From positions 1 through 63,733 of the IMG/VR virus record IMGVR_UViG_3300032722_000019: DNA of 63,733 bases. One strand, given 5' to 3'. Below are positions 1-63,733 of the stretch, piece after piece. A model generated the notes under the pieces. It did no database searches. It saw only the letters and a list, made by a program, of their open reading frames with translations, and was not told where the DNA came from. The DNA comes from a virus. How positions within the stretch are numbered: the first letter of the stretch is position 1; each line of letters begins with the position of its first letter. The translations under genes and the position numbers were made by a program.

Positions 1-195
1 GGGCGGATGATTGTTCACGGTCACCCCCTGCGTGTAGTCGTCTATGACCCAGGCCCCCGGGCCGGTCTGCGTGATGCGCATGCCGCACCCGCCCACGTCG
101 TAGCTGAAGGACTTCGCGCCGTAGATGGTCACGTTACCCTCCTTGTCGATGGCGATCCTGACCGTGGAGCCGTTGGGGCCCGGGCCGTTCTCTCC
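1..195. repeat. Terminal repeat, left copy (assembly overlap of a circular genome)
   Basis: Bases 1-195 match 63539-63733 base for base, except G at 128 against A at 63666. The repeat lies inside one baseplate gene whose reading frame continues across the join, so it is the overlap of a circular or circularly permuted assembly and not a mobile repeat. The unit length is about 63,538 bp. The mismatch changes one codon (Thr in the left copy, Ile in the right). Confidence 0.93.
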
Positions 196-633
196 GTCGT
201 CCCTAAGGATCACGCCGTTGGGGCCGTTGATCTCTGTGGCCTCGGGGTCGTCCGCCGGCCTGAGCTCGCCGCCGCCCAGCGCCAGGAAGCCCACCGCGCT
301 GAGGTTGCCCTGGGGGGCCATGGTGGCGGTACCGCCGCCCAGTCCCGAGACCCCTCCCAGGTAGACGTCGCAGGGCACGAGCATCCCCGGGTCGCCCGGC
401 TGGATGGGGAAGCGCACGTACCTCGGGTAGAGGACTGGCACCGTCAGCTGGGGGAACTGCTGGACGGGGTCCTGGACGTCGATGTCCACGGTCACGACGG
501 TCCCCGTGTCGTCCACGGAGGAGACCGTGCAGGGCAGGCTCTTCCCCAGCGTCTCCAGCGCGTGGTCTATCATCGCCTGCACGTAGTACTGCAGGTTCTT
601 GATCAGCGGGCTCTTCTGGGAGTCGTCGGCCAT
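1..633 (-). CDS. Baseplate spike / assembly protein V-like (continues across the window end)
   Basis: The gene starts at ATG 633-631, reads leftwards off the window start and resumes at 63538, ending at TGA 63508-63506; the full product is 221 residues. The N-terminal part (VSSVDDTGTVVTVDIDV, then a PVLYPRYVRFPIQPGDPG stretch) looks like the OB-fold of Gp138/gpV-type baseplate proteins. A Gly-rich middle and a short beta segment (STVRIAIDKEGNVTIYGA) follow, as in central spike proteins, and the end is His/Pro-rich. It lies between the hub-like gene and the W-like and J genes, the usual V-W-J order. The role as puncturing spike at the tail tip is inferred from family and position. The right end of the window carries a duplicate of its C-terminal part. 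Confidence 0.72.
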   Translation of the reverse strand, partial: MADDSQKSPLIKNLQYYVQAMIDHALETLGKSLPCTVSSVDDTGTVVTVDIDVQDPVQQFPQLTVPVLYPRYVRFPIQPGDPGMLVPCDVYLGGVSGLGGGTATMAPQGNLSAVGFLALGGGELRPADDPEATEINGPNGVILRDDGENGPGPNGSTVRIAIDKEGNVTIYGAKSFSYDVGGCGMRITQTGPGAWVIDDYTQGVTVNNHPP

Positions 634-1713
634 CTACTTGGTGCCGCTGAGCTGGGGGTTGACTATGTAGGCATCTATCACCGTGACCCAGGCGTCCGCA
701 GAGGCCTGCCGGAAGTGCCCCAGTTGGTGGAGGGACTGCACCTGGAACTTGCCCTGGAAGATGGAGCGGTTCCGGATGGGGGAGTTGGGCGTGGCCGCGG
801 CCGGGGCGGTGACCACGTAGGGCGCGGCCAGCTTCTCGGGCAGGCGGAGGTAGTCCCCCACCGCCAGGTCTCCGCGCATGACCGTCTTGAAGTTTATGGT
901 CACGGGGTCGATGAAGGTCGGCTGCCCGATCATGTCCTGGAAGGCGATGTCCCGCGGGTTGGACGCCGTCCAGTTAGTGAAGCCGTCCGAGGTATTGTCG
1001 AACACCAGGACCTTCTTTCCAGTGACGGTCACGGAGACGCCGCTGTTTGAGTAGGGCACGCCCGTGACGGTCTTGATACCGTTGAACTGTTGGCTCTTGG
1101 AGACCCTCTTGAGCCAGTTGGCGAAGGAGCTCAGCTTGCTGTAGGAGCCCTTCTGGTCGTAGTTGAAGACGAACTGGGGCGAGAGCTGGACCACTATCTC
1201 GTAGCCCGGGAGCGCCGTGGTCAGTGCCTGCTTGATGCCCTGGCTCATGGGCTGGTTGGCCGGGCAGTTGAGCTGGAAGTTCTTCTTGACCTGGCCCCCG
1301 CCGGTCGGGGGCTGGAGGATCATGTCCAGCCGCATGACGTTGCCCACCCAGGAGCCGAACGCCTGGTAGATCGTGCCGGAGAGGATCAGGCCTGCCTGGT
1401 TGTTCTGACTGGCCGCGGTGGCCAGGGGCAGGCCTGGCTTCATGCCGGCGCGCACCTCTATGCTCATGCCGTTGAGGTCGAAGGACTGGGCCAGCTCCTT
1501 GATGCCCACGCCCCAGACCGAGAGCCTGGAGCCGAACCAGGGCGTGTCGTAGGACGTGATGGGGAAGTCCATCTCCAGGTCGAGCGCGCCGGGGAGACTC
1601 TTGCCGTTCACGAAGCTGGTGAACGTGCTCTGGACGCCGGTCTGCTGCATGAACTGCGGCTGGACCAGGGCTCCCGTGTCAGGATTGGTGATCTTGATGT
1701 CGTAGTAGCGCAT
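634..1713 (-). CDS. Baseplate hub protein (gpD/gp44-like)
   Basis: The product has 359 residues and starts at ATG 1713, two bases after the stop of the upstream gene. Codons upstream of this ATG are open but read nonsense over the neighbouring gene. It is a beta-rich protein with few charged stretches; the N-terminus (MRYYDIKITNPDTG) and a repeated V..G...VFDN pattern recall the hub proteins that cap the tail tube. It sits directly before the V-like spike gene and after the baseplate plug gene, where hub genes are found in myoviruses. The family match is from memory of gene order and general composition and not from a diagnostic motif. Confidence 0.62.
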   Translation of the reverse strand: MRYYDIKITNPDTGALVQPQFMQQTGVQSTFTSFVNGKSLPGALDLEMDFPITSYDTPWFGSRLSVWGVGIKELAQSFDLNGMSIEVRAGMKPGLPLATAASQNNQAGLILSGTIYQAFGSWVGNVMRLDMILQPPTGGGQVKKNFQLNCPANQPMSQGIKQALTTALPGYEIVVQLSPQFVFNYDQKGSYSKLSSFANWLKRVSKSQQFNGIKTVTGVPYSNSGVSVTVTGKKVLVFDNTSDGFTNWTASNPRDIAFQDMIGQPTFIDPVTINFKTVMRGDLAVGDYLRLPEKLAAPYVVTAPAAATPNSPIRNRSIFQGKFQVQSLHQLGHFRQASADAWVTVIDAYIVNPQLSGTK

Positions 1714-1714
1714 C

Positions 1715-2206
1715 CTACGGCGAGACCTCGAACTGCCTCGTGGGATCGCGGTAGACCAGGGTGCTCGTCTGGAAGTAGCCACCCGCCAGGTCGAGGTCCC
1801 AGCTCAGGGTGCCCAGCGCCGCGGAGGGGCCGGGGTCTCCGGCCAGCGGGTAGGAGAGGGTGCTGGGCCCCGTGATCAGGCAGGGGAACGTCCCGTTGTA
1901 GGCGGCGGGGGAGCAGTCCCGGACCGTCAGCTCGATAGTCTGGCCCACCGCGTAGCCGTGCGGCTGGGCGGTCACCACGCTGGCCGCCCCGGTGGCCCAC
2001 GAGAGCCCCTGGATGGCCACGCCGGCCGGCGAGCCTACCAGGGAGCGGTAGAACACCATGGTCCCGTTGAGTGCGAACAGGGCCAGGTACCATCGCTGCC
2101 CGAACAGGAGGTAGGGCACTATCGCGGTGTAGGTGTTCCCGTCCAGGGTCGGCTGGAACTGGAAGTTGCTCTGTGCCGGGGGCTCGAAGTTGAAGTAGGT
2201 GGTCAT
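1715..2206 (-). CDS. Baseplate plug-like protein with an inserted beta module
   Basis: The product has 163 residues. Residues 1-62 (TLDGNTYTAIVP, FGQRWYLALFALNGTMVFYR) and 138-163 (LDLAGGYFQTSTLVYRDP, QFEV) resemble the two halves of the roughly 100-residue baseplate plug family. Between them, about residues 67-134, lies an insertion with the pattern W.....V.T..PHGYAVGQ....TVRDCSPAAYNGTF. The same kind of module is seen in the sheath and baseplate J proteins here. The ATG at 2206 overlaps the end of the previous gene by 4 bases (ATGA). The plug call rests on the flanking halves and on the position just before the hub gene. Confidence 0.62.
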   Translation of the reverse strand: MTTYFNFEPPAQSNFQFQPTLDGNTYTAIVPYLLFGQRWYLALFALNGTMVFYRSLVGSPAGVAIQGLSWATGAASVVTAQPHGYAVGQTIELTVRDCSPAAYNGTFPCLITGPSTLSYPLAGDPGPSAALGTLSWDLDLAGGYFQTSTLVYRDPTRQFEVSP

Positions 2207-2991
2207 GGGGCGGGCAGTGGGGAAACGGAGAACTGGCCCGGCGCGATGGCCGCGGCGTAGCCCGGGATGGCGGTGGTGCCGGCCGCCGCGGAGTTAGTCA
2301 GCGCGGGGGACAGGACCGTGCCGGCCAGGCCGGTGGTGGTGCCGCCCGCGGCCCCGATGCCGGACCAGGCCGGCGTCTGTCCGGGGAGCTGGAGGCTGCC
2401 GCTGATCTGGCTCATGAGGGAGCTCTGCGCGGCCTGGATGTCGCTCAAAGTGATCAGGGGCTGCTCGAAGTCGAAGGTCCAGGCATTCTGGGGCTGCCTG
2501 CTCCCACCCCCAGAGGTGTCCCTCAGCGCCCTCAGCACGCAGCTGGTGTAGACGTAGGAGGGCGTCATGACGATGTAGGTGCCGCCGCTCTGGTTGTGCA
2601 GGGAGAGCGCGGCCTGCAGGGCCTGGAAGACCGCCAGCTTGAGGAAGTAGCCGAGCGGCCCCTTGGCCGGCGTCGTCATCCTCATGGAGACCACCAGCGG
2701 CTGCTGGATGACTGCGTTAGCCGCGATGCCCTGGTTCCCGAAGGGGTAGCGCGCCAGGTCCTGGTTGATCAGCGTGGCCCCGGGCAGGGGGTCGAAGTTG
2801 GCGAAGAAGCCGTCCAGGTCCAGCGAGTCCGAGCCGCCCGACAGCAGGCCGAGCGGGAAGTTCAGCGCCTCCGTGATGGCGATGAGGGGTAGCATCTGAC
2901 CCGGCATGACCTTGGCCAGGCCGCCGGTCAGGATGATCGGGGACAGCTGGAAGGCGAGCTTCCAGACCGCGAGACCGGCGCTGATGCTCAC
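2203..2991 (-). CDS. Conserved myovirus tail/baseplate protein
   Basis: The product has 262 residues and starts at ATG 2991, overlapping the tape measure stop. The centre (QQPLVVSMRMTTPA, GGTYIVMTPSYVYTSCVL, WTFDFEQPLITLSDIQ) is a pattern I associate with a conserved protein found between tape measure and plug/hub genes in phages with this type of sheath. The last 60 residues are low complexity (Gly, Ala, Thr). A role in joining the tube end to the baseplate is inferred from position only; no catalytic motif is visible. Confidence 0.55.
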   Translation of the reverse strand: MSISAGLAVWKLAFQLSPIILTGGLAKVMPGQMLPLIAITEALNFPLGLLSGGSDSLDLDGFFANFDPLPGATLINQDLARYPFGNQGIAANAVIQQPLVVSMRMTTPAKGPLGYFLKLAVFQALQAALSLHNQSGGTYIVMTPSYVYTSCVLRALRDTSGGGSRQPQNAWTFDFEQPLITLSDIQAAQSSLMSQISGSLQLPGQTPAWSGIGAAGGTTTGLAGTVLSPALTNSAAAGTTAIPGYAAAIAPGQFSVSPLPAP

Positions 2992-4793
2992 TGCAGGATA
3001 CTCGGGCCGGGGGTGCCCACGCCGCTGACCCCGCCCGCGTTGGCGATGCTGGTCACGGCGCTGCCGCCAGTGTTGTTGTTGATAGTGACCTCCACTCCGG
3101 AGTTACGGAGGTAGTTGGCGGTCTCTCGGTAGGGATGGTCGCCGCTGCGGTTTGTCCAGTTGTCCAGCCCCGCGAGGCCGCCGCGACGATAGATGTCTAC
3201 GGCCGCCGGACCGCCATTGTAGTCGGCGAGGATCTCGGCCTTATTGCCGTGGTACTTCTGATCCAGTTGAGAAAGGAGCTTCTGGGCCATCTCCTTGTTC
3301 TTGACCGGGTCGTAGCGGTCGTCTGGATCGTAGCCCAGGCCGCGGGCCGTCTCCGGCATGATCTGATAGACGCCCACCGCGCCGGCTGGAGACATGCGGC
3401 CGTCCGGCGTGCCCTCTAGGCGACGCACCAGGTCCAGCATGTCGGAGCCGGCGGCCGAACCGGACATGGTGCTGCCGGCCGGGGGCGTGTCCACGATGGG
3501 GGTGCCGTCGGGGAGGTACTTGACGCCCCCGTTGGAGGGGCTCAGCGGGTTGGTCTTGCCCCCCTTGCCGAACGACGACGAGGTGGAGTTGTGGTCATTC
3601 TTCATGGAGCCGTGGGTGGCGTCGGCGATGGCCGCGTTCTTGCGCTTCTCCTCCTCGCTCTCGGGCAGTAGCCCCAGCCAGCGCGCCCAGCTGACCATCT
3701 TCTTGGCCGCGTAGGAGATGCCGTCGGCCAGGTCCTTGATGTCCTGCTTGAAGGCCGGCTTGTTGACGTACTGCCCGAACTCGTGGAGCCCCTCGGCGAC
3801 CCAGTGGACGCCGTCCTTGAAGCCCTGGCCCCCGATCAGCTGCTTGACCGCGTCGCTGAGGCCGTCGGCGAGCTGCTTCAGCTCTGGGGCCAGCGGCGAG
3901 AGGGCCTCTATGAAGGTGGACTTGATCTTGATGCCGGCCCCCTCCAGGGCCATGTCGAACTCCTGCATGTCCTTGAGGGCCTTGTCGCTCACGCCGAAGT
4001 CGGCCATGCGCTTCTTGTAGCCCTCGGCGTCCAGGTCCGCGTCCGAGGCGGTGCTCAGCCGCCGCATGGTCTCGATGTCCACGCCGAGCGCGCCCAGGCC
4101 CCGGCCCTGGATGACCCGTCCCCAGGTCTTGGGGTCGCTGGACTGCGCCAGTGCTCGGACCCGCTTGAGGACTTCTACGGACTCCTCGGCGGTGTCTCCG
4201 TGCTGCCCCGGGACCATCCCCAGGGCGTACATGGCCCGGGCCTCCTGCGAGCCCAGGTCGCCCTGGGCAGAGGAGACTCCTCGCACTATCCCGCTGGTGT
4301 CTGCGAAGCGTCCGTAGGTGAGGTCAAAGGCCCGCTTGGCCCCGTAGGACAGACCCAGGCCCGTGGCCTCTCGGCGCCCCGCGCCGGCCCCGGCCGCCAG
4401 TCTCTCGAAGCCCCAGACCGACCCGCCCAGCGCCAGTCCGGAGGTCAGGCTGAAGATGCCCGTCCACTTCTCCAGGGAGCGCGTGGCGGCGACGATGTTC
4501 CCCGCGATCGTCTTGGAGCTGCGGGCCATCGAGTCCCAGTAGAGGGCCGCCTTGCTGGAGTGCTGCTCGACCTTCTTGTTCTCGTTGGCGATGTCCCTCG
4601 CCATGTGCTGCTGGGCGAGCATCAGCGCAGCCATGGCCTTGAAGCCCTTGGCCATCGCCTCGTTCTCCTTGGCGACGTCGGCCCACATCTCGGGCTGCTT
4701 GGACAGCACCTCGTTGTAGCGGTCGAACTCCTTGGTGAACTCCTGGAGGTTCGACTGAACATCGAGCGAGACGATCTTCTTTACGACGGGCAT
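2988..4793 (-). CDS. Tail tape measure protein with lytic transglycosylase domain
   Basis: The product has 601 residues. The first 110 are helical and charged (coiled-coil-like), a small-residue hydrophobic stretch follows around 112-145, and the middle is helical. Residues about 450-560 form a soluble lytic transglycosylase domain: catalytic Glu in LVRRLEGTPDG, then SPAGAVGVYQIMPETARGLG and LADYNGGP. Such domains let the ejected tape measure open a local hole in peptidoglycan during DNA entry. At about 1.5 angstrom per residue the length implies a tail of roughly 90 nm. It lies directly downstream of the frameshifted chaperone gene, its usual place. Confidence 0.88.
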   Translation of the reverse strand: MPVVKKIVSLDVQSNLQEFTKEFDRYNEVLSKQPEMWADVAKENEAMAKGFKAMAALMLAQQHMARDIANENKKVEQHSSKAALYWDSMARSSKTIAGNIVAATRSLEKWTGIFSLTSGLALGGSVWGFERLAAGAGAGRREATGLGLSYGAKRAFDLTYGRFADTSGIVRGVSSAQGDLGSQEARAMYALGMVPGQHGDTAEESVEVLKRVRALAQSSDPKTWGRVIQGRGLGALGVDIETMRRLSTASDADLDAEGYKKRMADFGVSDKALKDMQEFDMALEGAGIKIKSTFIEALSPLAPELKQLADGLSDAVKQLIGGQGFKDGVHWVAEGLHEFGQYVNKPAFKQDIKDLADGISYAAKKMVSWARWLGLLPESEEEKRKNAAIADATHGSMKNDHNSTSSSFGKGGKTNPLSPSNGGVKYLPDGTPIVDTPPAGSTMSGSAAGSDMLDLVRRLEGTPDGRMSPAGAVGVYQIMPETARGLGYDPDDRYDPVKNKEMAQKLLSQLDQKYHGNKAEILADYNGGPAAVDIYRRGGLAGLDNWTNRSGDHPYRETANYLRNSGVEVTINNNTGGSAVTSIANAGGVSGVGTPGPSILQ

Positions 4794-4799
4794 GGGGAC

Positions 4800-5129
4800 C
4801 TACCCTGTCAGGGTCCGCCGGAGGTTCTCCACGGAGCGTATCAGCTCTATGGTCGTCCGCTGGCGGAAGAGGTGGGGACTGGGGTAGGCCCAGTCCCTGA
4901 ACTGACCGAAGTACTGCTCCCAGCCCGGCCCGGCGGCCCAGGCTAGACTAGCACTGACGACAGTGGGGTGTCCGAGCTCTCTTTCGTAGTCTCGGCCGGC
5001 GTCGACGTCGGCAAGGAAGCTGCGAATTCCGTAGCAGTCGATGACACGATTTGCGCGCTGTAGACGCGCATCATCGGGAATACGTACTGCTTCTGCTCCT
5101 TCCTGGTCTGCAACCACGAGACCGCAGTA
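4800..5129 (-). CDS. Tail assembly chaperone T part, made by -1 frameshift
   Basis: This frame encodes about 109 residues (FYCGLVVADQEG to VENLRRTLTG) and opens into the slippery run at 5135-5129. A GTG at 5117 could serve as an independent start, but no good ribosome site precedes it and the frame is open through the slippery site. The expected product is a fusion of 156 residues of the chaperone gene with this segment, 265 residues in all, equivalent to lambda gpG-T or P2 gpE-E'. It ends 7 bases before the tape measure start. The T part is thought to bind tail tube subunits while the G part binds the tape measure. Confidence 0.75.
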   Translation of the reverse strand, partial: YCGLVVADQEGAEAVRIPDDARLQRANRVIDCYGIRSFLADVDAGRDYERELGHPTVVSASLAWAAGPGWEQYFGQFRDWAYPSPHLFRQRTTIELIRSVENLRRTLTG

Positions 5130-5596
5130 AAAAAAGCGGCGTTGCTCATCACCTCCTTGTACTCCTCGGGGGTGATGACCTCCTGGCGCAGGGCCTCGGC
5201 GACGGGCATGGGCTGCCAGCCCCTCTGCGGGTCGAGGGCTATGATGGAGGTCAGGCGCTCGATCTCGTTGATCAGGCCCTTCTGGACCTCCTCCAGGGTG
5301 CCCTCGCGCTGGGCCAGCTGGCGGATTATCAGCAGCGCCACGCGGCCGGCCATGCCGACCCCGAAGTTCTTGCCGTAGACGGTGGTGATGACCTCCGCCA
5401 GGAGGAGGGCGTACCTCTCGTACGTCTCCTCCAGAATCGGGACCGAGTGCGCGTACAGCTTCCGCATGACGGGCTCCATCACTGGGCGCCCGTTTTCGAG
5501 GACGGGCTTGCCGTCCTCGAGCCTCGGCCTGACCTGGTCGGTCTCCTGCTCGATCTCGAGCACCAGGTTCATCTTCTTGTTGATCTTCGCTGCCAT
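4943..5596 (-). CDS. Tail assembly chaperone (G part)
   Basis: The product has 217 residues, is mostly helical and has a charged N-terminus; no catalytic motif is seen. It lies between the tube gene and the tape measure gene, the fixed place of tail assembly chaperones, and it contains the slippery heptamer at codons 155-156. Normal decoding continues to 4943 and gives a Ser/Thr-rich tail. A fraction of ribosomes should shift to the frame ending at 4800. The chaperone would coat the tape measure during tail assembly and be absent from the finished particle. Confidence 0.8.
   Translation of the reverse strand: MAAKINKKMNLVLEIEQETDQVRPRLEDGKPVLENGRPVMEPVMRKLYAHSVPILEETYERYALLLAEVITTVYGKNFGVGMAGRVALLIIRQLAQREGTLEEVQKGLINEIERLTSIIALDPQRGWQPMPVAEALRQEVITPEEYKEVMSNAAFFTAVSWLQTRKEQKQYVFPMMRVYSAQIVSSTATEFAASLPTSTPAETTKESSDTPLSSVLV
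5129..5135 (-). promoter_or_regulatory. Slippery site for -1 ribosomal frameshifting (U UUU UUU)
   Basis: On the minus strand the chaperone reads GCT TTT TTT ACT. The run of seven U has the exact X XXY YYZ phasing (last base of GCU, then UUU UUU). Slipping back one base continues into the overlapping frame that ends at 4800. The site is 61 codons before the zero-frame stop. No pseudoknot was modelled. Confidence 0.8.
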
Positions 5597-5642
5597 GCTT
5601 CTTCTCCTGCTACTACTGTAGTCCTACCCCTGGTCGTTCCGG

Positions 5643-6101
5643 CTACCCCGCGTTGAAGAGTGCCGAGTTGATCAGGTAGTAGCCGCCGATGGTGACCACG
5701 AACCCGGCGTCCTCGCCCGCGAACGAGAGCTCGCGGATGTTGCGGATGGCACAGTTGTTCACCGGGTAGATGGGCACGCCGCCCGAGGCCTGGGAGACGT
5801 CGGGGTAGACCTGGCCGTTGCCCAGGAACGTGTTGGTCTGGCGCTGCTTCTCGTACAGCGCCGCCAGGTTCTGCGTCTTGAGCAGGGCCATCGTGATTAG
5901 GATGGGCTGGTAGGGCTCGGGCGACTGGACCTGGCCGGTCATCGTGTTGATGAACGTGGTGGCCTCTCCGTCGAACGAGATGGAGATGCCGGCCTTGCCC
6001 AGGTATGGCGCGGTCACGTTGAGCTCCGGGTGGTCGGTCCAGTATACGGAGCCGAGTACCCGGTTCAGGTTGCCCTGTGGGACGAGAGGATTGCCGGGCA
6101 T
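5643..6101 (-). CDS. Tail tube protein
   Basis: The product has 152 residues: a short beta-rich protein (YLGKAGISISFDGEATTFIN, GYYLINSALF) directly downstream of the sheath gene with a 3-base gap, and followed by the frameshifted chaperone. Sheath-tube-chaperone-tape measure is the standard myovirus order. It should polymerise as hexameric rings inside the sheath to form the DNA channel. The assignment rests on order, length and beta content. Confidence 0.78.
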   Translation of the reverse strand: MPGNPLVPQGNLNRVLGSVYWTDHPELNVTAPYLGKAGISISFDGEATTFINTMTGQVQSPEPYQPILITMALLKTQNLAALYEKQRQTNTFLGNGQVYPDVSQASGGVPIYPVNNCAIRNIRELSFAGEDAGFVVTIGGYYLINSALFNAG

Positions 6102-6104
6102 GGG

Positions 6105-7763
6105 TTAGCCTCCCTGGACCACGAACTGGTTGACGTTGAGGTTGACGATGATCTTGTCGAACCCGCGCAGCGGCGTCATGACGACCGAGAGGCCGCCGTA
6201 GAGGCCGGTCTTGTAGTTGCTCGGGTTGAGCGTGAGGTAGGAGATGAACGGCTGGGCGTTGACCACCGCCTGACCGTCGTAGACCCCTGCCTCCAGGTTG
6301 GCCAGGAACTGCGTCTGCGGCAGCCCGACCTGGTTGGGCGAGCCCAGGATGAGGCCGTAGGAGATGCCGTTGGCCAGCGTCCGCGCCGCCACGCCCGCCA
6401 GGCGGTTGATGCCGTCCTGGTTGTAGTAGAGCGGGTTGACCGGGTTGTTGCTGCCGTTGATCACGGCGTTGGCCAGGTCGAGGTTGAGGTTGATGGCCGC
6501 CCAGTCGATGGAGTACCAGAAGTTGAACGGGTTGCCGTCCAGGTTGTTGCCGCCGAAGAGGATGTCGAAGGAAACGCCCCCCTGGCTCCCGGTCCCCGCG
6601 TAGCTCCAGTTGGCCGTCGTGATGGCAGAGATGGTCGGTCCCATGCCGCGGGTCTGGAACGGCGTCACGCCGCTGAGCTCGCTGTACTCCAGCGGGGTCA
6701 CCTTGTTGGTGCTGGAGGGCGCGTAGTTGAGCGTGGTGTAGAATACCGAGGCCAGGGAGTACTCCGTGGCCGGCACGCCCGCGCTGGCGTACAGGCTGGC
6801 CACCAGCGTGCCCTCTACCGAGATGGCCCCCGGGTCCGCCGCCACGTTGGCGATCAGCGTCATCCCGGTGGTGCCGGGCTGCGCGATGAACTGGCCGTTG
6901 TAGCCCGCGGGCGTGCAGCCCGTGACCGTGAACAGCTGCCCCGGGGCCACGCCGTGGTTCGTGGTGGTGGTCAGGGTGATCTGGCCGCCCGAGTAGGAGG
7001 CGTTGGTGAGGGTGTTCTGGCCCCAGGTGCCCGTCAGCGGGTTCTCGATCATCCCGAAGACGCACTTCATCGCCGAGTTGTACCTCTTGTAGTTCTGGAG
7101 GTTCGACGTGACGAAGAAGTAGGTCTTGGCGGTGTTGCTCTCGAACCCAGCCAGGAAGGCCAGGAAGGAGGGCACGCCGTCCCAGTCGCGCGGGACCAGG
7201 TAGGAGTAGAAGAACTGGTCGGAGTTGGCGATGAACGAGGCCAGCGCCGTCACGCCGGCCGCCGGCTCCCCCGCGCCGAGCTCCAGCACGTAGACCGGGT
7301 TCTGGGAGCCCTGGGCGAAGTAGCTGCCCACCATCGCCTGGAGGTCGCCCACGCCGCGGGCGGTGTAGGTGCCCGGGGTGGTGGCCGGGGAGGTCCCCGG
7401 GTTGGTCGACAGGTAGTAGGTGAAGGTGCTCGCCCCGGTGGAGATGGCGTTGACCGTGCCGTTGTAGGTGGTGGGGACGGCCCCGGCCACCGTGGTCACG
7501 AACGCCTCTCCCACCGCCACGCCGTGGGCGGCAGTGGCGGTGGCGGTGACCTGCCCGCCGTAGGCCGAGGACCAGGTCAGGGAGGTCAGGGTCAGCGGGG
7601 CGGGCAGCAGCGGCGTGAGGTCGCCCGCCTGCGTCAGGAGCGCGTCGTTCTGCGCCCCCAGGACGGTGCCCCCCTGGCTGAGGAGCGCCCCCGTCTTCTG
7701 CAGCGTGCTCGGCGTCGGGGGCGTCGAGATGCTGACGTTGACTACTACGATGGGGTTCGCCAT
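6105..7763 (-). CDS. Tail sheath protein (DUF3383-type) with two inserted beta modules
   Basis: The product has 552 residues. The N-terminus (MANPIVVVNVSISTPPTPS) and the C-terminal half (TTANWSYAGTG, FNFWYSIDWAAINLNLDLANA, GINRLAGVAARTLANG, GFDKIIVNLNVNQFV) match the DUF3383 sheath-like family. Two beta insertions stand out, at about 61-137 (HGVAVGEAFVTTVAGAVPTT) and 249-321 (HGVAPGQLFTVTGCTPAGYN). They resemble modules in the baseplate J and plug proteins, and probably project from the outside of the tail. The sheath contracts to drive the tube through the cell envelope. Confidence 0.85.
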   Translation of the reverse strand: MANPIVVVNVSISTPPTPSTLQKTGALLSQGGTVLGAQNDALLTQAGDLTPLLPAPLTLTSLTWSSAYGGQVTATATAAHGVAVGEAFVTTVAGAVPTTYNGTVNAISTGASTFTYYLSTNPGTSPATTPGTYTARGVGDLQAMVGSYFAQGSQNPVYVLELGAGEPAAGVTALASFIANSDQFFYSYLVPRDWDGVPSFLAFLAGFESNTAKTYFFVTSNLQNYKRYNSAMKCVFGMIENPLTGTWGQNTLTNASYSGGQITLTTTTNHGVAPGQLFTVTGCTPAGYNGQFIAQPGTTGMTLIANVAADPGAISVEGTLVASLYASAGVPATEYSLASVFYTTLNYAPSSTNKVTPLEYSELSGVTPFQTRGMGPTISAITTANWSYAGTGSQGGVSFDILFGGNNLDGNPFNFWYSIDWAAINLNLDLANAVINGSNNPVNPLYYNQDGINRLAGVAARTLANGISYGLILGSPNQVGLPQTQFLANLEAGVYDGQAVVNAQPFISYLTLNPSNYKTGLYGGLSVVMTPLRGFDKIIVNLNVNQFVVQGG

Positions 7764-7799
7764 AGAGGCTACCTCCTAGCTGGGGTGGAGGGGGCCTTC

Positions 7800-8111
7800 T
7801 TACTTGGTGAAGAAGGACACGCTGCCGGTGGTCAGGCCCGTGGTGACCACGCAGAGGCCGACCTGAAAGCCGACCGGGGCCGGCGGCACGAACTCGAAGG
7901 TGTTGGCGAGGTCGATCGGGCCGGCCAGCAGCGTGCCGGTGTTGTCGAGGCCGTCGTACACGGACATCGTGGCCCCGGACTGGCCCTTGTTGCAGGTCAC
8001 CGAGGAGACCACGCCCGGGCCGCTCTTGACCAGGGTGGTGGTCGCGGTGTTGATGCAGGTCGACTTGACGGCCGGGGCGGTGACGATGGCGGCGTTGGCG
8101 TTCTGGGTCAT
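7800..8111 (-). CDS. Small virion protein, probable sheath-gene partner
   Basis: The product has 103 residues, is rich in Thr, Val and Gly and has a predicted all-beta composition (ATTTLVKSGPGVVSSVTC, LVVTTGLTTGSVSFF-like end). Three Cys are present. It lies 36 bases upstream (in the direction of transcription) of the sheath gene and 12 bases after the preceding gene. A decoration or small fibre role would fit; the family was not recognised. Confidence 0.5.
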   Translation of the reverse strand: MTQNANAAIVTAPAVKSTCINTATTTLVKSGPGVVSSVTCNKGQSGATMSVYDGLDNTGTLLAGPIDLANTFEFVPPAPVGFQVGLCVVTTGLTTGSVSFFTK

Positions 8112-8123
8112 GATCGGTTTCTC

Positions 8124-9188
8124 CTAGACTGACAGTTGTTGAACGTAGATTTCGTCGCCCTGCACCAGGCACTCTTCGATGACCTGGCGGGCGACGTTGC
8201 GGATGCTCTGCTGGTTGTAGCTGACCTGGAAGGTGATCCGCTTCTTCATGGCCAGGGTGAGCAGCTCGCTCTGGGCGGCCTTGACGTCGCGGACGGTCGG
8301 CGTGTTCATCAGGCCGAGCAGGCCCGTGTCCGTGCCGTAGGCTATGGCGGCGTCCTGGAAGGTCAGCGCCGCGTCGTTGGAGGCCCCGAAGAGCGTCACC
8401 CGGACGGTGTCCCGGGCCAGCTGGTAGTGCGATGCGGTCGGGCCCAGCGTGGGGACCGCCTGGATGACCTCCGTGTCCTCCTCGCCGATGTGGACCGCGC
8501 CGTAGGGAGGCGGCAGGTTCTGCGGCACCGCGAAGGAGGGGTACAGCGGGATGACCGGGAAGGGCAGCAGCACCGGGTAGGGCGGGGCGTAGGCGTTGAT
8601 GGCCAGCCAGGCGGGCAGCGAGTTGGAGACCACCACCTGCCGCCCGTTGAAGTCCGCCGGGCTGTCTATCAGCTGGCTCTCCATCGTGGAGTAGACCGCG
8701 TCGCCCACGTAGTGCCAGAGCCCGGCCTGGCGGTAGAAGTTGGAGCGCGAAGAGAACGCGAAGCGGATGCGGTCGATCGTCGCGATGAAGAGGGTGTTGG
8801 GGCCCACTCGGTTGAGGCCCTGAACCTCCTGCTCAGAGGTGAAGGTCACGCGGTTGACCGCGTAGTTGGCCTCCTCGGTCTGGCTCATCCCGGTGGCGTA
8901 GTGCAGGGAGCCTCGGGCCTCCAGCGTGTTGTCCTCCACGCCCGCGGCGGCCGCGCCGTTGAAGGGGGCCGTGTTGAACGCCGCGGTGTTGAACGCCGCC
9001 CCCCGGACCAGCGCCGCGGGGGTCAGGAGGGGGGCGGCCACCCAGAACACGAAGCCGTCCACCGGCAGCACGAGTCGGTTGTACTGCTGGAAGACGACCG
9101 ACTGGTTGGAGCTGATCGCCCTCTCGCCCTGGCGCAGGTCCGCGGCCAGGGGCGAGGCGGAGCCGATGGCCTCGTCGAGAGTGGGCAA
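8124..9188 (-). CDS. Conserved virion structural protein with FNT repeat insertion
   Basis: The product has 354 residues. The core has patterns that I associate with a conserved neck/tail protein of this myovirus type: YNRLVLPVDGFVFWV, RIRFAFSSRSNFYRQAGLWH, QVVVSNSLPAWL and a C-terminal NQQSIRNVARQVIEECLVQG. At about residues 65-80 there is a short repeat AAFNTAAFNTAPFN, similar to two repeats in the I-like baseplate protein at 60377-61462. The function is inferred only from position between connector-type genes and the sheath gene. Confidence 0.5.
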   Translation of the reverse strand: MPTLDEAIGSASPLAADLRQGERAISSNQSVVFQQYNRLVLPVDGFVFWVAAPLLTPAALVRGAAFNTAAFNTAPFNGAAAAGVEDNTLEARGSLHYATGMSQTEEANYAVNRVTFTSEQEVQGLNRVGPNTLFIATIDRIRFAFSSRSNFYRQAGLWHYVGDAVYSTMESQLIDSPADFNGRQVVVSNSLPAWLAINAYAPPYPVLLPFPVIPLYPSFAVPQNLPPPYGAVHIGEEDTEVIQAVPTLGPTASHYQLARDTVRVTLFGASNDAALTFQDAAIAYGTDTGLLGLMNTPTVRDVKAAQSELLTLAMKKRITFQVSYNQQSIRNVARQVIEECLVQGDEIYVQQLSV

Positions 9189-9191
9189 CGC

Positions 9192-9560
9192 CTACTCCTC
9201 CTTCTCGGCTTCCTCCTCGGCCGGCCGCGGGGGCCACACCGCCGGCCGCGGGCCCCGGTAGACCCAGCCGTGCGCGGCCAGGTACTCGGGGGAGAAGCCC
9301 AGGCGGTTGCCGGTGCCCAGGACGGGCAGCCAGCAGGAATTGGGGCCGGACCACTGCATGGCCACTCCGTGGCCGCCGTGGGGCGGGGTCAGCACGTGCC
9401 AGCTGCCGTCCGCCACGGGGGCGGGGGGCGTGGCGCGGGCCGGCGCGTGGGCGCAGCGGGCGGGCAGCGCGGGGCGCCCCACGTGGACGTAGCCGCGGCC
9501 GTGGCTGAAGACGTGGCAGCAGGGGTCCTGGTGGGCCTGCTCTCTGTTGACGTTGGTCAT
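9192..9560 (-). CDS. Hypothetical protein in neck/connector region
   Basis: The product has 122 residues. The centre (DGSWHVLTPPHGGHGVAMQW, GFSPEYLAAHGWVYRGP) is rich in Trp, Gly and His; the N-terminus has a CC pair. The ATG at 9560 overlaps the previous stop (ATGA) and the stop is 3 bases before the next start, so translation is probably coupled with its neighbours. Not recognised. Confidence 0.45.
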   Translation of the reverse strand: MTNVNREQAHQDPCCHVFSHGRGYVHVGRPALPARCAHAPARATPPAPVADGSWHVLTPPHGGHGVAMQWSGPNSCWLPVLGTGNRLGFSPEYLAAHGWVYRGPRPAVWPPRPAEEEAEKEE

Positions 9561-10057
9561 TGCTCTATCCAGACCTTGACCGAGGCCTGGTAGAGCCCCG
9601 TGTCTATGAAGGAGGGACGGCGCGGGTTGGAGCCCGCGTAGGGGTGGGCCAGCCGGTGGTTGACGCCGGCCAGCGCGGCCTGGGTCGGGACCGCCAGCGT
9701 GGGGCCCTTGAGGCTGGCCTGGTACTCGGCCTCTCTCGAGGAGAGGTAGTGCTTGAACCAGGCCTCTATCTCGGAGCAGGCCGGGGCGAATATCTCGGGG
9801 TTGGCCGGGCGGTTGTTGAGGACGTTGTCCAGGTCTCCCAGGACCGCCTCCACCAGGCTCTCCTCTATGCGGTCGCGGTAGGCCTCGAAGAAGGTCTCCA
9901 TGACCGCGTAGTGGTCCTCCAGGTACTCCGCCACCTCTCCGGTGGTGATGCTCAGGGTGACCTTGCGGCGCTTCTTGAAGGGCTTGCCCTTCTTGGTCAG
10001 GTGCTCCTGCTCGTAGGCGTAGGGGACGTCGATGACCCCTATGTTGAGGGTCGTCAC
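9557..10057 (-). CDS. Probable neck/tail completion protein
   Basis: The product has 166 residues: mostly helical, basic near the N-terminus (TKKGKPFKKRRKV), with the ending RRPSFIDTGLYQASVKVWIE. That ending, with a small aromatic-rich C-terminal strand, recalls HK97 gp10-like or Mu-like tail completion proteins. Overlaps both neighbours by 4 bases (ATGA). Position between the capsid genes and sheath supports a head-tail joining role, but the family call is tentative. Confidence 0.45.
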   Translation of the reverse strand: MTTLNIGVIDVPYAYEQEHLTKKGKPFKKRRKVTLSITTGEVAEYLEDHYAVMETFFEAYRDRIEESLVEAVLGDLDNVLNNRPANPEIFAPACSEIEAWFKHYLSSREAEYQASLKGPTLAVPTQAALAGVNHRLAHPYAGSNPRRPSFIDTGLYQASVKVWIEQ

Positions 10058-10581
10058 CCCCAGCAGCCGCGCGACAATCCCACGATGCCCGGCCCGTAGG
10101 ACTGCGCGATGCCGAGGTACTGCCGGCCCCAGGGGGTCTGGAGGTTGGCCAGCTGGCTCACCGTGAGCTTCTTCGCCCAGTCGGGCACGTCGTAGCTGGC
10201 GGAGGTGCTCTCGTCGCTGGCCGAGGTGATGGCCCCGCTGACGAAGCCGTTGAGGTTGAACTGCTTGCGCGTCCAGGCCCAGTAGGCCATGGGCGGCTTG
10301 GAGCCCCTCACGGCCGGGGCGTCCGGGGCGTCCTGGGCGAAGTTGACCAGGCGGTCTCCCGCCAGGTTGTACACCGCCAGCGCGTAGGGCGACAGGGAGT
10401 CCGGCGTGCCCAGCGGGGGGACGGGTCCCCCCACGCTCCTGAGCGAGGGGTTGACGAACATCAGCGCCACGTTGTAGGACATCCCGATGACGGGGCTGTC
10501 GTCTGGGAGGACCGCTGGGGACACCCCCATGACCTTTCGGATGAACGGGTCTAGGTAGTAGGAGAGGTTGGGCTGACTCAA
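10054..10581 (-). CDS. Hypothetical virion protein, head-tail region
   Basis: The product has 175 residues and a TTG start at 10581 that overlaps the previous stop (TTGA). It has hydrophobic and polar alternation without charged clusters and motifs such as AYWAWTRKQFNLNGFVSGAI. The longer open frame upstream of 10581 reads the complementary part of another gene and was not used. Probably a structural or connector protein by position. Confidence 0.45.
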   Translation of the reverse strand: MSQPNLSYYLDPFIRKVMGVSPAVLPDDSPVIGMSYNVALMFVNPSLRSVGGPVPPLGTPDSLSPYALAVYNLAGDRLVNFAQDAPDAPAVRGSKPPMAYWAWTRKQFNLNGFVSGAITSASDESTSASYDVPDWAKKLTVSQLANLQTPWGRQYLGIAQSYGPGIVGLSRGCWG

Positions 10582-10814
10582 GGCCTGACCACCTGGATGG
10601 TCGCGCCCTGGCTGTTCTCCACGAACGCGATGTGGAAGTCGGCGCCGTCCTCGTCGCCCTGTGGACGGAAGACCTCGACGGTCTCGTCCGGGGCGCCCGC
10701 GGGCTTCTTGAGGAGGACGCGGGCCACTCCGTCGCCCGGCTCCACGCAGGCCTCGACGCACTCCACGTTGCGGGTGCGCCGGGTCCTCTCGTTGCGGAAC
10801 TTGACGGTCAGCAT
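10578..10814 (-). CDS. Hypothetical small beta-rich protein
   Basis: The product has 78 residues (MLTVKFRNERTRRTRNVECV start, VENSQGATIQVVRP end), with alternating beta-type residues and balanced charge. It is part of the late operon between a connector-region gene and the gene at 10833. Not recognised. Confidence 0.5.
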   Translation of the reverse strand: MLTVKFRNERTRRTRNVECVEACVEPGDGVARVLLKKPAGAPDETVEVFRPQGDEDGADFHIAFVENSQGATIQVVRP

Positions 10815-10832
10815 GGCGCGCGCCTCCCCCGC

Positions 10833-11369
10833 TCAGGCCCGCTTCTGTCCGGGCCGGCCGCCCTTGCCGTCGGGGCGGACGATGACGCCCTCCTCGATGC
10901 GCTTCTCGCCGAGCTCGGACTGGGCCACCTGCTCGAACTCCACGCTGGTCTGCTTGGGGGCGATGAGGCTGGCGGCGTCGAGCACGGCCTGGCTCACGCC
11001 CACGGCCGCGGCCTGGCGGCGCGCGGTGCCCTGCTTGGCGTACACGCCGTTGTTGATGTTGCGCTGGCGACGGATGGCCTCCTGGGTCGGGGGCTGGTCC
11101 TCGCGGTAGATGTAGGGGACGACGAAAGGCTTGTTGCGGCTGACCTCGTCGTGCTTGGTCAGGCCGACCTTGCTCAGCTGGTCGATGATCGAGATAGCCT
11201 GGGCCCGGTGGAGGTCTCCGCCGATGGCGACGGTGCCGCCCGAGGGGATCTTCTCCTGGCGGTGCGAGCGGAAGCGGTCCGCCTCGTCATGGTTCCCGTC
11301 CTTGTCGAAGTCCAGGCGGTAGCAGACGATCTGGTCCTGCATGGTGCAGTTGGAGATGTAGAGCTTCAT
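10833..11369 (-). CDS. Conserved hypothetical protein downstream of the major capsid gene
   Basis: The product has 178 residues. The first half is beta-rich (MKLYISNCTMQDQIVCYRLD, KIPSGGTVAIGG), the second half is helical and charged and the end is basic (GGRPGQKRA). It follows the capsid gene after a 110-base gap that contains two hairpins, so its expression may be set lower than that of the capsid. It may be a head or connector component. Confidence 0.5.
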   Translation of the reverse strand: MKLYISNCTMQDQIVCYRLDFDKDGNHDEADRFRSHRQEKIPSGGTVAIGGDLHRAQAISIIDQLSKVGLTKHDEVSRNKPFVVPYIYREDQPPTQEAIRRQRNINNGVYAKQGTARRQAAAVGVSQAVLDAASLIAPKQTSVEFEQVAQSELGEKRIEEGVIVRPDGKGGRPGQKRA

Positions 11370-11412
11370 GTCCTTTGGTCCTTCTTCTACTTCTTCTGTG
11401 GGAGGGTGGTGC

Positions 11413-11478
11413 CGCCCCCGGCGTTGGCGCGCCGGAGGCGGGTCGTTTTCGCCCCGTTTTCGACTCGTTTCCGAGTCG
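11413..11478 (-). terminator. Two hairpins after the major capsid gene (attenuator or processing site)
   Basis: Immediately after the capsid stop codon lies a perfect 7-bp stem with a 4-base loop (CGACTCG TTTC CGAGTCG, 11461-11478). It is followed by a GC-rich stem (CCGGCG...CGCCGG with flanking CCGCC...GGCGG) at about 11413-11442. No U-run follows either stem, so complete termination is unlikely. They may stabilise the capsid message or reduce read-through into the next genes. Confidence 0.5.
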
Positions 11479-12495
11479 CTAGTAGGCCATCGAGATGAGC
11501 AGCAGCGCCTGGTAGCGCGGGGCCCAGCCCGAGGAGATGCGCCACTCCATCATGAAGTGGGTCATGCCCATCGGCATCGGCGAGATGATCTCGGTCGGGG
11601 CCGCCTTGTCGCAGTACTGGGTCAGGCAGGCCGCCCAGTTGGGAGCGCCGCCGCCCCACACGTTGGTGTTGTGGCCGGTCGCGGCGGGGACCGCCACCTC
11701 CGGCATCGCGAGGATCACCAGGTCGGTGCCGCCCGAGCCCTTGCCGATCAGGGTATCGTCGTACACCCAGATCAGGTCGTCCCCGTTCTCCATCAAGATT
11801 TCCTTGACGGTGCCGCGGGTCGAGGCCGTGCCCGCCCCCTCGCGCTGGAACTGCGTCAGCTGCACTACGTTGTACTCGAACGAGCCGAGGATGCGCTGCG
11901 GACCGAGGATGGTGAAGCTGCGGCCGATGCCCAGCTGCAGGGTGGCGGTCTTGAGCGCCAGGATCTGCTGCGACAGGAAGAAGGCCATCTGGCCGTTGTC
12001 GTAGCTGCGGGCGGTGTCGTTGCCGAACGAGTCCGGCGGCAGGTTGATGGCCTGCGCGCCGGGCGCGTTGACCAGGCCCTCGCCCATCTCCGGGTGTAAC
12101 CCGTAGAGGCAGGCCTCGCGGGCCAGCTGGTTGTTGCCCTGCCGCATGCCGTTGCGGTACTCCTCCACCACGGAGAGGCCCCAGCGGCCGCCGGCCGCCA
12201 CGTCGTGGTGGTCGTACTGGTTGGCCACGCGGAGCAGGTAGGTCGGCGTGCTGATCATGGACGCGAGGATGTCCACGCTCGGGAGCTCGTTGAAGGCCGA
12301 CTGGCCCGCGGCCACCCGGTTGCGGAGGTTGAGCTGCTTGGCGTAGACCAGCAGCGAGTCGCTCTCGAGCCGCGTCCGGAGCTGCCCGTCGGCGAGCAGC
12401 TCGATGAAGCCGGAGGCCTGCGTCTGCTGACGCAGGAACTCGGGCTCGATGAACGAGGGGTTGAGGGTGACGAAGCTAGCGGCTTGCAGAGACAT
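11479..12495 (-). CDS. Major capsid protein
   Basis: The product has 338 residues. The N-terminal half (FLRQQTQASGFIELLADGQL, VEEYRNGMRQGNNQLAREA) and C-terminal half (GTDLVILAMPEV, ISPMPMGMTHFMMEWRISSG) match the general layout of HK97-fold capsid proteins of the DUF2184 type. It follows the protease/scaffold and cement-like genes, the usual place. The GC-rich hairpins right after its stop fit a highly expressed gene. No long N-terminal delta domain is visible, consistent with a separate scaffold in the upstream fusion protein. Confidence 0.85.
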   Translation of the reverse strand: MSLQAASFVTLNPSFIEPEFLRQQTQASGFIELLADGQLRTRLESDSLLVYAKQLNLRNRVAAGQSAFNELPSVDILASMISTPTYLLRVANQYDHHDVAAGGRWGLSVVEEYRNGMRQGNNQLAREACLYGLHPEMGEGLVNAPGAQAINLPPDSFGNDTARSYDNGQMAFFLSQQILALKTATLQLGIGRSFTILGPQRILGSFEYNVVQLTQFQREGAGTASTRGTVKEILMENGDDLIWVYDDTLIGKGSGGTDLVILAMPEVAVPAATGHNTNVWGGGAPNWAACLTQYCDKAAPTEIISPMPMGMTHFMMEWRISSGWAPRYQALLLISMAY

Positions 12496-12536
12496 GCTTT
12501 GGGTTCCCTATTGCTGTGCGGTTGCGGGGATGAAGG

Positions 12537-13403
12537 CTAGATCTGGATCACGGCCGCACAGCCGTCGTAGTTCCAGGTGGCGAAGCCGGTCACCGGGTCG
12601 TAGTTGACCACGATGTTGTCGTTCAGGCTGATCTCCAGCACCGAGCAGGGGAGCGCCACGGAGGCACCCGAGCCTAGGGTGAGGGAGCCGCCCGTGATGG
12701 TGGAGGCGCCCGCACCGGGCGTGCCCGCCAGGGTGACCTGGGTGCCCGCGACCGCCGTGGCGGTGTAGGTGCCGTCGAGCGAGGCGTAGGCCCCCGTGCC
12801 GGTCAGGCCCGAGAGGATCACCGAGTCGCCCGCGCTGAACGGGGCGGCCGCGGACATCGTCAGGACGATGACGCCCGTGGTGTTGTTGTAGGTGCCCGAC
12901 GAGATGGTCAGGGTGCCCAGGTAAGGCACCAGGCGCTGGGCCACGAAGTCCCAGGAGACCGGGCCCGAGATCGGGCCGCCCTGCAGGGAGACCAGGTCGG
13001 GGTCGGCCGCCACCCAGATGCGGGCCTTGGAGCCCAGGGCGTAGGAGTTGACCAGGCCGCCGGCCGCGGTCAGCGGAACGGGGCTCTGCGGGGTGGTGAC
13101 CGCCGCGTAGTTCTGGTCGAACACCGAGAAGCCCGCCAGCGCCTTGGAGCCGGTGAGGCCCGTGGCGCGGCCGACCTGGACGCCGAGCGCGGCGCTGGGG
13201 CCCGTCCCGCCGCCCGGGGAGGGCACGTTCTCGAAGATGCCCACGCCGCCCCACATGGGGAGGGTTTCCGCCGCGGCGAGGATGCCGCCGCGCAGGCGCC
13301 ACACGGCGCTGGGGTCGGAGTAGGCCGTGCCCTGCCGCCCACCCACGCTGGTGGTGTTGAACAGGCCCTGGCCGTTGGTCGTCTTGTACGGGTTGAACTG
13401 CAT
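12537..13403 (-). CDS. Probable capsid cement/decoration protein with a beta module
   Basis: The product has 288 residues and lies between the protease-scaffold fusion and the major capsid gene, where decoration proteins are encoded. The N-terminal 160 residues contain GGILAAAETLPMWGGVGIFE and a VNSYALGSKARIWVAADP segment, typical of structural cement proteins. About residues 165-243 form a beta-rich insertion (FSAGDSVILSGLTGTG, SLDGTYTATAVAGTQ), a relative of the modules in tail proteins. The C-terminal part (DPVTGFATWNYDGCAAVIQI) returns to the presumed core. Confidence 0.65.
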   Translation of the reverse strand: MQFNPYKTTNGQGLFNTTSVGGRQGTAYSDPSAVWRLRGGILAAAETLPMWGGVGIFENVPSPGGGTGPSAALGVQVGRATGLTGSKALAGFSVFDQNYAAVTTPQSPVPLTAAGGLVNSYALGSKARIWVAADPDLVSLQGGPISGPVSWDFVAQRLVPYLGTLTISSGTYNNTTGVIVLTMSAAAPFSAGDSVILSGLTGTGAYASLDGTYTATAVAGTQVTLAGTPGAGASTITGGSLTLGSGASVALPCSVLEISLNDNIVVNYDPVTGFATWNYDGCAAVIQI

Positions 13404-13452
13404 TTAAGTCTCCGGAGTCCTTTGGGTTTCTGGTCTGGCCGAGGCCGCGGCT

Positions 13453-15468
13453 CTAGCCGCGGCGCGCGCCCGGGGTGGGGTTGATCCAGCGCACGCCGCG
13501 CTGGCCGACCGGGCCGGCCAGGGGCCGCATCCAGGCCGCGGTCTCCCCGTAGAACTCGTTGAAGGTGTGGCCGCCGTCCTGGCGCGAGCGCATGACGAGG
13601 GTGCCCTTGGCGATGTCCGTGGGGTTGCGGGCCGCGGTGATGGCGTCGGCGATGATGTCCGCCTCGGCCATCTCGAGCAGCGAGTCATTGACCGCGAGCA
13701 GGCCGATGTCCTTGTCCTTGTACTTCGACGAGTGCTTCTGGAGCTCGCGGAGACGCTGCATGCGGTACTCGTGCAGGGTCTGGCCGAGCAGCGGGGCCGG
13801 GGCCTGCCCGCCGTGCGCGCTGTAGGCGGAGTCGAAGCGGGCCTGGGCCTGCAGGAGCGCCGAGCGGCTCTCGTGGTTGTTGTTCCGCATGGCTCCCTCC
13901 ACCTGGCCCTTGAGCTTGGCCAGCTCGTCGCGCAGGTCTGCGATGGTCTGCGCGTCCTTCTTGGCCTTCTTCTCCTCTTCCTCGGCGTCCTTCTTCTCCT
14001 TGGCCTCCTCCTCGGCCTTCTTGTCGATGTCCTCGGCGTCCTTCTTCTCCTTCTCCCAGGCCTCCTCGGCGTCCTTGCGGCGCCGCTTGGCGCTATCGGC
14101 GGCCATGTCCTCGGACTCGCCGGCCTCCATCATCGCGTCCTTGCACGCCTTCTCCGCGGCGTCCATCTTCTCCTTGTGCTCCTCCTCGCTCTCCTCGGAG
14201 TCCTTCTTGGGGAACTCGAAGGCGTCGGCCTTGGCCTTGGCGTCCTTGCGCTCCTTCTCCTCGGCCGCGTCGACGCGGGCCTTGAGCTGGGCCACGACGT
14301 CCTTGACGCCGACCAGGCCCTCGAGCAGCTTGTCCAGCTTGCCCTCGTCGCCCTTGGACACGCTGTCGGCACGGGCCAGGAGGGCCTCCGCCTCGGCCAC
14401 GCGGGTCGCGTAGCCCGCCTCGGTCTCGCCCTCGATGCGCTTCAGTTGGATCTTCATCTCTCCGTCTCCGTCTGTTCTGGTGTGGATGTTCTCTACGCCT
14501 GTCGGATCACCGCCCTTGTCCCAGACGCCGCGCTCGCAGATAGCGAGGTGATCCAGCAGGCTGGGCTTTCCTTCTACTATGACCTGGGTGCCGCCCTCCA
14601 GCGTGAGCGTGGTGTTGTCGGCCCCCAGGAGGACCCCCGGGCTGGTGGACAGCTGCGTCTCGGTCAGGGCGCGCGCGGCGTCCTGGTCGTAGACGCGGGC
14701 GATGCCCCAGGGCTCCATCTCTCCGTTCTCGTCCGGGCGCAGGTAGGTGATCATGATCGCACCGATGCTGCGTTCGGCGTACTGCCGAGTGTTGAGGATG
14801 GCCTCCTCGGGGTGCATGATGATCACGGGCAGGCCCTGCGCTCGGCGCAGGAACTCCGGGCTGTTGTAGTCCTCGGGCCGGCGGTAGACCACCTCGGCCT
14901 TCTGGACGACCTTGCCCTCCGCGTTCTTCTTCTCGCCCCGGATGGCCGTGCCCACGCCGCTGATGCGCAGCGCGAACAGCCAGATGTTACCGTACTCCTG
15001 AGGGCTGACCAGCTCGCCGTCGCGGATGGCCTCGGCCACCTGGAGCTCGTCGTTCATCGTGAAGCGCCGCAGCGCCACCGCGCAGCCGGGGTGGAGGGGG
15101 GCCGGCGGGCTGCCGATGTCGGCCCAGGCGTAGCCCAGGTGCTCGTCGTTGAGCACCGGAGTGAAGTCCTCGGCGTCCCGGACCAGGAAGGTCGTGAAGT
15201 CCACCTGCTCGCCCTGGGGAGGCGTGACCAGCGGGCTGTCCTCCTGCGGACGCAGAGAGCGGGTCCAGAACTTGAGCTGGTCCTCCTTGGCCTTGAACCC
15301 GGTCTCCTCCTGGGTCTCCCGGATGGCCGTCTGCTGGGCGGTCTCCTCGCCCTCGCGCCGGCCGCCGGGGAAGGCCCACATCCCGGGGTAGTCCGAGCCC
15401 GGGCCGCGCTGCAGGAACAGCGCCTGGCCATGTTTGTTGAGGATGAGGAGGCCGGCCGCGCGAATCAC
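13453..15468 (-). CDS. Nudix hydrolase - prohead protease (DUF2213-like) - scaffold fusion
   Basis: The product has 671 residues. (1) Residues 1-120 are a Nudix domain with an intact box: G36, E42, REXXEE at 50-55, G57. (2) About 150-345 resemble DUF2213 prohead proteases (EVVYRRPEDYNSPEFLRRAQ, LPVIIMHPEEAILN, SIGAIMITYLRPDENGE, LDHLAICERGVWDKGG). (3) About 365-550 are a highly charged Lys/Glu coiled coil, as in scaffolding proteins. (4) The last 110 residues form a separate region. Protease plus scaffold in one chain is common; a Nudix domain at the front is unusual. The protease would mature the prohead and remove the scaffold. The Nudix substrate (a nucleotide) is unknown. Overlaps the upstream gene by 4 bases. 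Confidence 0.82.
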   Translation of the reverse strand: MIRAAGLLILNKHGQALFLQRGPGSDYPGMWAFPGGRREGEETAQQTAIRETQEETGFKAKEDQLKFWTRSLRPQEDSPLVTPPQGEQVDFTTFLVRDAEDFTPVLNDEHLGYAWADIGSPPAPLHPGCAVALRRFTMNDELQVAEAIRDGELVSPQEYGNIWLFALRISGVGTAIRGEKKNAEGKVVQKAEVVYRRPEDYNSPEFLRRAQGLPVIIMHPEEAILNTRQYAERSIGAIMITYLRPDENGEMEPWGIARVYDQDAARALTETQLSTSPGVLLGADNTTLTLEGGTQVIVEGKPSLLDHLAICERGVWDKGGDPTGVENIHTRTDGDGEMKIQLKRIEGETEAGYATRVAEAEALLARADSVSKGDEGKLDKLLEGLVGVKDVVAQLKARVDAAEEKERKDAKAKADAFEFPKKDSEESEEEHKEKMDAAEKACKDAMMEAGESEDMAADSAKRRRKDAEEAWEKEKKDAEDIDKKAEEEAKEKKDAEEEEKKAKKDAQTIADLRDELAKLKGQVEGAMRNNNHESRSALLQAQARFDSAYSAHGGQAPAPLLGQTLHEYRMQRLRELQKHSSKYKDKDIGLLAVNDSLLEMAEADIIADAITAARNPTDIAKGTLVMRSRQDGGHTFNEFYGETAAWMRPLAGPVGQRGVRWINPTPGARRG

Positions 15469-16349
15469 TTACCCTTAGCCTCGTCCTGGGCCTTGTTGAA
15501 GCCCGAGGCCCAGTTGTAGGCCGCGTCGCTGCCCTCGCTGTAGGGATTAGCCTGGCGAGTCTTGCCGGCCTTGAACGCGGCAGCGCCCTCCTCGGCGTGC
15601 TTTCGGTTGTAGGCGACCGCGTCCTTCTTCCCCATCCGGTCGACCCGGCGGGCCACCTCGGCGATCTCTCCGACCACGGCGTCCATCTCGGCCACGCAGT
15701 CGTCGAGGGTGGCGTCCTTCTTGGAGCCAGACTCCATCTTCCTGATAGCAGCCTCGGCCTCAGCCTTCGTCTTGTACATCGCGTCGCCTGCATAGTCGCC
15801 GTTCTTGTCTGCGATGTACCAGGTGTGGGAGTGCCCTTCGCGGGCAAGGTCGGGGTTCTGCTTAGCCGTGTACTGGGCCGCGTCGTTCTTATTCGTCGCC
15901 ATCAACTTCTCCACTTCCGTGCGGACCGCGCCCTCGTCCAGCGCACGGCTCAGGGGAATCTCGAAAACCTTGGTGCCCAGGGGGACCTTGACCTGGACCA
16001 GCCACTTGTCGGCGGTCTGCTTGAGGCCGGTGATCTGGCCTGCATCAGAGCGGGTGTCCTTCCACTCGACCCGGATCATCGGGCCGCCGCTCGTCAGGCC
16101 GACGGCAGAGGCCTGTCCCGAGCTCTCCGCCTTCTCGAGGACCTTGCCTTTGCGGCCGTCGAACATGTACGTCTTGCCCACCTGGAGGCTGTTGTACATG
16201 GACTGGCGGACGTTCATCCAGCTGGTCACGTCCCCGCGTGCCTCGGAGTAGGCGATGGCCACGGCCTGCTTCTCCGGTTTGCCGGCATGGCGCTCGGTAG
16301 CGATGTTCTTGGAGATCGTAGCCTGGGAGGAGCCGGACAGGAGGGGCAT
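15465..16349 (-). CDS. Hypothetical head-region protein with a DUF6496-like N-terminus
   Basis: The product has 294 residues, starting at ATG 16349 (TGATG overlap with a 31-residue gene). The first 40 residues (GSSQATISKNIATERHAGKP, KQAVAIAYSEA) match a short conserved phage segment often seen as its own small protein. The middle is beta-rich (VRVEWKDTRSDAG-type); then comes a HSHTWYIADKNGDYAGDAMY segment and a helical C-terminus (AYNRKHAEEGAAAFKAG). It looks like a fusion of several small domains. It is encoded between MuF-like and protease genes, but its role is unknown. Confidence 0.55.
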   Translation of the reverse strand: MPLLSGSSQATISKNIATERHAGKPEKQAVAIAYSEARGDVTSWMNVRQSMYNSLQVGKTYMFDGRKGKVLEKAESSGQASAVGLTSGGPMIRVEWKDTRSDAGQITGLKQTADKWLVQVKVPLGTKVFEIPLSRALDEGAVRTEVEKLMATNKNDAAQYTAKQNPDLAREGHSHTWYIADKNGDYAGDAMYKTKAEAEAAIRKMESGSKKDATLDDCVAEMDAVVGEIAEVARRVDRMGKKDAVAYNRKHAEEGAAAFKAGKTRQANPYSEGSDAAYNWASGFNKAQDEAKGK

Positions 16350-16444
16350 CAGAGACTCCTGATCACGCCGATCAGGATGATGGCGAGCAGGGAGCAGAAC
16401 ATGGTCCGGGTGACCAGGTCCGCGCGCCGCCAGAGCCGGATCAC
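16349..16444 (-). CDS. 31-residue single-span membrane peptide
   Basis: A GTG at 16444 overlaps the previous stop (GTGA) and the TGA overlaps the next ATG (TGATG), so it is tightly coupled on both sides. The product has a short basic head (VIRLWRRADLVTR) and a hydrophobic span (MFCSLLAIILIGVI). The tight packing is the main evidence for a real gene. Function unknown. Confidence 0.5.
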   Translation of the reverse strand: MIRLWRRADLVTRTMFCSLLAIILIGVIRSL

Positions 16445-16686
16445 GACAGCGCCAGCATGTTGGTGGCCGTAGTCCCCGAGGTGTTGATCTCGGAGAAAGC
16501 CACCGGGAACACGCCGACCGGCACCGCCTTGAACAGGACCGCGTTGTCCTGCCCGGCGGGGACGCCGGTGATGTCCCCCGAGACGCCCACGTAGATCGCG
16601 GTGCAGGAGAACGGGGTGTCCAGCACCACCGCGGCCGCGCGACCGAAGTTGGAGACTGGGCTGGGGATGAACGGCAGCTTAGCCAT
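16441..16686 (-). CDS. Small conserved virion protein
   Basis: The product has 81 residues. The pattern GVSGDITGVPAGQDNAVLFK and the ending EINTSGTTATNMLALS resemble a small structural protein common in head-gene clusters of tailed phages. All-beta composition with few charges. The ATG at 16686 overlaps the upstream MuF-like gene by 8 bases. Probably a decoration or spike component of the head; the exact role is unknown. Confidence 0.6.
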   Translation of the reverse strand: MAKLPFIPSPVSNFGRAAAVVLDTPFSCTAIYVGVSGDITGVPAGQDNAVLFKAVPVGVFPVAFSEINTSGTTATNMLALS

Positions 16687-17524
16687 GGGCGGCCCTCTTG
16701 CGTGCGGCGTTCTCCAGGAACTCCTCGCCCTTGGGCGTGAGGTAGTCCCTGGGCAACTGCCGGATGTTGTACAGGTACTGGTAGAAGCAGCGGCAGAACG
16801 GCTCCTCGGCCGGCTGCGTCATCTCGTCGGTGCACTTGGCCGCGCCCTTCCTGACGTAGCCCTCCTTGATCGCCCAGCTGTCGCGGACGAGGTAGGGGGC
16901 CCTGAGCGACTCGATCTCGCGGTCCTTGTGGTCCTCACGATAATCATAATTGGCTTGATGCCAGTGCGACTTCCAGACCGCGGCGATGGCGTTGCCCTGC
17001 TGGGCGAGCACCGCGTTGATGGACGAGACCAGCTTGTGGCCCTGGTCCGTCAGCACCCGGCGCTCCTCGAAGCGGAGGCCTGCGATACCCTTCTTGACGC
17101 CCTCGCGGACCTCTCGCTTCTTGACCGCGTCGCTGCCCCCGGCGGGGATGCTCGTGGCCCAGCCCGCGAACCGCTGCTGCATCTTGAGGACCACGGAGTC
17201 CTTGTTGAGCCTGATCAGGTTCAGGCTCGCCATGATCCTCTTGTCGAGCTCGGCCCTCAGGTAGGGCTTGATGCGCTCCAGCGTGAAGCGCGGGACGCCG
17301 GGGTGGTACCGCAGGACGCGGGCCTTCTCCACCATGTCGTTATACAGCCCGATCAGCCCCTTCTCCAGCATAGCCCTCATCTGGGCCTCTGGGGTGAAGG
17401 AGCGCCGGGCGGCCTCCGCGAGCAGTCTCTCCCACTCGGTGATCTGCTCGGGACTGAGGTAGCCCCGGTCCTCCAGGTCCTGCATGGCCGCGGCCAGGAC
17501 CTGGCTGAAGGTGGGCTCGGCCAC
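16679..17524 (-). CDS. MuF-like head morphogenesis protein
   Basis: The product has 281 residues: a helical N-terminal half, then the MuF-type C-terminal region with KSHWHQANYDYREDHKDREI, LVRDSWAIKEGYVRKG and a Cys-rich end (EPFCRCFYQYLYNI). The spacing of His, Asp/Arg, Trp and the CRC motif is typical of Mu gpF-like proteins, minor head components encoded after the portal and sometimes injected with DNA. Several small genes separate it here from the portal. Confidence 0.72.
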   Translation of the reverse strand: MAEPTFSQVLAAAMQDLEDRGYLSPEQITEWERLLAEAARRSFTPEAQMRAMLEKGLIGLYNDMVEKARVLRYHPGVPRFTLERIKPYLRAELDKRIMASLNLIRLNKDSVVLKMQQRFAGWATSIPAGGSDAVKKREVREGVKKGIAGLRFEERRVLTDQGHKLVSSINAVLAQQGNAIAAVWKSHWHQANYDYREDHKDREIESLRAPYLVRDSWAIKEGYVRKGAAKCTDEMTQPAEEPFCRCFYQYLYNIRQLPRDYLTPKGEEFLENAARKRAAHG

Positions 17525-17748
17525 TAGGAGACGAAGTTGTCTATCTTGCGGATCGTGACCTGGAAGGTGGTCTCGTCGTCGAAGATGTTGACCTGGGCCA
17601 CGGCGAGGGAGGGCAGGCCCTCCAGGATCTTGGCGAGGGCCGTCGAGACCTCCGTCTTGGCCGGCAGCTCGGAGGCCTCTAGGAACTCCAGGGCGAGCGG
17701 GCCGACCTTGCTGACCAGGCCGATGCGGTTGAACTGAGTGGCGGGCAT
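17524..17748 (-). CDS. Hypothetical protein, late operon
   Basis: The product has 74 residues, mixed alpha/beta, with PSLAVAQVNIFDDETTFQVT near the end. The last base of its stop lies at the first base of the MuF-like start region. Not recognised. Confidence 0.45.
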   Translation of the reverse strand: MPATQFNRIGLVSKVGPLALEFLEASELPAKTEVSTALAKILEGLPSLAVAQVNIFDDETTFQVTIRKIDNFVS

Positions 17749-17758
17749 GTGGCTCTCC

Positions 17759-18163
17759 TTACTGGTGGCCGCGCAGGCGGCCGTCGGGGGTGACGGCCAG
17801 CCTTCCCGCGGCGATGCGGGCGGCCCGGCGCTGGGCCGAGCTGAGCTTGGTGGACTTACTCTCGGGCTGGGCCGAGAGGCGCCGGGGGTCCAGAGGCAGC
17901 TGGGCGAACATGAGCGTGGCGGCGAGCGCCTTGCCCGAGCGGGCCTCCATCAGGGGCGGCCTCTTGACCACGTCGGGTGTCACGCGCGCCCCGCGGGGCA
18001 TGTCCATGACAGCCTCGGGGTCGTAGCGCAGGCCGTCGGGGCGCTGGTACAGGCCCAGGGCGAGGATCTCCTCGTGGGTGTGCTCGGGCCAAACCGCGCG
18101 GGGTGGCACCTCCTGATTGTCGTACGCGGCCCGGACTTCCTCCAGGTGCTTCGTGTCTGTCAT
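17759..18163 (-). CDS. Hypothetical protein, late operon
   Basis: The product has 134 residues, charged, with no hydrophobic core segment longer than about 10 residues; the C-terminus is basic (AQRRAARIAAGRLAVTPDG). Preceded by GGAGGAGCAG, a good ribosome site. It may be a small head-assembly factor by position; not recognised. Confidence 0.45.
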   Translation of the reverse strand: MTDTKHLEEVRAAYDNQEVPPRAVWPEHTHEEILALGLYQRPDGLRYDPEAVMDMPRGARVTPDVVKRPPLMEARSGKALAATLMFAQLPLDPRRLSAQPESKSTKLSSAQRRAARIAAGRLAVTPDGRLRGHQ

Positions 18164-18177
18164 CTGCTCCTCCTTCT

Positions 18178-18402
18178 CTACTCTCTAATGCCGGACCTGG
18201 CCTGGCGCATCCTCCGGTAGGCGATGAGCCAGTTGTCCATGAACGCCTCGTAGGAGCCGATCACCCGCGCCCGGGCGGCCTCGGCGGCCCCCTCGTCGCC
18301 CACCAGGCAGGCGGCCTGGAACTCGTTGAGGCCCTCGCAGGCGGCCTGCTGGCAGTTGGTCGCCAGCCGGAAGCTCTCCTGGATGTCCTCGACCAGGCTC
18401 AC
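18178..18402 (-). CDS. Hypothetical small helical protein after the portal
   Basis: The product has 74 residues and a GTG start overlapping the portal stop (GTGA). It is almost wholly helical (EDIQESFRLATNCQQAACEG, SYEAFMDNWLIAYRRMRQA). The coupled start suggests an amount tied to the portal. Not recognised. Confidence 0.5.
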   Translation of the reverse strand: MSLVEDIQESFRLATNCQQAACEGLNEFQAACLVGDEGAAEAARARVIGSYEAFMDNWLIAYRRMRQARSGIRE

Positions 18403-19880
18403 GCGGCGTCCCTCTGGGGGCGGGCCTTGATCATGCGCAGGACGGAGGCCTTGAACTCCTCCATGGCGTCGTTCTTGGGCAGGCCCTCGGGCTGGGGCTG
18501 GAAGTCCGGGGCCTCCTGCTTGACCAGGCCCTCCTCCAGGTTGAGCTCCAGGTCGTGGCCGCCGAACAGCAGCTTCATCTCGTTGATGTTCTGCTGGACG
18601 AACTGGAGGAGCTCCCTCTGGTTCTCCTCGCCGAACTTGTCCAGCAGCACCTCGAGCAGGGCGATGAGCGCGCGCAGCCGGACGTCGTCCACCTTGACCA
18701 GCTCGCTCGGGGGCTCGCTGAGGTAGTTGGGCCAGGAGCACTCGAAGCTGTTCTTCCACTCGTAGAAGGCCTCCTCGTAGGGCACGCCGCCGTACTCGGC
18801 CGGGAACATCTTCTGCACCAGCTTGTAGAACTCCGGGTTGACCGCCCGGTGGAAGCAGATGTTCTCCATGAACGTGTAGAGAGGGTTGAGGTCCTCCCGG
18901 ATGCCGTCGATGTAGCGGGCCACCATCTTGGCGTCCTCGCTACCCTCGCCGAAGCCCTTCGCGAAGGTCTCGTCGTTGAGCAGGATGGCGGGCATAGGGA
19001 CCGCCGAGGCGGTGTTCTGGAGGCAGTTCTTGCGGGCCAGCTCGTAGGGGCCCTGCAGGTTCTGGAAGTTGAGGGTCTCGATCTCCTCGTCGGGGGAGAT
19101 GCTCAGCACGTCGGAGGTGCGGGCCTCGCCGATCAGGCTCCGCTTGAGGCCATACATCCACTGCATCGCGTTGTCGATCACGGAGCCGGGCTGCTGCAGC
19201 TTGGCCACGATCACGCCGGACTTAACGATGATCAGGTCGTCCGTCCGCATGCTCTGCAGGAAGGTCTTCATCGGGTAGATCGCGCGCTGGAACACGCTGC
19301 GGCCCGTGAACCCGAAGGTCGAGGACTGGTAGTCGATGTAGATGGGGGCCTCGTTCATCACGATGCACACCCGGTTGCGGTTGAACAGCTTGCCCGAGAC
19401 CCGGATGGTCACCGGGTGCTGGAAGTCCATGCTGAGCGGGTCCTGGTTGAGAACCAGGCTGCCCGCCGTGTTCAGGGGGTCCATCGTGTTGAAGCTGATC
19501 TGCTTCTTCCACAGGTCCCTCAGGTTGAGGGGCTCCCTGGGCTCCTCGTCCTGGATCATGGTGGCCAGCGCGCCGATGCCGTAGATGCGGGCGTGACGCG
19601 CGGCGTTGCGGATGACCTTGTCGGACCCCATCTTCTTCCACTCGCGGAGGTAGGCCGCCTTGACCATGTCCGGCGCGGTGGGGATGGCGACCTCGCGCGG
19701 CTGGCTCTGGGCCATCTCGAGAGGCTTGTCGACGATCTTGCGCCCCCAGGGGTGCTGGAGGTAGAGGGTCTTGCAGAGCTGGTAGGAGGGCCCGTAGCCC
19801 GGGCGGATGCCCTCGTTGTCCCCGAGCAGGGTCATCAGCTCGGAGCTCATAGCAGAGCCGTTGAGGGAGACCACGCTCAC
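18399..19880 (-). CDS. Portal protein (DUF1073-type)
   Basis: The product has 493 residues with a GTG start at 19880. The N-terminal part (YLQHPWGRKIVDKPLEMAQS), the centre (RNAARHARIYGIGALATMI, KPVTIRVSGKLFNRNRV-like) and a helical C-terminal third (VDDVRLRALIALLEVLLDKF) match portal proteins of the DUF1073 group. The acidic/helical tail is normal for portals. It follows terminase and precedes MuF and capsid genes. It forms the dodecameric DNA gate at the head vertex. Confidence 0.85.
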   Translation of the reverse strand: MSVVSLNGSAMSSELMTLLGDNEGIRPGYGPSYQLCKTLYLQHPWGRKIVDKPLEMAQSQPREVAIPTAPDMVKAAYLREWKKMGSDKVIRNAARHARIYGIGALATMIQDEEPREPLNLRDLWKKQISFNTMDPLNTAGSLVLNQDPLSMDFQHPVTIRVSGKLFNRNRVCIVMNEAPIYIDYQSSTFGFTGRSVFQRAIYPMKTFLQSMRTDDLIIVKSGVIVAKLQQPGSVIDNAMQWMYGLKRSLIGEARTSDVLSISPDEEIETLNFQNLQGPYELARKNCLQNTASAVPMPAILLNDETFAKGFGEGSEDAKMVARYIDGIREDLNPLYTFMENICFHRAVNPEFYKLVQKMFPAEYGGVPYEEAFYEWKNSFECSWPNYLSEPPSELVKVDDVRLRALIALLEVLLDKFGEENQRELLQFVQQNINEMKLLFGGHDLELNLEEGLVKQEAPDFQPQPEGLPKNDAMEEFKASVLRMIKARPQRDAA

Positions 19881-19969
19881 TTAGGGCGCCCCGAGTAGTG
19901 GCAGAGGAAGGCCAGGGCTGCCATAACGCAGGACCCCGAGAAGACGATGAACCACCAGTACTCGTCCAC
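19877..19969 (-). CDS. 30-residue membrane peptide upstream of the portal gene
   Basis: A GTG at 19969 opens a 30-residue frame whose TGA overlaps the portal GTG. The product is a single hydrophobic span (WWFIVFSGSCVMAALAFLC) with an acidic start (VDEY) and a basic end (SGRPK), a topology typical of small membrane peptides. Tight coupling on the downstream side supports it. Function unknown. Confidence 0.5.
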   Translation of the reverse strand: MDEYWWFIVFSGSCVMAALAFLCHYSGRPK

Positions 19970-19970
19970 T

Positions 19971-20165
19971 TCAGGCCTCCCCGGCCGGCGGCGCGCGGCG
20001 GAGGTCTTGGATCATGCGGTCGGTGGCCACCGCGTGGGCCCAGGGGTAGAGCATGGCGCGCGGGGCCCGGGCCACCTCTGCGGCGACCTGGCTCTCCCGG
20101 GCGGCGAACACCGTGCCACAGGAGAAGCCGACGAGGGTCATCTTGTCGAACAGGCTCGGGGGCAT
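19971..20165 (-). CDS. Hypothetical small protein
   Basis: The product has 64 residues (start MPPSLFDKMTLVGFSCGTVF), with a good ribosome site (CACAGGAGGCACCC) just before the ATG. Probably helical. It begins the portal-to-capsid gene run after a 362-base gap. Not recognised. Confidence 0.5.
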   Translation of the reverse strand: MPPSLFDKMTLVGFSCGTVFAARESQVAAEVARAPRAMLYPWAHAVATDRMIQDLRRAPPAGEA

Positions 20166-20527
20166 GGGTGCCTCCTGTGATGGGGTCCGGGGGTGTTACC
20201 CGCGAGGAGAGCTCGCACCAGGATGGCCCCGTGAGGCGTTGGCGGTCCTGCGTGCAGGCCGTGCGCGACGGTTGGGGCTCGGGTTGGGATGCGGTCTTCT
20301 AGCGCCCGTTAGGGCCCGGATTTTGTGCAGGCCGGAGGGTCTCTTAGCTCGATAGTCCGAGCCGCCGCTCGCGCGGGTCCAGTGGCCCTCCGGCCGACGT
20401 GCGCCCAGGGTCTCCCCCGGGTGCCTGGCTACCTCTGAACACGATGACGGCGGGGAGCATCCCTTTTAGTGAGAACCCTCTCCACCGCCGCTTGACCCGG
20501 ACTCCGCGTTGGCGGCCGGGCTCGTTC
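20166..20527 (-). other. Non-coding stretch between the HTH gene and the portal unit
   Basis: No convincing gene was seen. One 38-codon ATG frame begins near 20459 on the minus strand but has a poorly spaced ribosome site. The sequence is GC-rich with several short inverted repeats (for example GGGCCCTAACGGGC), so it may be a structured leader or weak terminator separating regulatory and structural genes. No copy of the shared promoter motif was found. Confidence 0.4.
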
Positions 20528-21049
20528 CTATTCAGCCTTCCCCAGCAGGGGTGGGAAGCCCTTCAGGCTGATCGGCATGCGCCCAGAGCCGCCGCGGCCG
20601 GCCATCAGCAGCGCCTTGGGCGGCTCGGGGACCATGCGGGTGACCACGTGCCGGCGCGCCATGACGGGCTCGGGCAGGGCCGCCCCCGGCGGCGGAGGGG
20701 GCGGGACCGGCGCGGGGGCGGCCATCCGGCGGCCCGGACGCCTGATCCGCACCCGCATCCTCTTGAGGACCGCCAGGACCGCCTGTCGCGAGCAGCCGAT
20801 GATCGGGGCGATGGCCTCGTGGCTCTTGAACTCCTGGGTGTAGAGCCTGACGATCTGGGCCTTCTCCTCGTCGGTGAAGTTCTTGCGGCGACGGCTGGGG
20901 GCCACGTATCCCTGGAGCTTGAGCACCCGGTCGATCGCCGGGCGCGTGCATCCGTAGGTCCGCGCGATGGTGCTGGTCTCCTCGCCGGCCAGTCGGCGGC
21001 GCAGCACCTCGGGGTAGTCCGCGCGGGGTATCTTGACGTTGCCGATCAT
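20528..21049 (-). CDS. Putative DNA-binding regulator with two helix-turn-helix units
   Basis: The product has 173 residues. HTH 1 lies at about residues 12-43 (LRRRLAGEETSTIARTYGCT) and HTH 2 at about 60-95 (LYTQEFKSHEAIAPIIGCSR). Both have the resolvase/homeodomain-like pattern of a hydrophobic helix, turn, then recognition helix. A basic linker (RRRKNF) joins them. The C-terminus has a proline run (PPPPPPG) and a loosely structured tail. It has its own promoter (21230-21258) inside the late operon. It may control late transcription or assist packaging; the target is unknown. Confidence 0.6.
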   Translation of the reverse strand: MIGNVKIPRADYPEVLRRRLAGEETSTIARTYGCTRPAIDRVLKLQGYVAPSRRRKNFTDEEKAQIVRLYTQEFKSHEAIAPIIGCSRQAVLAVLKRMRVRIRRPGRRMAAPAPVPPPPPPGAALPEPVMARRHVVTRMVPEPPKALLMAGRGGSGRMPISLKGFPPLLGKAE

Positions 21050-21229
21050 CTACGTTCCTGAATTCTCAAGCGGTCCAACAGGGCCCGGGCACGCCCGCCG
21101 CTAGCGGAGCGGGCTCATCCCGAGTCCTGAGCGACTGGTTAGCCGGTAAGGCCGCTTCATAACCCGGCGCGTCGCTTTTCCGCGCCCCTCTCGGGAGCTA
21201 GCAGTTCCCTGCCCAGGCGCGGCCGGGCC
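21050..21229 (-). other. Structured leader of the HTH gene
   Basis: About 180 bases without a gene. A nested inverted repeat is visible at about 21130-21178: AGCGAC...GTCGCT outside and GCCGG...CCGGC inside, followed on the plus strand by TTTT. It superficially recalls a tRNA but has no proper anticodon or T arms. It could be an untranslated regulatory leader for the regulator gene. Confidence 0.45.
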
Positions 21230-21258
21230 CCTATAGCGCGTCAGATGCCTTGCGTCAA
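21230..21258 (-). promoter_or_regulatory. Sigma70-like promoter for the HTH gene
   Basis: On the minus strand TTGACG (21258-21253), a 17-base spacer and TATAGG (21235-21230) give a good -35/-10 pair just after the stop of the preceding gene. The conserved upstream GTAACTT box of the other phage promoters is missing. Transcription would start about 175 bases before the HTH gene. Confidence 0.55.
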
Positions 21259-21259
21259 G

Positions 21260-21502
21260 CTAGAAACCCCACTTGGACAACTCTGGGCACTGCGAGGTGT
21301 CGTACACGAGCCACTCTCCGGGCCGGAGGGCCTCCCCGTCGCAGGGGCGGACGTCGTAGCCGCCGGCCGGGTCCCTCACCAGGTCGCAGGAGCGGGCAGT
21401 GACCGGGTCGGGCGGCACCTGGGGCTCGGTCAGGACCACTTCCTGACGCTCCGTGATGGGGTGGGGGAAGAACTCGTCCGGAGTCTTCGTGAACTGCAGC
21501 AT
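21260..21502 (-). CDS. Hypothetical protein following terminase
   Basis: The product has 80 residues and an ATG at 21502 that overlaps the terminase stop (ATGA). The ending has DVRPCDGEALRPGEWLVYDT; two Cys are near a possible metal or disulphide pair (RSCDL, VRPCDG). Acidic. Not recognised. Confidence 0.5.
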   Translation of the reverse strand: MLQFTKTPDEFFPHPITERQEVVLTEPQVPPDPVTARSCDLVRDPAGGYDVRPCDGEALRPGEWLVYDTSQCPELSKWGF

Positions 21503-23154
21503 CAGAACCCCTTGGTGTTGCCGAACGCCAGCGCCACGCCGTAGCACATGCAGTCGAACATCTCGTCCTCGTCCTCCGGCGTGCCCTTCTTCATGCGGTA
21601 GTTGGTCGCCTGGTAGAAGAAGTGGTTGCGCACCCGGCCGTTGAACGCGCAGGTGTGGTCGAAGGCCGGCTGGCTGACCTTGAACAACCCCTGGCTGATG
21701 TAGCCGGACACCGACAGTGCGCGGCCGTCCTTGCCCAGGGCCGTGAGCTCGCTGGGGACGGGCTTGACCCGCCAGCCCTTGCGCTGGGCGTGCTGGATGA
21801 GCGCGACGCCGGAGTCCTTGTCCTCCACGTAGCAGTAGGTCCAGCCCCCGCGGGGCTTGACGATCTTCGCCAGCTCCTCGCCGCGGCGCAGGATGCCCGG
21901 CATCCACGCGGTCAGCAGGTCGGCCGATATCTTGTCGTAGGCCCACTCCAGGGCCACCAGCGAGGGCTTGGGGTAGCGGGTGTAGGCATAGTAGACCACG
22001 CCGGTGCCGTCGTGCTTCTTCTCCGTCTTGGAGGCGGTGTCCGCCACCGCGTAGACCGCGTCGCACACCCGGGGCCACTCGGCCGGCCGGTGCTCTACGC
22101 GGGGGACCAGGTCGCCCTTGCCGTCCGGCACCAGCTCGTTGGTGGGGCGCGGTACGAGGAACTTCTCCTCCGCGAAGTAGTACGAGCCCGCGCGGGCCTT
22201 GGCCCGCTGGTTGTACTGGGTGTCCCAGGCGAAGTCGGACGTGATCTTGAGCGCCGCGCACTTGGCGGCGTCCCAACGCTGGGGGAACAGCAGCTCGCCG
22301 TCCTCGCGGCGGGGGTCCTCGTAGTAGGGCGTCTTGACGACCAGGGAGCGCGTGTACTCCATGGGGAGGACCAGCTTGACCCACTTGTCGCCGCCCTGGG
22401 CCTCGATCTCCTCGGCCACGCCGCACAGGTCGTCGGTGGCCAGCCGGTGCATCATCAGGACCATGAGGTCCTTCATCGGGTCGTTGAGGCGGCTCTGGGC
22501 CGACTCCTTGAAGATGCGGGTGGTGGTCTCTTTCTCCGCGGCGGACTCGGCCTGCTCCGTGGAGTGCGGGTCGTCGATCAGCAGCCGGTTGCCGCGGCCC
22601 GCGGTCAGTCGCGAGATGGGGACCGCCTTGCGGCCGCCCTTGTAGGTGTTCTCGAACTCCTCCTCGGCGAAGGAGGTCAGCTCCACCTGGGGCCAGTGCT
22701 CCTGGTACCAGTCGCTGAGCACCAGGTCGCGGTGCTTGCGGGAGTCGCGCCGGGCGTAGCCGGCCTCGTAGGAAGTGGTGAAGTAGCGCAGGCCTGGGCT
22801 GAGCATGGGCCCCCACTCCCAGGCGGGGAACATCACGGAGACGCTCAGGCTCTTCATCGTGCCCGGCGGCTGGTTGATCATCAGCCGAGTGATCTCTCCT
22901 CGGTGGGCCGCCTCCAGGTGCTCTGCGATGGCGTCGATGTGCCAGTTGTGAAAGTACTTGGCGGAGGGCTCCGGCACGTGCCAGGCCCTGCGGACGAAGG
23001 TGGAGAACCGCTTGCAGGACTCCATGACCTCGAGGCGCTTGTCCTCAATGTAGGCCCGGTTTTGCTCCCTTATCTTCTTCAGCCTCATCATCCCGTCGCG
23101 CAGCAGAGTTAGCTTCTGCTCCCGCGACAGCGAGCTCAAGTCGCTTGAGGGCAA
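21502..23154 (-). CDS. Terminase large subunit
   Basis: The product has 550 residues. It has an ATPase domain with a Walker A variant NQPPGTMKS (about 94-102) and a Walker B region RLLIDDPHS, then a C-terminal RNase H-fold nuclease with candidate acidic residues in AVADTAS, YVEDKDSG and EDEMFDCMCYG. It cuts concatemeric DNA and pumps it into the prohead. ATG 23154 gives a 110-base overlap with the small subunit gene; a start at the Met-Met near residue 22 would halve the overlap. A circularly permuted assembly suggests headful packaging, but that is an inference. Confidence 0.92.
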   Translation of the reverse strand: MPSSDLSSLSREQKLTLLRDGMMRLKKIREQNRAYIEDKRLEVMESCKRFSTFVRRAWHVPEPSAKYFHNWHIDAIAEHLEAAHRGEITRLMINQPPGTMKSLSVSVMFPAWEWGPMLSPGLRYFTTSYEAGYARRDSRKHRDLVLSDWYQEHWPQVELTSFAEEEFENTYKGGRKAVPISRLTAGRGNRLLIDDPHSTEQAESAAEKETTTRIFKESAQSRLNDPMKDLMVLMMHRLATDDLCGVAEEIEAQGGDKWVKLVLPMEYTRSLVVKTPYYEDPRREDGELLFPQRWDAAKCAALKITSDFAWDTQYNQRAKARAGSYYFAEEKFLVPRPTNELVPDGKGDLVPRVEHRPAEWPRVCDAVYAVADTASKTEKKHDGTGVVYYAYTRYPKPSLVALEWAYDKISADLLTAWMPGILRRGEELAKIVKPRGGWTYCYVEDKDSGVALIQHAQRKGWRVKPVPSELTALGKDGRALSVSGYISQGLFKVSQPAFDHTCAFNGRVRNHFFYQATNYRMKKGTPEDEDEMFDCMCYGVALAFGNTKGF

Positions 23155-23620
23155 GGTCCAGCTTGTCAGTGTTCATCTCCTCGAACACCAGCGCCTCGCC
23201 GTTGGCGTTGCCGTGGTGAAGGGGCTGGGCCGCCTTGCCGATGCCGCGGTCCAGGATCTGGTTGGCGGCGTAGGCCCTGCTGGCCATCGGCTGCTCCACG
23301 TCCATGAGGACCGCGGCGAAGAACTGGATGGCGTCCCCGCCGTACTTGCGCGCTATGGCGCGGATCTCCTCTGGCGTGAGGCCAGGCAGGGTGGGGTCCA
23401 GGGTGATGACCCGTCCGACCTGGCCCTCTGGGGTGCGGGCAGGCTTGGTGGTGACGCCCTTGGCGACCTGCCGTGCGCCCTTCTCGGGAGCCGTGGTCTT
23501 GATGATGAGGTTCTTGGAGCCCTGGGCGCCCTTGGGTCGGCCGGCGCCGGGGCGCTTGCCCCCTCGCCCCTTGCCGCCGCTGTGAACCATGTTGGCCGCC
23601 TGGGCCGGGGTCTTGATCAT
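23045..23620 (-). CDS. Terminase small subunit (probable)
   Basis: The product has 191 residues. A basic N-terminus with GKGRGGKRPGAGRPKG is typical of small terminase or DNA-binding phage proteins. A helical middle (TPEEIRAIARKYGGDAIQFF, ASRAYAANQILDRGIGKA) and an acidic C-terminal tail follow. It lies directly before the large subunit gene. It should recognise the packaging site and regulate the large subunit. An AT-rich palindrome lies just upstream of its start. Confidence 0.75.
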   Translation of the reverse strand: MIKTPAQAANMVHSGGKGRGGKRPGAGRPKGAQGSKNLIIKTTAPEKGARQVAKGVTTKPARTPEGQVGRVITLDPTLPGLTPEEIRAIARKYGGDAIQFFAAVLMDVEQPMASRAYAANQILDRGIGKAAQPLHHGNANGEALVFEEMNTDKLDLALKRLELAVAGAEANSAARRDDEAEEDKGAKPGLH

Positions 23621-23641
23621 CTTTGATTACGATTTCAAACT

Positions 23642-23660
23642 GAAATCAAACTTTGATTTC
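23642..23660. repeat. AT-rich palindrome upstream of the terminase genes
   Basis: GAAATCAAA C TTTGATTTC is a perfect 9-bp inverted repeat with a 1-base centre, in the 43-base gap between the NusG-like gene and the terminase start; a related half-site (TTTGATTACGATTTC) lies at 23623-23637. It is strikingly AT-rich against the GC-rich surroundings. It may be a dimeric operator; it could also act as a packaging-related recognition site. Confidence 0.5.
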
Positions 23661-23663
23661 GCG

Positions 23664-24182
23664 TCAGCCGACCAGCTCCACGTCCGACCTCTGCACCTGG
23701 ACCGGCCGGCGGCCCCCCAGCATGCTCAGCAGGACGGTGACGCGCTCGTCGTTGGACCACTCCACGGGGGCCTCGAAGCCCTCGAACGCCCCCTGGGTGA
23801 TCTTCACCGTGCCCCCCACTGGGATGAGTTTGGAGACGGCCGCGTCCACGTGGCGCGCCTCCATGAGCCCGGAGCCCGAGCACTTCCCGATGAGCACGTC
23901 CATCATGCGCTGGTCCACGGGGGAGGGCACCTCGCTGGTCTCGGGCAGGAGGCGCCGCACGCCGCGGGTGTTGTTGACCCGCTGCCAGCCCTCTCGCTCG
24001 GTGTCCAGGTTGACGAATATGTAGCCCCGGATGTAGGGCACCTCCGTGGTGACTCGCCGGCCCTGCTGGACCCGGGACACCGCGCAGCGCGGGTTGAATG
24101 CCTGGAACCCCTGCCGGGACAGCTGGTCCTCGGCGGTGAACTCGGCGAGCGGCTTGACCGCCGCGACGCGCCATGCGTACAT
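23664..24182 (-). CDS. NusG/RfaH-like transcription elongation factor
   Basis: The product has 172 residues. The NGN-like N-terminal domain shows W at 4, QLSRQGFQAFNP, RVTTEVPYIRGYIFVNLD and VNNTRGVRRLLP, typical of NusG paralogues. The C-terminal part carries a KOW-like segment (VGGTVKITQGAFEGFEAPVE) and ends like NusG (VQVQRSDVELVG). It is the first gene of the late unit, after a 290-base leader with hairpins and a phage promoter. By analogy with RfaH it may bind RNA polymerase and allow processive transcription of the very long late operon. Established: family fold. Inferred: antitermination role here. Confidence 0.8.
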   Translation of the reverse strand: MYAWRVAAVKPLAEFTAEDQLSRQGFQAFNPRCAVSRVQQGRRVTTEVPYIRGYIFVNLDTEREGWQRVNNTRGVRRLLPETSEVPSPVDQRMMDVLIGKCSGSGLMEARHVDAAVSKLIPVGGTVKITQGAFEGFEAPVEWSNDERVTVLLSMLGGRRPVQVQRSDVELVG

Positions 24183-24472
24183 CCGTGTGTGGTCTCCCCC
24201 GAGTCCTGGGCAGGACTACCGTCTCTAGCTGGAGCTAGATTTCTCTCCCGCGAGTCGTAGAGGCCCGTGCCATCCGCGCTCCGCTCCCCCTGGTAGGGCC
24301 CCCCACCCGCCACGTGCTCGGCTGGTGGGGAGGCCCTGAGGCGGGGGGAAGTCTGCCCTGTGGATCCACCTCCGCTCGCCTGGGTCCGTGGGCACCGAGT
24401 CCTAGTCCCCGAGGGGATTAGACCGCTTGCGTCAGGTTCCCAAGGGCTGAGGGAGGCTTCACCGAGCCCCCT
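24183..24472 (-). other. Structured leader of the late operon
   Basis: No gene seen. Inverted repeats: AGTCCT GGGC AGGACT at about 24201-24216, CTAGCT GG AGCTAG around 24223-24236, and a long stem pairing about 24293-24304 with 24329-24342 (AGGGCC..CCCAC with GTGGGG.GGCCCT). These would form RNA hairpins between promoter and the NusG-like start. They may be a loading site for the antitermination factor, or transcription pause sites. Confidence 0.5.
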
Positions 24473-24512
24473 CTCTAGCGCGGCCCGAACGGGAAGTCAA
24501 GCGCGAAGTTTC
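24473..24512 (-). promoter_or_regulatory. Late promoter with the shared phage motif
   Basis: On the minus strand GAAACTT, three bases, CGCTTGACTTC-type core (24512-24493), a 16-base spacer after TTGACT and a weak -10 CTAGAG (24478-24473). It aligns without gaps to the three plus-strand promoters at 30952, 33430 and 49644. The weak -10 box suggests that an activator or altered polymerase is needed. Confidence 0.65.
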
Positions 24513-24530
24513 CCCCGCCGTAAAAATTCT

Positions 24531-25031
24531 CTACGGACCCATCCACTGGCCCTCGTACCAGGCCGAAAGCGCGCGGTACAGCGCCTGCGGCTCGGCCGGG
24601 AGCTCCGCCACCTCCGAGAGCTCCCGCACCGTGGCCCCGTGGGCGTAGCGCATCACGAACGGCCTCCAGGACCGCGCCCCAGTCCTCACCCCGGCCACGA
24701 ACGCCGTGATGACTTGCCGGTGGGCCGCGCGGGCGTGCCACTCCCTCTGGCTGTCCTCTATGCCGCTGAGCGCCAGCCGGGTGCCCCCGGCCCCCAGGGT
24801 GGCCACCTTGAGCTCGCAGGGTAGGAGCACCCTCAGACTCCTCCGGGAAGAAGGGTTCATACCCGTCATCTCGGACACTGATAGCACCACTCCTAGCGTC
24901 AGGTCCGGGGCCCCCGAGCCCGACCCCCAGCCCCGCCGCCGGGCCGACCCTCGACCCACCGGCTCCCGCCCGTCCACCCAGCCGGGCCAGCCGCCCCGCA
25001 GCCAGTCCCTGAAGTCCGACTCCTCGCTCAC
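24531..25031 (-). CDS. Hypothetical protein, last gene of the minus-strand early block
   Basis: The product has 166 residues and a GTG start overlapping the previous stop (GTGA). N-terminal Trp/Gly-rich part (DWLRGGWPGWVDG); the second half is helical with a possible HTH-like segment (GATVRELSEVAELPAEPQAL). Its stop lies just beyond the late promoter. It could be a regulator but no family was recognised. Confidence 0.5.
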   Translation of the reverse strand: MSEESDFRDWLRGGWPGWVDGREPVGRGSARRRGWGSGSGAPDLTLGVVLSVSEMTGMNPSSRRSLRVLLPCELKVATLGAGGTRLALSGIEDSQREWHARAAHRQVITAFVAGVRTGARSWRPFVMRYAHGATVRELSEVAELPAEPQALYRALSAWYEGQWMGP

Positions 25032-25381
25032 GACTCCACCGTCCCGCTCATGACGATGCCGAGGGCCTGCCAGAGCTCCGTGGTGGTCAGCTCTGGGAAC
25101 AGGACCCACTCGTCCTTGAACGAGCCGCCAAACGCCCGGCAGAGCACGAGCTTGACCGCCCTGCGCTCGTCCCTGGTCCAAGAGTTTTCTCCGTACAGTC
25201 CGGTGAGCGAGAACCTCACCCATCCCTTGGGCATCTTGCGGTTTCTCGCCGACGCCCTGCTCATCCTCACGCGGCTGTCCGGACACTTCCGCATCAACTC
25301 CGTCAGTGCCACCGCTGCTTGGACGCAGCGCAGCCTGTGCAGGGTCCTGTTACCCACCCTCGTCATCGTGCCGTCAGTCAT
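25028..25381 (-). CDS. Hypothetical basic protein
   Basis: The product has 117 residues. Basic N-terminal half (RVGNRTLHRLRCVQAAVALT, RMSRASARNRKMPKGW); aromatic-rich C-terminal half ending in TTTELWQALGIVM. An internal ATG at codon 6 is an alternative start. It lies between the iteron cluster and the gene at 24531, so it may take part in replication, but nothing in the sequence proves that. Confidence 0.5.
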   Translation of the reverse strand: MTDGTMTRVGNRTLHRLRCVQAAVALTELMRKCPDSRVRMSRASARNRKMPKGWVRFSLTGLYGENSWTRDERRAVKLVLCRAFGGSFKDEWVLFPELTTTELWQALGIVMSGTVES

Positions 25382-25423
25382 CCATCGTCTCCTCGGTAGA
25401 AAGCCTAGAAAATTAGCCCGGAC

Positions 25424-25809
25424 GTATCCGCCCCTCGAGCCCCCTTAAGGGGGAGGCTCGCTAGGGGCGGAAACATCCTCCTGTCCGGCCGTATCCGCCC
25501 CGCCATACGAAAGGGATACGGGGCGGATACTTTTAATTTGATTACTGCGCCCCGTAAGGTATTGCAGAACCAGTTCAATTTGATTTAAAGTATCCGCCCC
25601 TTTCCCGCGGGGCGGATACGCCTCTGGGTTTTTACGGGCAACCCACGTTTTCTGACCGATTCCGTAGAAGCCACGTTTTGCTGGCGGGGCGGATACCCGC
25701 GAATAAGGCGCAATCCGGGCGAGGTACGTTCTTGGCTCGTTTTGCAGCATTATCCAACAGCGTGCTCCGGGCTCGCAAAAGTATCCGCCCCCGAATGAGG
25801 GGCGGATAC
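25424..25809. repeat. Cluster of eight 11-bp repeats (candidate origin iterons)
   Basis: GTATCCGCCCC or its complement occurs at 25424, 25491, 25520(c), 25590, 25609(c), 25686(c), 25781 and 25799(c): four copies in each direction. Pairs 25491/25520, 25590/25609 and 25781/25799 face each other as inverted repeats; the last two have 8- and 7-base spacers. AT-rich stretches (TTTTAATTTGATTACTG, CAATTTGATTTAAAG) lie between copies, rare in this genome. Repeats plus AT-rich DNA near the primase-helicase operon suggest a replication origin; a multi-operator control region is the alternative. Confidence 0.7.
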
Positions 25810-25907
25810 TCCTCGGCCGCCCCGGACAGGGTGTAGAGCAGGCCGACGAGCAGCCCCAGGACCACCCCTGCGGCCGCCCAGCACCACAGCGTGCGGGCGG
25901 GGTTCAC
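25632..25907 (-). CDS. Possible small membrane protein reading into the iteron region
   Basis: GTG 25907 overlaps the previous stop (GTGA). The first 40 residues have one clear membrane span (AAAGVVLGLLVGLLYTL). After the span the frame runs through iterons 6-8 and gives an irregular 50-residue tail, so the natural end may be non-functional or the gene may be truncated by the repeat region. The membrane part looks real; the tail is doubtful. Confidence 0.4.
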   Translation of the reverse strand: MNPARTLWCWAAAGVVLGLLVGLLYTLSGAAEEYPPLIRGRILLRARSTLLDNAAKRAKNVPRPDCALFAGIRPASKTWLLRNRSENVGCP

Positions 25908-26071
25908 GAGGGGTCTCCCGGCGGGGCTGGGGCCCTGCCTTCGCTCTCCAGGAGGGCGCGCAGGGCCGCCCTCGTGAGGGTTATCGAGACGGCCTGGTCG
26001 CCCTCCTTCTCGCACCTCTCCAGAGCCCTGCGGAGGTACCCCCACGCCCGGTCGGCGACGTCCCGGGTCAC
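25904..26071 (-). CDS. Small helical protein
   Basis: The product has 55 residues, GTG start at 26071 inside a threefold GTGACCC repeat that also holds the stop of the previous gene. Regular amphipathic helices (ADRAWGYLRRALERCEKEG, RAALRALLESEG) and good codon use suggest a real gene, although it is overprinted by a longer frame with poor composition. Unknown function. Confidence 0.5.
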   Translation of the reverse strand: MTRDVADRAWGYLRRALERCEKEGDQAVSITLTRAALRALLESEGRAPAPPGDPS

Positions 26072-26331
26072 GGGTCACGGGTCACGGGGTCCTCGGGCCG
26101 GTGCTCCACGGCCCAGGGCGTGACTAGGGAGTCCGGGCAGAGCTCGTCCGGTCCGTGATGAGGCCGCTCCTCCGGCCAGTACCGCGCCTCGGTACGGAGG
26201 TGCTCCCCGGTGGCGAGGAGGTAGGTTCCCTCGTGCCGCGTCTTGTAGTACAGGACGCCCCTGTACTCGAACAGCCCGTGGCCGCGGGGGAGCCGGTCGA
26301 ACCGGCAGGCCGCGCCCTTCAGGAGCCTCAT
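26068..26331 (-). CDS. Hypothetical protein
   Basis: The product has 87 residues and starts at ATG 26331, overlapping the previous stop (ATGA). Beta-type pattern (RGHGLFEYRGVLYYKTRHEG, YLLATGEHLRTEARYW). Unknown. Its end contains three tandem GTGACCC units. Confidence 0.5.
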   Translation of the reverse strand: MRLLKGAACRFDRLPRGHGLFEYRGVLYYKTRHEGTYLLATGEHLRTEARYWPEERPHHGPDELCPDSLVTPWAVEHRPEDPVTRDP

Positions 26332-27377
26332 CGGTCGGTCCCTCCCAGTGGGTCGAAGGCCTCGCCCAGGAGCTCCTCCAGCTCCCTGATCGAGGCCTTG
26401 CCGCGGAACAGCGCCAGGGTGTCGCGTCCCGAGCGCCGTCCCACGGAGGGGTCCAGCAGGTGGTCCGTCCACATGTCTCGGAGCACCCTGAGGAGCCGCT
26501 CCCGGACCGCCGCGCCGGGCTCCCCCGGGCTCGCGCTCCGCGACTCCTCGATGCCCTTGAGAACTCCCCTCAGCGCGTCGGCGGCCTCCAGGACGTCGTC
26601 CGGGTGGACGAAGTGAGAGGCCGGGCTCAGGTTGGGGCGCCCCTCCACGAAGCAGGGCTTGTGGAGGTCGAGCAGCCACTGGCACACCCGTGAGAGGCGC
26701 TCCCTCCGCACGGGCTGGTCGGCCACTGGGTCCTTCCCCCTCGGCCGAGTGTTGGACCAGGCCTCGGTTATGATGGCGCCGGCTTCCTCTGCCGAGCAAT
26801 CCAGAAGGCTCCTCGGCTTCGCGCGATCCTGGGCGCCGTCCTTGGTCCTCAGACCCTTGCCGGCCGTGCCGCGCCAGCGTCCCCACCAGTCGGCCCAGGC
26901 CTCCCCCTCGGTCCGCCAGCCCTCCGTCCTGTGGTCGCAGTTCGGGCAGCGGACGAAGAAGATGCACCCCACCGTGCCGAGCGTCACGCCCCTCTGGAGC
27001 TCCGGACGGCTCTCCGGGCAGCAGGAGAGCGGGAGGTCGCGGGCGAACCTGACCCCTTCCTCGGAGACGAGCTTGACCTCGGGCTGGTCTGCCGCTCGGG
27101 CCTGTGTGCCGTCCGGCGTAGGGGTCCCGCGCCTGCGCGGCTGCCAGACCTCCCGGCTGAACCGCGCCATGTCGGCCGCGCACGAGAAGGCCTCGTTGAC
27201 CATCTCGCCGTCTTCCTTGGGCCGGAGACCAGCCTCTATGTCGGAGCGTCGACTCCGGGCCCAGGCCCTCACGAGGTCGGCGGCGCGGGGGTCCCGGCCC
27301 AGCAGGACGAACATCGGCTCGTCGGGCTCGGCATTGCGGTGGCAGTCGAACTGCCCGGGGTTGTTCTTCGTGCCCAT
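26328..27377 (-). CDS. Conserved phage protein fused to a zinc-ribbon-like region
   Basis: The product has 349 residues, start ATG 27377 overlapping the previous stop (ATGA). The first 45 residues (FDCHRNAEPDEPMFVLLGRD, ADLVRAWARSR) match a small conserved phage protein usually about 90 residues long. Around 125-165 a Cys-rich segment (LSCCPE..., VRCPNCDHRTEGWRTEGEAW, WADWWGRW) resembles Lar-type zinc ribbons with their trailing Trp motif. The C-terminal 180 residues are helical. This looks like a domain fusion; Lar proteins relieve restriction in enterobacterial systems, but that role here is conjecture. Confidence 0.55.
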   Translation of the reverse strand: MGTKNNPGQFDCHRNAEPDEPMFVLLGRDPRAADLVRAWARSRRSDIEAGLRPKEDGEMVNEAFSCAADMARFSREVWQPRRRGTPTPDGTQARAADQPEVKLVSEEGVRFARDLPLSCCPESRPELQRGVTLGTVGCIFFVRCPNCDHRTEGWRTEGEAWADWWGRWRGTAGKGLRTKDGAQDRAKPRSLLDCSAEEAGAIITEAWSNTRPRGKDPVADQPVRRERLSRVCQWLLDLHKPCFVEGRPNLSPASHFVHPDDVLEAADALRGVLKGIEESRSASPGEPGAAVRERLLRVLRDMWTDHLLDPSVGRRSGRDTLALFRGKASIRELEELLGEAFDPLGGTDR

Positions 27378-27646
27378 CAGGCGTCCTCCTCCACGTGCAG
27401 GGTGGCGCGCAGCCTCTTCGTGAGGCGGTCCAGGTTCATGCTGACCAAGGCCCCGTCCTTGACCCGGATGACCGTCGAGGTAGTCCCGTCGGCGACCGCG
27501 CGGGTCTTCAGGTAGACCGTGCGAGGATCCAGGTAGATCGTGCGATTGGGGTCCGTGTCGAGGGGCAGCCTGAAGCACGCCCCCGGCTCCAGTTCCTTGA
27601 GGGTGACGGCCCCCTCCTCGTCGTTCTTGCTCCACTCCACGTCCAT
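27377..27646 (-). CDS. Hypothetical small beta-rich protein
   Basis: The product has 89 residues (LEPGACFRLPLDTDPNRTIY, STVIRVKDGALVSMNLD), with a pattern of short beta strands. Good ribosome site (GAGAAGAAGGAGAAG). Not recognised. Confidence 0.5.
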   Translation of the reverse strand: MDVEWSKNDEEGAVTLKELEPGACFRLPLDTDPNRTIYLDPRTVYLKTRAVADGTTSTVIRVKDGALVSMNLDRLTKRLRATLHVEEDA

Positions 27647-27699
27647 CTTCTTCTCCTTCTTCTCTGATAATCAAACGACGTGTTTTGAATTCTTTGAAA

Positions 27700-28002
27700 T
27701 CAGCGGTAGAGCCGGCGGTCGCGTTCCCTGCGACGGCGCTCGGCGCGGTTGCGCGGGGGTGGCTCGGGCTCCGGGAGCGCCTCGATCATCTGCCGAGCGA
27801 CCTCCTCCATGTTCGGCACCGGCGTGGCATCCAGCGGCTCGGGGACCCCGGGCAGCGCGACGGGCGTGATCCCGAGCAGCGTGTAGGCCTCCCGCAGCAG
27901 CCTGATGGAGTGGCCCGCGACGCCGACCACCACCACGACGCTGTCCTCGGCGGGGTCGTCCCAGGTGACCGGCTCGTCCGCGATGATGAATGTCTTGGTC
28001 AC
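27700..28002 (-). CDS. Hypothetical protein
   Basis: The product has 100 residues. N-terminal alpha/beta part (TFIIADEPVTWDD, DSVVVVVGVAGHSIRLLREA) and a highly basic C-terminus (PPPRNRAERRRRERDRRLYR) that may bind nucleic acid. Not recognised. Confidence 0.5.
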   Translation of the reverse strand: MTKTFIIADEPVTWDDPAEDSVVVVVGVAGHSIRLLREAYTLLGITPVALPGVPEPLDATPVPNMEEVARQMIEALPEPEPPPRNRAERRRRERDRRLYR

Positions 28003-28016
28003 GTGAGTCCTCTATG

Positions 28017-28358
28017 CTATGCGCTATCGATCGGGGCAATCGGTGGTCTACATGACGGCCTCCCGGGCTGCGACTCAGTCAACTCTGTCGCCGAGTATGT
28101 AGTCAACCCTATAGCGCGGATCGGCCCGCGGGTCAAGGGTCTTACGGGACGAAGCACCACCCGGGCGCTGTACGGCGTGTTCCACGACCGATCCTTCTCC
28201 TCCACGCGGAACTCGCCTCTCAATTCCGGCACGCCCGTGAAGGTCAGCCGCTGGCCTACTTCGACATCGTGGTAGCCGATCTCTATGACGGGCCAGTCGC
28301 GCCGACGCCTGCGCGCCCTCTGCTTCCTGCGACGCGCCTTGTTCACTCGCTCCTCCAC
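28017..28358 (-). CDS. Hypothetical protein with a strongly basic N-terminus
   Basis: The product has 113 residues. Residues 6-20 are almost all Arg/Lys (NKARRRKQRARRRRRDW), then a beta segment (VEVGQRLTFTGVPELRGEFR). Overlaps the end of the next upstream gene by 16 bases. It may be a nucleic acid binder or a basic small domain; not recognised. Confidence 0.45.
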   Translation of the reverse strand: MEERVNKARRRKQRARRRRRDWPVIEIGYHDVEVGQRLTFTGVPELRGEFRVEEKDRSWNTPYSARVVLRPVRPLTRGPIRAIGLTTYSATELTESQPGRPSCRPPIAPIDSA

Positions 28359-28651
28359 TGCTCGGGGTCGAGTCCGTCCAGCACACCTAGCTCTAGGAAC
28401 ATCCTCTCGTAGTTCTTCGCCTGAGTTCGGATCATGTTCCTGCCGACCTCGTTATCGGGGATGCTATAGGTTGTATCGATCCGGAGTATCCTCTCCTTAA
28501 CGAGCGCTTCCAGGACCGGGCGGCGCAGGTGGGGAGGTAGCCTGTGAAGAACGCAGACGTCCCTCATCAACTGTTCGTCCAGGAAACGCGCCTTCTCGTC
28601 TACCTCGAGGTGGGCTGTCATGATGGCACGGTGTCTGTCCAGAAAATTCAT
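28343..28651 (-). CDS. Hypothetical helical protein downstream of primase-helicase
   Basis: The product has 102 residues, helical and charged (HLEVDEKARFLDEQLMRDVC, RPVLEALVKERILRID). The ATG at 28651 overlaps the primase-helicase stop (ATGA), which suggests a linked role in replication. Not recognised. Confidence 0.5.
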   Translation of the reverse strand: MNFLDRHRAIMTAHLEVDEKARFLDEQLMRDVCVLHRLPPHLRRPVLEALVKERILRIDTTYSIPDNEVGRNMIRTQAKNYERMFLELGVLDGLDPEQWRSE

Positions 28652-30678
28652 TTCTTCCCCATCCCAAATGTAGGTTTCTTGAAGAGGTAGAAGTGCTCCT
28701 CCTCGGCCGGGCGGTAGGCCTCCACCAGCGCGGCCACCAGCTCGCCGCGCACCTCGGAGCTCCTCTTGCCCATCATCACGTCCTCCAGGGACCAGCGCGC
28801 GTAGCCCGGGGGCGGCTGGGCGCGGCCGGCGGTGCGCGCCACCGCCAGGCCCTCGCCCTCGCAGGACTCCAGCGCGCGCTTGGCGCGGGTCATCATCACC
28901 ATCATCCGTGCCCGGAGGTCGTCCTCCTGGCGGGCAGAGCGCGCCCTCTGCCTCTGCTCGCGGCGCTCCTCCGGCGTGACGGCCTGCATCAGGCTGACCG
29001 TCCGGTACAGGGCCGTCTGGCGCTGCCCCCAGGGCGTGTCTATCGCCTCCTCGCTGACCTGCGTGTGGACCTCGTACAGAGACGTGGTGGGCTCGAAGCG
29101 TCGCTTGCCCAGCGAGACGAAGCGCGTGGTGGGCGGGGGGTCATCGGGGTCCTGCTTGGGCGGCAGCGCCACGAATATCTCTCCCGTGGTGTCGGCGGCC
29201 CAGGCCCCCGCGCCGCGGGCCGACAGGTCCTCGCCCTCGGAGAACTTGAGGGCCTTGGCCACGTGCATGGTGGCCCAGAGGCTGGCGTCGCCTATGCCCG
29301 CCCGCAGCGCGGCAACCGCGGCGGACACCTCGCTGTTGGCGTTCTCGTCGGAGAGGGCCACGGTGGCCGGGACGGTGTCCAGGACCACCAGCGGCGTGGG
29401 GGAGTACCCGTCCGCCTCCTGGCGGTAGCCCTCGGCCTCGTCCGCCCTCATCAGGTCGAGCAGGGTCTTGCGCCAGACCGCGGCCTCCGCGCGCTTGGCG
29501 GGGATCAGCTTGAACCAGCGGTCGAACTCGGAGTGGGCGGCCCCGATCTGCCCCGCCAGCTTCATGCCGCGGATGATGCGCTGGCACTGGTGGACGTCCT
29601 CGGTCACGAAGTAGACGCGGCGCCTCAGGTAGGGCCGGGCCAGCCCCTCCACCTCCGCCAGGTGGGCCACCACCAGCGTCAGCGCCACCAGGATGGAGGA
29701 CTTGCCCACGCCGGCGGACCCCGCGACCACCACCATGCCCGTGGCCACGAAGCCGTCCAGCACGAACTCCACGGGCTGCCCGCGGCCGAAGTCCACCGGG
29801 ATCGCGGTGGCCAGCAGGTCCATCCCCTGGCGCTCGCGGGGGTCCCAGCCGGCGGCCTTGGCCCAGGCGAACACCGAGCGCCAGGGCGCGTAGGGGAGGC
29901 CCGTGTTGGCGAACTTGCGCCGGTTCTCGGCCTCGTCGAACTTGGGGCTGCGCCGCGCCCACTCCAGGAACAGGTCCTCCCCGCCCTCCACCTTCTGGAG
30001 TGCCAGCGCCACGGACACCCAGGTGTGGTAGGGCGAGGGGTCCAGGTAGGTCAGCGCGTGGCGCAGGTCGCGCAGCTGGGCCTCCTCCAGCGCCTCCATC
30101 GGGCGGGCGAGCAGCGCGGCCTGGTCCGCCGGGGGGCCGGAGCCCGCGCGGTCGTACAGGTCGGCGGGCTCGCCGTCCCTGATCTCGTCCAGGGTGACGC
30201 CGAAGTAGCGGCCCAGCGAGTACCACTCGTGGCCCCGCTCGTGGTCCACCCGGGCGGCGAAGGGGCGGCCGTAGGAGATGCAGTGCCACCCGCCGCCCGA
30301 CACGCTGCGCTCGATGTAGCCAGGCATGTTCCCGACCTCCGAGGCCGTGGGGTCTGCATCATGGTCGAAGCCCTGCCACGCCCCGCCCATGCCGTCCGAC
30401 CCCAGGGCGAATCCCAGGTGCAGCGTACCGCCGGACTCCTTGACCGCCCTGTGGGCCTGCTCGAAGGTGGCCAGCTGGGCCAGGTCCTCGGGGGTGTCGG
30501 TCTTCTCGCGGGGGCCGCCGCTGAGGTAGAAGGGGTTCTTGGGGGGCTTCTTGCCCGGCATCGTGATGGGGCCGTAGCGCCAGACCAGCCAGCGGCGGGC
30601 CAGCTTCATCAGCTGGAGCGTCGTGAGGCCCTGGCGCGGGTCGTCCCGCCGGACCGTGTAGGCGCTGATGTCCACCAT
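28648..30678 (-). CDS. Primase-helicase (prim-pol-like N-terminus with RepA-like ATPase)
   Basis: The product has 676 residues. The N-terminal 170 residues hold WQGFDHDAD and SVSGGGWHCISYGRP, as in bifunctional primase-polymerase domains. Residues about 200-270 (LRDLRHALTYLDPSPYHTWV, GGEDLFLEWARRSPKFDE) resemble a PriCT-type domain. The RecA-fold helicase domain carries Walker A AGSAGVGKSS (about 318-327) and a Walker B-like LVVLDTVPATVAL. It is expected to unwind and prime phage DNA. It is the first gene of the minus early block, close to the divergent promoter region and upstream of the iteron cluster. Confidence 0.82.
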   Translation of the reverse strand: MVDISAYTVRRDDPRQGLTTLQLMKLARRWLVWRYGPITMPGKKPPKNPFYLSGGPREKTDTPEDLAQLATFEQAHRAVKESGGTLHLGFALGSDGMGGAWQGFDHDADPTASEVGNMPGYIERSVSGGGWHCISYGRPFAARVDHERGHEWYSLGRYFGVTLDEIRDGEPADLYDRAGSGPPADQAALLARPMEALEEAQLRDLRHALTYLDPSPYHTWVSVALALQKVEGGEDLFLEWARRSPKFDEAENRRKFANTGLPYAPWRSVFAWAKAAGWDPRERQGMDLLATAIPVDFGRGQPVEFVLDGFVATGMVVVAGSAGVGKSSILVALTLVVAHLAEVEGLARPYLRRRVYFVTEDVHQCQRIIRGMKLAGQIGAAHSEFDRWFKLIPAKRAEAAVWRKTLLDLMRADEAEGYRQEADGYSPTPLVVLDTVPATVALSDENANSEVSAAVAALRAGIGDASLWATMHVAKALKFSEGEDLSARGAGAWAADTTGEIFVALPPKQDPDDPPPTTRFVSLGKRRFEPTTSLYEVHTQVSEEAIDTPWGQRQTALYRTVSLMQAVTPEERREQRQRARSARQEDDLRARMMVMMTRAKRALESCEGEGLAVARTAGRAQPPPGYARWSLEDVMMGKRSSEVRGELVAALVEAYRPAEEEHFYLFKKPTFGMGKK

Positions 30679-30951
30679 CAGCGAGAGCCTGCTTTTACTG
30701 TCAAGACGCTTCCCCCGCTCCTAGCCGGAAGAAGGTGGTGCTGTGCACGGGTCTCCGAGCGTGGGGGCTAGGGAGGGTACCTGGGCGCTTCCACTATCGC
30801 ACCGGGAGCGACCCGGTTCGCTTGGCGATCGTCTTCTTCCTGCCCCTGATCATCGGGCCGCCGATCCCAAAAGGCAACCAGGAAAACGCCGCGCAACGCC
30901 CTCAGTGGCGTCCGGTTTCGCCGAGACGAGTAAAATAAATTTTGCCGGTGG
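30679..30951. other. Divergent intergenic region between the two early blocks
   Basis: About 270 bases without a supported gene. A TTGACA at 30692-30697 on the minus strand lies 14-19 bases upstream of the primase-helicase start, too close for a normal promoter for that ATG. An AT-rich stretch (GTAAAATAAATTTTG) at 30929-30943 precedes the plus-strand promoter and may be an UP element. Short open frames here lack convincing ribosome sites. Confidence 0.4.
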
Positions 30952-30991
30952 GTAACTTTCCGCTTTACTTCTGACGCGGCGAGGTTATAAT
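30952..30991 (+). promoter_or_regulatory. Early promoter, plus strand, shared motif copy 1
   Basis: GTAACTT (30952-30958), TTTACT as -35 (30964-30969), 16-base spacer and a perfect TATAAT (30986-30991). It aligns without gaps to copies at 33430, 49644 and (minus strand) 24512. An AT-rich block lies directly upstream. It should drive the plus-strand genes from 31022. Confidence 0.8.
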
Positions 30992-31021
30992 GGGGGCATA
31001 GCAACTAGCAAGGAGGCTCTC

Positions 31022-31237
31022 ATGAGCGACGTCGACACCACCCTCACCTCGGCCCAGGCCGAGCTCTTCAAGGACCCCGCGATCGAGGCCGCGTTCCAGG
31101 CCTGGGTGGCGGAGGCCCGCAAGGGGGCCACGGCCGCGGATCGGCTCAGGGGTGCCCTGACCCGCAAGCAGTTCCTGATGCGCATCCGCGCGCTCATTCA
31201 GAGCGGTGCCATCGAGGCGGCCCGCGGGGAGGGCTGA
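31022..31237 (+). CDS. Hypothetical small helical protein, first plus-strand early gene
   Basis: The product has 71 residues, helical (QAELFKDPAIEAAFQAWVAE, TRKQFLMRIRALIQSGAIE). A strong AAGGAGG ribosome site lies 7 bases before the ATG, and the promoter copy 1 is directly upstream, so it should be among the earliest and most abundant products. A host take-over role is possible but unproven. Confidence 0.6.
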   Translation: MSDVDTTLTSAQAELFKDPAIEAAFQAWVAEARKGATAADRLRGALTRKQFLMRIRALIQSGAIEAARGEG

Positions 31238-31240
31238 GCG

Positions 31241-31423
31241 ATGGGCACCTCCTTCCCCTGGGTGTACGACGACGGCGGCCGCCCGGCCGCGCCTTCCCCA
31301 CCCCGCTCCTCTTCAAGGGCGACCGGCAGGTGGGGTACGTCTCCTACAACGGTCGCGTCTGGGCCGGCACGCCGCAGGACTGCAAGCCCGACGCCACCCT
31401 TCCCCCTCTACGACAACCGCTGA
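31241..31423 (+). CDS. Small protein with an apparently double-shifted frame
   Basis: The annotated frame gives 60 residues, but only the start (MGTSFPWVYDDGGRPA) and end (LYDNR) look natural. Between about 31288 and 31400 the natural protein sequence lies in the next frame (FPTPLLFKGDRQVGYVSYNG, RVWAGTPQDCKPDATLP). A missing base near GGCCGCGCC and an extra C in the CCCCC run near 31401 would restore one protein of about 60 residues. Sequencing indels are the simplest cause. Confidence 0.45.
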   Translation: MGTSFPWVYDDGGRPAAPSPPRSSSRATGRWGTSPTTVASGPARRRTASPTPPFPLYDNR

Positions 31424-31429
31424 GACGAG

Positions 31430-32089
31430 ATGTCTGGATTTTCTTTCATCGACCTGTTCGCCGGCATCGGGAGCCTCCGCAGGGGCTTCGAGGGTGCCGG
31501 CGGCCGCTGCGTCTACACCTCGGAGTGGAACCCCAAGTCCCAGCAGACCTACAGGGCTAACTTCCCGCACGACGGGCACGGCATCGACGGCGACATCACC
31601 AAGGTGGACGCCGCTGCCGTGCCCGACCACGACGTGCTCCTGGCGGGCTTCTTCTGCCAGCCGTTCTCCATCGCGGGGGTCTCCGCCCGGAACAGCCTGG
31701 GCAGGGCCCACGGCTTCGCCTGCGAGGCGCAGGGCACCCTCTTCTTCGACGTGGCCCGCATTCTCAGGGAGAAGAGGCCCGCCGCGTTCCTGCTCGAGAA
31801 CGTCCGCAACCTTGTGTCCCACGACGGGGGTAACACGTTCCGCGTCATCCGCGGCGTCCTCGAGGAGGAGCTCGGCTACCGCGTCAGCTGGCGCGTCATC
31901 AACTCGCGGTCGTGGGTCCCCCAGAGCCGCAACCGGGTCTTCATCGCGGGCTTCAGGGACCACGGCCACTTCTCCCTAGGCACCCTGCTGGCGCCGCGTC
32001 CCGCACGCCGACCGCCGGGCGTTCTACAAGGCCGCCCGGGAGGGCACCAATGCCGAGTATCGGGCCGCGATGGAGAACGTCCTGACTAA
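31430..32089 (+). CDS. Cytosine-C5 DNA methyltransferase, shortened and frame-broken
   Basis: Motif [20 protein letters not shown], motif IV with C76 but FCQ instead of PCQ ([12 protein letters not shown]), motif VI ENVRNL at 123 and motif [16 protein letters not shown] at 165 identify the family. After residue 180 the frame loses sense; the natural continuation ([15 protein letters not shown] to KSFEAR, TGA 32108) lies one frame over. Even when joined, the protein is about 230 residues, with no target-recognition domain or motif IX/X, against 300 or more usually. It may be inactive, a partner-dependent enzyme, or the result of an indel. The next gene starts on that TGA (TGATG). Confidence 0.72.
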
Positions 32090-32107
32090 GTCGTTCGAGG
32101 CCCGCTG

Positions 32108-32230
32108 ATGGACTCGTACGACGAAGGCTGGGAGGACTGGTTTGACGGCCTGCAGCCTCAGTCTGACGATCCCGAGTACCTGCGCGGCTGGAACGACGCC
32201 GACAACTCCTGCGAGGAGTGGCCCGGCTAA
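32108..32230 (+). CDS. Small acidic protein (40 residues)
   Basis: ATG 32108 overlaps the restored methyltransferase stop and the TAA overlaps the HNH start (TAATG). The product is very acidic (MDSYDEGWEDWFDGLQPQSD) with a YLRGWNDADN segment faintly like ribosome modulation factor. The tight coupling on both sides supports it. A DNA- or protein-mimic role is speculation. Confidence 0.5.
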   Translation: MDSYDEGWEDWFDGLQPQSDDPEYLRGWNDADNSCEEWPG

Positions 32231-32661
32231 TGGACTTCCTCCTAAACGAGACCCCCGTGCCCTGGCTGCCGCTCTACCTGGACGAGCACGGTACCTTCGC
32301 CCTGGTCAGCGCCGAGGACTACCCCTGGGCCAGTCGGTTCTCCTGGAGGCCCAAGCCCGACAAGACCGGCCGCAAGCTGTACGCCGTGCGCAGCATGGAC
32401 GTCGGGCGCCCTGTCGGAAAGGACAGGGCCGGACGCAGGCAGGTCAGCATCCACCTCCACAAGGAGGTCTGCCTGAGGGCATTCGGGCCGCCACCCACTC
32501 CCCGCCACGTCATCGGGGACCACCTGGACGGCAACAGCCTGGACTGCCGCCGGAGCAACCTCCGCTGGGCGACGAGGAGCGAGAACAACATGAACCTCAA
32601 CGGTTGGTACGCCCGGCAGATGAGGCTGCCGTTGGAGGCCAGGGATGCGCGCTTACGATAA
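32230..32661 (+). CDS. HNH endonuclease (homing type)
   Basis: The product has 143 residues from ATG 32230. The C-terminal half carries the HNH signature: HVIGDHLDGNSLDCRRSNL, then WATRSENNMN, as in free-standing phage homing nucleases (H, D..N, N..H-like with Zn-independent fold). The N-terminal part (DEHGTFALVSAEDYPWASRF) is the usual AP2-like or helper segment. Homing nucleases spread themselves into related phages; the neighbour methyltransferase with a missing domain may have been damaged by such an event. Confidence 0.75.
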   Translation: MDFLLNETPVPWLPLYLDEHGTFALVSAEDYPWASRFSWRPKPDKTGRKLYAVRSMDVGRPVGKDRAGRRQVSIHLHKEVCLRAFGPPPTPRHVIGDHLDGNSLDCRRSNLRWATRSENNMNLNGWYARQMRLPLEARDARLR

Positions 32662-32848
32662 GGCGTTCCTCTGCCTGGTGCTCGCGACCGCGGCGGCCAT
32701 GCTACTGGGATTCGGCGTCCGCTCGTGCGTCATGGGCGGGCTGGAAGAGATCCGCAGGAGCACCGAGTGCGCCCTGCGTGGCGGGGTGATGGTCAGGGAG
32801 GCGAGGAATAGCTCTCGCCTGGCCTGCGCAAGACTGATGGAGGAGTAG
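32645..32848 (+). CDS. Small membrane protein
   Basis: The product has 67 residues with one membrane span (AFLCLVLATAAAMLLGFGV) near the N-terminus and a charged C-terminal half with two Cys. It overlaps the HNH gene by 17 bases. Topology suggests N-in, C-out. Not recognised. Confidence 0.5.
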   Translation: MRAYDKAFLCLVLATAAAMLLGFGVRSCVMGGLEEIRRSTECALRGGVMVREARNSSRLACARLMEE

Positions 32849-33118
32849 GTGACCAAGAGGGTGTGGCCCGGCCTGGGTCGGGCGGCTGTGACTATCAAAG
32901 GCGCGAACCCCACGGAGGCTTGGCTCCAGGACGTGGAGGACTGGCTGGTCAGCAGCCGGTTCTCCCTGGGCGACCTGGCGGTGTGCGACCGCGTGCTGTC
33001 GGGCCTGGACAACGAGAGGATGGCCGAGCACTGCCGGCGCGGGGCCCGGCCCATCCCGGGGGCCCCGCCCTCCATGCGGGACATCCTGGAGGCCCTCAGG
33101 GCGGAGCCCTCCCTGTGA
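32849..33118 (+). CDS. Hypothetical protein
   Basis: The product has 89 residues with a GTG start immediately after the previous stop. Helical (EAWLQDVEDWLVSSRFSLGD, SMRDILEALRAEPSL). Its stop overlaps the next GTG. Not recognised. Confidence 0.5.
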   Translation: MTKRVWPGLGRAAVTIKGANPTEAWLQDVEDWLVSSRFSLGDLAVCDRVLSGLDNERMAEHCRRGARPIPGAPPSMRDILEALRAEPSL

Positions 33119-33438
33119 GCCTGCTCGACCTGACCGAGTACGACCACCACGTCCTGGCTGCGCTCGTCCACTACAGGAGTGTGCAGTCCCGGGAGGAGAT
33201 GGAGAGGACTGATCCCCAGTCGCCGCTGGTGCGCTGGATGATCAACTACATGCCGGCCCCAGAGGGCGAGGAGATACTAAACGGCCGCATGAACGGCTAC
33301 GGCGTGGGGGTGGAGAAGAACCCCAGGACGAGGGAGTGGTGCGTGGTGTTCTACCACCCGCTCACGAGGCAGCCGGCGGCCCAAGTGGTGGTCCCGGGCA
33401 GCGCGCCACCTCCTCCCATACCGCCGTGGGTAACTTAG
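33115..33438 (+). CDS. Hypothetical protein
   Basis: The product has 107 residues with a GTG start at 33115 overlapping the previous stop (GTGA). Mixed alpha/beta (VRWMINYMPAPEGEEI, REWCVVFYHPLTRQPAAQVV). Its end overlaps the first bases of the promoter at 33430. Not recognised. Confidence 0.5.
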   Translation: MSLLDLTEYDHHVLAALVHYRSVQSREEMERTDPQSPLVRWMINYMPAPEGEEILNGRMNGYGVGVEKNPRTREWCVVFYHPLTRQPAAQVVVPGSAPPPPIPPWVT

Positions 33439-33469
33439 CGCTTGCCTTCTCTTTGAACCCCGCTATAAT
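33430..33469 (+). promoter_or_regulatory. Promoter, shared motif copy 2
   Basis: GTAACTT (33430-33436), TTGCCT as -35 (33442-33447), 16-base spacer and a perfect TATAAT (33464-33469), upstream of the AAA+ ATPase gene. The spacing matches copy 1 exactly. Confidence 0.78.
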
Positions 33470-33517
33470 CGTGCGACCGGTCAAGGGACCGCGATAGCAC
33501 ATAACAGGAGAACTGCC

Positions 33518-35350
33518 TTGGAAATCCAGCTAAAGAAAGACTTCGTGGCCTCCCTGGCGCAGGCCGTGAACGCCACCCACCCAGTCCTCTGCAAGCACCT
33601 GCTCAGCAGGATCAACCGCTACGGCGAGGAGAGCCTGACGCTCGACACCAACCGTCTGGAGGAGCTCGACGAGGGCCTGACCCCGGCGGCCCTGGAAGAC
33701 CTGGTGTACGAGCACGCTCGGGCCGTCAAGGCCCAGGGCGTCATGATGTACATCGGCTCCATCCGACTGGTGCTCAAGGACGTCAAGAGGTCCAAGCCGG
33801 GCAGCCTGGCGGCCCTGCAGGCCGCGCTCCGTGTCTACTTCCTGGAGGACGCGCTGGACGGCTGGCTGTACAAGGAGTGCGGCGACAAGTTTCTCCCCTT
33901 CGTGATCAACGGCGTCTACCTCAAGCTGCACACCACGAGGGAGAAGAGCGAGGGGGCCAAGGACTACGTGCGCCTCAGTTTCGTGGCGCACTCCACTGCG
34001 GGCACCGCCAGGAGCTACCGCAACACGTGCAGCCGGCGGGACGACTACGGCTCAGAGTACGACAGCGTCTCCTGGGAGTGGGGCGACTTCAACAAGAAGA
34101 CGGTCCCCGACCTGCTGGCCGAGAAGGGCCTCTTCCACGAGAGGCCCGAGCTCAAGGCGGACTACCTCCGCCAGCTGGCCCTGTTCGACGCCTATCGCCC
34201 CAGGTTCGGCGAGCAGTTCGTGGGCGTGTCGGGCTCCCTGGAGATGGAGTTCGACCCCGATGACAACTCCGAGTACAGGAGTCGGCGCAACCGAGAGCTC
34301 GTGTCGGAGGCCTGCTACATCAACGACGACGGCAGCGTCGAGCGCGCCGAGATGGCCGAGGAGCGCGAGAACACCCACTGGGTAGAGACCACCGGGCTCG
34401 CCGAGGACAGCCCTCTGTTCCGGCGCATCCCGGTCCACCCCTACCTGCGCATGTTCAACCTGGGCACCCACGCGTTCGCCTTCAAGCACGTGGACGACGT
34501 GAGGCCCTACGTCTACCGCGAGGACATGGCCGACAAGATCGTACTACCGGAGGCCCACCGCGACCTCATCGAAGTGCTGACCACCGACTTCGACGCGGTC
34601 CTCGGGGGCGATGTAGTAGAGGGCAAGGGCACTGGGGCCTGCATCCTCTGCAAGGGCCAGGCGGGCCTAGGCAAGACCCTGACCGCCGAGATCTCCTCCG
34701 AGGTCAGCAGGAAGCCCCTCTACAAGGTGCACTCCGGTCAGCTGGGCACCGACGCCCAGGAGGTCGAGAAGACGCTCAAGGTCATCTTCGGCCGGGCCGA
34801 GCGGTGGGGGTGCATCCTCCTGCTCGACGAGGCGGACGTGTACATCCGCCGCCGGGGCGACGACCTGGACCACAACGCCGTGGTGGCAGCCTTCCTGCGC
34901 ACCATGGAGTACTTCGGCGGCACGTTCTTCATGACCACTAACCGGGCCGACGACGTCGACGACGCGATCGAGAGCCGCTGCGTGGCCATCATCCTCTACG
35001 AAATGCCGAGCGCCAGGGAGCTCCGCCGCATCTTCGAGATCCAGTCCGAGAGCTGGGGGGCCGAGCTGTCCGAGAGCGACCTCGAAAAGCTGGTCAGCTA
35101 CTACGACGGCAGCTGTCGGGACGCGACGTCGGCCAGCTGGTCAAGCTGGCAACTCGCTACGCCGCGGCGCGGAAGATCCGAGTGGACAGCGAGGTCATCC
35201 GCAAGCTGGCCCAGTTCAAGGGGTTCTGAGGCATGGACATCAAGACCCTCCCCGAGCTCATCGCCTGCGTCCGGCAGGCCGTCGACGACATGCCCTCCCG
35301 GGTCGGGGAGGCCGTCCTCATGGTCTGCGACGCCGTCGAGAACACCATGA
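33518..35350 (+). CDS. AAA+ ATPase with a shifted C-terminal frame
   Basis: TTG start at 33518 with AGGAGAA 7 bases before it. The N-terminal 330 residues are a large unrecognised domain. The AAA+ domain has Walker A GQAGLGKT (380-387), Walker B LLLDEAD (434-440), sensor 1 MTTNR (472-476) and an arginine finger candidate R487. After residue about 530 the zero frame becomes Ser/Arg-rich nonsense to 35350. A -1 step at about 35107 gives RQLSGRDVGQLVKLATRYAA, a normal AAA+ lid/sensor 2, ending at TGA 35229, four bases before the next gene. The true gene is probably 33518-35229 with a sequencing indel, or a frameshift. Confidence 0.7.
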   Translation: MEIQLKKDFVASLAQAVNATHPVLCKHLLSRINRYGEESLTLDTNRLEELDEGLTPAALEDLVYEHARAVKAQGVMMYIGSIRLVLKDVKRSKPGSLAALQAALRVYFLEDALDGWLYKECGDKFLPFVINGVYLKLHTTREKSEGAKDYVRLSFVAHSTAGTARSYRNTCSRRDDYGSEYDSVSWEWGDFNKKTVPDLLAEKGLFHERPELKADYLRQLALFDAYRPRFGEQFVGVSGSLEMEFDPDDNSEYRSRRNRELVSEACYINDDGSVERAEMAEERENTHWVETTGLAEDSPLFRRIPVHPYLRMFNLGTHAFAFKHVDDVRPYVYREDMADKIVLPEAHRDLIEVLTTDFDAVLGGDVVEGKGTGACILCKGQAGLGKTLTAEISSEVSRKPLYKVHSGQLGTDAQEVEKTLKVIFGRAERWGCILLLDEADVYIRRRGDDLDHNAVVAAFLRTMEYFGGTFFMTTNRADDVDDAIESRCVAIILYEMPSARELRRIFEIQSESWGAELSESDLEKLVSYYDGSCRDATSASWSSWQLATPRRGRSEWTARSSASWPSSRGSEAWTSRPSPSSSPASGRPSTTCPPGSGRPSSWSATPSRTP

Positions 35351-35556
35351 AGAAAGAGGTCCCCACCCAGGGGCCTCCTCCTTTCGAGACGGGGGACGTC
35401 GTCCGCGTCAGGGGCATACCCACCGCCCCGCTCATGTCGGTCTCTTCCTGCCAGCTGCACTCCCAGCACGGCTGGCTAGTGCCGGTCTGCTGGTTCGTGG
35501 AGGACCACGAGGCCACTTCCACATTCCTGGCGGGGCAGCTGGAGAAGGTCAGGTGA
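35233..35556 (+). CDS. Hypothetical protein
   Basis: The product has 107 residues. Helical start (LPELIACVRQAVDDMPSRVG) and beta-rich end with FETGDVVRVRGIP, QHGWLVPVCWFVEDH. The gene starts 3 bases after the corrected AAA+ stop, which supports that correction. Not recognised. Confidence 0.5.
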   Translation: MDIKTLPELIACVRQAVDDMPSRVGEAVLMVCDAVENTMKKEVPTQGPPPFETGDVVRVRGIPTAPLMSVSSCQLHSQHGWLVPVCWFVEDHEATSTFLAGQLEKVR

Positions 35557-35834
35557 CCCCCAACGAGATCGACCGAGAGGGCGACCTCCGCCATGCCCTG
35601 CGCGAGCTCCGCGTGGTCATAAGCGCGGAGTTCACCTACGCGGTCGCCCAGGTGAGGGCCCGCAACGCCGGGCTGCCCTGCCCGTCCCGCGAGCACTTTG
35701 CGGGGCAGGACGCCTTCCGCAGGGTGGTGAGGGACAACCTCTCCATGGACCTGGCGGGCACGATCCTGTTCCTGACCGTGCTGGCCCTGCGCGGCAGCCA
35801 CCCCAGAGAGCTTCAGAGGAGCACGCTGAATTGA
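35553..35834 (+). CDS. Hypothetical protein
   Basis: The product has 93 residues with a GTG start overlapping the previous stop (GTGA); helical, with a moderately hydrophobic stretch near the end (AGTILFLTVLAL). Not recognised. Confidence 0.5.
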   Translation: MTPNEIDREGDLRHALRELRVVISAEFTYAVAQVRARNAGLPCPSREHFAGQDAFRRVVRDNLSMDLAGTILFLTVLALRGSHPRELQRSTLN

Positions 35835-36475
35835 CCCACATTATGATCGACATCGAGACCTGGGGCACCCGGCCGGGGAGCGCCATCCGCAGCATCGGGG
35901 CATGCGTGTTCAGGCCCCGGGGCCCCGTCTGCGAGGAGCACATCCTGGCCGAGTTCTACGTCAACGTCAGCACCGAGTCCTGCCTGGCCTTCGGCCTCAC
36001 GCAGGACGAGTCGACGATCAAGTTCTGGGCCGAGCAGGGCGAGGCCGCGCGGGCGGCGCTGGAGGCAGACCAGGCCAGCATCGACGTGGCGCTGGGCCGA
36101 CTGGGCACCTTCTTCGTCGAGCACCGCTGCGAGCACTACTGGGGCCACGGGGCCAACTTCGACGGCGTGCTGCTGGAGGCCGCCTACCACGCCTGTGGGA
36201 TGATCCCGCCCTGGAAGTTCTGGGGCAGTCGCTGCACGCGGACCCTCTACGACATGGCGGGGGTGGACCTCAAGTCGCTGCCCCGCCAGGGCACCCACCA
36301 CAACGCGCTCGACGACGCCAAGCACCAGGCCTGGGTGGCCATGCTGGCGTGCGAGAGACTCTTCCCGCCAGCCCCGGCAGCCGAGCCCCCGGAGAAGCAG
36401 ATCTGTCAGTACTGCCTGGACCCGGCGGCCTGCGTGGCGGCGGGGGCCTGCGGCCACCACGGGGCGGACCTGTGA
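35831..36475 (+). CDS. DEDDh 3'-5' exonuclease (DnaQ/DexA-like)
   Basis: The product has 214 residues with a TTG start at 35831 overlapping the previous stop; ATG at 35843 is an alternative. Motif I IDIETWGT (D and E), motif II in HGANFDGVLLEAA, motif III HHNALDDAKHQA are the DEDDh set. This matches Rv2179c/T4 DexA-type exonucleases that degrade host DNA or process ends. The C-terminal 30 residues add a Cys-rich piece (ICQYCLDPAACVAAGACGHH) that may bind zinc. It lies early in the nucleotide-metabolism block. Confidence 0.78.
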   Translation: MTHIMIDIETWGTRPGSAIRSIGACVFRPRGPVCEEHILAEFYVNVSTESCLAFGLTQDESTIKFWAEQGEAARAALEADQASIDVALGRLGTFFVEHRCEHYWGHGANFDGVLLEAAYHACGMIPPWKFWGSRCTRTLYDMAGVDLKSLPRQGTHHNALDDAKHQAWVAMLACERLFPPAPAAEPPEKQICQYCLDPAACVAAGACGHHGADL

Positions 36476-36696
36476 CCCACGGCTTCAAGACGCGCCGGGG
36501 GGTCAAGACCTGCGACCCCTGCGGCCGGGACGAGGAGGGCCGCTGCGCGTCCTCCGGGACGACCCAGCCGGCCTGCTCGGACGCGCGCTGCCCCTGGAAA
36601 GACCCGGACGGCACGCCCGAGGCCATGAGTGCCCGCGTCGCGGAGCTCGAGAGCAGGTTCAACGTCTTCGGCTACGGTCCGGGGATCTGGCGATGA
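36472..36696 (+). CDS. Small Cys-rich protein
   Basis: The product has 74 residues with a GTG start at 36472 overlapping the previous stop. Four to five Cys are arranged as TCDPCGRDEEGRCASS and ACSDARCPW, a possible zinc-binding knuckle. The C-terminal helix is short. Not recognised. Confidence 0.5.
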   Translation: MTHGFKTRRGVKTCDPCGRDEEGRCASSGTTQPACSDARCPWKDPDGTPEAMSARVAELESRFNVFGYGPGIWR

Positions 36697-37655
36697 CCTG
36701 GGAGGAAGAGGCCAAGAGGCTGACCCCCTGGGAGGAGCGCGGGGGCGTGCTGTTCAAGCGCGAGGACCTGTTCGCGCCGCTGTGCAAGAACGGCCCCAAC
36801 GGGGCCAAGTTCCGCCAGCTGCTGCACCTGTTCGCGCGCCACCGGGGCAACGCCACCCACGTGATGACCGCGGCCAGCGTGCTCTCGCCGCAGCACAGCA
36901 TGACAGCGGCGGTGGCCCACCACTACGGGCTGCCGAGTCTCCACATCATCGGGGCCACCACGCCCGAGAAGGCGGTGGCCAACCACGTCAACGTCCGGGT
37001 GGCCTCCCGCTTCGGGGCCAAGTTCGAGGCGATCAAGGTGGCGTACAACCCGGAGCTCCAGAGGGCACTGGAGCGCCGCCGCCGGCCCGACAGCTTCGTG
37101 GTGCCCTACGGCATCACCACCGCCCCTGACTGCTCGGAGGAGGACCTGAGGGCCTTCCACGAGGTGGGCGGGGTCCAGGTCAAGAACCTGCCCGAGCAGG
37201 TGGAGACACTGATCGTCCCGGCGGGCAGCTGCAACACTCTCACCAGCGTGATCTACGGACTGGTCCGGCACGGCCACGGGAACCTCCGGGAGCTCGTATC
37301 CGTCGGCATCGGGCCCGACAAGGTGGCCTGGGTCCAGGAGCGCCTGACCCGGCTGGGCGTGCGGCCACCGCTGCCCTTCAAGTGGAACCGCCGAGTGTCC
37401 CTGCACGAGAGTGGGTTCGCGGCCTACGGGGACCGGATGCCGGAAGAGTACTACGGCCTGCAAGGGCACCCTACTTATGAGGGAAAAATCCTTCGCTGGA
37501 TGAAGAGGCACGGCGTCCTCCCTCCCCGCGACAAGGGCCTGGGCTTCTGGATCGTGGCCGGCGAGATGAGCGAGAAGGCCGTGGAGAAGAAGTACCCGGT
37601 CGAGGGCCTCAACGACAGCATCAAGGACCTGTTCAGCGTGCAGTTAGCACCATAA
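36693..37655 (+). CDS. PLP-dependent enzyme, fold type II (ACC deaminase/TrpB-like)
   Basis: The product has 320 residues. VLFKREDLFAPLCKNGPNGAK with K39 fits the Lys that holds PLP in fold type II enzymes, followed by RQLLHLFARH. SVLSPQHSMTAAVAHHYGL is the substrate-loop helix (compare SNH in ACC deaminase), and PAGSCNTLTSVIYGL at 176-190 is the phosphate-binding loop in a degenerate form. It overlaps the previous gene by 4 bases and starts the base-modification cluster. In known thymidine-hypermodifying phages PLP enzymes cleave or decarboxylate amino acids already attached to DNA; the same role is inferred here. The alternative is ordinary amino acid metabolism. Confidence 0.75.
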   Translation: MTWEEEAKRLTPWEERGGVLFKREDLFAPLCKNGPNGAKFRQLLHLFARHRGNATHVMTAASVLSPQHSMTAAVAHHYGLPSLHIIGATTPEKAVANHVNVRVASRFGAKFEAIKVAYNPELQRALERRRRPDSFVVPYGITTAPDCSEEDLRAFHEVGGVQVKNLPEQVETLIVPAGSCNTLTSVIYGLVRHGHGNLRELVSVGIGPDKVAWVQERLTRLGVRPPLPFKWNRRVSLHESGFAAYGDRMPEEYYGLQGHPTYEGKILRWMKRHGVLPPRDKGLGFWIVAGEMSEKAVEKKYPVEGLNDSIKDLFSVQLAP

Positions 37656-37665
37656 GGAGAGAACT

Positions 37666-38043
37666 ATGAAGAAGAAACTCTTGATCGGTCTCGCGCTCCT
37701 CGCCCTAGTGGGGTGCGACCGCGATGCCGACGTGGCCCAGAAGAACCTAGCCCAGGACGCAGACAACTTCAAGATCCCCAGGCGCATCGCCTTCATCAAC
37801 GGGATCACGGACAAGTACCTCCTGGAGATCACGGGCTTCTGCGCGTTCAAGGCCTCCGATGAGACCAAGAACGTGCTCAACGTCATCTGCAAGGTCGACG
37901 GAGGCTACAAGAAGCACTCCATCGGCCTCTCGGACAACGTGACGTTCGTGAGCGAGCAGCTGGCCCCGCGGGACGTCAGCACCTCGCTCTACCACGTGAC
38001 GTTCAAGCCGGCCACGCTGGTCCCCGACGTCGAGCTGCGGTAG
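37666..38043 (+). CDS. Lipoprotein (beta-sandwich type)
   Basis: The product has 125 residues. Signal peptide KKKLLIGLALLALVGC with a lipobox (LVGC, Cys17), then beta-rich domain (IAFINGITDKYLLEITGFCA, NVICKVDGGYKKHSIGLSDN). It resembles the beta-sandwich lipoproteins found in other tailed phages. Outer- or inner-membrane anchored in the infected cell; superinfection exclusion is a reasonable guess. A good ribosome site (AAGGAGAG) precedes it. Confidence 0.65.
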   Translation: MKKKLLIGLALLALVGCDRDADVAQKNLAQDADNFKIPRRIAFINGITDKYLLEITGFCAFKASDETKNVLNVICKVDGGYKKHSIGLSDNVTFVSEQLAPRDVSTSLYHVTFKPATLVPDVELR

Positions 38044-38051
38044 GCGCGCAG

Positions 38052-38327
38052 ATGAAGGCCGGTACGCACGTCCGCACGCCCGACGGCCGCGAGTGGACGG
38101 TCGTCTACCACGGTCCCGACGGCTACGGGGTCGTGGAGGGACGCCGGACCCTGACCGAGGACGAGCTCAGGAACATACACCTGGGCGGCCCGTTCTCCAG
38201 GGAGGCACTGGCTGAGGCCGTCAAGGCTACCCACATGCTGCGGGACTCCGTCTCGCCGACCATGGACGAGCGCATGTGGCCCGGAATGACGCTGATCGGC
38301 GAAGAGTTCGAGAGGATCGCGGAATGA
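38052..38327 (+). CDS. Hypothetical protein
   Basis: The product has 91 residues. N-terminal beta part (THVRTPDGREWTVVYHGPDG) and a helical rest. Its stop overlaps the start of the next gene (ATGA). Not recognised, though embedded between base-modification genes. Confidence 0.45.
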   Translation: MKAGTHVRTPDGREWTVVYHGPDGYGVVEGRRTLTEDELRNIHLGGPFSREALAEAVKATHMLRDSVSPTMDERMWPGMTLIGEEFERIAE

Positions 38328-39343
38328 AGGACTACCGCACCCCCGAGCACCGCGGCGAGTACTTCGCCGCGCTCTACGAGACCAACCTCCGGCACGGCAC
38401 CATGCCGGGGCTCGTCTACCTCTACATGCCGGCGCTGGCGCACGCCCTGGGCTGGGACGAAAAGACCAAGCTGTGGTTCGCGTTCCTCAACGGGATGACG
38501 CAGAACCCGCTGACTAGCCTGCGCCTTCTCGAGCAGCTGCCCGAGCCGCCCGAGAACAAGATAGCCCTAGCGGTCTTCAAGCAGTGGTTCGACGCGGAGT
38601 GGCCCCGACTTCAATACGACACCGATCGGCGCTACGCCAAGAAGGAGACCTGCGAGGCCATCAAGAGCTACTGCTGGGCGGCGGCCGCTTTCGGAGACTC
38701 TCAGACGACTCCCCAGGTCGACATGCTGAGCCTTAGGTCTTGGGAGGCCATTTGGGGCTTCGTGACTTCCTCCTTCCGCAGCTTCGGCCGGCTCTCGGCC
38801 TTCAGCTACCTGGAGTACGTGCGAATCATGGGCCACGGCTGCGAGCCCGATACCCTACTATTCTCCGACAAGTCGGGCAGCAAGAGCCACCGCAACGGCA
38901 TGCTGTTCCTGACAGGCCTGGACGAGCTGGTGAACGACAAGCGGACCGGCCGGGGCCCCGTGGCCTACGAGAACTTCGGCAAGATGTGTGTATGGCTCCA
39001 AGAACGCGCCGACATCTGGCAGGCCGCCTTCAACGAGATGGAGGCGCGGAAGGGCTCGACGCTGCGGGCCACCAACTTCACCTTCGAGAGCCAGCTGTGC
39101 CAGTTCAAAAACTCCTTCTTCGGCCGGCGCTACCCCGGGGTCTACGCAGACATGGCCTGGGAGCGCCTCCAGTGGTACAAGACCAACGTGGGGCAGGACA
39201 GGAACTGCCGCCTGATCGCCGACATCTACCACTCCCTGCCCGACTGGCTCCAGTACGGAAATGACCGCTTGACCGTCAGGCAGAGAGCGGCTATATTCCC
39301 CCGCACGGGCGTGCCCTACCGAGCAGAGCACTTCCTAGAATAG
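38324..39343 (+). CDS. Amino acid:DNA transferase-like protein (aGPT-Pplase group)
   Basis: The product has 339 residues, ATG 38324 overlapping the previous stop. Wholly helical, with LYETNLRHGTMPGLVYLYMP, WFAFLNGMTQNPLTSLRLLE and FSYLEYVRIMGHGCEPDTLL. This recalls the helical proteins from phages with hypermodified thymine that transfer an amino acid onto phosphorylated 5-hydroxymethyl-deoxyuridine in DNA (named alpha-glutamyl/putrescinyl thymine pyrophosphorylases or amino acid:DNA transferases). The call rests on recall of these patterns plus the neighbours (kinase, second helical protein, thymidylate-synthase-family enzyme). Confidence 0.65.
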   Translation: MKDYRTPEHRGEYFAALYETNLRHGTMPGLVYLYMPALAHALGWDEKTKLWFAFLNGMTQNPLTSLRLLEQLPEPPENKIALAVFKQWFDAEWPRLQYDTDRRYAKKETCEAIKSYCWAAAAFGDSQTTPQVDMLSLRSWEAIWGFVTSSFRSFGRLSAFSYLEYVRIMGHGCEPDTLLFSDKSGSKSHRNGMLFLTGLDELVNDKRTGRGPVAYENFGKMCVWLQERADIWQAAFNEMEARKGSTLRATNFTFESQLCQFKNSFFGRRYPGVYADMAWERLQWYKTNVGQDRNCRLIADIYHSLPDWLQYGNDRLTVRQRAAIFPRTGVPYRAEHFLE

Positions 39344-39356
39344 CGAGATAGCACTC

Positions 39357-39896
39357 ATGGAAATCTACACCCAGGCCCTCATATTCGCGGTCCGCGCCCA
39401 CGGGGACCAGAAGCGCAAGTACACCAACGATCCCTACGTCGTCCACCCCATCCGCGTGGCCGAGATACTGCGGGAGGCGAAGGCCCCAGAGGTCATAGTC
39501 TCCGCCGCGCTCCTGCACGACACGGTGGAGGACACGAAGACGACTTACCAGGACCTCGTCATGGAGTTCGGTCCGGCCATGGCAGACCTCGTCATGGAGG
39601 TCACGGACCCCAGCCGGCCCGAGGACGGCAACCGCGCCGCGCGCAAGGCCATCGACAGGGAGCACCTGGCCCGGGCCAGCGTGTACGGGAAGACCATCAA
39701 GCTGGCGGACCTCATCGACAACACCGCCAGCATCGTGAGGTACGACCCCGACTTCGCCAGGGTCTACCTCGCCGAGAAGAGGCTACTCCTGCAGGAGGCG
39801 CTGAGGCCCGTCGGGGCGTTCCATGACTGGCAGAGTGTCCACGGCAGGCTCTACGCGAAGGCACTGGCCCAGATGGAGACTCTATGCCTAAGCTGA
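39357..39896 (+). CDS. HD-domain hydrolase resembling small alarmone hydrolases
   Basis: The product has 179 residues. KYTNDPYVVHPIRVAEIL with H30, then SAALLHDTVEDT with HD 54-55 and ED 58-59, and IKLADLIDNTASI further on, are the HD and ED motifs of the SpoT/MESH1 (p)ppGpp hydrolase family. Length matches stand-alone small alarmone hydrolases. It overlaps the kinase gene by 13 bases. It may remove host (p)ppGpp to keep nucleotide synthesis and transcription active, or act on a modified nucleotide of this pathway. ATAGCA precedes the ATG. Confidence 0.75.
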   Translation: MEIYTQALIFAVRAHGDQKRKYTNDPYVVHPIRVAEILREAKAPEVIVSAALLHDTVEDTKTTYQDLVMEFGPAMADLVMEVTDPSRPEDGNRAARKAIDREHLARASVYGKTIKLADLIDNTASIVRYDPDFARVYLAEKRLLLQEALRPVGAFHDWQSVHGRLYAKALAQMETLCLS

Positions 39897-40468
39897 TCAT
39901 CAACCTGCGCGGCACGTCCGGCTCCGGCAAGACCACGGTGGTCCGCCGGCTCATGGGGCTGGGCGAGGTCGAGAATATGAGGACAACCGACGGGAAGATC
40001 GCAGGGGTTCGCCTAGAGGTTCCACGCTGGAGCCACGCCGTGTTCTTCATCGGCAAGTACGACAGCGTCTGCGGCGGGATGGACACCGTGCCCACGCAGG
40101 CCGACTGCTCCACCCTGATCCATCGGGCATACGATCATGGCCACGTAGTCTGCGAGGGCCTGCTAGCCTCCGGGGTCGGGCCCAAGGCTACCCTGCCCGC
40201 GGCGTGCATCGCGGCGGCCGGCCCCAACGCCTGGTTCCTCTGCCTGGACACGCCGCTAGAGGTTTGCATCGAGCGCGTCAAGCAGCGCCGGGCCGCCCGG
40301 GGCGACGACCGCCCGTTCAACCCGGCCAACACCCAGGCCAAGTGGGAGCAGACGCGCCGGGCCTACGAGCTCCTGGAGGAGGGCGGAGCCAACGTGCGCT
40401 GGCTGCCCTACGAGACGGCCTACGAGAAGGTCCGCGCCATTCTGGAGAAGGTTGATGCCGCGGACTGA
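39884..40468 (+). CDS. P-loop kinase, 5-hmdU DNA kinase-like
   Basis: The product has 194 residues. Walker A RGTSGSGKTT (9-18) and the family-like block FIGKYDSVCGGMDTVPTQ (55-72), followed by VVCEGLLASG and a lid-like ERVKQRRAARGDDRPF. The YxxxCGGxDTxxTQ block is what I associate with phage kinases that phosphorylate 5-hydroxymethyl-deoxyuridine in DNA as the first step of thymidine hypermodification. The neighbours are consistent. Polynucleotide kinase or deoxynucleotide kinase is the alternative. Confidence 0.75.
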   Translation: MPKLIINLRGTSGSGKTTVVRRLMGLGEVENMRTTDGKIAGVRLEVPRWSHAVFFIGKYDSVCGGMDTVPTQADCSTLIHRAYDHGHVVCEGLLASGVGPKATLPAACIAAAGPNAWFLCLDTPLEVCIERVKQRRAARGDDRPFNPANTQAKWEQTRRAYELLEEGGANVRWLPYETAYEKVRAILEKVDAAD

Positions 40469-40739
40469 ACCGAGCCTCTGGAAGGCCAAGCACAGGGTCT
40501 CTAAAGAGGACGACGGTCGGGCCTTGACCTACTTCTGCGACGACAAGCGCCACCTGGTGTGCCAGCCGTATAGCCTGGAGAACCTCCACGTCATGGCCCA
40601 GCGCCTCGGCCTCAAGCGCCACTGGTTCCACAGGGACCACTACGACATCCCGGTCAAGCGCCGGGCTGAGATCGAGAACCTGTGCATCCACCTGACGGCG
40701 CGGGACATCGTGCGCATCTGCCGGGGAGGCAAGGAGTGA
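40455..40739 (+). CDS. DUF4031-like protein
   Basis: The product has 94 residues from ATG 40455; a TTG one codon earlier is possible. YSLENLHVMAQRLGLKRHWF, HYDIPVKRRAEIENL matches the DUF4031 pattern (H..L...A..LGL.R.WF..HYDI...R). DUF4031 proteins are of unknown function and often lie in phage nucleotide-metabolism regions. Overlaps the kinase end by 14 bases and the next gene by 4. Confidence 0.65.
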   Translation: MPRTEPSLWKAKHRVSKEDDGRALTYFCDDKRHLVCQPYSLENLHVMAQRLGLKRHWFHRDHYDIPVKRRAEIENLCIHLTARDIVRICRGGKE

Positions 40740-41611
40740 GCAGCGACCTGCGCGGCCTGGTGGCGTTCGTCCGGGAACGGGAAACGATTCGCTTGAAGAG
40801 GCACCTCGGAGAGCTCGCGCCCTGGACGGACGACCCGATCCTGGCCAAGTACCGTTTCTGCAACGTGAGGCGCGGAGACGACCGAGTCTCGCAATGGCTG
40901 CTGAAGAAGTACTACCCGAGGTTTGATCCTCGGGGAGACCTCTGGTTCGCGGCCGCCGTGGCACGCCTGATCAATTGGCCGCCGACCCTGGCGTGGCTCA
41001 TGGAGAGGTCCGTGACCTGCGACATGGTCGACGCCTACGATGCCCATGACTTCTCCAGAGAACTCGAGAAGTACCACCATGAGAACCCCGGCAAGACTTA
41101 CACCGGGGCATACATGCTCTACGCCGGGGGCAGGCAGGCGCGGTTCAAGGGGATGGCCAAGGCCGACTTCATCGCGCACCACCTGCTCGCGGGGCTGACC
41201 GTCAGCCGCGACATAATCAGGCTGGCCGTCTCGAGCAGGAGCGTGGAGGCCACCGTGACGGCGCTCCAGCACTCCTTCGGTATAAGCTCGTTCATGGCGG
41301 GTCAGGTCGCGGCTGACCTGACCTACCTTCCTCTCCAGCTGGGTCAGGCTCGAGATCTCTACACCTGGGCCCCCCGCGGCCCTGGGTCCTTGCGCGGCCT
41401 CAACCGCCTCCACGGTCGGCCGCTGAACAACCAGTGGGACCAGGACCACTTCAACGATGCGTTGAAAAAGGTTAACTGGGCAATTGGCCCCGGCTTGGGC
41501 CTCACCCTGCACGACGTCCAGAACGTCCTGTGCGAGTGGGACAAGTACGAGAGGGTGCGGCTCGGGCAGGGCGTGCCCCGGTCGCAGTACAGGCCCGAGA
41601 CGGCATATTAA
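40736..41611 (+). CDS. Helical base-hypermodification protein (5-hmdU kinase helical domain / aGPT-Pplase-like)
   Basis: The product has 291 residues with GTG at 40736 overlapping the previous stop. Residues 28-50 read APWTDDPILAKYRFCNVRRG and DDR, a hallmark pattern of the helical proteins linked to thymidine hypermodification (often annotated as putative DNA base hypermodification proteins). SSFMAGQVAADLTYLPLQLG and LNNQWDQDHFNDAL follow in the helix-hairpin-like C-terminal half. It may be the second transferase or a kinase partner. An essential neighbour, the synthase, begins 23 bases on. Confidence 0.72.
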   Translation: MSSDLRGLVAFVRERETIRLKRHLGELAPWTDDPILAKYRFCNVRRGDDRVSQWLLKKYYPRFDPRGDLWFAAAVARLINWPPTLAWLMERSVTCDMVDAYDAHDFSRELEKYHHENPGKTYTGAYMLYAGGRQARFKGMAKADFIAHHLLAGLTVSRDIIRLAVSSRSVEATVTALQHSFGISSFMAGQVAADLTYLPLQLGQARDLYTWAPRGPGSLRGLNRLHGRPLNNQWDQDHFNDALKKVNWAIGPGLGLTLHDVQNVLCEWDKYERVRLGQGVPRSQYRPETAY

Positions 41612-41633
41612 GCAGCCAGGAGAGGAGAAGAAG

Positions 41634-42650
41634 ATGACCTACGCACTGACGGCCCGCAACCCCAACGAGGCGTTCCCCATGACCGTGAGGATGCTGAGGG
41701 ACCACGGGGTGCGGCTGCCGAGCCGCAACGGCGACTGCCTGGAGTTCCCGGACGTGGTCAGCGTGACCTTCACGCATCCCCTGGAGCGGGTGCTGACCAA
41801 TCCGCTGCGCCGGATCAACCCGTTCCTGCACTTCTTCGAGCCTCTGTGGATCCTCGCCGGCCGGCGCGACGTCGGCTTCCTCGCGCAGTTTGCCAAGAAC
41901 ATGACGAACTACAGCGATGATGGCGAGAATTTTGCCGCGGCCTACGGTCACCGGATCAGGCACGTGCCCTCTTCTTATGAGGGAGACCCAGACATCGATC
42001 AGATTTACGAGGCCGTAGTTCGTCTGAAGGCGGACCCGGATGACCGCCGCGTGGTTCTCATGATCCGACAGCCTCTAGACATCGGCTACACCGGCAAAGA
42101 CGCGGCCTGCAACATCGCGGCCAGCCTGAAGATCCGCGGCGGCCGGCTCAACATGCACGTCATGAACCGCAGCAACGACGCGGTCTGGGGCGGCCCGGCC
42201 GGCGGAACCAACCACCCGCAGTTCACTGTCCTGCTGGAGTTCATGGCCGGGATGATCGGCTGCGAGGTGGGGCGCTACACGATCACCACCGACAGCATGC
42301 ACGCCTACGTCAACCCCCAGTGGGAGAAACTGAGGGACACGCCGGCCTACGCAGACCCCTACCAGTCGGCCTCCCACGACTACCGACCGTTCCCCATGAT
42401 GGAAGAGCCCGTCCTCTTCTGCACGGACCTGACGGCCTTCTTCGAGACGTACGACGACGGCCGTATGCGCCCCTACTCCAGCGTCTACTTCCGCCGGGTG
42501 GTCCTGCCCATGTGGGAGACCTTCCTCTCCTACAAGGCGCGCGACGGCCGGGAGCGCGAGCTCCTGGAGAGGGTGGCGGCCGCGGACTGGCAGGACGCCG
42601 TCAGCCAGTGGTTCGACGGCATCGAGCGCCTCCAGAGGCCCTTCTCGTGA
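41634..42650 (+). CDS. Thymidylate synthase family enzyme, probable dUMP hydroxymethylase
   Basis: The product has 338 residues. Catalytic Cys159 in KDAACNIAASLKIRGGRLNM, the phosphate-binding NRSNDAVWG at 178-186, N193 in GTNHPQFTVLLEFM, and TDSMHAYV near 220 are the family landmarks. Asn at the position that chooses dUMP over dCMP argues for a uracil substrate. Sequence around Cys (AACN instead of PPCH) resembles phage hydroxymethylases more than host ThyA. In context, it should make 5-hydroxymethyl-dUMP, the precursor for thymine replacement. Plain thymidylate synthesis cannot be excluded. Strong ribosome site GGAGAGGAG. Confidence 0.8.
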   Translation: MTYALTARNPNEAFPMTVRMLRDHGVRLPSRNGDCLEFPDVVSVTFTHPLERVLTNPLRRINPFLHFFEPLWILAGRRDVGFLAQFAKNMTNYSDDGENFAAAYGHRIRHVPSSYEGDPDIDQIYEAVVRLKADPDDRRVVLMIRQPLDIGYTGKDAACNIAASLKIRGGRLNMHVMNRSNDAVWGGPAGGTNHPQFTVLLEFMAGMIGCEVGRYTITTDSMHAYVNPQWEKLRDTPAYADPYQSASHDYRPFPMMEEPVLFCTDLTAFFETYDDGRMRPYSSVYFRRVVLPMWETFLSYKARDGRERELLERVAAADWQDAVSQWFDGIERLQRPFS

Positions 42651-43186
42651 GTGTCCTGCGGGCGGTGTCCTGGGCCTACCGCAAGGCCCGGACGCTGCGC
42701 TTTCACACTCACTTCTGCACCCGGCAGGAGACCATCGGCCACCACTCCCACGGCGTGGCGGTCATCGTGTCCCTGGTCTACCCGGACGCCAGCGCCGACC
42801 TGCTCAGGGCCGCGGTCCTGCACGACCTGGGAGAGGGCGAGTGGGGCGACATGCCGGGCCACACCAAGCGCGAGCTCGGCATCCGGGAGGCCGTAGCCGT
42901 CCTGGAGGAGCGAGAGATGCGCAGGAACGGCGTGGAGATGCCGACGCTGAACGCCGAAGAGCACCGCAGGCTCAAGTTCGCCGACAACGCCCACGGCGCG
43001 CTCTTCTCCATGGAGGAGCTCTCTAGGGGCAACCGGGAGCTCCTGGGGCCCTTCCGCAACTACGTGGAGTGGATGGAGAAAGAGCCGATGCACCTGCTAG
43101 GCGAGCAGGAGCTCTTCGAGATGATCAGGCGACGGTTCTTCAGGCATTCTACCGAAGGTGTGAGAGATGAAGTCTTCGAGTTCTGA
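42647..43186 (+). CDS. HD-domain nucleotide phosphohydrolase (YfbR-like)
   Basis: The product has 179 residues with GTG at 42647 overlapping the synthase stop. HHSHGVAVI (H32/H35), AAVLHDLGEGEWGDMPGHTK (H59, D60, E63, D68) and a later Asp in KFADNAHG are the HD set of 5'-deoxynucleotidases. Coupled translation with the hydroxymethylase suggests removal of a competing nucleotide such as dTMP, so that the modified nucleotide enters DNA. Established: family activity on dNMPs or dNTPs. Inferred: dTMP or dTTP as substrate. Confidence 0.7.
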   Translation: MSVLRAVSWAYRKARTLRFHTHFCTRQETIGHHSHGVAVIVSLVYPDASADLLRAAVLHDLGEGEWGDMPGHTKRELGIREAVAVLEEREMRRNGVEMPTLNAEEHRRLKFADNAHGALFSMEELSRGNRELLGPFRNYVEWMEKEPMHLLGEQELFEMIRRRFFRHSTEGVRDEVFEF

Positions 43187-43427
43187 GGCGGACAAGCGCC
43201 AGGTCGGCGGCGGCCATTACAAGGACGTCCCCGAGCACCTCCAGCACTGGAACGTGGTCGCGGCCCTGGGCTGGGATTATTTCATCGGCACGGCCACCAA
43301 GTACATCTGGCGGGCCGGCAAGAAGGACGACCCCGTCCAGGAGCTCGAGAAAGCGGTGCACTACCTCCAGAAGAAGATCGAGCTCCTCAGGGCCGAGCGC
43401 GCGGCCGCGGAGAAGCAAGTTGGCTGA
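43167..43427 (+). CDS. DUF3310-like protein
   Basis: The product has 86 residues. GGGHYKDVPEHLQHWNVVAA, then GTATKYIWRAGKKDDPVQEL and EKAVHYLQKKIELL match the DUF3310 pattern (HY....E.I......F..G.A.KYI.RAG.K....DL.KA..YL). Common in phages beside DNA metabolism genes; function unknown. Overlaps both neighbours. Confidence 0.75.
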   Translation: MKSSSSEADKRQVGGGHYKDVPEHLQHWNVVAALGWDYFIGTATKYIWRAGKKDDPVQELEKAVHYLQKKIELLRAERAAAEKQVG

Positions 43428-45366
43428 CGGAGAGGTCGCCTTTTTAGACACGGAGAGCTACGCCAACGCGGCGCTCTTCATGTGCCAGACCGAGGGCGGC
43501 CGCCTGTTCAAGGCCTGGGTGGAGGGCCCGAACGGTCCGGCGGCGGACTACGTCCGGGCGGTCATGGCCTCGGGCTACACGTTCGTGACCTTCAACGGCA
43601 TCAACTACGACATGCCGGTGGTCAGCGCCATGATCGACGGCCGGGGCCCGCACGAGATCAAGCACCTCTCCAACCGCATCATCGAGGGCGGCCTGATGCC
43701 CTGGGAGGCCGCCGACGAGTTTCGCCTGCCGCCAAACCTGGCGGGCGTGGACCACATCGACCTCATCGGGGTCAGGCCGCCCAACGCCGGCCTCAAGATG
43801 GCCGCGGCCCGGATGGGCTCCCCGCACCTGGAGGAGAACCCTATCGACCACCGCTCGGAAATCGCCCCGGCGCAGTACCCCGGCGCCGAGCGGTACTGCA
43901 TGAGCGACCTCCGCAACACCCGGATGCTGTTCGGCCGCTGCGAGCAGCCGCTCCTGCTGCGCTGCCAGATGAGCCGCGAGTACGGCGTGGACCTGCGGAG
44001 CAAGAGCGACGCCCAGGTCGCCGAGCAGGTGTTCGTCAAGAAACTGGGCCTCAAGAGGAAGTGGGGCGAGAACGCCCGCATACCTCCGGTGGTGCGCTAC
44101 CGCGCGCCGGCCTGGGCCCAAAGTTTCCAGAGCCCGGGCCTGCGCGCGCTGGTGGCGCGGCTGGAGGACACGATCTTCCACGTCCACCAGGGCAGCGGCC
44201 ACGTGGCCATGCCCTCCTGGCTGGAGGCGGCCTCCCCGGAGTCGCGCCTGACCTCCCGGACCGGCGTCTTCCAGATGGGCGTGGGCGGCCTGCACAGCAC
44301 CCACGACAAGAAGGTCTGCCACGTCGCCGGGCCGGACTGGCGCGTCACGGACGTGGACTGGGACTCCTACTACCCCACGCTGATCGTCAACGCCGACCCC
44401 GAGATACTGCCGCCCCACCTGGGCGAGGCGTTCATCACCGAGTACGACAACATTCGGCGCATCCGCCTGGAGGCCAAGCGGGTCAAGGACGTCTCCAAGG
44501 CCGACAGCCTGCGCATCGCGGTCAACGGCACCTTCGGCAAGCTGATGTCGCGCTGGTCGCCGCTGTACGCCCCGGGCCTGGGCCTGTACACTACCCTGAC
44601 CGGGCAGCTGGGGCTGCTGGGCGCGGTCTACGAGGTCCTGGAGCCCGCCGGCTGCTCCATACTGAGCGCCAACACCGACGGCATCGTCATCGGGCACCCG
44701 GCGGGGGTGGACGCCGCGGCGCTGATGGCGGAGTACGCCGCGGTCATGAGCGAGGGCGGCCGCGCGCCCTACGGCGTGGAGGCCACCTCCTACCGCACCA
44801 TCGCGATGAAGGACGTCAACAACTACATCGCGGTCAAGGCCAAGGATCGCTCGGTCAAGGCCAAGGGGCTGTACGCCCCGCTGGACAAGATGATGAAGAA
44901 CCCCACCCTGCCGGTCTGCTCGGAGGCGGTGGGCAAGTGGCTGGCCCACGGCGTCCCCTTCGAGAGGACGCTGGCCGAGGCCCACCAGCGGCGCTACCTG
45001 CCCGACTGGCTGGCCGCGCGGCGCGTCAACGGCGGGGGCGTCCAGGGAGAGAAGACGGTGGGCAGCCTGGTCCGCTGGTACTTATCAACCGACCCCGGAC
45101 TTCCGCCCTTGACTTATGCGCTGAATGGCAATAGAGTACCCAAGACCGAGGGCGTCAGGGCCTGCATGATCTTCGATCCTGCGGCCCCGTTGCCGGCGGA
45201 CCTAGACACTCTAGCATATAACAAGGAATGCATCAGGATAGCCAAGGACCTGGGCTGCTCCCAGTACCTGTCAGAGGAACAGCTGGCACTCGTCGCGCCG
45301 CCCCCGAAGGCCGGCCGCAAGAGGAAGGCCGTCACCGAGTCCCCAGAGAAGGAAGCGTCAGCATGA
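43420..45366 (+). CDS. Family B DNA polymerase with 3'-5' exonuclease
   Basis: The product has 648 residues with a TTG start. Exonuclease: FLDTE (D10, E12), VTFNGINYD (59-64), YCMSD (Y159, D163). Polymerase: motif A VDWDSYYPTL (D313), motif B RIAVNGTFGKL (365-375) and motif C SANTDGIVI (D420). Motif B has Arg in place of the usual Lys and motif C has NTDG in place of DTDS, although the key second Asp is kept. The C-terminal 80 residues are an extra region with a basic end. It is a compact, protein-independent type polymerase; no terminal protein was recognised. It may be adapted to a modified template. Confidence 0.85.
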   Translation: MADGEVAFLDTESYANAALFMCQTEGGRLFKAWVEGPNGPAADYVRAVMASGYTFVTFNGINYDMPVVSAMIDGRGPHEIKHLSNRIIEGGLMPWEAADEFRLPPNLAGVDHIDLIGVRPPNAGLKMAAARMGSPHLEENPIDHRSEIAPAQYPGAERYCMSDLRNTRMLFGRCEQPLLLRCQMSREYGVDLRSKSDAQVAEQVFVKKLGLKRKWGENARIPPVVRYRAPAWAQSFQSPGLRALVARLEDTIFHVHQGSGHVAMPSWLEAASPESRLTSRTGVFQMGVGGLHSTHDKKVCHVAGPDWRVTDVDWDSYYPTLIVNADPEILPPHLGEAFITEYDNIRRIRLEAKRVKDVSKADSLRIAVNGTFGKLMSRWSPLYAPGLGLYTTLTGQLGLLGAVYEVLEPAGCSILSANTDGIVIGHPAGVDAAALMAEYAAVMSEGGRAPYGVEATSYRTIAMKDVNNYIAVKAKDRSVKAKGLYAPLDKMMKNPTLPVCSEAVGKWLAHGVPFERTLAEAHQRRYLPDWLAARRVNGGGVQGEKTVGSLVRWYLSTDPGLPPLTYALNGNRVPKTEGVRACMIFDPAAPLPADLDTLAYNKECIRIAKDLGCSQYLSEEQLALVAPPPKAGRKRKAVTESPEKEASA

Positions 45367-45725
45367 AGGAATCAACGTCTCCCGCCCAGGCCGGCGCGAG
45401 CCTCGCCGAGGGACCCCGCGTGTGGGTGGTCTACGCCGACCGGCGCAAGGACATGACCACCGCCGAGAAGTACGGCCAGCTGACAGACATGTTCACCGGC
45501 CGGGTGGACTACTCCCGCGCCGTGGAGCACGCCCGCAAGATGCTGGCGCGCTACAAGCAGGGCGACCACATCCTGATCGTCGGCGACCCCGCGCTGTGCG
45601 GCATCGCCATGACGGTGGCCCTGGAGTACGCCCCGGTGGACGAGCAGGTGCTCTCCATCCTGCGCTGGGATCGCGACGAGCTGGAGTACCGGCCCGAGGT
45701 GTTCGACTTCAGCGACGACAACTAG
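45363..45725 (+). CDS. Hypothetical protein coupled to DNA polymerase
   Basis: The product has 120 residues, ATG 45363 overlapping the polymerase stop (ATGA). An alpha/beta pattern (RVWVVYADRRKDMTTAEKYG, GDHILIVGDPALCGIAMTVA) and an acidic end (EVFDFSDDN), as in accessory proteins that bind via C-terminal acidic tails. Not recognised. Confidence 0.55.
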   Translation: MKESTSPAQAGASLAEGPRVWVVYADRRKDMTTAEKYGQLTDMFTGRVDYSRAVEHARKMLARYKQGDHILIVGDPALCGIAMTVALEYAPVDEQVLSILRWDRDELEYRPEVFDFSDDN

Positions 45726-45736
45726 GAGCACATAGC

Positions 45737-46498
45737 ATGTCAGACTGGCAGGACAGTCTTACTCGCGGCAGGCAGAAGACGCCGCCGCGCATCGGCATCT
45801 ACGGGGGCCATGGCATCGGCAAGAGCACGCTGGCCAACAGGTTCCCTAACCCCATCTTCATGAGCACCGAGGACGGCCTGGACGCCATCGACCTCAACGC
45901 GGCCTTCCCCCGGGCGAGGACCTACGAGGACGTCCTCCAGAGCCTGGGCAAGCTGGCCAAGGAGCCACACGACTTCAAGACCGCGGTCCTGGACACCGCG
46001 GACTGGCTGGTGGAGCCCCTCATCACCCGCTATATCGAGGGTAAGCACGAGCCGAAGGACCTGGCCTACGGCAGGGGGGCGGTCCTGATCGCCGAGGAGT
46101 TCCGCAACGTGCTCACGGGCTTCGACGCCCTGCGCCGGAAGCGTGGGATGAACATCGTCATCATCGCCCACGCCGAGATCAGGCGGTTCGAGAACCCCAT
46201 GACCGAGCCCTACGACACCTACCGCCCCAAGCTCCCGGTGCGCTGCAACGCGCTCCTCCAGGAGTGGCTCGACGTCCTGGCCTTCGCCTCGTTCAAGGTC
46301 ATCGTCAAGAACACAGACGTGGGCTTCAACAACAAGGTCCGCCGCGGCGTGGGCACCGGAGACCGCCTCCTCCACCTGGTGGAGACGCCCGCCTACGTGG
46401 CCAAGAACCGCTACGATTTCGAGGACTCAGAGGTCGAGATGGCCTTCGAGAACCTCATCAAGTTCATCCCCATCGTGGGGCTGGAGAGCGCCCAGTAG
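45737..46498 (+). CDS. RecA-fold ATPase, Sak4-like annealing/recombination protein
   Basis: The product has 253 residues from ATG 45737. Walker A YGGHGIGKST (23-32), Walker B-like TAVLDTADWL, and MNIVIIAHAEIRRFENP resemble the AAA_24/Sak4 group of phage ATPases. Sak4 proteins are small RecA-like recombinases which work with a single-strand binding protein; here a DUF669 protein is encoded shortly after. An ATAGCA box runs into the ATG. Confidence 0.75.
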   Translation: MSDWQDSLTRGRQKTPPRIGIYGGHGIGKSTLANRFPNPIFMSTEDGLDAIDLNAAFPRARTYEDVLQSLGKLAKEPHDFKTAVLDTADWLVEPLITRYIEGKHEPKDLAYGRGAVLIAEEFRNVLTGFDALRRKRGMNIVIIAHAEIRRFENPMTEPYDTYRPKLPVRCNALLQEWLDVLAFASFKVIVKNTDVGFNNKVRRGVGTGDRLLHLVETPAYVAKNRYDFEDSEVEMAFENLIKFIPIVGLESAQ

Positions 46499-46523
46499 GG
46501 CAGAGGCAAGGAGCATAGCAGAG

Positions 46524-46757
46524 ATGAAAACCGCAAGCACCATTAGCATCGACCTCGGGGGTCTCCAGCAGGACCACCGGAAGGCCAAGGCGGCCCTGGC
46601 GGCCGCCCAGGCGACCTGGACCGCGGCGGCCCGCAAGGTCGAGCTGGCCTGTGCGGCCGCCGACCGCGCTAGGGCGAAGGTCGACGAGCAGAAGAGCAAC
46701 GTCGAGAAGGCGCGCGTCGCCATGCTCGAGGGCGCCCGCACCGCGGCCAACAACTAG
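46524..46757 (+). CDS. Small coiled-coil protein
   Basis: The product has 77 residues, Ala/Lys/Glu-rich with a continuous helical heptad pattern (HRKAKAALAAAQATWTAAAR, ADRARAKVDEQKSNVEKA). It lies between the Sak4-like ATPase and the DUF669 gene. Probably an oligomeric partner; not recognised. Confidence 0.55.
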   Translation: MKTASTISIDLGGLQQDHRKAKAALAAAQATWTAAARKVELACAAADRARAKVDEQKSNVEKARVAMLEGARTAANN

Positions 46758-46810
46758 GGCCGCGGACAGCAGACTACCAACCCCAAACCGTCAAGTAGAG
46801 GAATAGGCAG

Positions 46811-47344
46811 ATGAGCAAGTTCGGCTTCGACCCGGCGGAGTACGCCGACCCGGTCAACAACTTCAATCCGGTGCCCCCGGGCGACTACATCCTCAAGGCC
46901 CTGGAGGCCGAGGAGATGAGCACCCGGGCCGGCGACGGCCAGTACATCAAGGTGAAGTTCGAGGTGTCGCGCGGCGAGCTCAAGGGCCGCAAGATCTTCA
47001 TGAACTTCAACGTGGTCAACCCCAACGAGACCGCCCAGCGCATCGGCCGCGAGCAGCTGGCGGCCTGGGCCCGGGCCTGCGGCAAGCCCAAGGCTAACGA
47101 CACCGACCAGCTCCTAGAGGTCGAGTTCCAGGCCAAGGTCGGCATCGAGAAAGGCAAGGGCGAGTACCTCGGACGGGACAACAACCGCATTAACGAGTTC
47201 GTGCCCAAGGAGGGCGTCCAGGCTCCGGCGCAGACCACGGCCAAGGAGGGTACCCAGGCCCCCTCGACCAAGGCCGCTGACAAGACCCCGCCGGCCGGCA
47301 AGTCCCAGCAGGCCGCGGCCACCAAGAACCCCTGGGACGACTAG
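46811..47344 (+). CDS. DUF669 single-stranded DNA-binding-like protein
   Basis: The product has 177 residues. PVPPGDYILKALEAEEMSTR, QYIKVKFEVSRGELKGRKIF and the FNVVNPNETAQRIGREQLAA block match DUF669. A low-complexity linker (about 137-170) leads to an acidic C-terminal tip (NPWDD) like SSB proteins, which use that tip to recruit partners. It should coat single strands during replication and Sak4-like recombination. Confidence 0.78.
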   Translation: MSKFGFDPAEYADPVNNFNPVPPGDYILKALEAEEMSTRAGDGQYIKVKFEVSRGELKGRKIFMNFNVVNPNETAQRIGREQLAAWARACGKPKANDTDQLLEVEFQAKVGIEKGKGEYLGRDNNRINEFVPKEGVQAPAQTTAKEGTQAPSTKAADKTPPAGKSQQAAATKNPWDD

Positions 47345-47352
47345 GGCCGCCC

Positions 47353-48231
47353 GTGGCGACCATCCCCTACCGGGTGGAGGACCAGCTGTCGGACCTCATC
47401 TACGAGGCCCGGCAGCGAGAGGAGGCGGCGAAGCGCAGCCGGCGGGGCATCAGCCTCGCCCGGCTGGGCTCCTCCACCATCGGCCACCCCTGCGTGAGGT
47501 ACGTCTACCTGGACTGGCGGGCCCACGCCCGCGCGCCCCAGGTGGACGGCCGTGTCCAGGCCATCTTCGACACCGGCCACTTGCTGGAGGCCCGGACGCT
47601 GGACGACCTCGGCCGCGCCGGCCTGGAGGTCTGGGCAGTCGACGCCAAGATCGGCAAGCAGTTCGAGTGGTTGGACGAAACGGGGCACTTCGTCTGCAAG
47701 CCCGACGGCGTGGTCAAGGGCCTGCCCTGGGACCCCAAGACCCCGCACAGCCTCGAGATCAAGAGCCACAACCTGAAGAACTTCGGGGCCATCGCCAAGG
47801 AGCAGAGCCTGGCCAAGGCCAACCAGGGTCACTACGTCCAGTGCCAGTCTGGCATGTGGCTGAGCGGCCTGGGGAAGTGCCTCTACGTCGCGCGCTGCAA
47901 GAACGACGAGCGGTACTATTTCGAGACCGTGGTGCGCAACGACAAAGCCATCGCCTGGATCGCCGATCGAGTGGGGAGCCTCTACCGCACCGAGGTGACC
48001 CCGGCGGGCATCAGCGCGGACGCCAGCGCCTTCCTGTGCACGGCCTACGGCGGCTGCGACCAGCGCGGCCCCTGCCTGGGCGGCCAGCCGCTCAAGAATT
48101 GCCGCACCTGCCAGAAGTGCGAGCCGGGGCCCGAGGGCAGCTGGCTGTGCGGCCTCTGGGAGAAGAGCCTGACCTGGGACGAGCAGCGGGCGGCCTGCGA
48201 AGAGTACAGGCCGCACACAGTGGGGAAGTAG
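47353..48231 (+). CDS. PD-(D/E)XK nuclease, Cas4/RecB-like
   Basis: The product has 292 residues with a GTG start. Core: CKPDGVVKGLPWDPK followed by HSLEIKSHNLKNF (the D...ExK motif), then QCQSGMWLSGLGKCLYVARC as the Q-x-x-Y-like helix. A Cys near the N-terminus (IGHPCVRYVYLDW) and a C-terminal Cys cluster (GGCDQRGPC, NCRTCQKCEPG) suggest an iron-sulphur or zinc site as in Cas4. Probably an end-processing exonuclease for recombination with the ATPase and SSB before it. Confidence 0.78.
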   Translation: MATIPYRVEDQLSDLIYEARQREEAAKRSRRGISLARLGSSTIGHPCVRYVYLDWRAHARAPQVDGRVQAIFDTGHLLEARTLDDLGRAGLEVWAVDAKIGKQFEWLDETGHFVCKPDGVVKGLPWDPKTPHSLEIKSHNLKNFGAIAKEQSLAKANQGHYVQCQSGMWLSGLGKCLYVARCKNDERYYFETVVRNDKAIAWIADRVGSLYRTEVTPAGISADASAFLCTAYGGCDQRGPCLGGQPLKNCRTCQKCEPGPEGSWLCGLWEKSLTWDEQRAACEEYRPHTVGK

Positions 48232-48232
48232 C

Positions 48233-48625
48233 ATGAAGGAATACTTGGATCAGTGGACCCTCGGGCAATTGATCGACGCCCTGGAGGCCGTCGGCGACAA
48301 GGCGAACGCCTGCCGCTTTGACTTCTGCCACGCCGTTCCCGGAAAGCTCGACAGCTATCGGGGATACTACGAGGACCTGGCGCTGGGCTGGGAACCGCAG
48401 ACAAATTATCCAGAGCCGACCGTGGCGCACGTTCTGGACACTCTGAAGAAGCAGATCGGAACCACCGTTCACGGCTACAAGGGGGGTGACTACGTCGTCT
48501 CGCGCGATCAGACAGTCTATGTGGCCAACTACGGAGAGACTGGCTCCACCGGCATCGTCGGAGTCGACAGCACCTATACGACCGTCATCCGAACGGTCTG
48601 CACAGACCCGGCACCCGACCGATGA
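48233..48625 (+). CDS. Conserved phage protein of unknown function
   Basis: The product has 130 residues. ACRFDFCHAVPGKLDSYRGY and YEDLALGWE are patterns I recall from a conserved phage protein of unknown function. The second half is beta-rich (VYVANYGETGSTGIVGVDST). Lower G+C than its neighbours in places. Starts 1 base after the nuclease stop. Confidence 0.6.
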   Translation: MKEYLDQWTLGQLIDALEAVGDKANACRFDFCHAVPGKLDSYRGYYEDLALGWEPQTNYPEPTVAHVLDTLKKQIGTTVHGYKGGDYVVSRDQTVYVANYGETGSTGIVGVDSTYTTVIRTVCTDPAPDR

Positions 48626-49110
48626 TACCGGACGGCCGCGCCGTGATCATCGGCATGAACAACGAGGACGGCGGGGAGGCGCTCGCGCTGCACCCCGCCA
48701 CGCGCGCCGGGGCCCGATTGCTGAAGTTCTCCGGGATGACCCGCGACGAGATGATAGCGGGCTTCCAGCGAGTCAACCTCCTGTACGCCCAGTCCTGGGT
48801 CATGACGGAGGCCCGCCGCGCCGCCGACCGGCTGATGGAGCACCTGGGCGGCCGCACCTGCGTGGTGCTGGGCCGAGACGCGTGGCGCGCGCTGGGGCTC
48901 CCCCACCAGGCCAGGTTCTGGGAGCGGCACACGCACCGCTTTGTGGCCGGCTTCCCGCCGGCCGAGACCGAGGCGTGCTTCTACTCCATCCCGCACCCCT
49001 CGGGGCTGAACCACTACTACAACCGCAGAGACAACCAGAAGAAGGCCGCAGAGGTGCTCTACGACGCCCTGCGCCGCAGCAAGGAGAAGTCAGTTGTCAG
49101 CCACGCCTAG
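48622..49110 (+). CDS. Uracil-DNA glycosylase superfamily-like protein
   Basis: The product has 162 residues, ATG 48622 overlapping the previous stop. AVIIGMNNEDGGEALALHP with GARLLKFSG resembles the first motif of UDG-fold proteins, and YSIPHPSGLNHYYN fits motif 2 (H-P-S..N). The usual catalytic Asp/Asn is not clearly conserved. In a phage that may replace thymine, a UDG-fold protein could repair or read modified bases. The fold call is moderate. Confidence 0.55.
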   Translation: MIPDGRAVIIGMNNEDGGEALALHPATRAGARLLKFSGMTRDEMIAGFQRVNLLYAQSWVMTEARRAADRLMEHLGGRTCVVLGRDAWRALGLPHQARFWERHTHRFVAGFPPAETEACFYSIPHPSGLNHYYNRRDNQKKAAEVLYDALRRSKEKSVVSHA

Positions 49111-49624
49111 AGAGAACCTGAACCCGGACGAGATCCGGGACTACGCCCGCGAGCAGCTTAAGAAGAACCCGGACGACATCCTGGCCTGGCTGCAGTACAT
49201 GCTGGACATGACCCACGCCGACCGGGAGGAGGGCTTCCGGGTCGGGGACCACGTCGCGGCCAACCGGCACGACGCCCTGGTCCAGAAGTTCGCCGCAGCC
49301 GTCCAGGAGATGAGCCGCCTACGCCAGCACAACCAGGTGACCGTCCAGGCCCTAATGAACACGGTGGAAATCAGCCTGCGCAACGCCAAGGCCCCGCCCT
49401 GGAGAGCCACGCACCTCCACTACAAGGGCACGGCCTACCGAGTCCTCTCCATGAAGGTCCTCAACGCCGAGGAGACCGAGGCCTTCCCAGCGGTGGTCTA
49501 CGACAACGAGCAGGGCCAGGTTTACACGCTCTCTAAGGAGAAGTGGGAGAGCCGGCTGGAGAGTGGTCGGCTGCGCTACGAGCCCCTGATCCCGGAGCGA
49601 GACCTGACGACCCTGCCGCGCTAG
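49094..49624 (+). CDS. Protein with a DUF1653-like C-terminus
   Basis: The product has 176 residues with a TTG start. Residues 1-105 are helical and charged. The C-terminal part (HYKGTAYRVLSMKVLNAEET, EAFPAVVYDNEQGQVYTLSK) matches DUF1653 (KG..YRV...A.h.ET.E..VVY). Unknown function. Last gene before the promoter at 49644. Confidence 0.55.
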   Translation: MSATPRENLNPDEIRDYAREQLKKNPDDILAWLQYMLDMTHADREEGFRVGDHVAANRHDALVQKFAAAVQEMSRLRQHNQVTVQALMNTVEISLRNAKAPPWRATHLHYKGTAYRVLSMKVLNAEETEAFPAVVYDNEQGQVYTLSKEKWESRLESGRLRYEPLIPERDLTTLPR

Positions 49625-49643
49625 AATTTATTTTGACCCCGAA

Positions 49644-49684
49644 GTAACTTCCCGCTTGACTTCCCCGGGGAGGGGGCCCAAGAT
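49644..49684 (+). promoter_or_regulatory. Promoter, shared motif copy 3
   Basis: GTAACTT (49644-49650), TTGACT as -35 (49656-49661), spacer of 16-17 bases, and a poor -10 (CAAGAT, 49679-49684). A GC-rich palindrome (CCCCGGGG) sits in the spacer. An ATAGCATCATAGCAGGAGA leader follows. It drives the helicase segment; the weak -10 resembles the late promoter copy. Confidence 0.65.
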
Positions 49685-49717
49685 GTCCCTCATAGCATCA
49701 TAGCAGGAGACTTTCCG

Positions 49718-49909
49718 ATGTTCAATCAACTCCTCCACCTGATCGCCCTCGAGTACGCCTATCAGGGTCGCATGCGCGCCCATGGCGGCAACGGCGCGGG
49801 CGCGACCTACAAGACCAGCCGCAGAGAGTTTCTGAAGCTGAAGTGGGTTCAGAAAGCTCCTTGGCTCCAGCTGGGTGGTCCGGCCCCGTACGCTTTTCAG
49901 GAGCGCTGA
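49718..49909 (+). CDS. Hypothetical small protein
   Basis: The product has 63 residues (YQGRMRAHGGNGAGATYKTS, REFLKLKWVQKAPWLQLG), basic, directly after promoter copy 3 with a strong ribosome site (CAGGAGA). Not recognised. Confidence 0.55.
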   Translation: MFNQLLHLIALEYAYQGRMRAHGGNGAGATYKTSRREFLKLKWVQKAPWLQLGGPAPYAFQER

Positions 49910-49911
49910 GA

Positions 49912-51540
49912 ATGGCCTCCCTCTCCGGCATCACCAGCGGTCCCGCCAGGCAGCCCCGCCGCCCGCTCCCCGAGTTCGACTTCGGCCGCCGGCCCTCCGA
50001 GCTCCAGGCAGGCTTCTTCGACTACGTGTTCAACGGGGAGGGCAACGCGGTCCTCAAGGCCGTCGCGGGCTCGGGCAAGAGCACCAGTCTGGTCTGGGCG
50101 CTGGCCTACATCCCAGAGAGCGCCTTCGTCACCATCCTCGCGTTCAGCGCCAAGATCGCGCCAGAGCTCAAGGAGAAGGTGGCCGAGCTCGGCCGGCGGA
50201 TCGGCCGGCCCTTCAAGCGCGTCTCCGTCAAGACCTTCCACTCCCTCGGCTTCGGCGCGGTGCTGCGCAAGATCGGCAAGGGCTACGGCGAGTGCGAGCC
50301 CGACGACCGCAAACTGCGCAAGCTCTTCTTCGCCAAGTTCGGCCCCGAGGCGGACGCCCTCTACGGCTCGTTCGTGGCCGACCTGGTGTCTCTCGGCAAG
50401 GGCCAGGGCATCGGCACCCACCTCTGCGAGGACACGCCCGCGGCCTGGGAGGCACTGGTGGACCACCACGCGCTGTTCCTGGACAGCGAGGAGGCCGACG
50501 AGTGGACGGCCATCAAGTTCGCCCACCGCCTCCTGATGCTCTCCAACGAGGCCGCCCTGCGCGGAGAGCTGGACTTCGACGACATGATCTATCTACCGGT
50601 CCTCTGGCGGCTGAGCATCTGGAAGAACGACTGGGTGTTCGTGGACGAGGCCCAGGACACCAACCCCTGCCGGCGCGAGCTTGCCCGCATGACCCTGCAG
50701 CCCTGGGGCCGCCTGGTGGCGGTGGGCGACGATGCCCAGGCCATCTTCGGCTTCACGGGGGCCTCGCACGACGCCCTGGACCAAATCAGGGAGGACTTCG
50801 GGGCCCGGGAGCTCCCGCTGACCGTGAGCTACCGCTGCCCGAAGATAGCCGAGACCCTGGTCCGGGCCATCCCGATGATCGACAATGGGTTCACGGTCTG
50901 GGAGGGGGCCCCGGCCGGCGTCGTGGAGCACCTCTCGGAGAAGGAGGCCCTCGCCAAGCTGGGGCCTAGGGACGCGGTCCTCTGCCGCAACACCGCCCCC
51001 CTGGTCAACCTCGCGTTCAGGCTCATCTCGGCCGGGCGCGGGTGCGTGATCCTGGGCCGCGACATCGGCAAGAGCCTCCGGGAACTCGTGGAGAAGCAGA
51101 GCGTCGCCACCATCAAGGGTCTGGAGGGCAAGCTGGAGGCCTACCGCGCCCGGGAGGTCAAGCACCTTACCAAGAAGGGCAAGGAGGGCCGGCTAGTCAG
51201 CTGGGAGAAGAAGATCGCTGCCGTCCACGACCGCGTAGACAGCCTGATGAGCATCTGCCGCGGCCTGCCCGAGGGCGAGCGGACTGTCCAGGGCCTGCTG
51301 CTCCGCCTAGACACTATGTTCCGGGACGACGGCCGGGGCGTGCTGACTCTCTGCACGATGCACAAGGCCAAGGGCCTGGAGTGGCCGCGCGTGGCCATCC
51401 TGCAGCCGGAGCTCATCCCCAGTCCGTTCGCCCGGCGCGAGCACCAGCTGCGCCAGGAGTACAACCTGCGCTACGTGGGGGAGACCCGCTTCCAGCAGGA
51501 GCTCTACTTCATCAAGGCCGAGGAGCAGGGCAATGGCTGA
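49912..51540 (+). CDS. Superfamily 1 DNA helicase (UvrD/Rep-like)
   Basis: The product has 542 residues from ATG 49912, two bases after the previous stop. Motif I AVAGSGKST (50-58), motif Ia and Q-type FDYVFNGEGNAVLK, motif II FVDEAQDT (243-250), motif III VGDDAQAIFGFTGA, motif IV LTVSYRCP, motif V TMHKAKGLEW and motif VI LRYVGETRFQQEL are all seen. A 3'-5' helicase likely used in replication restart or recombination. Shorter than PcrA (about 720), with reduced 1B/2B subdomains. Confidence 0.88.
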   Translation: MASLSGITSGPARQPRRPLPEFDFGRRPSELQAGFFDYVFNGEGNAVLKAVAGSGKSTSLVWALAYIPESAFVTILAFSAKIAPELKEKVAELGRRIGRPFKRVSVKTFHSLGFGAVLRKIGKGYGECEPDDRKLRKLFFAKFGPEADALYGSFVADLVSLGKGQGIGTHLCEDTPAAWEALVDHHALFLDSEEADEWTAIKFAHRLLMLSNEAALRGELDFDDMIYLPVLWRLSIWKNDWVFVDEAQDTNPCRRELARMTLQPWGRLVAVGDDAQAIFGFTGASHDALDQIREDFGARELPLTVSYRCPKIAETLVRAIPMIDNGFTVWEGAPAGVVEHLSEKEALAKLGPRDAVLCRNTAPLVNLAFRLISAGRGCVILGRDIGKSLRELVEKQSVATIKGLEGKLEAYRAREVKHLTKKGKEGRLVSWEKKIAAVHDRVDSLMSICRGLPEGERTVQGLLLRLDTMFRDDGRGVLTLCTMHKAKGLEWPRVAILQPELIPSPFARREHQLRQEYNLRYVGETRFQQELYFIKAEEQGNG

Positions 51541-51742
51541 CGCAGAGAACGAGATTGTCGAATTCGGCTGGGAGCCCGGCGCAAGCGGGCGTTTCTACAT
51601 CCTGACCGGCCCTCGTCGCCGCAAGCACATCGTGCCCGATGAAATGCGCCTTAGCCTGAGCGCGCATCGCATCGACCTGGGCGCGGACTATCCTTTCATC
51701 GACGATGCCGAAGGCGTCGCCATCAAGCCCAAGGTGAACTGA
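51533..51742 (+). CDS. Hypothetical protein of lower G+C
   Basis: The product has 69 residues (EFGWEPGASGRFYILTGPRR, RIDLGADYPFIDDAEGV). Codon use and base composition are less G+C-rich than the flanking genes. It overlaps the helicase end by 8 bases. It may be a recent acquisition; not recognised. Confidence 0.5.
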   Translation: MADAENEIVEFGWEPGASGRFYILTGPRRRKHIVPDEMRLSLSAHRIDLGADYPFIDDAEGVAIKPKVN

Positions 51743-51743
51743 C

Positions 51744-52094
51744 ATGACCGACACAGAGGGCGGGAAGATGCTGACGGATGAGCGCATCGCAGAAACAATT
51801 GAGATTGCTCGCCGTACAGCGGCCAACCCGAAAGCATCCGGCTTAGAAGAAAATCTCGCGCTTGCGGTAATTTTTCTCGCAAACTGCCGCGCCCAGCCAG
51901 CACCAGAGGAGGTGCGTGCGCAAATAAAAGAGGAGTGCGCGAAGGTTTGCGATGCGTATGCCGAATGGGCACATGAAGAATTGAAGACATGCCCAGATTT
52001 CGTTCGTCAGTCCCGCATCAACTTCGCCTCCGCCGGAATCGCATTGGGGGCCCGCATCCGCGCCCTAGGAGCAAAGCCGGAGATGAAGTTATGA
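51744..52094 (+). CDS. Hypothetical protein of lower G+C
   Basis: The product has 116 residues. Helical (TDERIAETIEIARRTAANPK, ECAKVCDAYAEWAHEEL). Like its upstream neighbour it has lower G+C and rarer codons, suggesting recent transfer of a two-gene block. Not recognised. Confidence 0.55.
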   Translation: MTDTEGGKMLTDERIAETIEIARRTAANPKASGLEENLALAVIFLANCRAQPAPEEVRAQIKEECAKVCDAYAEWAHEELKTCPDFVRQSRINFASAGIALGARIRALGAKPEMKL

Positions 52095-52615
52095 GCCACG
52101 ACCGAGGGTGCCCCTGCGGCCGGGAGCCGTACGAGTACGAGGACTGCACGAACGAAGTCTGCTGGAAGAGGCCCGGCGGCCCCCGTATCCACCAGGCACC
52201 GTCCCCGATCATGGACCCAGAGACGCCCGTGCAACCGGGCAGTGTGGGAGCGCCTGAATCAAGCGCCCCAGGGGGCGGCCTAGGCTGCGACCGAGCGCAT
52301 CGGCAAAAAGGCGCGCAGGTGCCGAGGGCCACAGCCGCCCCCATTCCATCTCGGCCGATGCCGGACTACGCCACCGTCCCGGCCCGGCACATGATCCCGG
52401 GCATCTCGCTCTACCTGGAGAAGGGCGTCCCGCCGGGGAGCTTCCTCATGGCGCTTCTACAGAACGACCTGGCCGGCGCGGTGCGGACCGCAGACCACGT
52501 CAACCTAGTCTTGATGCGCGAGTGGGTCCTCTGGCTCCACAACAATCTGCCGGCCGAGTGCCACGGCTCTCCGGAGAGGGTGGAGGCCTGGTGCGACAAG
52601 CTGGAGGACACCTGA
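52091..52615 (+). CDS. Fusion of a Cys-rich N-terminus to a conserved phage domain
   Basis: The product has 174 residues, ATG 52091 overlapping the previous stop. The N-terminus (DRGCPCGREPYEYEDCTNEV, CW) resembles a zinc knuckle. The C-terminal 85 residues (PARHMIPGISLYLEKGVPPG, SFLMALLQNDLAGAVRTADH) match a common small phage protein usually encoded alone. The middle is low complexity and may be a remnant of joining two genes. Function unknown. Confidence 0.6.
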   Translation: MSHDRGCPCGREPYEYEDCTNEVCWKRPGGPRIHQAPSPIMDPETPVQPGSVGAPESSAPGGGLGCDRAHRQKGAQVPRATAAPIPSRPMPDYATVPARHMIPGISLYLEKGVPPGSFLMALLQNDLAGAVRTADHVNLVLMREWVLWLHNNLPAECHGSPERVEAWCDKLEDT

Positions 52616-52617
52616 GT

Positions 52618-52809
52618 ATGAACGCGCTCTCCTACACGCGGCCGCTCTGGTCGTTCACCAGCCCGGTGGCGGTCAGCCTGCCGGCCCACAACCTGTCCCT
52701 GATCAGGGAACGCCTCCTGCGTGACGAGCTGGGGCGCAGACTGGTCCTCCTGGACCCCGCGGAGGCCGAGCGCCGACTCAAGGCTCGGGGCAGGGAGGAC
52801 GGACAGTGA
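52618..52809 (+). CDS. Hypothetical small protein
   Basis: The product has 63 residues from ATG 52618 with charged helical end (DPAEAERRLKARGREDGQ). Overlaps the next GTG (GTGA). Not recognised. Confidence 0.45.
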   Translation: MNALSYTRPLWSFTSPVAVSLPAHNLSLIRERLLRDELGRRLVLLDPAEAERRLKARGREDGQ

Positions 52810-53066
52810 AGAACGAGGCGATGACCATCACCATCGAGGACCCCGCGCACCAGAGGCTCCGCCCTGGCGCGACGATCCGCGTCGGCAACAACGACGAGCT
52901 CAAGAGGGAGGGCCTGGGCACCATGCCGGGCCTCTGGGAAGTCACCTACGTCTACTCGGCCGAGCAGGGTAGGCAGAGGTACGACGTCGTGCCGGCGGCC
53001 ATCAATCGGCACCAGCTGAGGGCGAGGCTGAAGAAGATCGCCAAGGGCAACTTCAAGAGAGGATAG
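52806..53066 (+). CDS. Hypothetical small protein
   Basis: The product has 86 residues with a GTG start. Beta-rich (ATIRVGNNDELKREG, GLWEVTYVYSAEQG), basic end (RARLKKIAKGNFKRG). Not recognised. Confidence 0.5.
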   Translation: MKNEAMTITIEDPAHQRLRPGATIRVGNNDELKREGLGTMPGLWEVTYVYSAEQGRQRYDVVPAAINRHQLRARLKKIAKGNFKRG

Positions 53067-53070
53067 CAAC

Positions 53071-53325
53071 ATGGGACTCCTAGGAAGAGTAGTGATCGCG
53101 GCCGCGCTGTTCGGGCTGGGCTGGATGGCCGCCCGGGGAGACGTCAGCTGCAGGGTCTCCCCGGAGGCCCTCTCGCGGCTCAGGGACGCCGGGGCGGGCG
53201 TCCTGGACCAGGCGACGAGCTATGCTCACGGGCAGGACTGGGGACGCCGGGACGGCTCCCCCACGCCCCTGGGCCGGGACCTCGGCGGCTCGGCGGACCC
53301 CGCGAGCGGGAGGGCGCGTTGGTAG
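53071..53325 (+). CDS. Small membrane or exported protein
   Basis: The product has 84 residues. N-terminal hydrophobic span (RVVIAAALFGLGWMAARG), which may be an uncleaved anchor, then a polar tail. ATAGCA lies directly before the start. Not recognised. Confidence 0.5.
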   Translation: MGLLGRVVIAAALFGLGWMAARGDVSCRVSPEALSRLRDAGAGVLDQATSYAHGQDWGRRDGSPTPLGRDLGGSADPASGRARW

Positions 53326-53519
53326 CCGTCATAGCCATGGCGATGTGCACGCACTTCGCCGGCTACTGGGACTGCCGCGCGATGCCGCAGCCCTTCCCCA
53401 CCGAGCAGATGTGTCTGGAGATGCTGGATGCGTATCGTTCTAGGACGAGTAACCCCAACATCTCCTACGTCTGCATGAAGCGCGAGAAGTGGGATGGCTG
53501 GGTCAGGGTGCCGGAGTAG
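53319..53519 (+). CDS. Small Cys-containing protein
   Basis: The product has 66 residues with a TTG start overlapping the previous gene. Short hydrophobic N-terminus (VAVIAMAMCTHF) and four Cys in the full product, maybe exported. Not recognised. Confidence 0.45.
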   Translation: MVAVIAMAMCTHFAGYWDCRAMPQPFPTEQMCLEMLDAYRSRTSNPNISYVCMKREKWDGWVRVPE

Positions 53520-53528
53520 GAGGACGAC

Positions 53529-53921
53529 ATGACGCCGACGAGAGAAGAGCACGCCGAGGCAGAGATGCTGAGGCCGGCGCGAGCAGGCGAGCCCGGGGTC
53601 ACCCTGAGTCCTCCCGTCGCCATCCCCTCTTGGGCCCGGAGCGGAGATCTCATCTACACGGATGGTCCCAAGGCCGGCGTTCTGATCGACCACCACGCGC
53701 GGCCCGTTGACTGGCATGGCCGCCGGGCCCGACCCTGCTGGTTCGGGAGCTACGCCACCATGGCCTGCGCCATCATGAGCGGGCAGATCAGCTGCCCGTC
53801 AGAGGTCTCGGTCAGGCCGATCCCGGGCCGGTTGGAGCCCAGGGCGGAGGTGGGCTGGCTGGGCTACGCCGTTTTCCTCGCCCTGCTCGCCGCAGCCGCC
53901 ACCTGGCCTATCTGGAAATAG
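53529..53921 (+). CDS. Protein with a C-terminal membrane span
   Basis: The product has 130 residues. Polar body with KAGVLIDHHARPVDWHGRRA, a single C-terminal span (GYAVFLALLAAAATWPIW) that suggests a tail-anchored protein. Last gene of the plus-strand block; a terminator follows directly. Confidence 0.55.
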   Translation: MTPTREEHAEAEMLRPARAGEPGVTLSPPVAIPSWARSGDLIYTDGPKAGVLIDHHARPVDWHGRRARPCWFGSYATMACAIMSGQISCPSEVSVRPIPGRLEPRAEVGWLGYAVFLALLAAAATWPIWK

Positions 53922-53955
53922 AAAAGGCCCCCGGAGCTATCCGGGGGCCTTTCTT
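53922..53955. terminator. Bidirectional intrinsic terminator between convergent blocks
   Basis: AGGCCCCCGG AGCTAT CCGGGGGCCT (53925-53950) is a perfect 10-bp GC stem with a 6-base loop, preceded by AAAA and followed by TTCTT. It can stop both the plus-strand unit ending at 53921 and the minus-strand late unit ending at 53978. Confidence 0.92.
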
Positions 53956-53977
53956 CTACCTGTCTTAGAGAGAACGG

Positions 53978-54469
53978 CTACTTGGCGGCGTACGCCCTCA
54001 GGCGGGCGTAGACGCGCGGCCCGGTCATGGAGGGCACCGCCGGCCGCGGCGCGGCGACGCCGAGCACGCCCAGGATGGCCGCGATCATCGGGACGATGGC
54101 CTGCAGGTCGGCCAGGACCGTCTGCAGAAGCGGCGGGAGGCCGCCGACGCCGCCCACCGCCGAGGCAATGGCGGTCACCGCCGAGGCGATCTGCTGGTAG
54201 ATCGACCCGGTGGTACTCGAGGTCGCCGAGGCCAGCGCGTTCGCGGCGGCCTGGAGGGAGGCCGCAGCGGTCTGAACGGCCGTCACGACGGCCGGCCCTA
54301 CGCCGAGGGCCGTCAGGTCCGGGACCAGGGCGAGGGCCGCCGCGGCCGCCGCCTGGGCATACTGTATCGCGGCCTGAGGAACCAGGCTCCCGATGGAATT
54401 GGTCCCGCAGGCCGAGAGGCCCAGTGCGGCGGAGCCCATCAGGGCCCCAACGAATAAGCGACGATTCAC
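53978..54469 (-). CDS. Lipoprotein, last gene of the late operon
   Basis: The product has 163 residues from GTG 54469 (TTG 54478, overlapping the previous stop, is an alternative). Signal peptide NRRLFVGALMGSAALGLSAC with a lipobox (LSAC), then a long Ala-rich helical region (AAIQYAQAAAAAALALVPDL, AAASLQAAANALASATSS) with a coiled-coil or amphipathic look. An outer-membrane-facing lipoprotein with a role in lysis or exclusion is possible. Confidence 0.62.
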   Translation of the reverse strand: MNRRLFVGALMGSAALGLSACGTNSIGSLVPQAAIQYAQAAAAAALALVPDLTALGVGPAVVTAVQTAAASLQAAANALASATSSTTGSIYQQIASAVTAIASAVGGVGGLPPLLQTVLADLQAIVPMIAAILGVLGVAAPRPAVPSMTGPRVYARLRAYAAK

Positions 54470-54474
54470 CTGGA

Positions 54475-54663
54475 TCAAGACTGCTCTCCCTCGCTGACCG
54501 ACACCACCGCGGTGCCGATGACGTCCACGAGGGCGTCCCCGTGGGCCTCTAGGTACGACTTGATCGCACCCCTCTCGAACACGCTGGCCGCCGCGATCTG
54601 CGGGGTGGCCCAGTCGTTGAGGGCCTGCCGGGCGGCGGCCCTCTGTGCGTCTGTCAGTGCCAT
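54475..54663 (-). CDS. Hypothetical small helical protein
   Basis: The product has 62 residues (TDAQRAAARQALNDWATPQI, AASVFERGAIKSYLEAHGD). Acidic. Strong ribosome site (AAGAGAAGAAGA). Not recognised; lies in the lysis region. Confidence 0.5.
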   Translation of the reverse strand: MALTDAQRAAARQALNDWATPQIAAASVFERGAIKSYLEAHGDALVDVIGTAVVSVSEGEQS

Positions 54664-54675
54664 TCTTCTTCTCTT

Positions 54676-55419
54676 TCAGTTGTCCATGAGGATGGTCCAG
54701 AAATCGGACCCGTGCTTCTCCAGGTAGCCGCGGGGGAGTTTGCAGTAGCCCCGGCGGCCCAGGGAGTCCCGGCAGCCCCACTGGCTGCCCCAGCTGTTGA
54801 GGACCACGTCGTGGTCCGGGGCGTAGCCCGCGAGCAGCATGCAGTGCATGCCCACCTTGGTCTCCAGCGCCCGGGGCATGGGGACCAGCCCGGTCTCGGA
54901 GACCTGGTCGGACTCGAAGGCGGCGAACACCGGCACGCCGATGACCACCGGCCGGCCCAGGAAGATCGTGCTGTTGATCGACGCCCGGTCGGTCCCTACC
55001 CTGCAGTACTCCAGGGCGCGGTGGCGCAGGGCGTCCTGGTAGACCTCCGGGGGCGGGGGCTGGAGCAGGCGGTCGTAGCCCCAGGAGGACTCCAGCGCCG
55101 CCCCGCGGGTGGCCACGGCCTTGATGACGTCCCTGATCTGCCGTCCGCAGTCCCCGGTGTTGCCCTCCAGCACCCCGGCGTCCCAGTAGGGCTGGGAGCG
55201 GGAGAGGACCACGTCGGGCAGGTCGGAGTTGATCAGGTTGTAGCGGATGGCCGCAGTCACTCCGTGGGCCGTGCAGGTGCCGTAGGGGCCCTGGTCCATC
55301 GCGTCGGGCAGCCAGGGGGTCAGGTCGTGCGAGAGCGGCACTATGAGGGGGACCTGCCTCGGTGAGAAGAGGTGGTCCCTGGGGTCGTCCTGGTCTCGAA
55401 CGCATCCGTATCCGCGCAT
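54676..55419 (-). CDS. Papain-like cysteine peptidase (C1 family)
   Basis: The product has 247 residues. DPRDHLFSP at the N-terminus, then MDQGPYGTCTAHGVTAAIRY with Q43 (oxyanion) and Cys49, MHCMLLAGYA with His192 and VVLNSWGSQWG with Asn208 are the full C1 catalytic set. The Trp after Cys is replaced by Thr. The start overlaps the small lipoprotein stop (TGATG). No signal peptide is obvious, so it should act in the cytoplasm, or reach the periplasm through the holin like the lysozyme. Targets unknown; it may help lysis or digest host proteins. Confidence 0.8.
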   Translation of the reverse strand: MRGYGCVRDQDDPRDHLFSPRQVPLIVPLSHDLTPWLPDAMDQGPYGTCTAHGVTAAIRYNLINSDLPDVVLSRSQPYWDAGVLEGNTGDCGRQIRDVIKAVATRGAALESSWGYDRLLQPPPPEVYQDALRHRALEYCRVGTDRASINSTIFLGRPVVIGVPVFAAFESDQVSETGLVPMPRALETKVGMHCMLLAGYAPDHDVVLNSWGSQWGCRDSLGRRGYCKLPRGYLEKHGSDFWTILMDN

Positions 55420-55589
55420 CAGAACCTCTGTCTCCAGCCTATCAGGTAGTCCTCGCCGTTGAGGCCGGTGCGGGCCGGGTAGGCGCCCGTCAGCGGTCTC
55501 TCCCAGGCGGTCACGCAGCCGCCCAGGGGCAGCGTCAGGAGTGCCAGGAGTGCCAGGCTAAGGAGCCTTGCCGCCAGTGAGCGAGGCAA
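55419..55589 (-). CDS. Small lipoprotein overlapping the holin gene (o-spanin candidate)
   Basis: A frame from TTG 55589, overlapping the last 32 bases of the holin-like gene, reads 56 residues: basic head, hydrophobic span (LLSLALLALLTLPLGGC) with lipobox LGGC at Cys25, then 31 polar residues (ending in YLIGWRQRF). The TGA overlaps the peptidase ATG. Small outer-membrane lipoproteins overprinted on a lysis gene are typical of Rz1-type o-spanins. The start codon is uncertain because no ATG or GTG exists in the frame. Confidence 0.6.
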   Translation of the reverse strand: MPRSLAARLLSLALLALLTLPLGGCVTAWERPLTGAYPARTGLNGEDYLIGWRQRF

Positions 55590-55800
55590 TCTGCTTGTCC
55601 TTGGAGCTGGAGCCCGCGCTGGAGCCCAGCCAGTAGTTGACCACGAGCACGAACGCCCCGCCCAGGGTGCCCCCGGCCGTGTTGACCACGTCCTTCATGT
55701 CGGTGGGGACGGGGAAGAAGATGATCCCGATGAGGTAGGCCATGAAGGCCAGGATGACCAGGATGCTGATGGTCACTCGTCCGACGTTCTCCACGTTCAT
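55558..55800 (-). CDS. Holin
   Basis: The product has 80 residues. Two membrane spans (ISILVILAFMAYLIGIIFF and GGTLGGAFVLVVNYWLG) and a polar, charged C-terminus (SSAGSSSKDKQIASLTGGK). The NYWLGSSAGS ending is typical of a class II holin family in phages of Gram-negative hosts. It lies directly after the lysozyme gene. Confidence 0.8.
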   Translation of the reverse strand: MNVENVGRVTISILVILAFMAYLIGIIFFPVPTDMKDVVNTAGGTLGGAFVLVVNYWLGSSAGSSSKDKQIASLTGGKAP

Positions 55801-55810
55801 GCCATTCTCC

Positions 55811-56269
55811 CTACTCAGGCCAGCGGGCCACTAAGACGTCGCCGATGAACTGGTGCTTCTCCCCCATGCGGCGGCTAGTCACCTCGGGCGGATTGCACCA
55901 GTTGTCGAAGGCTGCGGCCGCGCCCTCGTAGTCCCCGGCGTTGAGCGCGCGCAGGATCGAGCAGGGGCCGCCGTGGTCCCCGGCGCGGAGGGCCCACTCG
56001 CCGCAGTTGACGCTGAAGCTGACCAGGGCGTCGTACTGGTCCTGATTGAGCGGGACGGTCACGGACGCGTCCACGGCCGCCTCGAAGCGCCGGACGTCTT
56101 CCTCGAAGGAGGCGTCCACCTGGTCGTTGGTCCAGAAGAGACCCAGGTGGACCTCTGGGCCGGTGTGGCCCACGCCGATGGTGGGGCGGCCGCGGCTGTC
56201 GAGGTACGCCTCGTTCCGGCGGTCCTCCCTGAGCTCTATGAGGGTCCGGCCGCGCGGGCTGGTCCGCAT
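55811..56269 (-). CDS. Endolysin, T4-type lysozyme (GH24)
   Basis: The product has 152 residues. The catalytic triad of T4 lysozyme (E-8-D-5-T) is present with identical spacing: E15 in LREDR, D24 in AYLDSRG and T30 in PTIGVGHT. QYDALVSFSVNCGEWAL and the C-terminal helix complete the fold. It cuts the glycan strands of peptidoglycan. No signal-anchor, so release depends on the holin. ATG 56269 overlaps the previous stop. Confidence 0.92.
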   Translation of the reverse strand: MRTSPRGRTLIELREDRRNEAYLDSRGRPTIGVGHTGPEVHLGLFWTNDQVDASFEEDVRRFEAAVDASVTVPLNQDQYDALVSFSVNCGEWALRAGDHGGPCSILRALNAGDYEGAAAAFDNWCNPPEVTSRRMGEKHQFIGDVLVARWPE

Positions 56270-56694
56270 CAGTTGGCCCGGCCCGGGCTCAGCGGGTAGA
56301 CCCGTTTCTTTATGTCATCCATGTCGTTCTCGAGGTGGTTGATGCGGTCGCCCTGCCCCGCGAAGCGGCCGGTGGCGGTGGCCGACAGGTTGTTGATCTG
56401 GAGCTGCAGGTTGTTGATGCTCCCCTCGGTCCGGCCCCGGAAGTCGATCAGGGTGCTGTTCATCAGGGCCACGCTGCTCTTGATCTCCTGGAGAGCCTTG
56501 CCGTTGTCCTTGCGGTCCTCCTTGTAGGAGGCCCAGACCTCCTGCCCGGCCCAGCCCGCGACGCCAAGAAAGCATGCGCAGACGATCATTGCACCGCTAC
56601 CAGCAAGCTGGAAATAAGCGTTCTCGGCGGCCTCTTTGGCGAATTTGTAGAGGCGGCCCTCCTGCCTCTTCTCGACGACTTCGGCATCACTCAT
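56269..56694 (-). CDS. Membrane-anchored coiled-coil protein (i-spanin or antiholin-like candidate)
   Basis: The product has 141 residues from ATG 56694; the longer frame upstream reads over the neighbour. About 27 cytoplasmic residues, a span at about 28-50 (GSGAMIVCACFLGVAGWAGQ), then 90 residues of helix (KALQEIKSSVALMNSTLIDF, NNLQLQINNLSATATGRFAG, QGDRINHLENDMDDIKKRVY). N-in/C-out anchor plus periplasmic coiled coil is the i-spanin layout. It overlaps the lysozyme start. Similar proteins are also found as unexplained lysis-cassette members. Confidence 0.55.
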   Translation of the reverse strand: MSDAEVVEKRQEGRLYKFAKEAAENAYFQLAGSGAMIVCACFLGVAGWAGQEVWASYKEDRKDNGKALQEIKSSVALMNSTLIDFRGRTEGSINNLQLQINNLSATATGRFAGQGDRINHLENDMDDIKKRVYPLSPGRAN

Positions 56695-56705
56695 AGAAAG
56701 TACTC

Positions 56706-57065
56706 CTACGGGATGTTGACTGCTTCGCTTGGCGCGACGAACGGCTGCCCTGTCGCGAGTGCCGTCGCGAGCGCGACCTGACAGGCGTATCGGAACTGCC
56801 ACGCGCCCTTCGCCATCGCGAGGAACTGCGCCTGCGTCCAGATTTTAGTAGAGCCTGGCGGGTACGAGAACGTGTCGGTGCCGGAGGGAAGCTCGTTGAA
56901 GATCGAGATCGCCGCGACCATGCGGCTCAGGGCGTCGGCCCCGATAGGATCGAGAGATATCGAACCATTGAGCGCGGGCGTACCGGTCGAAGTCAATGTG
57001 ATGCCTGTTGCGAGCACCTGATTGACTTGTGCGATGAGAACGGCAGCAGCGCTGGTGTCTGTCAT
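56706..57065 (-). CDS. Tail fibre-linked protein (DUF4376-like, possible chaperone)
   Basis: The product has 119 residues. A low-charge Ala-rich start and a C-terminal helical piece (FLAMAKGAWQFRYACQVALA) with the Y..AC..A pattern of DUF4376, often encoded after tail fibre genes. Base composition is lower in G+C than the rest of the genome and matches the 3' part of the neighbouring fibre gene, which suggests that both were exchanged together. Confidence 0.5.
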   Translation of the reverse strand: MTDTSAAAVLIAQVNQVLATGITLTSTGTPALNGSISLDPIGADALSRMVAAISIFNELPSGTDTFSYPPGSTKIWTQAQFLAMAKGAWQFRYACQVALATALATGQPFVAPSEAVNIP

Positions 57066-57066
57066 G

Positions 57067-58704
57067 TCAGCGCACTCCCATTACGCTGACGCGGTTTGTG
57101 TCAACGCTACCCGTTGACCAGTTGTACACGAGGAACCGTACCGTGGTCGTGGTGACGGTGTTGGCAGCCCCCGTACTGACGATCCCTGTGTAGTAAGACC
57201 CGGAGGTGCTGCCAACTGCAGAGCCGGCAATGGTGTAATTGGCGTCGGTGATTGCGCTGGTGAACGTGAACGTATAGTCCCCTGTGCCATTTTTCGTAAT
57301 CGACGCGACATTGTAAGAGCCAGATAGACACGTAGGAGAGCCGGCCGTTCCGTCGAACACGCAGCGAAAAACAACCTTGCCGCCTGCTACAGCATTGCTG
57401 GAAGAAGTGTCGGCATAAGCCTGCGTTGAAACGTTCACACCACCTGCGCCCGGCGATCCAGTCGTCGCGGTCGTGCTAGGTGGCAGCGCCGCAGACGCGA
57501 CGACGTGGCCCGAGCCATCGCCCGAGAGAACGCCGGTCGAAGTGCCACCTGAGAGGGCGGTCGTCCCGGAGACGATGGTACCGGCCGCTCCTATCGCCGT
57601 CCAGGTGGTCGAGCCGCTACTGTTGTAGTAGGGAACGCCGCCGCTGTTGTCGAGGTACAACGTGCCCTTGGCCGCACTGAAGGTGGGGGCTCCTATCCCC
57701 CAGCAGTAGCCGTAGACTGACGTGCTGGAGGCGAAGTAGCATTGCGAGGCAGAGCCGCCCGAGGTAGGAGCTGTGCCGCTGAACGCCGTGTGGGCCCCGG
57801 TGCTCGTGAGGCTGGTGAATGCCCCCGTCCCAGGGGTCGTGCCGCCGATTGCGCCCGGGGAGGCGAACGTGGCCCCGTTCAGTTGGGCCGCGTTGACGTT
57901 GGTGATGTTGGAGCCGTTGCCGCTCGCCGGGGTTCCCAGGATGGGGGCCACGAAGGTCTGCTGACCGGTCCAGGTGTTGGCGTGACCCAGGGCCAGCGAG
58001 GCCGTCACCGCGCCGGTCGTCGGAGAGACGGTCAGCGTGCCGTCGCTGTTGGAGACGGACGTGACGTCGGAGGGGTCCGCGGTGAAGGTGTAGGTCCCCG
58101 CGCCGGTCCTCTTGATGAAGCCCGTGCCGCTGAAGCCCGTGATGTTGTCGAGCGCCGTGCCGCTGGGGGAGGCGCTGTTGGTGCCGCCGTTCGCCACGGG
58201 CAGGGTTCCCGAGACGTGCGTGGTGAGCCCGATCTTGCCCCAGGCTGGCGCGACGCCCACGCCTCCGGAGATTAGCGCGTTGCCCGTGGCCACGTCGGCC
58301 AGGCGCGACAGCGCGCTGGTCCCGCTGGCGTAGAGGAGGTCTCCGATGACGTAGGCGGGCAGGCCCGTCCCGCCGCTCGCCGCGGCGAGCGTGCCGCCCA
58401 GGACCACCGCTCCCGTCGTCGCGCTGCTCGGCGTCAAGCCGGTCGCGCCGCCCGAGAACGAGGCCACGGAGCCTCCGGTAGTCGGCACCGCCACGCCCTT
58501 GATGAACAGAGAGTCGAAATTGGCCGAGCCCGCGCCCTTGCACCCGCCCGTGACGCTGCCGGGCAGGGTCAGGCAATAGGCCGCGTCCTTGGGGTAGATG
58601 GCCGAGCCGTTGAGCAGCCAGGGGCCGGGCGGCGGGGAGGGCTGGGCGGCCGCGGTCAGCGGAGCCAGGGCGAGGAGGACGGCGAGGAGGAGCTTCTTGA
58701 GCAT
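57067..58704 (-). CDS. Tail fibre with an N-terminal signal-like segment
   Basis: The product has 545 residues from ATG 58704, two bases after the previous stop (GTG 58713 is an alternative). Residues 1-20 look like a signal peptide (MLKKLLLAVLLALAPLTAAA), unusual for a virion protein. The body has fibre repeats: ASGGTGLP, VANGGTNSASPSG, NTWTGQQTF, GTPASGNGSNITN. The C-terminal 250 residues have lower G+C and look like the receptor-binding tip. Probably a receptor-binding fibre. Confidence 0.7.
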   Translation of the reverse strand: MLKKLLLAVLLALAPLTAAAQPSPPPGPWLLNGSAIYPKDAAYCLTLPGSVTGGCKGAGSANFDSLFIKGVAVPTTGGSVASFSGGATGLTPSSATTGAVVLGGTLAAASGGTGLPAYVIGDLLYASGTSALSRLADVATGNALISGGVGVAPAWGKIGLTTHVSGTLPVANGGTNSASPSGTALDNITGFSGTGFIKRTGAGTYTFTADPSDVTSVSNSDGTLTVSPTTGAVTASLALGHANTWTGQQTFVAPILGTPASGNGSNITNVNAAQLNGATFASPGAIGGTTPGTGAFTSLTSTGAHTAFSGTAPTSGGSASQCYFASSTSVYGYCWGIGAPTFSAAKGTLYLDNSGGVPYYNSSGSTTWTAIGAAGTIVSGTTALSGGTSTGVLSGDGSGHVVASAALPPSTTATTGSPGAGGVNVSTQAYADTSSSNAVAGGKVVFRCVFDGTAGSPTCLSGSYNVASITKNGTGDYTFTFTSAITDANYTIAGSAVGSTSGSYYTGIVSTGAANTVTTTTVRFLVYNWSTGSVDTNRVSVMGVR

Positions 58705-58706
58705 GG

Positions 58707-59006
58707 CTACCACTGGACTGCGGTGAAGGGATGATTGAGGTCGGGCGCGACGACCTGGGTGACCGTGCCCTGCCCGGGGATGGCGACGTAGGTGCCGCCG
58801 GGCCAGATCGCGAAGGTGGTCCCGCCCTCTGCCAGCTGCGGCGCGGCCCCGGTAGGGTCTACGTACAGGGGCTCGGTGGCCGTGGAGGGGTTGGTGATCC
58901 AGCCCCCGTTGATGTCCTGGCCCAGGGCGACCACGGGCACGCTGATGGCCCCCGTGGTCAGGTTAGGCCCGGGCGTCGGGATGACTTGGGGTGCCACGGT
59001 GGCCAT
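58707..59006 (-). CDS. Small virion protein related to the N-terminus of the I-like protein
   Basis: The product has 99 residues. GGWITNPSTATEPLYVDPTG and FAIWPGGTYVAIPGQG parallel GGYVVNPATAASQ, ALYVDCVNP and VMVQPGGRFRIPDN in the first 130 residues of the I-like baseplate protein (60377-61462), so the two share a domain. All-beta composition; probably a fibre or baseplate decoration subunit. Confidence 0.6.
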   Translation of the reverse strand: MATVAPQVIPTPGPNLTTGAISVPVVALGQDINGGWITNPSTATEPLYVDPTGAAPQLAEGGTTFAIWPGGTYVAIPGQGTVTQVVAPDLNHPFTAVQW

Positions 59007-59016
59007 GCGCGGCCTC

Positions 59017-60366
59017 CTAGAGCTTGATGATCAGGTTGAGGCCCAGGGAGGGCGGGATCGGCACGATGGTGGAGGTATGGGTGTGGCCCGAGCCGGCCAC
59101 CGTGATGCCGCCGGCCCCCACGTTGCCGTAGTCGACGCTCTCGGTGCCGCTGACCACGCTGTAGGACTGGCTGCCGCCGCTGCTGCCGAGCACTGGCTCG
59201 AAGCCGATGACCGCCTGCGTGAGGCGCGAGGAGGGCGTCCCGCCCATGTAGTTGTTGCCGTAGACGAAGGCGCCCCGGCCGTCCGGGTACTGGAAGGTGT
59301 TGCTGCCGTCGCCGCAGCCGAAGGGGTTGTAGCGGCAGGTCTGGACGCCGCTCTGGCTGCCCGTGAAGGCGATGGGGGTGCCGTCCTGCGTGGCCGCCAC
59401 CTGGAAGCTGTTGGTGGAGGGGTTCACCACGTAGTAGTTGGTGGCGGTGCTCAGCCCGGTGGGCAGCGTCCCGGTGGTCTCGAAGGAGACCTTGGAGCCG
59501 AGCGGAATGCCGTGGTTCGCCCAGTTGACCACGCCGGGGCTGGCGATGGTCAGCGTGACCGTGGCCGCTGCGGTGATGGCGTTGAACAGGGAGGCCTGGG
59601 ACACCCGGTTGCCGGTCTGCCCGTAGGCGAAGGCCCAGCCGGCGGGGGCGGTGATGGCCGCGGTCCAGACCATGGAGCCCGAGGGAGAGAAGCTGGCGTT
59701 GGCCAGCTGCGCGGGGGTGATGGCGCTCTGCGTGTCGGTGCCGGCGGCGACGGCCGCGGAGGTGGCCGGGGCGGTCCCCTGGTACTCGAAGTGCGTGCCG
59801 TCCCAGATGGTGTCGGTGATGACGCCTGCCCCGACCTCGCCGCCGACGCAGGCCGAGCCGTCCCGGCGGACCAGCGGGGCCGCGCCCCAGCCGGCGTTGA
59901 TGGTGGTGGCCCCGTTGTTGGCGTTGCCGGTGAGGAAGCGGATGGGCGTGCCGGCGGGCGGCGCGGTCCCGATGGCGGGGGTGAAGCCCACCACGTAGGC
60001 GTTGGCCACGCCGGTGTCCACGCCGTAGTTGGTCGACTGCGTCTGGAGCTGGGTCAGCTGGACCAGCGTCTCCAGCTGACCGGCCGTCATCAGGTTCCCG
60101 AAGAGGTCGTTGGCGCTCCAGTTGAGGGCGGTGGTGCCCTCCTGGGCGCGCTGCATGGTGATCTGGTCGCCCGTGACCGCGGTGACCCAGACGATCTCGT
60201 GCAGGAGGCCCGTGGCGGCGTCCGTGAAGGTTCCCACGAAGTACTGCCCCGCCGAGGGCGGGGCGAACAGGATGCCGCTGCCGGAGGCCAGGTTGGCCGT
60301 GGTGGCGGTGTTGGTGATGGACCCCGCGAGGGTGCTCTGGGCGTTGTTGGCGGCGATCAGCTGCAT
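59017..60366 (-). CDS. Tail collar-type fibre protein with an inserted beta module
   Basis: The product has 449 residues. The N-terminal third (TITMQRAQEGTTALNW-like, NDLFGNLMTAGQLETLVQLT) is baseplate-attaching. A collar domain starts at about 231 (AITAPAGWAFAYGQTGNRVS, ASLFNAI), is interrupted at about 267-343 by a beta insertion (NWANHGIPLGSKVSFETTGT, LSTATNYYVVNPSTNSFQVA) and resumes at GDGSNTFQYPDGRGAFVYGN. The end GSGHTHTSTIVPIP is typical of collar fibres. It probably forms the short fibre that fixes the baseplate to the host. Confidence 0.8.
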   Translation of the reverse strand: MQLIAANNAQSTLAGSITNTATTANLASGSGILFAPPSAGQYFVGTFTDAATGLLHEIVWVTAVTGDQITMQRAQEGTTALNWSANDLFGNLMTAGQLETLVQLTQLQTQSTNYGVDTGVANAYVVGFTPAIGTAPPAGTPIRFLTGNANNGATTINAGWGAAPLVRRDGSACVGGEVGAGVITDTIWDGTHFEYQGTAPATSAAVAAGTDTQSAITPAQLANASFSPSGSMVWTAAITAPAGWAFAYGQTGNRVSQASLFNAITAAATVTLTIASPGVVNWANHGIPLGSKVSFETTGTLPTGLSTATNYYVVNPSTNSFQVAATQDGTPIAFTGSQSGVQTCRYNPFGCGDGSNTFQYPDGRGAFVYGNNYMGGTPSSRLTQAVIGFEPVLGSSGGSQSYSVVSGTESVDYGNVGAGGITVAGSGHTHTSTIVPIPPSLGLNLIIKL

Positions 60367-60376
60367 GGGGCTTGCC

Positions 60377-61462
60377 TCAATTCGTGTTCACGATGAACTG
60401 GTACTGGAAAGGGAGCTCGAGCGCGCCGGCCTCCACCGCCGCCTTGAAGATCGGGATGTAGGGCGACGTCGGCAGCGCGATGGACGTGGTGTTGAGCTCG
60501 TTGAAGGCCGAGGTGTTGAAGGCCCCCGTGTTGAAGGTGGCCCCCGACTGCGCGAAGCGGCGCGTCGTCTGCAGGTTGATGTCTATCTGATTGCCCGCGC
60601 CGAAGGTCACGGACACCTGGTAGGTCTGGTCCGTCTGGCCCGGGCCGCCGTCGGTGCCGGTGAGGAACCTCTGGACGCGGCGCTTGAGCCATCGGACGTC
60701 GAAGGTACGGCCGTCCCCGCGCCACAGGTGCCAGGTGAGGACGCGCTTGAACACGTCGTCCGAGGTGACGTAGAAGCTGGCCGGCCCGAGCAGCTTGAAG
60801 TCGTTGAACGGGATGGTGTTGAACGCGGCGGTGTTGAAGGGGCCCAGCATCTTGGACAGGCCGGCCGGCAGCACCGGGCGCTGGATGCCGTAGATGCCGG
60901 CCGCCACCCAGTCCAGCAGCTTGCCGGTGATCAGAGGACCTGTGTAGACGGGCAGGGAGATGTTGGCGAACCAGCCGATGTACGACTGGGCCATCTGGTT
61001 GTAGGCGTCCACGAACGCCTGGAGGTCCTCGTCGTCGTTGTACTGCTGGTAGAGGTAGCTGGGCAGGCCGCCAGTGACCGTGGTGGGGCCGGAGGGCGGG
61101 AAGCTGCCCGCGGCCGGCGGGACGTACCCCGGCGGGGGCTGCACCACGACCCCCGCCACGCGGTGGCCGGCGGAGGCCGCGTTGATGGAAACGCCCAGAC
61201 CCGCGTAGTTGTCCGGTATCCTGAAGCGACCGCCGGGCTGCACCATGACGCAGGTCCCGGTCTGCCCCAGGACCGCGGGGTTCACGCAGTCCACGTAGAG
61301 GGCCTCCGCCGCGGGCAGCCCCTGGGAGGCCGCCGTGGCCGGGTTGACCACGTAGCCTCCCAGGCAGGGGCCGTAGGCCACCGTTACCGGGCGACCCCCC
61401 GTGGTGACCACGGAGTTGACCAGGGGCCAGACCTTGGTCGGGGCGGTGACGAGCCTGACCAC
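60377..61462 (-). CDS. Baseplate/tail protein I-like with extended N-terminus
   Basis: The product has 361 residues with GTG 61462 sharing one base with the J stop. The core (YLYQQYNDDEDLQAFVDAYN, GKLLDWVAAGIYGIQRPVLP, VFKRVLTWHLWRGDGRTFDV, WLKRRVQRFLTG) is a conserved tail protein that follows baseplate J, like P2 gpI. Two FNT repeats interrupt it (GPFNTAAFNTIPFN and ATFNTGAFNTSAFN). The first 130 residues are an extra beta domain shared with the gene at 58707. It links the baseplate wedge to fibres. Confidence 0.68.
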   Translation of the reverse strand: MVRLVTAPTKVWPLVNSVVTTGGRPVTVAYGPCLGGYVVNPATAASQGLPAAEALYVDCVNPAVLGQTGTCVMVQPGGRFRIPDNYAGLGVSINAASAGHRVAGVVVQPPPGYVPPAAGSFPPSGPTTVTGGLPSYLYQQYNDDEDLQAFVDAYNQMAQSYIGWFANISLPVYTGPLITGKLLDWVAAGIYGIQRPVLPAGLSKMLGPFNTAAFNTIPFNDFKLLGPASFYVTSDDVFKRVLTWHLWRGDGRTFDVRWLKRRVQRFLTGTDGGPGQTDQTYQVSVTFGAGNQIDINLQTTRRFAQSGATFNTGAFNTSAFNELNTTSIALPTSPYIPIFKAAVEAGALELPFQYQFIVNTN

Positions 61463-63138
61463 TATCCCTGCACCACATTGATGCCGGTCGCCGCCGCCGT
61501 GAAGTAGGACAGCGGGTCGCCCACGATGATCTCGGTGCCTGCGTCGGGCGGGGTGCCCACGCCGTCTATGGAGACCGAGAACACCAGCCTGGTCAGCAGG
61601 TAGGGAGCCAGGATGCTCTCTATGGAGGCCTGGAATACTGCGTTCATCTCCAGGAGGTTGAGCGGCTGGCCGGTCGGCACGCTGTTGACGTAGTCCGCCA
61701 GCGCGGGAGCCGCGGCCTGGGCCACCGCCGTGGTGCTGACGAAGTTCGGCGAGGAGGTGTTCCAGACCACCGTCATGGTAACGTTCTGCGGCGGCGGGCT
61801 CACGTAGGGGATCTGGTAGGTGTCCGGGTAGTCCGTGATGGTGACCAGGACGTTGCGCAGGTTGGGGGTGATTACCCCGCCGCTGACCCAGTCCGAGAGG
61901 CCCGAGGTGTCGTAGTTGGCCGTTCCCGCCAGCACCTGTCCAAACGTCGCGGCGGGGGAGGTCAGGGTGGTGGTCTGGGCCGCCAAGATGGTGGTGCCGG
62001 AGGTGCCTGCGAGGGCCGTGTAGTTCCCGTTGTAGCCGGCGGGGGAGGCCCCCGAGACGGTGAAGGATGAGCCCGGCGTGATGCCGTGCGGGGTCGCCGT
62101 GGTCCCCGTGATTCGACCGCCCGCGGTGCTGGCCCAGGTCAGGTTGGACAGGTTGATGGCGGGGAAGGCCGTGCCTAGGGAGAACGAGGTCTCCGTCGGC
62201 ACCGCCAGGACCACGAAGTTTCCGCTGTACCCGCTGGGGGTGGCGCCCGTGATCTTGACCGCCTGCCCCGGGGAAAAGAGGTGGTTGATGTTGGTGGTCA
62301 CCACGCCGGGGTTGGCCTTGGTGACGCCGATGACCTCCAGCGTGGAGCCCACCAGGTTGGCGATGTCGGGCACCGCCTGGTAGATGGCGTAGGCCACCTG
62401 GTAGGGGTCCCCACCACCGCACACGATCGTCCACTTGCCGGTGGACTGGTCCGCCACCGCCGAGACCAGGCGCGTCTGCACGTTGGGCACGTTGCCGAGC
62501 AGGGTCTTCAGGTAGGAGAGCATCCCCTGGGAGGCCGCCAGCTGGGCCTGGAGCACGCGGGCGCGGTAGGAGGTCTCTGTCTCGGCCCCGGTGCCGGGGG
62601 TGCCGGGCACGCGGTTGGTGAAGGTCAGCGGGAAGCCGCTGGGGACGGAGGTGACCCGCTGGCTGACCGTGCCGGCCGGGACGGACCAGGTGCCCCCCTG
62701 AGTGGCCAGCGCGAACAGCTGCTGGCTCTCTCCGTCCGAGCCGATGACGCCGCCGTCCACCAGCGCGTACTGGAAGGTGCCGTCCGAGACCAGGAAGCCC
62801 TTGCCCAGGACGAAGCCAGGGTTGCCCGTGAAGGTCACCAGCACGCTGGTGTTGCTGCCCAGGCCGATAGGCACCCCCGTCTGCTGCCCCACCTGGGCCA
62901 GGACGAAGGCGTTGGCACCCACGGGGCTGATGCTGTTGATCAGCTCCACCAGGCCCTGGTTGAGCAGGATCAGCGCGCCGGTGTCCGTGGAGGCGATGTC
63001 CTCCGTCAGGGTGCCCGGCAGGTTGAGCGTGGCCTTGGGGTTGATCTTGGCGACCAGCGTGAGCAGCGCTTGCAGCAGGTCCGCCGGGGGCGTGGGGGCC
63101 AGGCCCGCGGGGCCCAGTACGACGGGGAGGTCGGTCAT
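61462..63138 (-). CDS. Baseplate J-like wedge protein with two inserted beta modules
   Basis: The product has 558 residues. ASTDTGALILLNQGLVELIN, QVGQQTGVPIGLGSNTSVLV, GTGAETETSYRARVLQAQLA and a C-terminal PLNLLEMNAVFQASIESILA match baseplate J (P2 gpJ, Mu gp47). Between 272 and 400 lie two tandem modules (HLFSPGQAVKITGATPSGYS and HGITPGSSFTVSGASPAGYN). The protein forms the inner wedge of the baseplate. Overlaps the W-like gene by 4 bases. Confidence 0.85.
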   Translation of the reverse strand: MTDLPVVLGPAGLAPTPPADLLQALLTLVAKINPKATLNLPGTLTEDIASTDTGALILLNQGLVELINSISPVGANAFVLAQVGQQTGVPIGLGSNTSVLVTFTGNPGFVLGKGFLVSDGTFQYALVDGGVIGSDGESQQLFALATQGGTWSVPAGTVSQRVTSVPSGFPLTFTNRVPGTPGTGAETETSYRARVLQAQLAASQGMLSYLKTLLGNVPNVQTRLVSAVADQSTGKWTIVCGGGDPYQVAYAIYQAVPDIANLVGSTLEVIGVTKANPGVVTTNINHLFSPGQAVKITGATPSGYSGNFVVLAVPTETSFSLGTAFPAINLSNLTWASTAGGRITGTTATPHGITPGSSFTVSGASPAGYNGNYTALAGTSGTTILAAQTTTLTSPAATFGQVLAGTANYDTSGLSDWVSGGVITPNLRNVLVTITDYPDTYQIPYVSPPPQNVTMTVVWNTSSPNFVSTTAVAQAAAPALADYVNSVPTGQPLNLLEMNAVFQASIESILAPYLLTRLVFSVSIDGVGTPPDAGTEIIVGDPLSYFTAAATGINVVQG

Positions 63139-63509
63139 TGGAGGGGTGCCCGCACGTAGATGGGTGGGATCTTGGACCCGTTCTTGGTGATGATCGAGAC
63201 GCCGTAGGTCGGCGTGGGATCCTGCGTCTTGGCGATGGTCAGCGCGGCGAAGTAGGGCGAGAACCGCTGGGCCGCGAGCGTGACGTAGAGGTCTGGAGCG
63301 ACCTGCTGCTGGACGCTGGTCTTGGCCGGGATGCCCCAGTCTCCGTAGAAGGGGGACTCGTTGAGGTTGAGCTTCAGGGCCTGCGCCAGCCAGGTGATGG
63401 TGAGCGCGTCGTTGTTGCCGAGCGCGTCCGTCTCCACCATCTCCCAGGGTCCGAACACCTGCCTCCCCGAGGCGTCGGTGCCGACCACGGGCCTGCCGTA
63501 GATCCTCAC
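63135..63509 (-). CDS. Baseplate wedge protein W-like (gp25-like)
   Basis: The product has 124 residues from GTG 63509, which overlaps the V-like stop (GTGA); a longer upstream frame reads across the V gene and was not used. VETDALGNNDALTITWLAQA, LNLNESPFYGDWGIPA is similar to the gp25/W pattern, a small wedge protein that starts sheath assembly. Placed between V and J, its normal position. Confidence 0.65.
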   Translation of the reverse strand: MRIYGRPVVGTDASGRQVFGPWEMVETDALGNNDALTITWLAQALKLNLNESPFYGDWGIPAKTSVQQQVAPDLYVTLAAQRFSPYFAALTIAKTQDPTPTYGVSIITKNGSKIPPIYVRAPLQ

Positions 63510-63733
63510 GAGGGCGGGTCCGGCAGCACGGGCGGATGGGGCGGATGATTGTTCACGGTCACCCCCTGCGTGTAGTCGTCTATGACCCAGGCCCCCGGGC
63601 CGGTCTGCGTGATGCGCATGCCGCACCCGCCCACGTCGTAGCTGAAGGACTTCGCGCCGTAGATGATCACGTTACCCTCCTTGTCGATGGCGATCCTGAC
63701 CGTGGAGCCGTTGGGGCCCGGGCCGTTCTCTCC
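63506..63733 (-). CDS. Baseplate spike V-like, C-terminal part (partial duplicate at window end)
   Basis: Bases 63733-63506 encode the last 75 or so residues of the V-like spike gene that begins at 633. The part 63539-63733 duplicates 1-195; only 63506-63538 is new (HPPVLPDPPS and stop). The one difference gives Ile in place of Thr in the EGNVTIYGA segment. Partial because the window ends here. Confidence 0.75.
   Translation of the reverse strand, partial: GENGPGPNGSTVRIAIDKEGNVIIYGAKSFSYDVGGCGMRITQTGPGAWVIDDYTQGVTVNNHPPHPPVLPDPPS
63539..63733. repeat. Terminal repeat, right copy
   Basis: Same 195 bases as 1-195 apart from A63666. It shows that the contig closes on itself. Confidence 0.93.

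Follow-up and report, generated by a model that had tools for sequence, protein, structure and literature searches.

Which base does the DNA of this phage carry, and is it a new one? The window, that is the whole stretch of 63,733 nucleotides analysed here (IMG/VR virus record IMGVR_UViG_3300032722_000019), contains a compact run of genes which the original prediction assigned to a thymidine hypermodification pathway in a myovirus. The enzyme set was not recognised there from described systems, and the final base was said to be possibly new. The proposed pathway, based on hmdU, is well supported at the level of sequences and structural models, namely by family matches, by conserved gene order and by the structural match of one enzyme to a solved transferase. 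In this run, core genes as in one studied phage type stand beside side-chain enzymes as in a second one, and hence the base is most likely a known one.

Genome and operon layout

The two ends of the window overlap by 195 bases, 194 of them identical, and the record is therefore taken to cover a whole genome, circularly permuted and about 63.5 kb long. The record itself is classed as linear despite these overlapping ends. The assignment to the myoviruses was correct, as a tail sheath protein (phrog_205), a baseplate wedge protein (phrog_6) and a baseplate hub protein (phrog_196) are encoded. In the window, ARAGORN detected no tRNA and the Rfam search returned nothing at gathering score. A DNA search of the phage collection matched 364 records, and the 20 matches listed lie over the gene at 37,666-38,043. 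A scan of genome contigs gave two loci, both in actinobacterial MAGs, which do not define a host.

Positions 36,693-43,186 form a tight operon on the plus strand, followed by a DUF3310 gene and then by the DNA polymerase gene. Gaps between neighbouring operon genes range from -20 to +22 bases, and the reading frames are intact in the window. The features are as follows:

36,693-37,655, plus strand: PLP enzyme (fold type II) grouping with ViI orf00226; predicted to decarboxylate the amino acid on DNA
37,666-38,043, plus strand: small lipoprotein-like protein, inserted, outside the conserved cassette (PF25682; phrog_478 'RDF')
38,052-38,327, plus strand: protein of 91 amino acids, inserted, no family match
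38,324-39,343, plus strand: amino acid:DNA transferase (ADDT, aGPT-Pplase2), ViI clade (PF18724, E 4.8e-13)
39,357-39,896, plus strand: HD_4 hydrolase, apparently accessory (PF13328, E 1e-15)
39,884-40,468, plus strand: P-loop 5-hmdU DNA kinase (KIN) with CGGMDTVPTQ (phrog_800, E 3e-19)
40,455-40,739, plus strand: DUF4031 protein, apparently accessory (PF13223, E 3.7e-12)
40,736-41,611, plus strand: HMUDK_hel (HEL, aGPT-Pplase1), helical kinase partner with APWTDDPILAKYRFCNV, GTG start (PF18723, E 1.4e-41)
41,634-42,650, plus strand: thymidylate-synthase-family (TS) enzyme with AACN, predicted dUMP hydroxymethylase (phrog_5131, E 4.8e-85)
42,647-43,186, plus strand: YfbR-like HD 5'-deoxynucleotidase, predicted dTMP/dTTP drain (PF12917, E 2.5e-7)
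43,167-43,427, plus strand: DUF3310-type protein, conserved neighbour (phrog_5839, E 2.6e-20)
43,420-45,366, plus strand: DNA polymerase (POL), end of the conserved run (phrog_1252, E 3.2e-116)

All proteins named in the original prediction are present, in the order given there and on the plus strand, including the two HD hydrolases, the DUF4031 protein and the motif-bearing kinase, helical protein and TS-family enzyme. Two genes of the run, at 37,666-38,043 and 38,052-38,327, had been passed over.

Side-chain enzymes and core enzymes

The assignment of the first gene to the PLP enzymes of fold type II stands because of its match to phrog_3650 (E 1.4e-66), its homology to ViI orf00226 (30% identity over 355 columns, E 2e-45) and its structure model (mean pLDDT 84). 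The best PDB matches of this model in Foldseek, D-cysteine desulfhydrase and ACC deaminase (E 5e-12, TM-score about 0.63), belong to fold type II, and the model shares that fold. PALP (PF00291) scored below its cut-off on this protein (E 0.0018) and gave no match in a six-frame search of the window at E 0.001. Lys39 is invariant in seven aligned proteins and is presumably the Schiff-base lysine. Most solved enzymes related to this fold act as deaminases, dehydratases or desulfhydrases, a point against the 5-NeOmdU reading proposed below.

The predicted ADDT was identified by PF18724 above the cut-off. Its AlphaFold model (pLDDT 89.8) finds the 5-PmdU glycinyltransferase of phage PaMx11 as best match (8z2m/8z2n, Z 15.6-15.7; next best 9.8). 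Queuine-salvage DUF2419 proteins and 8-oxoguanine glycosylases (Z 7.6-9.8) were discarded as candidates that share the fold only. PDB sequence searches with ADDT, the PLP enzyme and HEL revealed no credible relative.

In the trees of ADDT and of the PLP enzyme, the window protein groups with uncultivated relatives, ViI, a Vibrio Ackermannvirus and the Glutamicibacter phage Montesquieu, and both trees separate this group from the M6 type at 100/100, which places the two window proteins outside the M6 clade; Heath joins the ViI side in the ADDT tree. The trees contain 24-26 rows each, with environmental rows sampled by step and phi W-14 and SP-15 left out. The residues invariant in 30 relatives and the window give the same picture: for the PLP enzyme ViI keeps 55 of 72 and the M6 type 19, and for ADDT ViI keeps 42 of 90 and the M6 type 15-20. 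As ADDT has only about 26% identity and 42 of the 90 invariant residues in common with its ViI counterpart, it may use a different amino acid.

Among phage records sorted by host genus, matches to the PLP enzyme and ADDT are nearly equal in number for Salmonella (158/162), Vibrio (61/62) and Klebsiella (44/44). For Mycobacterium 27 records match ADDT and only three match the PLP enzyme, so that one gene can evidently occur without the other, which counts against the 5-NeOmdU reading. The ADDT and HMUDK_hel profiles both match phi W-14; neither matches SP-15, and in 14 named control genomes there was no match.

The original prediction could be checked against family profiles. HMUDK_hel, ADDT and the TS-family enzyme fall into the expected families, but the kinase remains below the cut-off of HMUDK_HMUD1 (PF18748, E 3.3e-5, 23.9 bits against 27). 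Its assignment draws on phrog_800 and on homology to M6 gp54 (30% identity); identity to ViI orf00067 is likewise 30%. For HMUDK_hel, the best cultured relative among the matches listed is Stenotrophomonas phage Bhz59 (38%), and M6 reaches 34.5%. The TS-family enzyme is 38-41% identical to its homologues in M6, CN2, Pam3, PaMx11, Sonora and RHph and 30% to that of ViI, and the solved enzyme nearest in sequence is CMP 5-hydroxymethylase (5b6d). Its family match and M6 homology fit a hydroxymethylase and a synthase alike. A Trp/Ile position at the YGxRxR motif (Ile in the window, Leu in ViI, Trp in M6) was not retained as a marker of hydroxymethylases, since M6 has Trp there. The YfbR-like protein exceeds the PF12917 cut-off (31 bits against 25.9) and is a predicted 5'-deoxynucleotidase; an HD or YfbR-like gene occupies this position after TS in M6, CN2, Pam3 and PaMx11, too.

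We read TS and HEL as nearer to the M6-type than to the ViI-type proteins, a reading that leans on the identities as well, because both trees have long branches for ViI, Montesquieu or PaMx11 and the TS bootstrap is not settled. The kinase tree, in which long branches meet, was not used.

Proposed pathway, conservation and alternatives

Loci of relatives were drawn from the best 80 of 378 ADDT and the best 80 of 281 PLP matches, and merged into 86 groups where the last 150 residues of ADDT, PLP, KIN or HEL were identical; as genes are cut at locus ends, one phage could count as two groups. All eight genes in the order PLP-ADDT-KIN-HEL-TS-YfbR-DUF3310-POL occur in 50 of the 86 groups, our own included. 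The DUF3310 gene is present in 71 groups and the DNA polymerase in 66; the partial loci were chosen for ADDT or PLP, which biases the counts of these two genes. No accessory family inserted between PLP and POL is present in more than 13 of the 86 groups; commoner neighbour families lie upstream of PLP or beyond the point where POL begins. The HD_4 gene, the DUF4031 gene and the two inserted genes are each found in a single group of these partial loci.

In the pathway proposed here, the TS-family enzyme would supply hydroxymethyl-dUMP, the YfbR-like protein would drain the dTMP/dTTP pool and the phage polymerase would put hmdU into DNA. The P-loop kinase and its helical partner would then phosphorylate some of the hmdU, ADDT would swap the phosphate for an amino acid, which the PLP enzyme would then decarboxylate on the DNA. 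Modification after replication would follow the route common to M6 and ViI. If serine is joined via its hydroxyl, the result would be 5-(2-aminoethoxy)methyl-dU (5-NeOmdU). Lee et al. 2022 are said to have described the ViI chemistry as attachment of serine, then decarboxylation. A published report gives 5-NeOmdU as a constituent of ViI and CBA120 (PMC11721090). Since ADDT and the PLP enzyme group with those of ViI and the searches revealed no radical-SAM isomerase, 5-NeOmdU appears as the most likely product. The analysis itself shows the enzyme families, their clades, the gene order and the model folds of ADDT and the PLP enzyme. From these we infer the reaction sequence, which amino acid is used and which base results, and consider it probable that the operon joins a core of the M6/Pam3 type to a side-chain pair like that of ViI and makes 5-NeOmdU after replication. 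The claim of a hypermodified thymine made by a related route thus holds for the pathway, through families, gene order and ADDT structure, but its argument for novelty does not. The set is not unrecognised: fold-type-II PLP enzymes occur in M6 (gp52) and ViI (orf00226), and an HD gene after TS in M6, CN2, Pam3 and PaMx11. A PLP enzyme is also named in the published M6-like cassette of phage SN1 (PMC9476957).

The same pathway might end in another base, possibly a new one, if ADDT loaded a different amino acid, such as threonine, cysteine or homoserine, or if the PLP enzyme carried out an elimination. The distance of ADDT from ViI and the solved matches of the PLP fold, a desulfhydrase and a deaminase, point in this direction, but the PLP residues kept in ViI and the nearly equal PLP and ADDT counts in Ackermannvirus hosts argue against it, and we regard this outcome as possible, if unlikely. 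Rather doubtful is also the broader proposal that the ADDT clade, remote from the M6 type as well as from ViI, attaches neither glycine nor serine but some other amino acid, and that PLP processing then yields an undescribed base common to a large group of uncultivated phages. The idea, in line with the original prediction, that the extra HD_4 and DUF4031 proteins trim the side chain to a new, phage-specific product could appeal to their place inside the operon, with ends overlapping or near-abutting. In the partial loci retrieved for the remaining 85 groups neither gene was found, and as core enzymes they were rejected on this count. Relatives of the HD_4 protein, which in other phages carry a RelA/SpoT-HD annotation, were matched in 298 phage records (DUF4031 in 15). 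The phiKM1 copy adjoins a HicA/HicB-like pair, and the 17.6 kb shown there include no annotated cassette gene. The HD_4 hydrolase (39,357-39,896) scores 58.2 bits with PF13328, where the cut-off is 27.2, and is a putative MESH1-like enzyme; both proteins look accessory from their distribution, and trimming by them is very improbable.

That the phage makes 5-(2-aminoethyl)-dU (5-NedU) as M6 does would agree with the M6-like TS and HEL, but ADDT and PLP enzyme lie outside the M6 clade and a radical-SAM enzyme was found neither in the window nor in 144 loci. PF04055 had no match in the window, although this profile also missed the CN2 gene and scored that of M6 below cut-off; radical-SAM queries from M6, CN2 and Pam3, which find each other, matched neither the window nor the loci. 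The M6 base is hence extremely unlikely. Queries with M6 Nmad5, two FAD enzymes and the PaMx11 acetyltransferase likewise found nothing in the window or the 144 loci, but remote tailoring enzymes could go unseen, as the M6 ADDT and PLP queries missed even the window's own ADDT and PLP enzyme. The kinase-like orf00243 of ViI has no match in the window or the loci, which counts against the ViI reading. A cassette that is decayed, or that serves nucleotide metabolism with no base hypermodified, could be argued from the kinase score below the Pfam cut-off, but is highly unlikely given the intact frames, the gene order kept in 50 groups and the lack of ADDT and HMUDK_hel matches in the 14 control genomes.

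A ViI side-chain pair beside an M6/Pam3 core, together in one eight-gene run in these 50 of 86 groups, suggests exchangeable parts. As the enzyme set is not unknown, the question worth pursuing becomes which amino acid the ADDT of this clade loads. The base made by the cassette, if the proposal is true, would help to explain restriction resistance of environmental phages, and the cassette is small enough to be tested as a whole in a laboratory strain.

Comparison with known systems

Salmonella phage ViI (Ackermannviridae) shares with the window the clade of ADDT and PLP enzyme, possesses homologues of kinase, HMUDK_hel and TS and, like the window, has no radical-SAM match. Its genes are scattered over a 157-kb record, whereas those of the window form one operon; ViI also has orf00243, and the window TS and HEL seem closer to the M6 type.

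In Pseudomonas phage M6, Bordetella phage CN2 and Pseudanabaena phage Pam3, kinase, HMUDK_hel, TS, a YfbR-like or HD gene and the polymerase follow in the same order as in the window, and M6 also has a DUF3310 gene ahead of the polymerase. The gene at 45,363-45,722 of the window matches the Pfam family Pam3_gp32. In contrast to the window, where homologues were not found, these phages carry a radical-SAM-like and an Nmad5 gene, and their ADDT and PLP enzymes belong to the other clade.

Pseudomonas phage PaMx11, Rhizobium phage RHph_TM26 and Stenotrophomonas phage Sonora share the order kinase, HMUDK_hel, TS. They encode a FAD-type enzyme instead of the PLP enzyme (PaMx11 an acetyltransferase in addition), and in RHph_TM26 and Sonora the annotation shows no YfbR-like gene behind TS. 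Among solved structures, the window ADDT model comes closest to the PaMx11 ADDT (PUGT, 8z2m), yet the ADDT proteins of these cassettes are only 13-16% identical to that of the window.

In Montesquieu (47.6 kb), ADDT and PLP genes are adjacent and of the same clade as in the window, although the PF18724 profile fails to pick up the Montesquieu ADDT at E 0.001. HEL and TS are apart and diverged there, two other P-loop kinases (PF18751) are present and the gene order is different.

Genome and gene cassette

The window ends (1-195 and 63,539-63,733) share 195 bases, of which 194 are identical with one mismatch. The contig can therefore be joined into a circle of about 63.5 kb, and the record, although classed as linear, reads as that of a complete genome with circular permutation. 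Matches to tail sheath, baseplate wedge and baseplate hub bear out that the phage is a myovirus, as had been proposed. The genes between 36,693 and 43,186 overlap or lie at most 22 bases apart. Every protein named there by the original prediction is present, together with two small inserted genes. The features are as follows.

36,693-43,186, + strand: cassette, all genes coding on this strand
PLP enzyme: phrog_3650 (E 1.4e-66); PF00291 score under its cut-off
ADDT (amino acid:DNA transferase): PF18724, clear family match
HD_4 protein: PF13328, clear family match
Kinase (5-hmdU DNA kinase): phrog_800 (E 3e-19); PF18748 score under its cut-off
DUF4031 protein: PF13223, clear family match
HMUDK_hel: PF18723, clear family match
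Thymidylate synthase family enzyme (TS): phrog_5131, clear family match
YfbR-like HD protein: PF12917, clear family match
45,363-45,722: gene 3' of the polymerase, match to Pfam family Pam3_gp32

The predicted family placement was thus clear for ADDT, HMUDK_hel and TS; that of the kinase fell short of the Pfam threshold, though phrog_800 matched well. In a six-frame search of the window, PF00291 gave no match for the PLP enzyme. The best matches of the AlphaFold model of this enzyme (mean pLDDT 84) are D-cysteine desulfhydrase and ACC deaminase, at E 5e-12 and a TM-score of about 0.63, and they support an assignment to fold type II. For ADDT, the model (mean pLDDT 89.8) matches the solved PaMx11 5-PmdU glycinyltransferase (8z2m/8z2n) with a Foldseek probability of 1.00, but with E 0.027-0.041. 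By VIA-align, Z is 15.7 for one structure, with 250 aligned at rmsd 3.9, and 15.6 for the other, with 254 aligned at rmsd 3.7; the next best row has Z 9.8.

Some annotations deserve a remark. Public records of M6, ViI, CN2 and PaMx11 call the 5-hmdU DNA kinase 'terminase small subunit', a label that phrog_800 also carries. A lipoprotein-like gene inside the cassette (37,666-38,043) is kin of a mycobacteriophage family called RDF (PF25682, phrog_478). Outside the cassette, the C5-cytosine methyltransferase at 31,430-32,089 aligns with positions 1-164 of the 324 in its Pfam profile, the first half only, and looks truncated. The AAA ATPase at 33,518-35,350 (phrog_29662) ends in a part that looks as if it were translated out of frame, and another reading frame (35,233-35,556) overlaps this part; a frameshift is possible. 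The protein at 48,622-49,110 scores 23.3 bits with PF03167, the uracil DNA glycosylase superfamily, whose cut-off is 24.3; this weak match is of interest where phage DNA is expected to carry hmdU.

Distribution of the cassette and its two HD proteins

Scans of viral contigs delivered 378 ADDT and 281 PLP relatives, and the best 80 of each were kept. The resulting 143 loci and the window locus were merged into 86 groups whenever the last 150 residues were identical in ADDT, PLP enzyme, kinase or HMUDK_hel. ADDT occurs in 82 of the 86 groups, the kinase in 78, the PLP enzyme in 77, TS in 75, HMUDK_hel in 73, DUF3310 in 71, the YfbR-like protein in 69 and the DNA polymerase in 66. All eight stand in the order PLP-ADDT-kinase-HMUDK_hel-TS-YfbR-DUF3310-polymerase on one fetched stretch in 50 groups, that of the window counted. 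HD_4 and DUF4031 were each found in one group; the lipoprotein-like gene was found inside the cassette in one of the 86 groups, that of the window phage. Among 50,697 phage records there is no PLP relative at 60% identity or more. Among the matches listed, identities are 33-36%, whether the query came from the window (60 of 347) or from an uncultivated relative (12 of 346).

Removal of thymine nucleotides is the probable role of the YfbR-like protein, by analogy with phi W-14, where a dTTPase appears and dTTP is removed during infection (PMC5977210), and with pelagiphages, which have a 5'-deoxynucleotidase close to TS and aGPT-Pplase1 (PMC9599517). A role of HD_4 in the base pathway is judged unlikely: relatives occur in 298 phage records, and the phiKM1 copy adjoins a HicA/HicB-like pair. 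The protein is interpreted as a hydrolase of RelA/SpoT type that does not act on the base.

Position between ViI and M6

In the ADDT and PLP trees the window, its uncultivated relatives, ViI, a Vibrio Ackermannvirus and Montesquieu split from the M6-type proteins at 100/100. Over 30 relatives and the window, 72 residues are invariant in the PLP enzyme and 90 in ADDT; ViI has 55 and 42 of these, against 19 and 15-20 in M6-type proteins. The TS tree sets ViI and Montesquieu apart from the window and M6-type proteins (96/97, with long branches and unsettled bootstrap), in agreement with TS identities of 38-41% to M6-type and 30% to ViI; the HMUDK_hel tree does the same for ViI, Montesquieu and the Vibrio phage (92/82, long branches).

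The radical SAM profile PF04055 has no match in the window, and it also missed the CN2 radical SAM gene. Eleven query proteins, including the radical SAM enzymes of M6, CN2 and Pam3, Nmad5, two FAD enzymes, an acetyltransferase, ViI orf00243 and M6 ADDT and PLP, gave zero matches in the six frames of the window, the M6 ADDT and PLP queries among them though both families are present. Against the 144 loci they gave nothing but one M6 ADDT match, and every query recovered its own control. The Vibrio Ackermannvirus record has one radical SAM match, elsewhere in the record. Given the ViI-clade ADDT and PLP enzyme, the shared residues and the tailoring enzymes not found, the product is likely the ViI base, 5-(2-aminoethoxy)methyl-dU (5-NeOmdU).

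Comparison with described systems

Mycobacterium phage Heath encodes an ADDT of the window's clade (Coopervirus gp3, 1,852-2,826) adjoining a queuine tRNA-ribosyltransferase gene; HMUDK_hel has no match in Heath. The gene combination of the window is not described in the published titles and abstracts surveyed; the full text of Lee 2022, which reportedly treats metagenomic permutations of these genes, lay outside that survey.

ViI carries homologues of TS (orf00066), kinase (orf00067), HMUDK_hel (orf00160), PLP enzyme (orf00226) and ADDT (orf00247), reportedly the ones that Lee et al. 2018 investigated. M6 carries ADDT (gp51), a PALP enzyme (gp52), the radical-SAM-like gp53 (PF04055 E 1.1e-6, under cut-off), HMUDK (gp54), HMUDK_hel (gp55), Nmad5 (gp56), TS (gp58), a YfbR-like HD protein (gp59) and DNA polymerase (gp62). 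CN2 and Pam3 share the side-chain genes of M6; in PaMx11, RHph_TM26 and Sonora the same kinase-HMUDK_hel-TS core is accompanied by an FAD-type enzyme. For the M6-like phage SN1, PMC9476957 lists hydroxymethylase, Nmad5, aGPT-Pplase1, kinase, radical SAM and PLP enzymes and aGPT-Pplase2. The enzyme set had not been recognised as one from described systems, but the gene contents of the phages above show the fold-type-II PLP enzyme and the HD nucleotidase to be ordinary parts of such systems.
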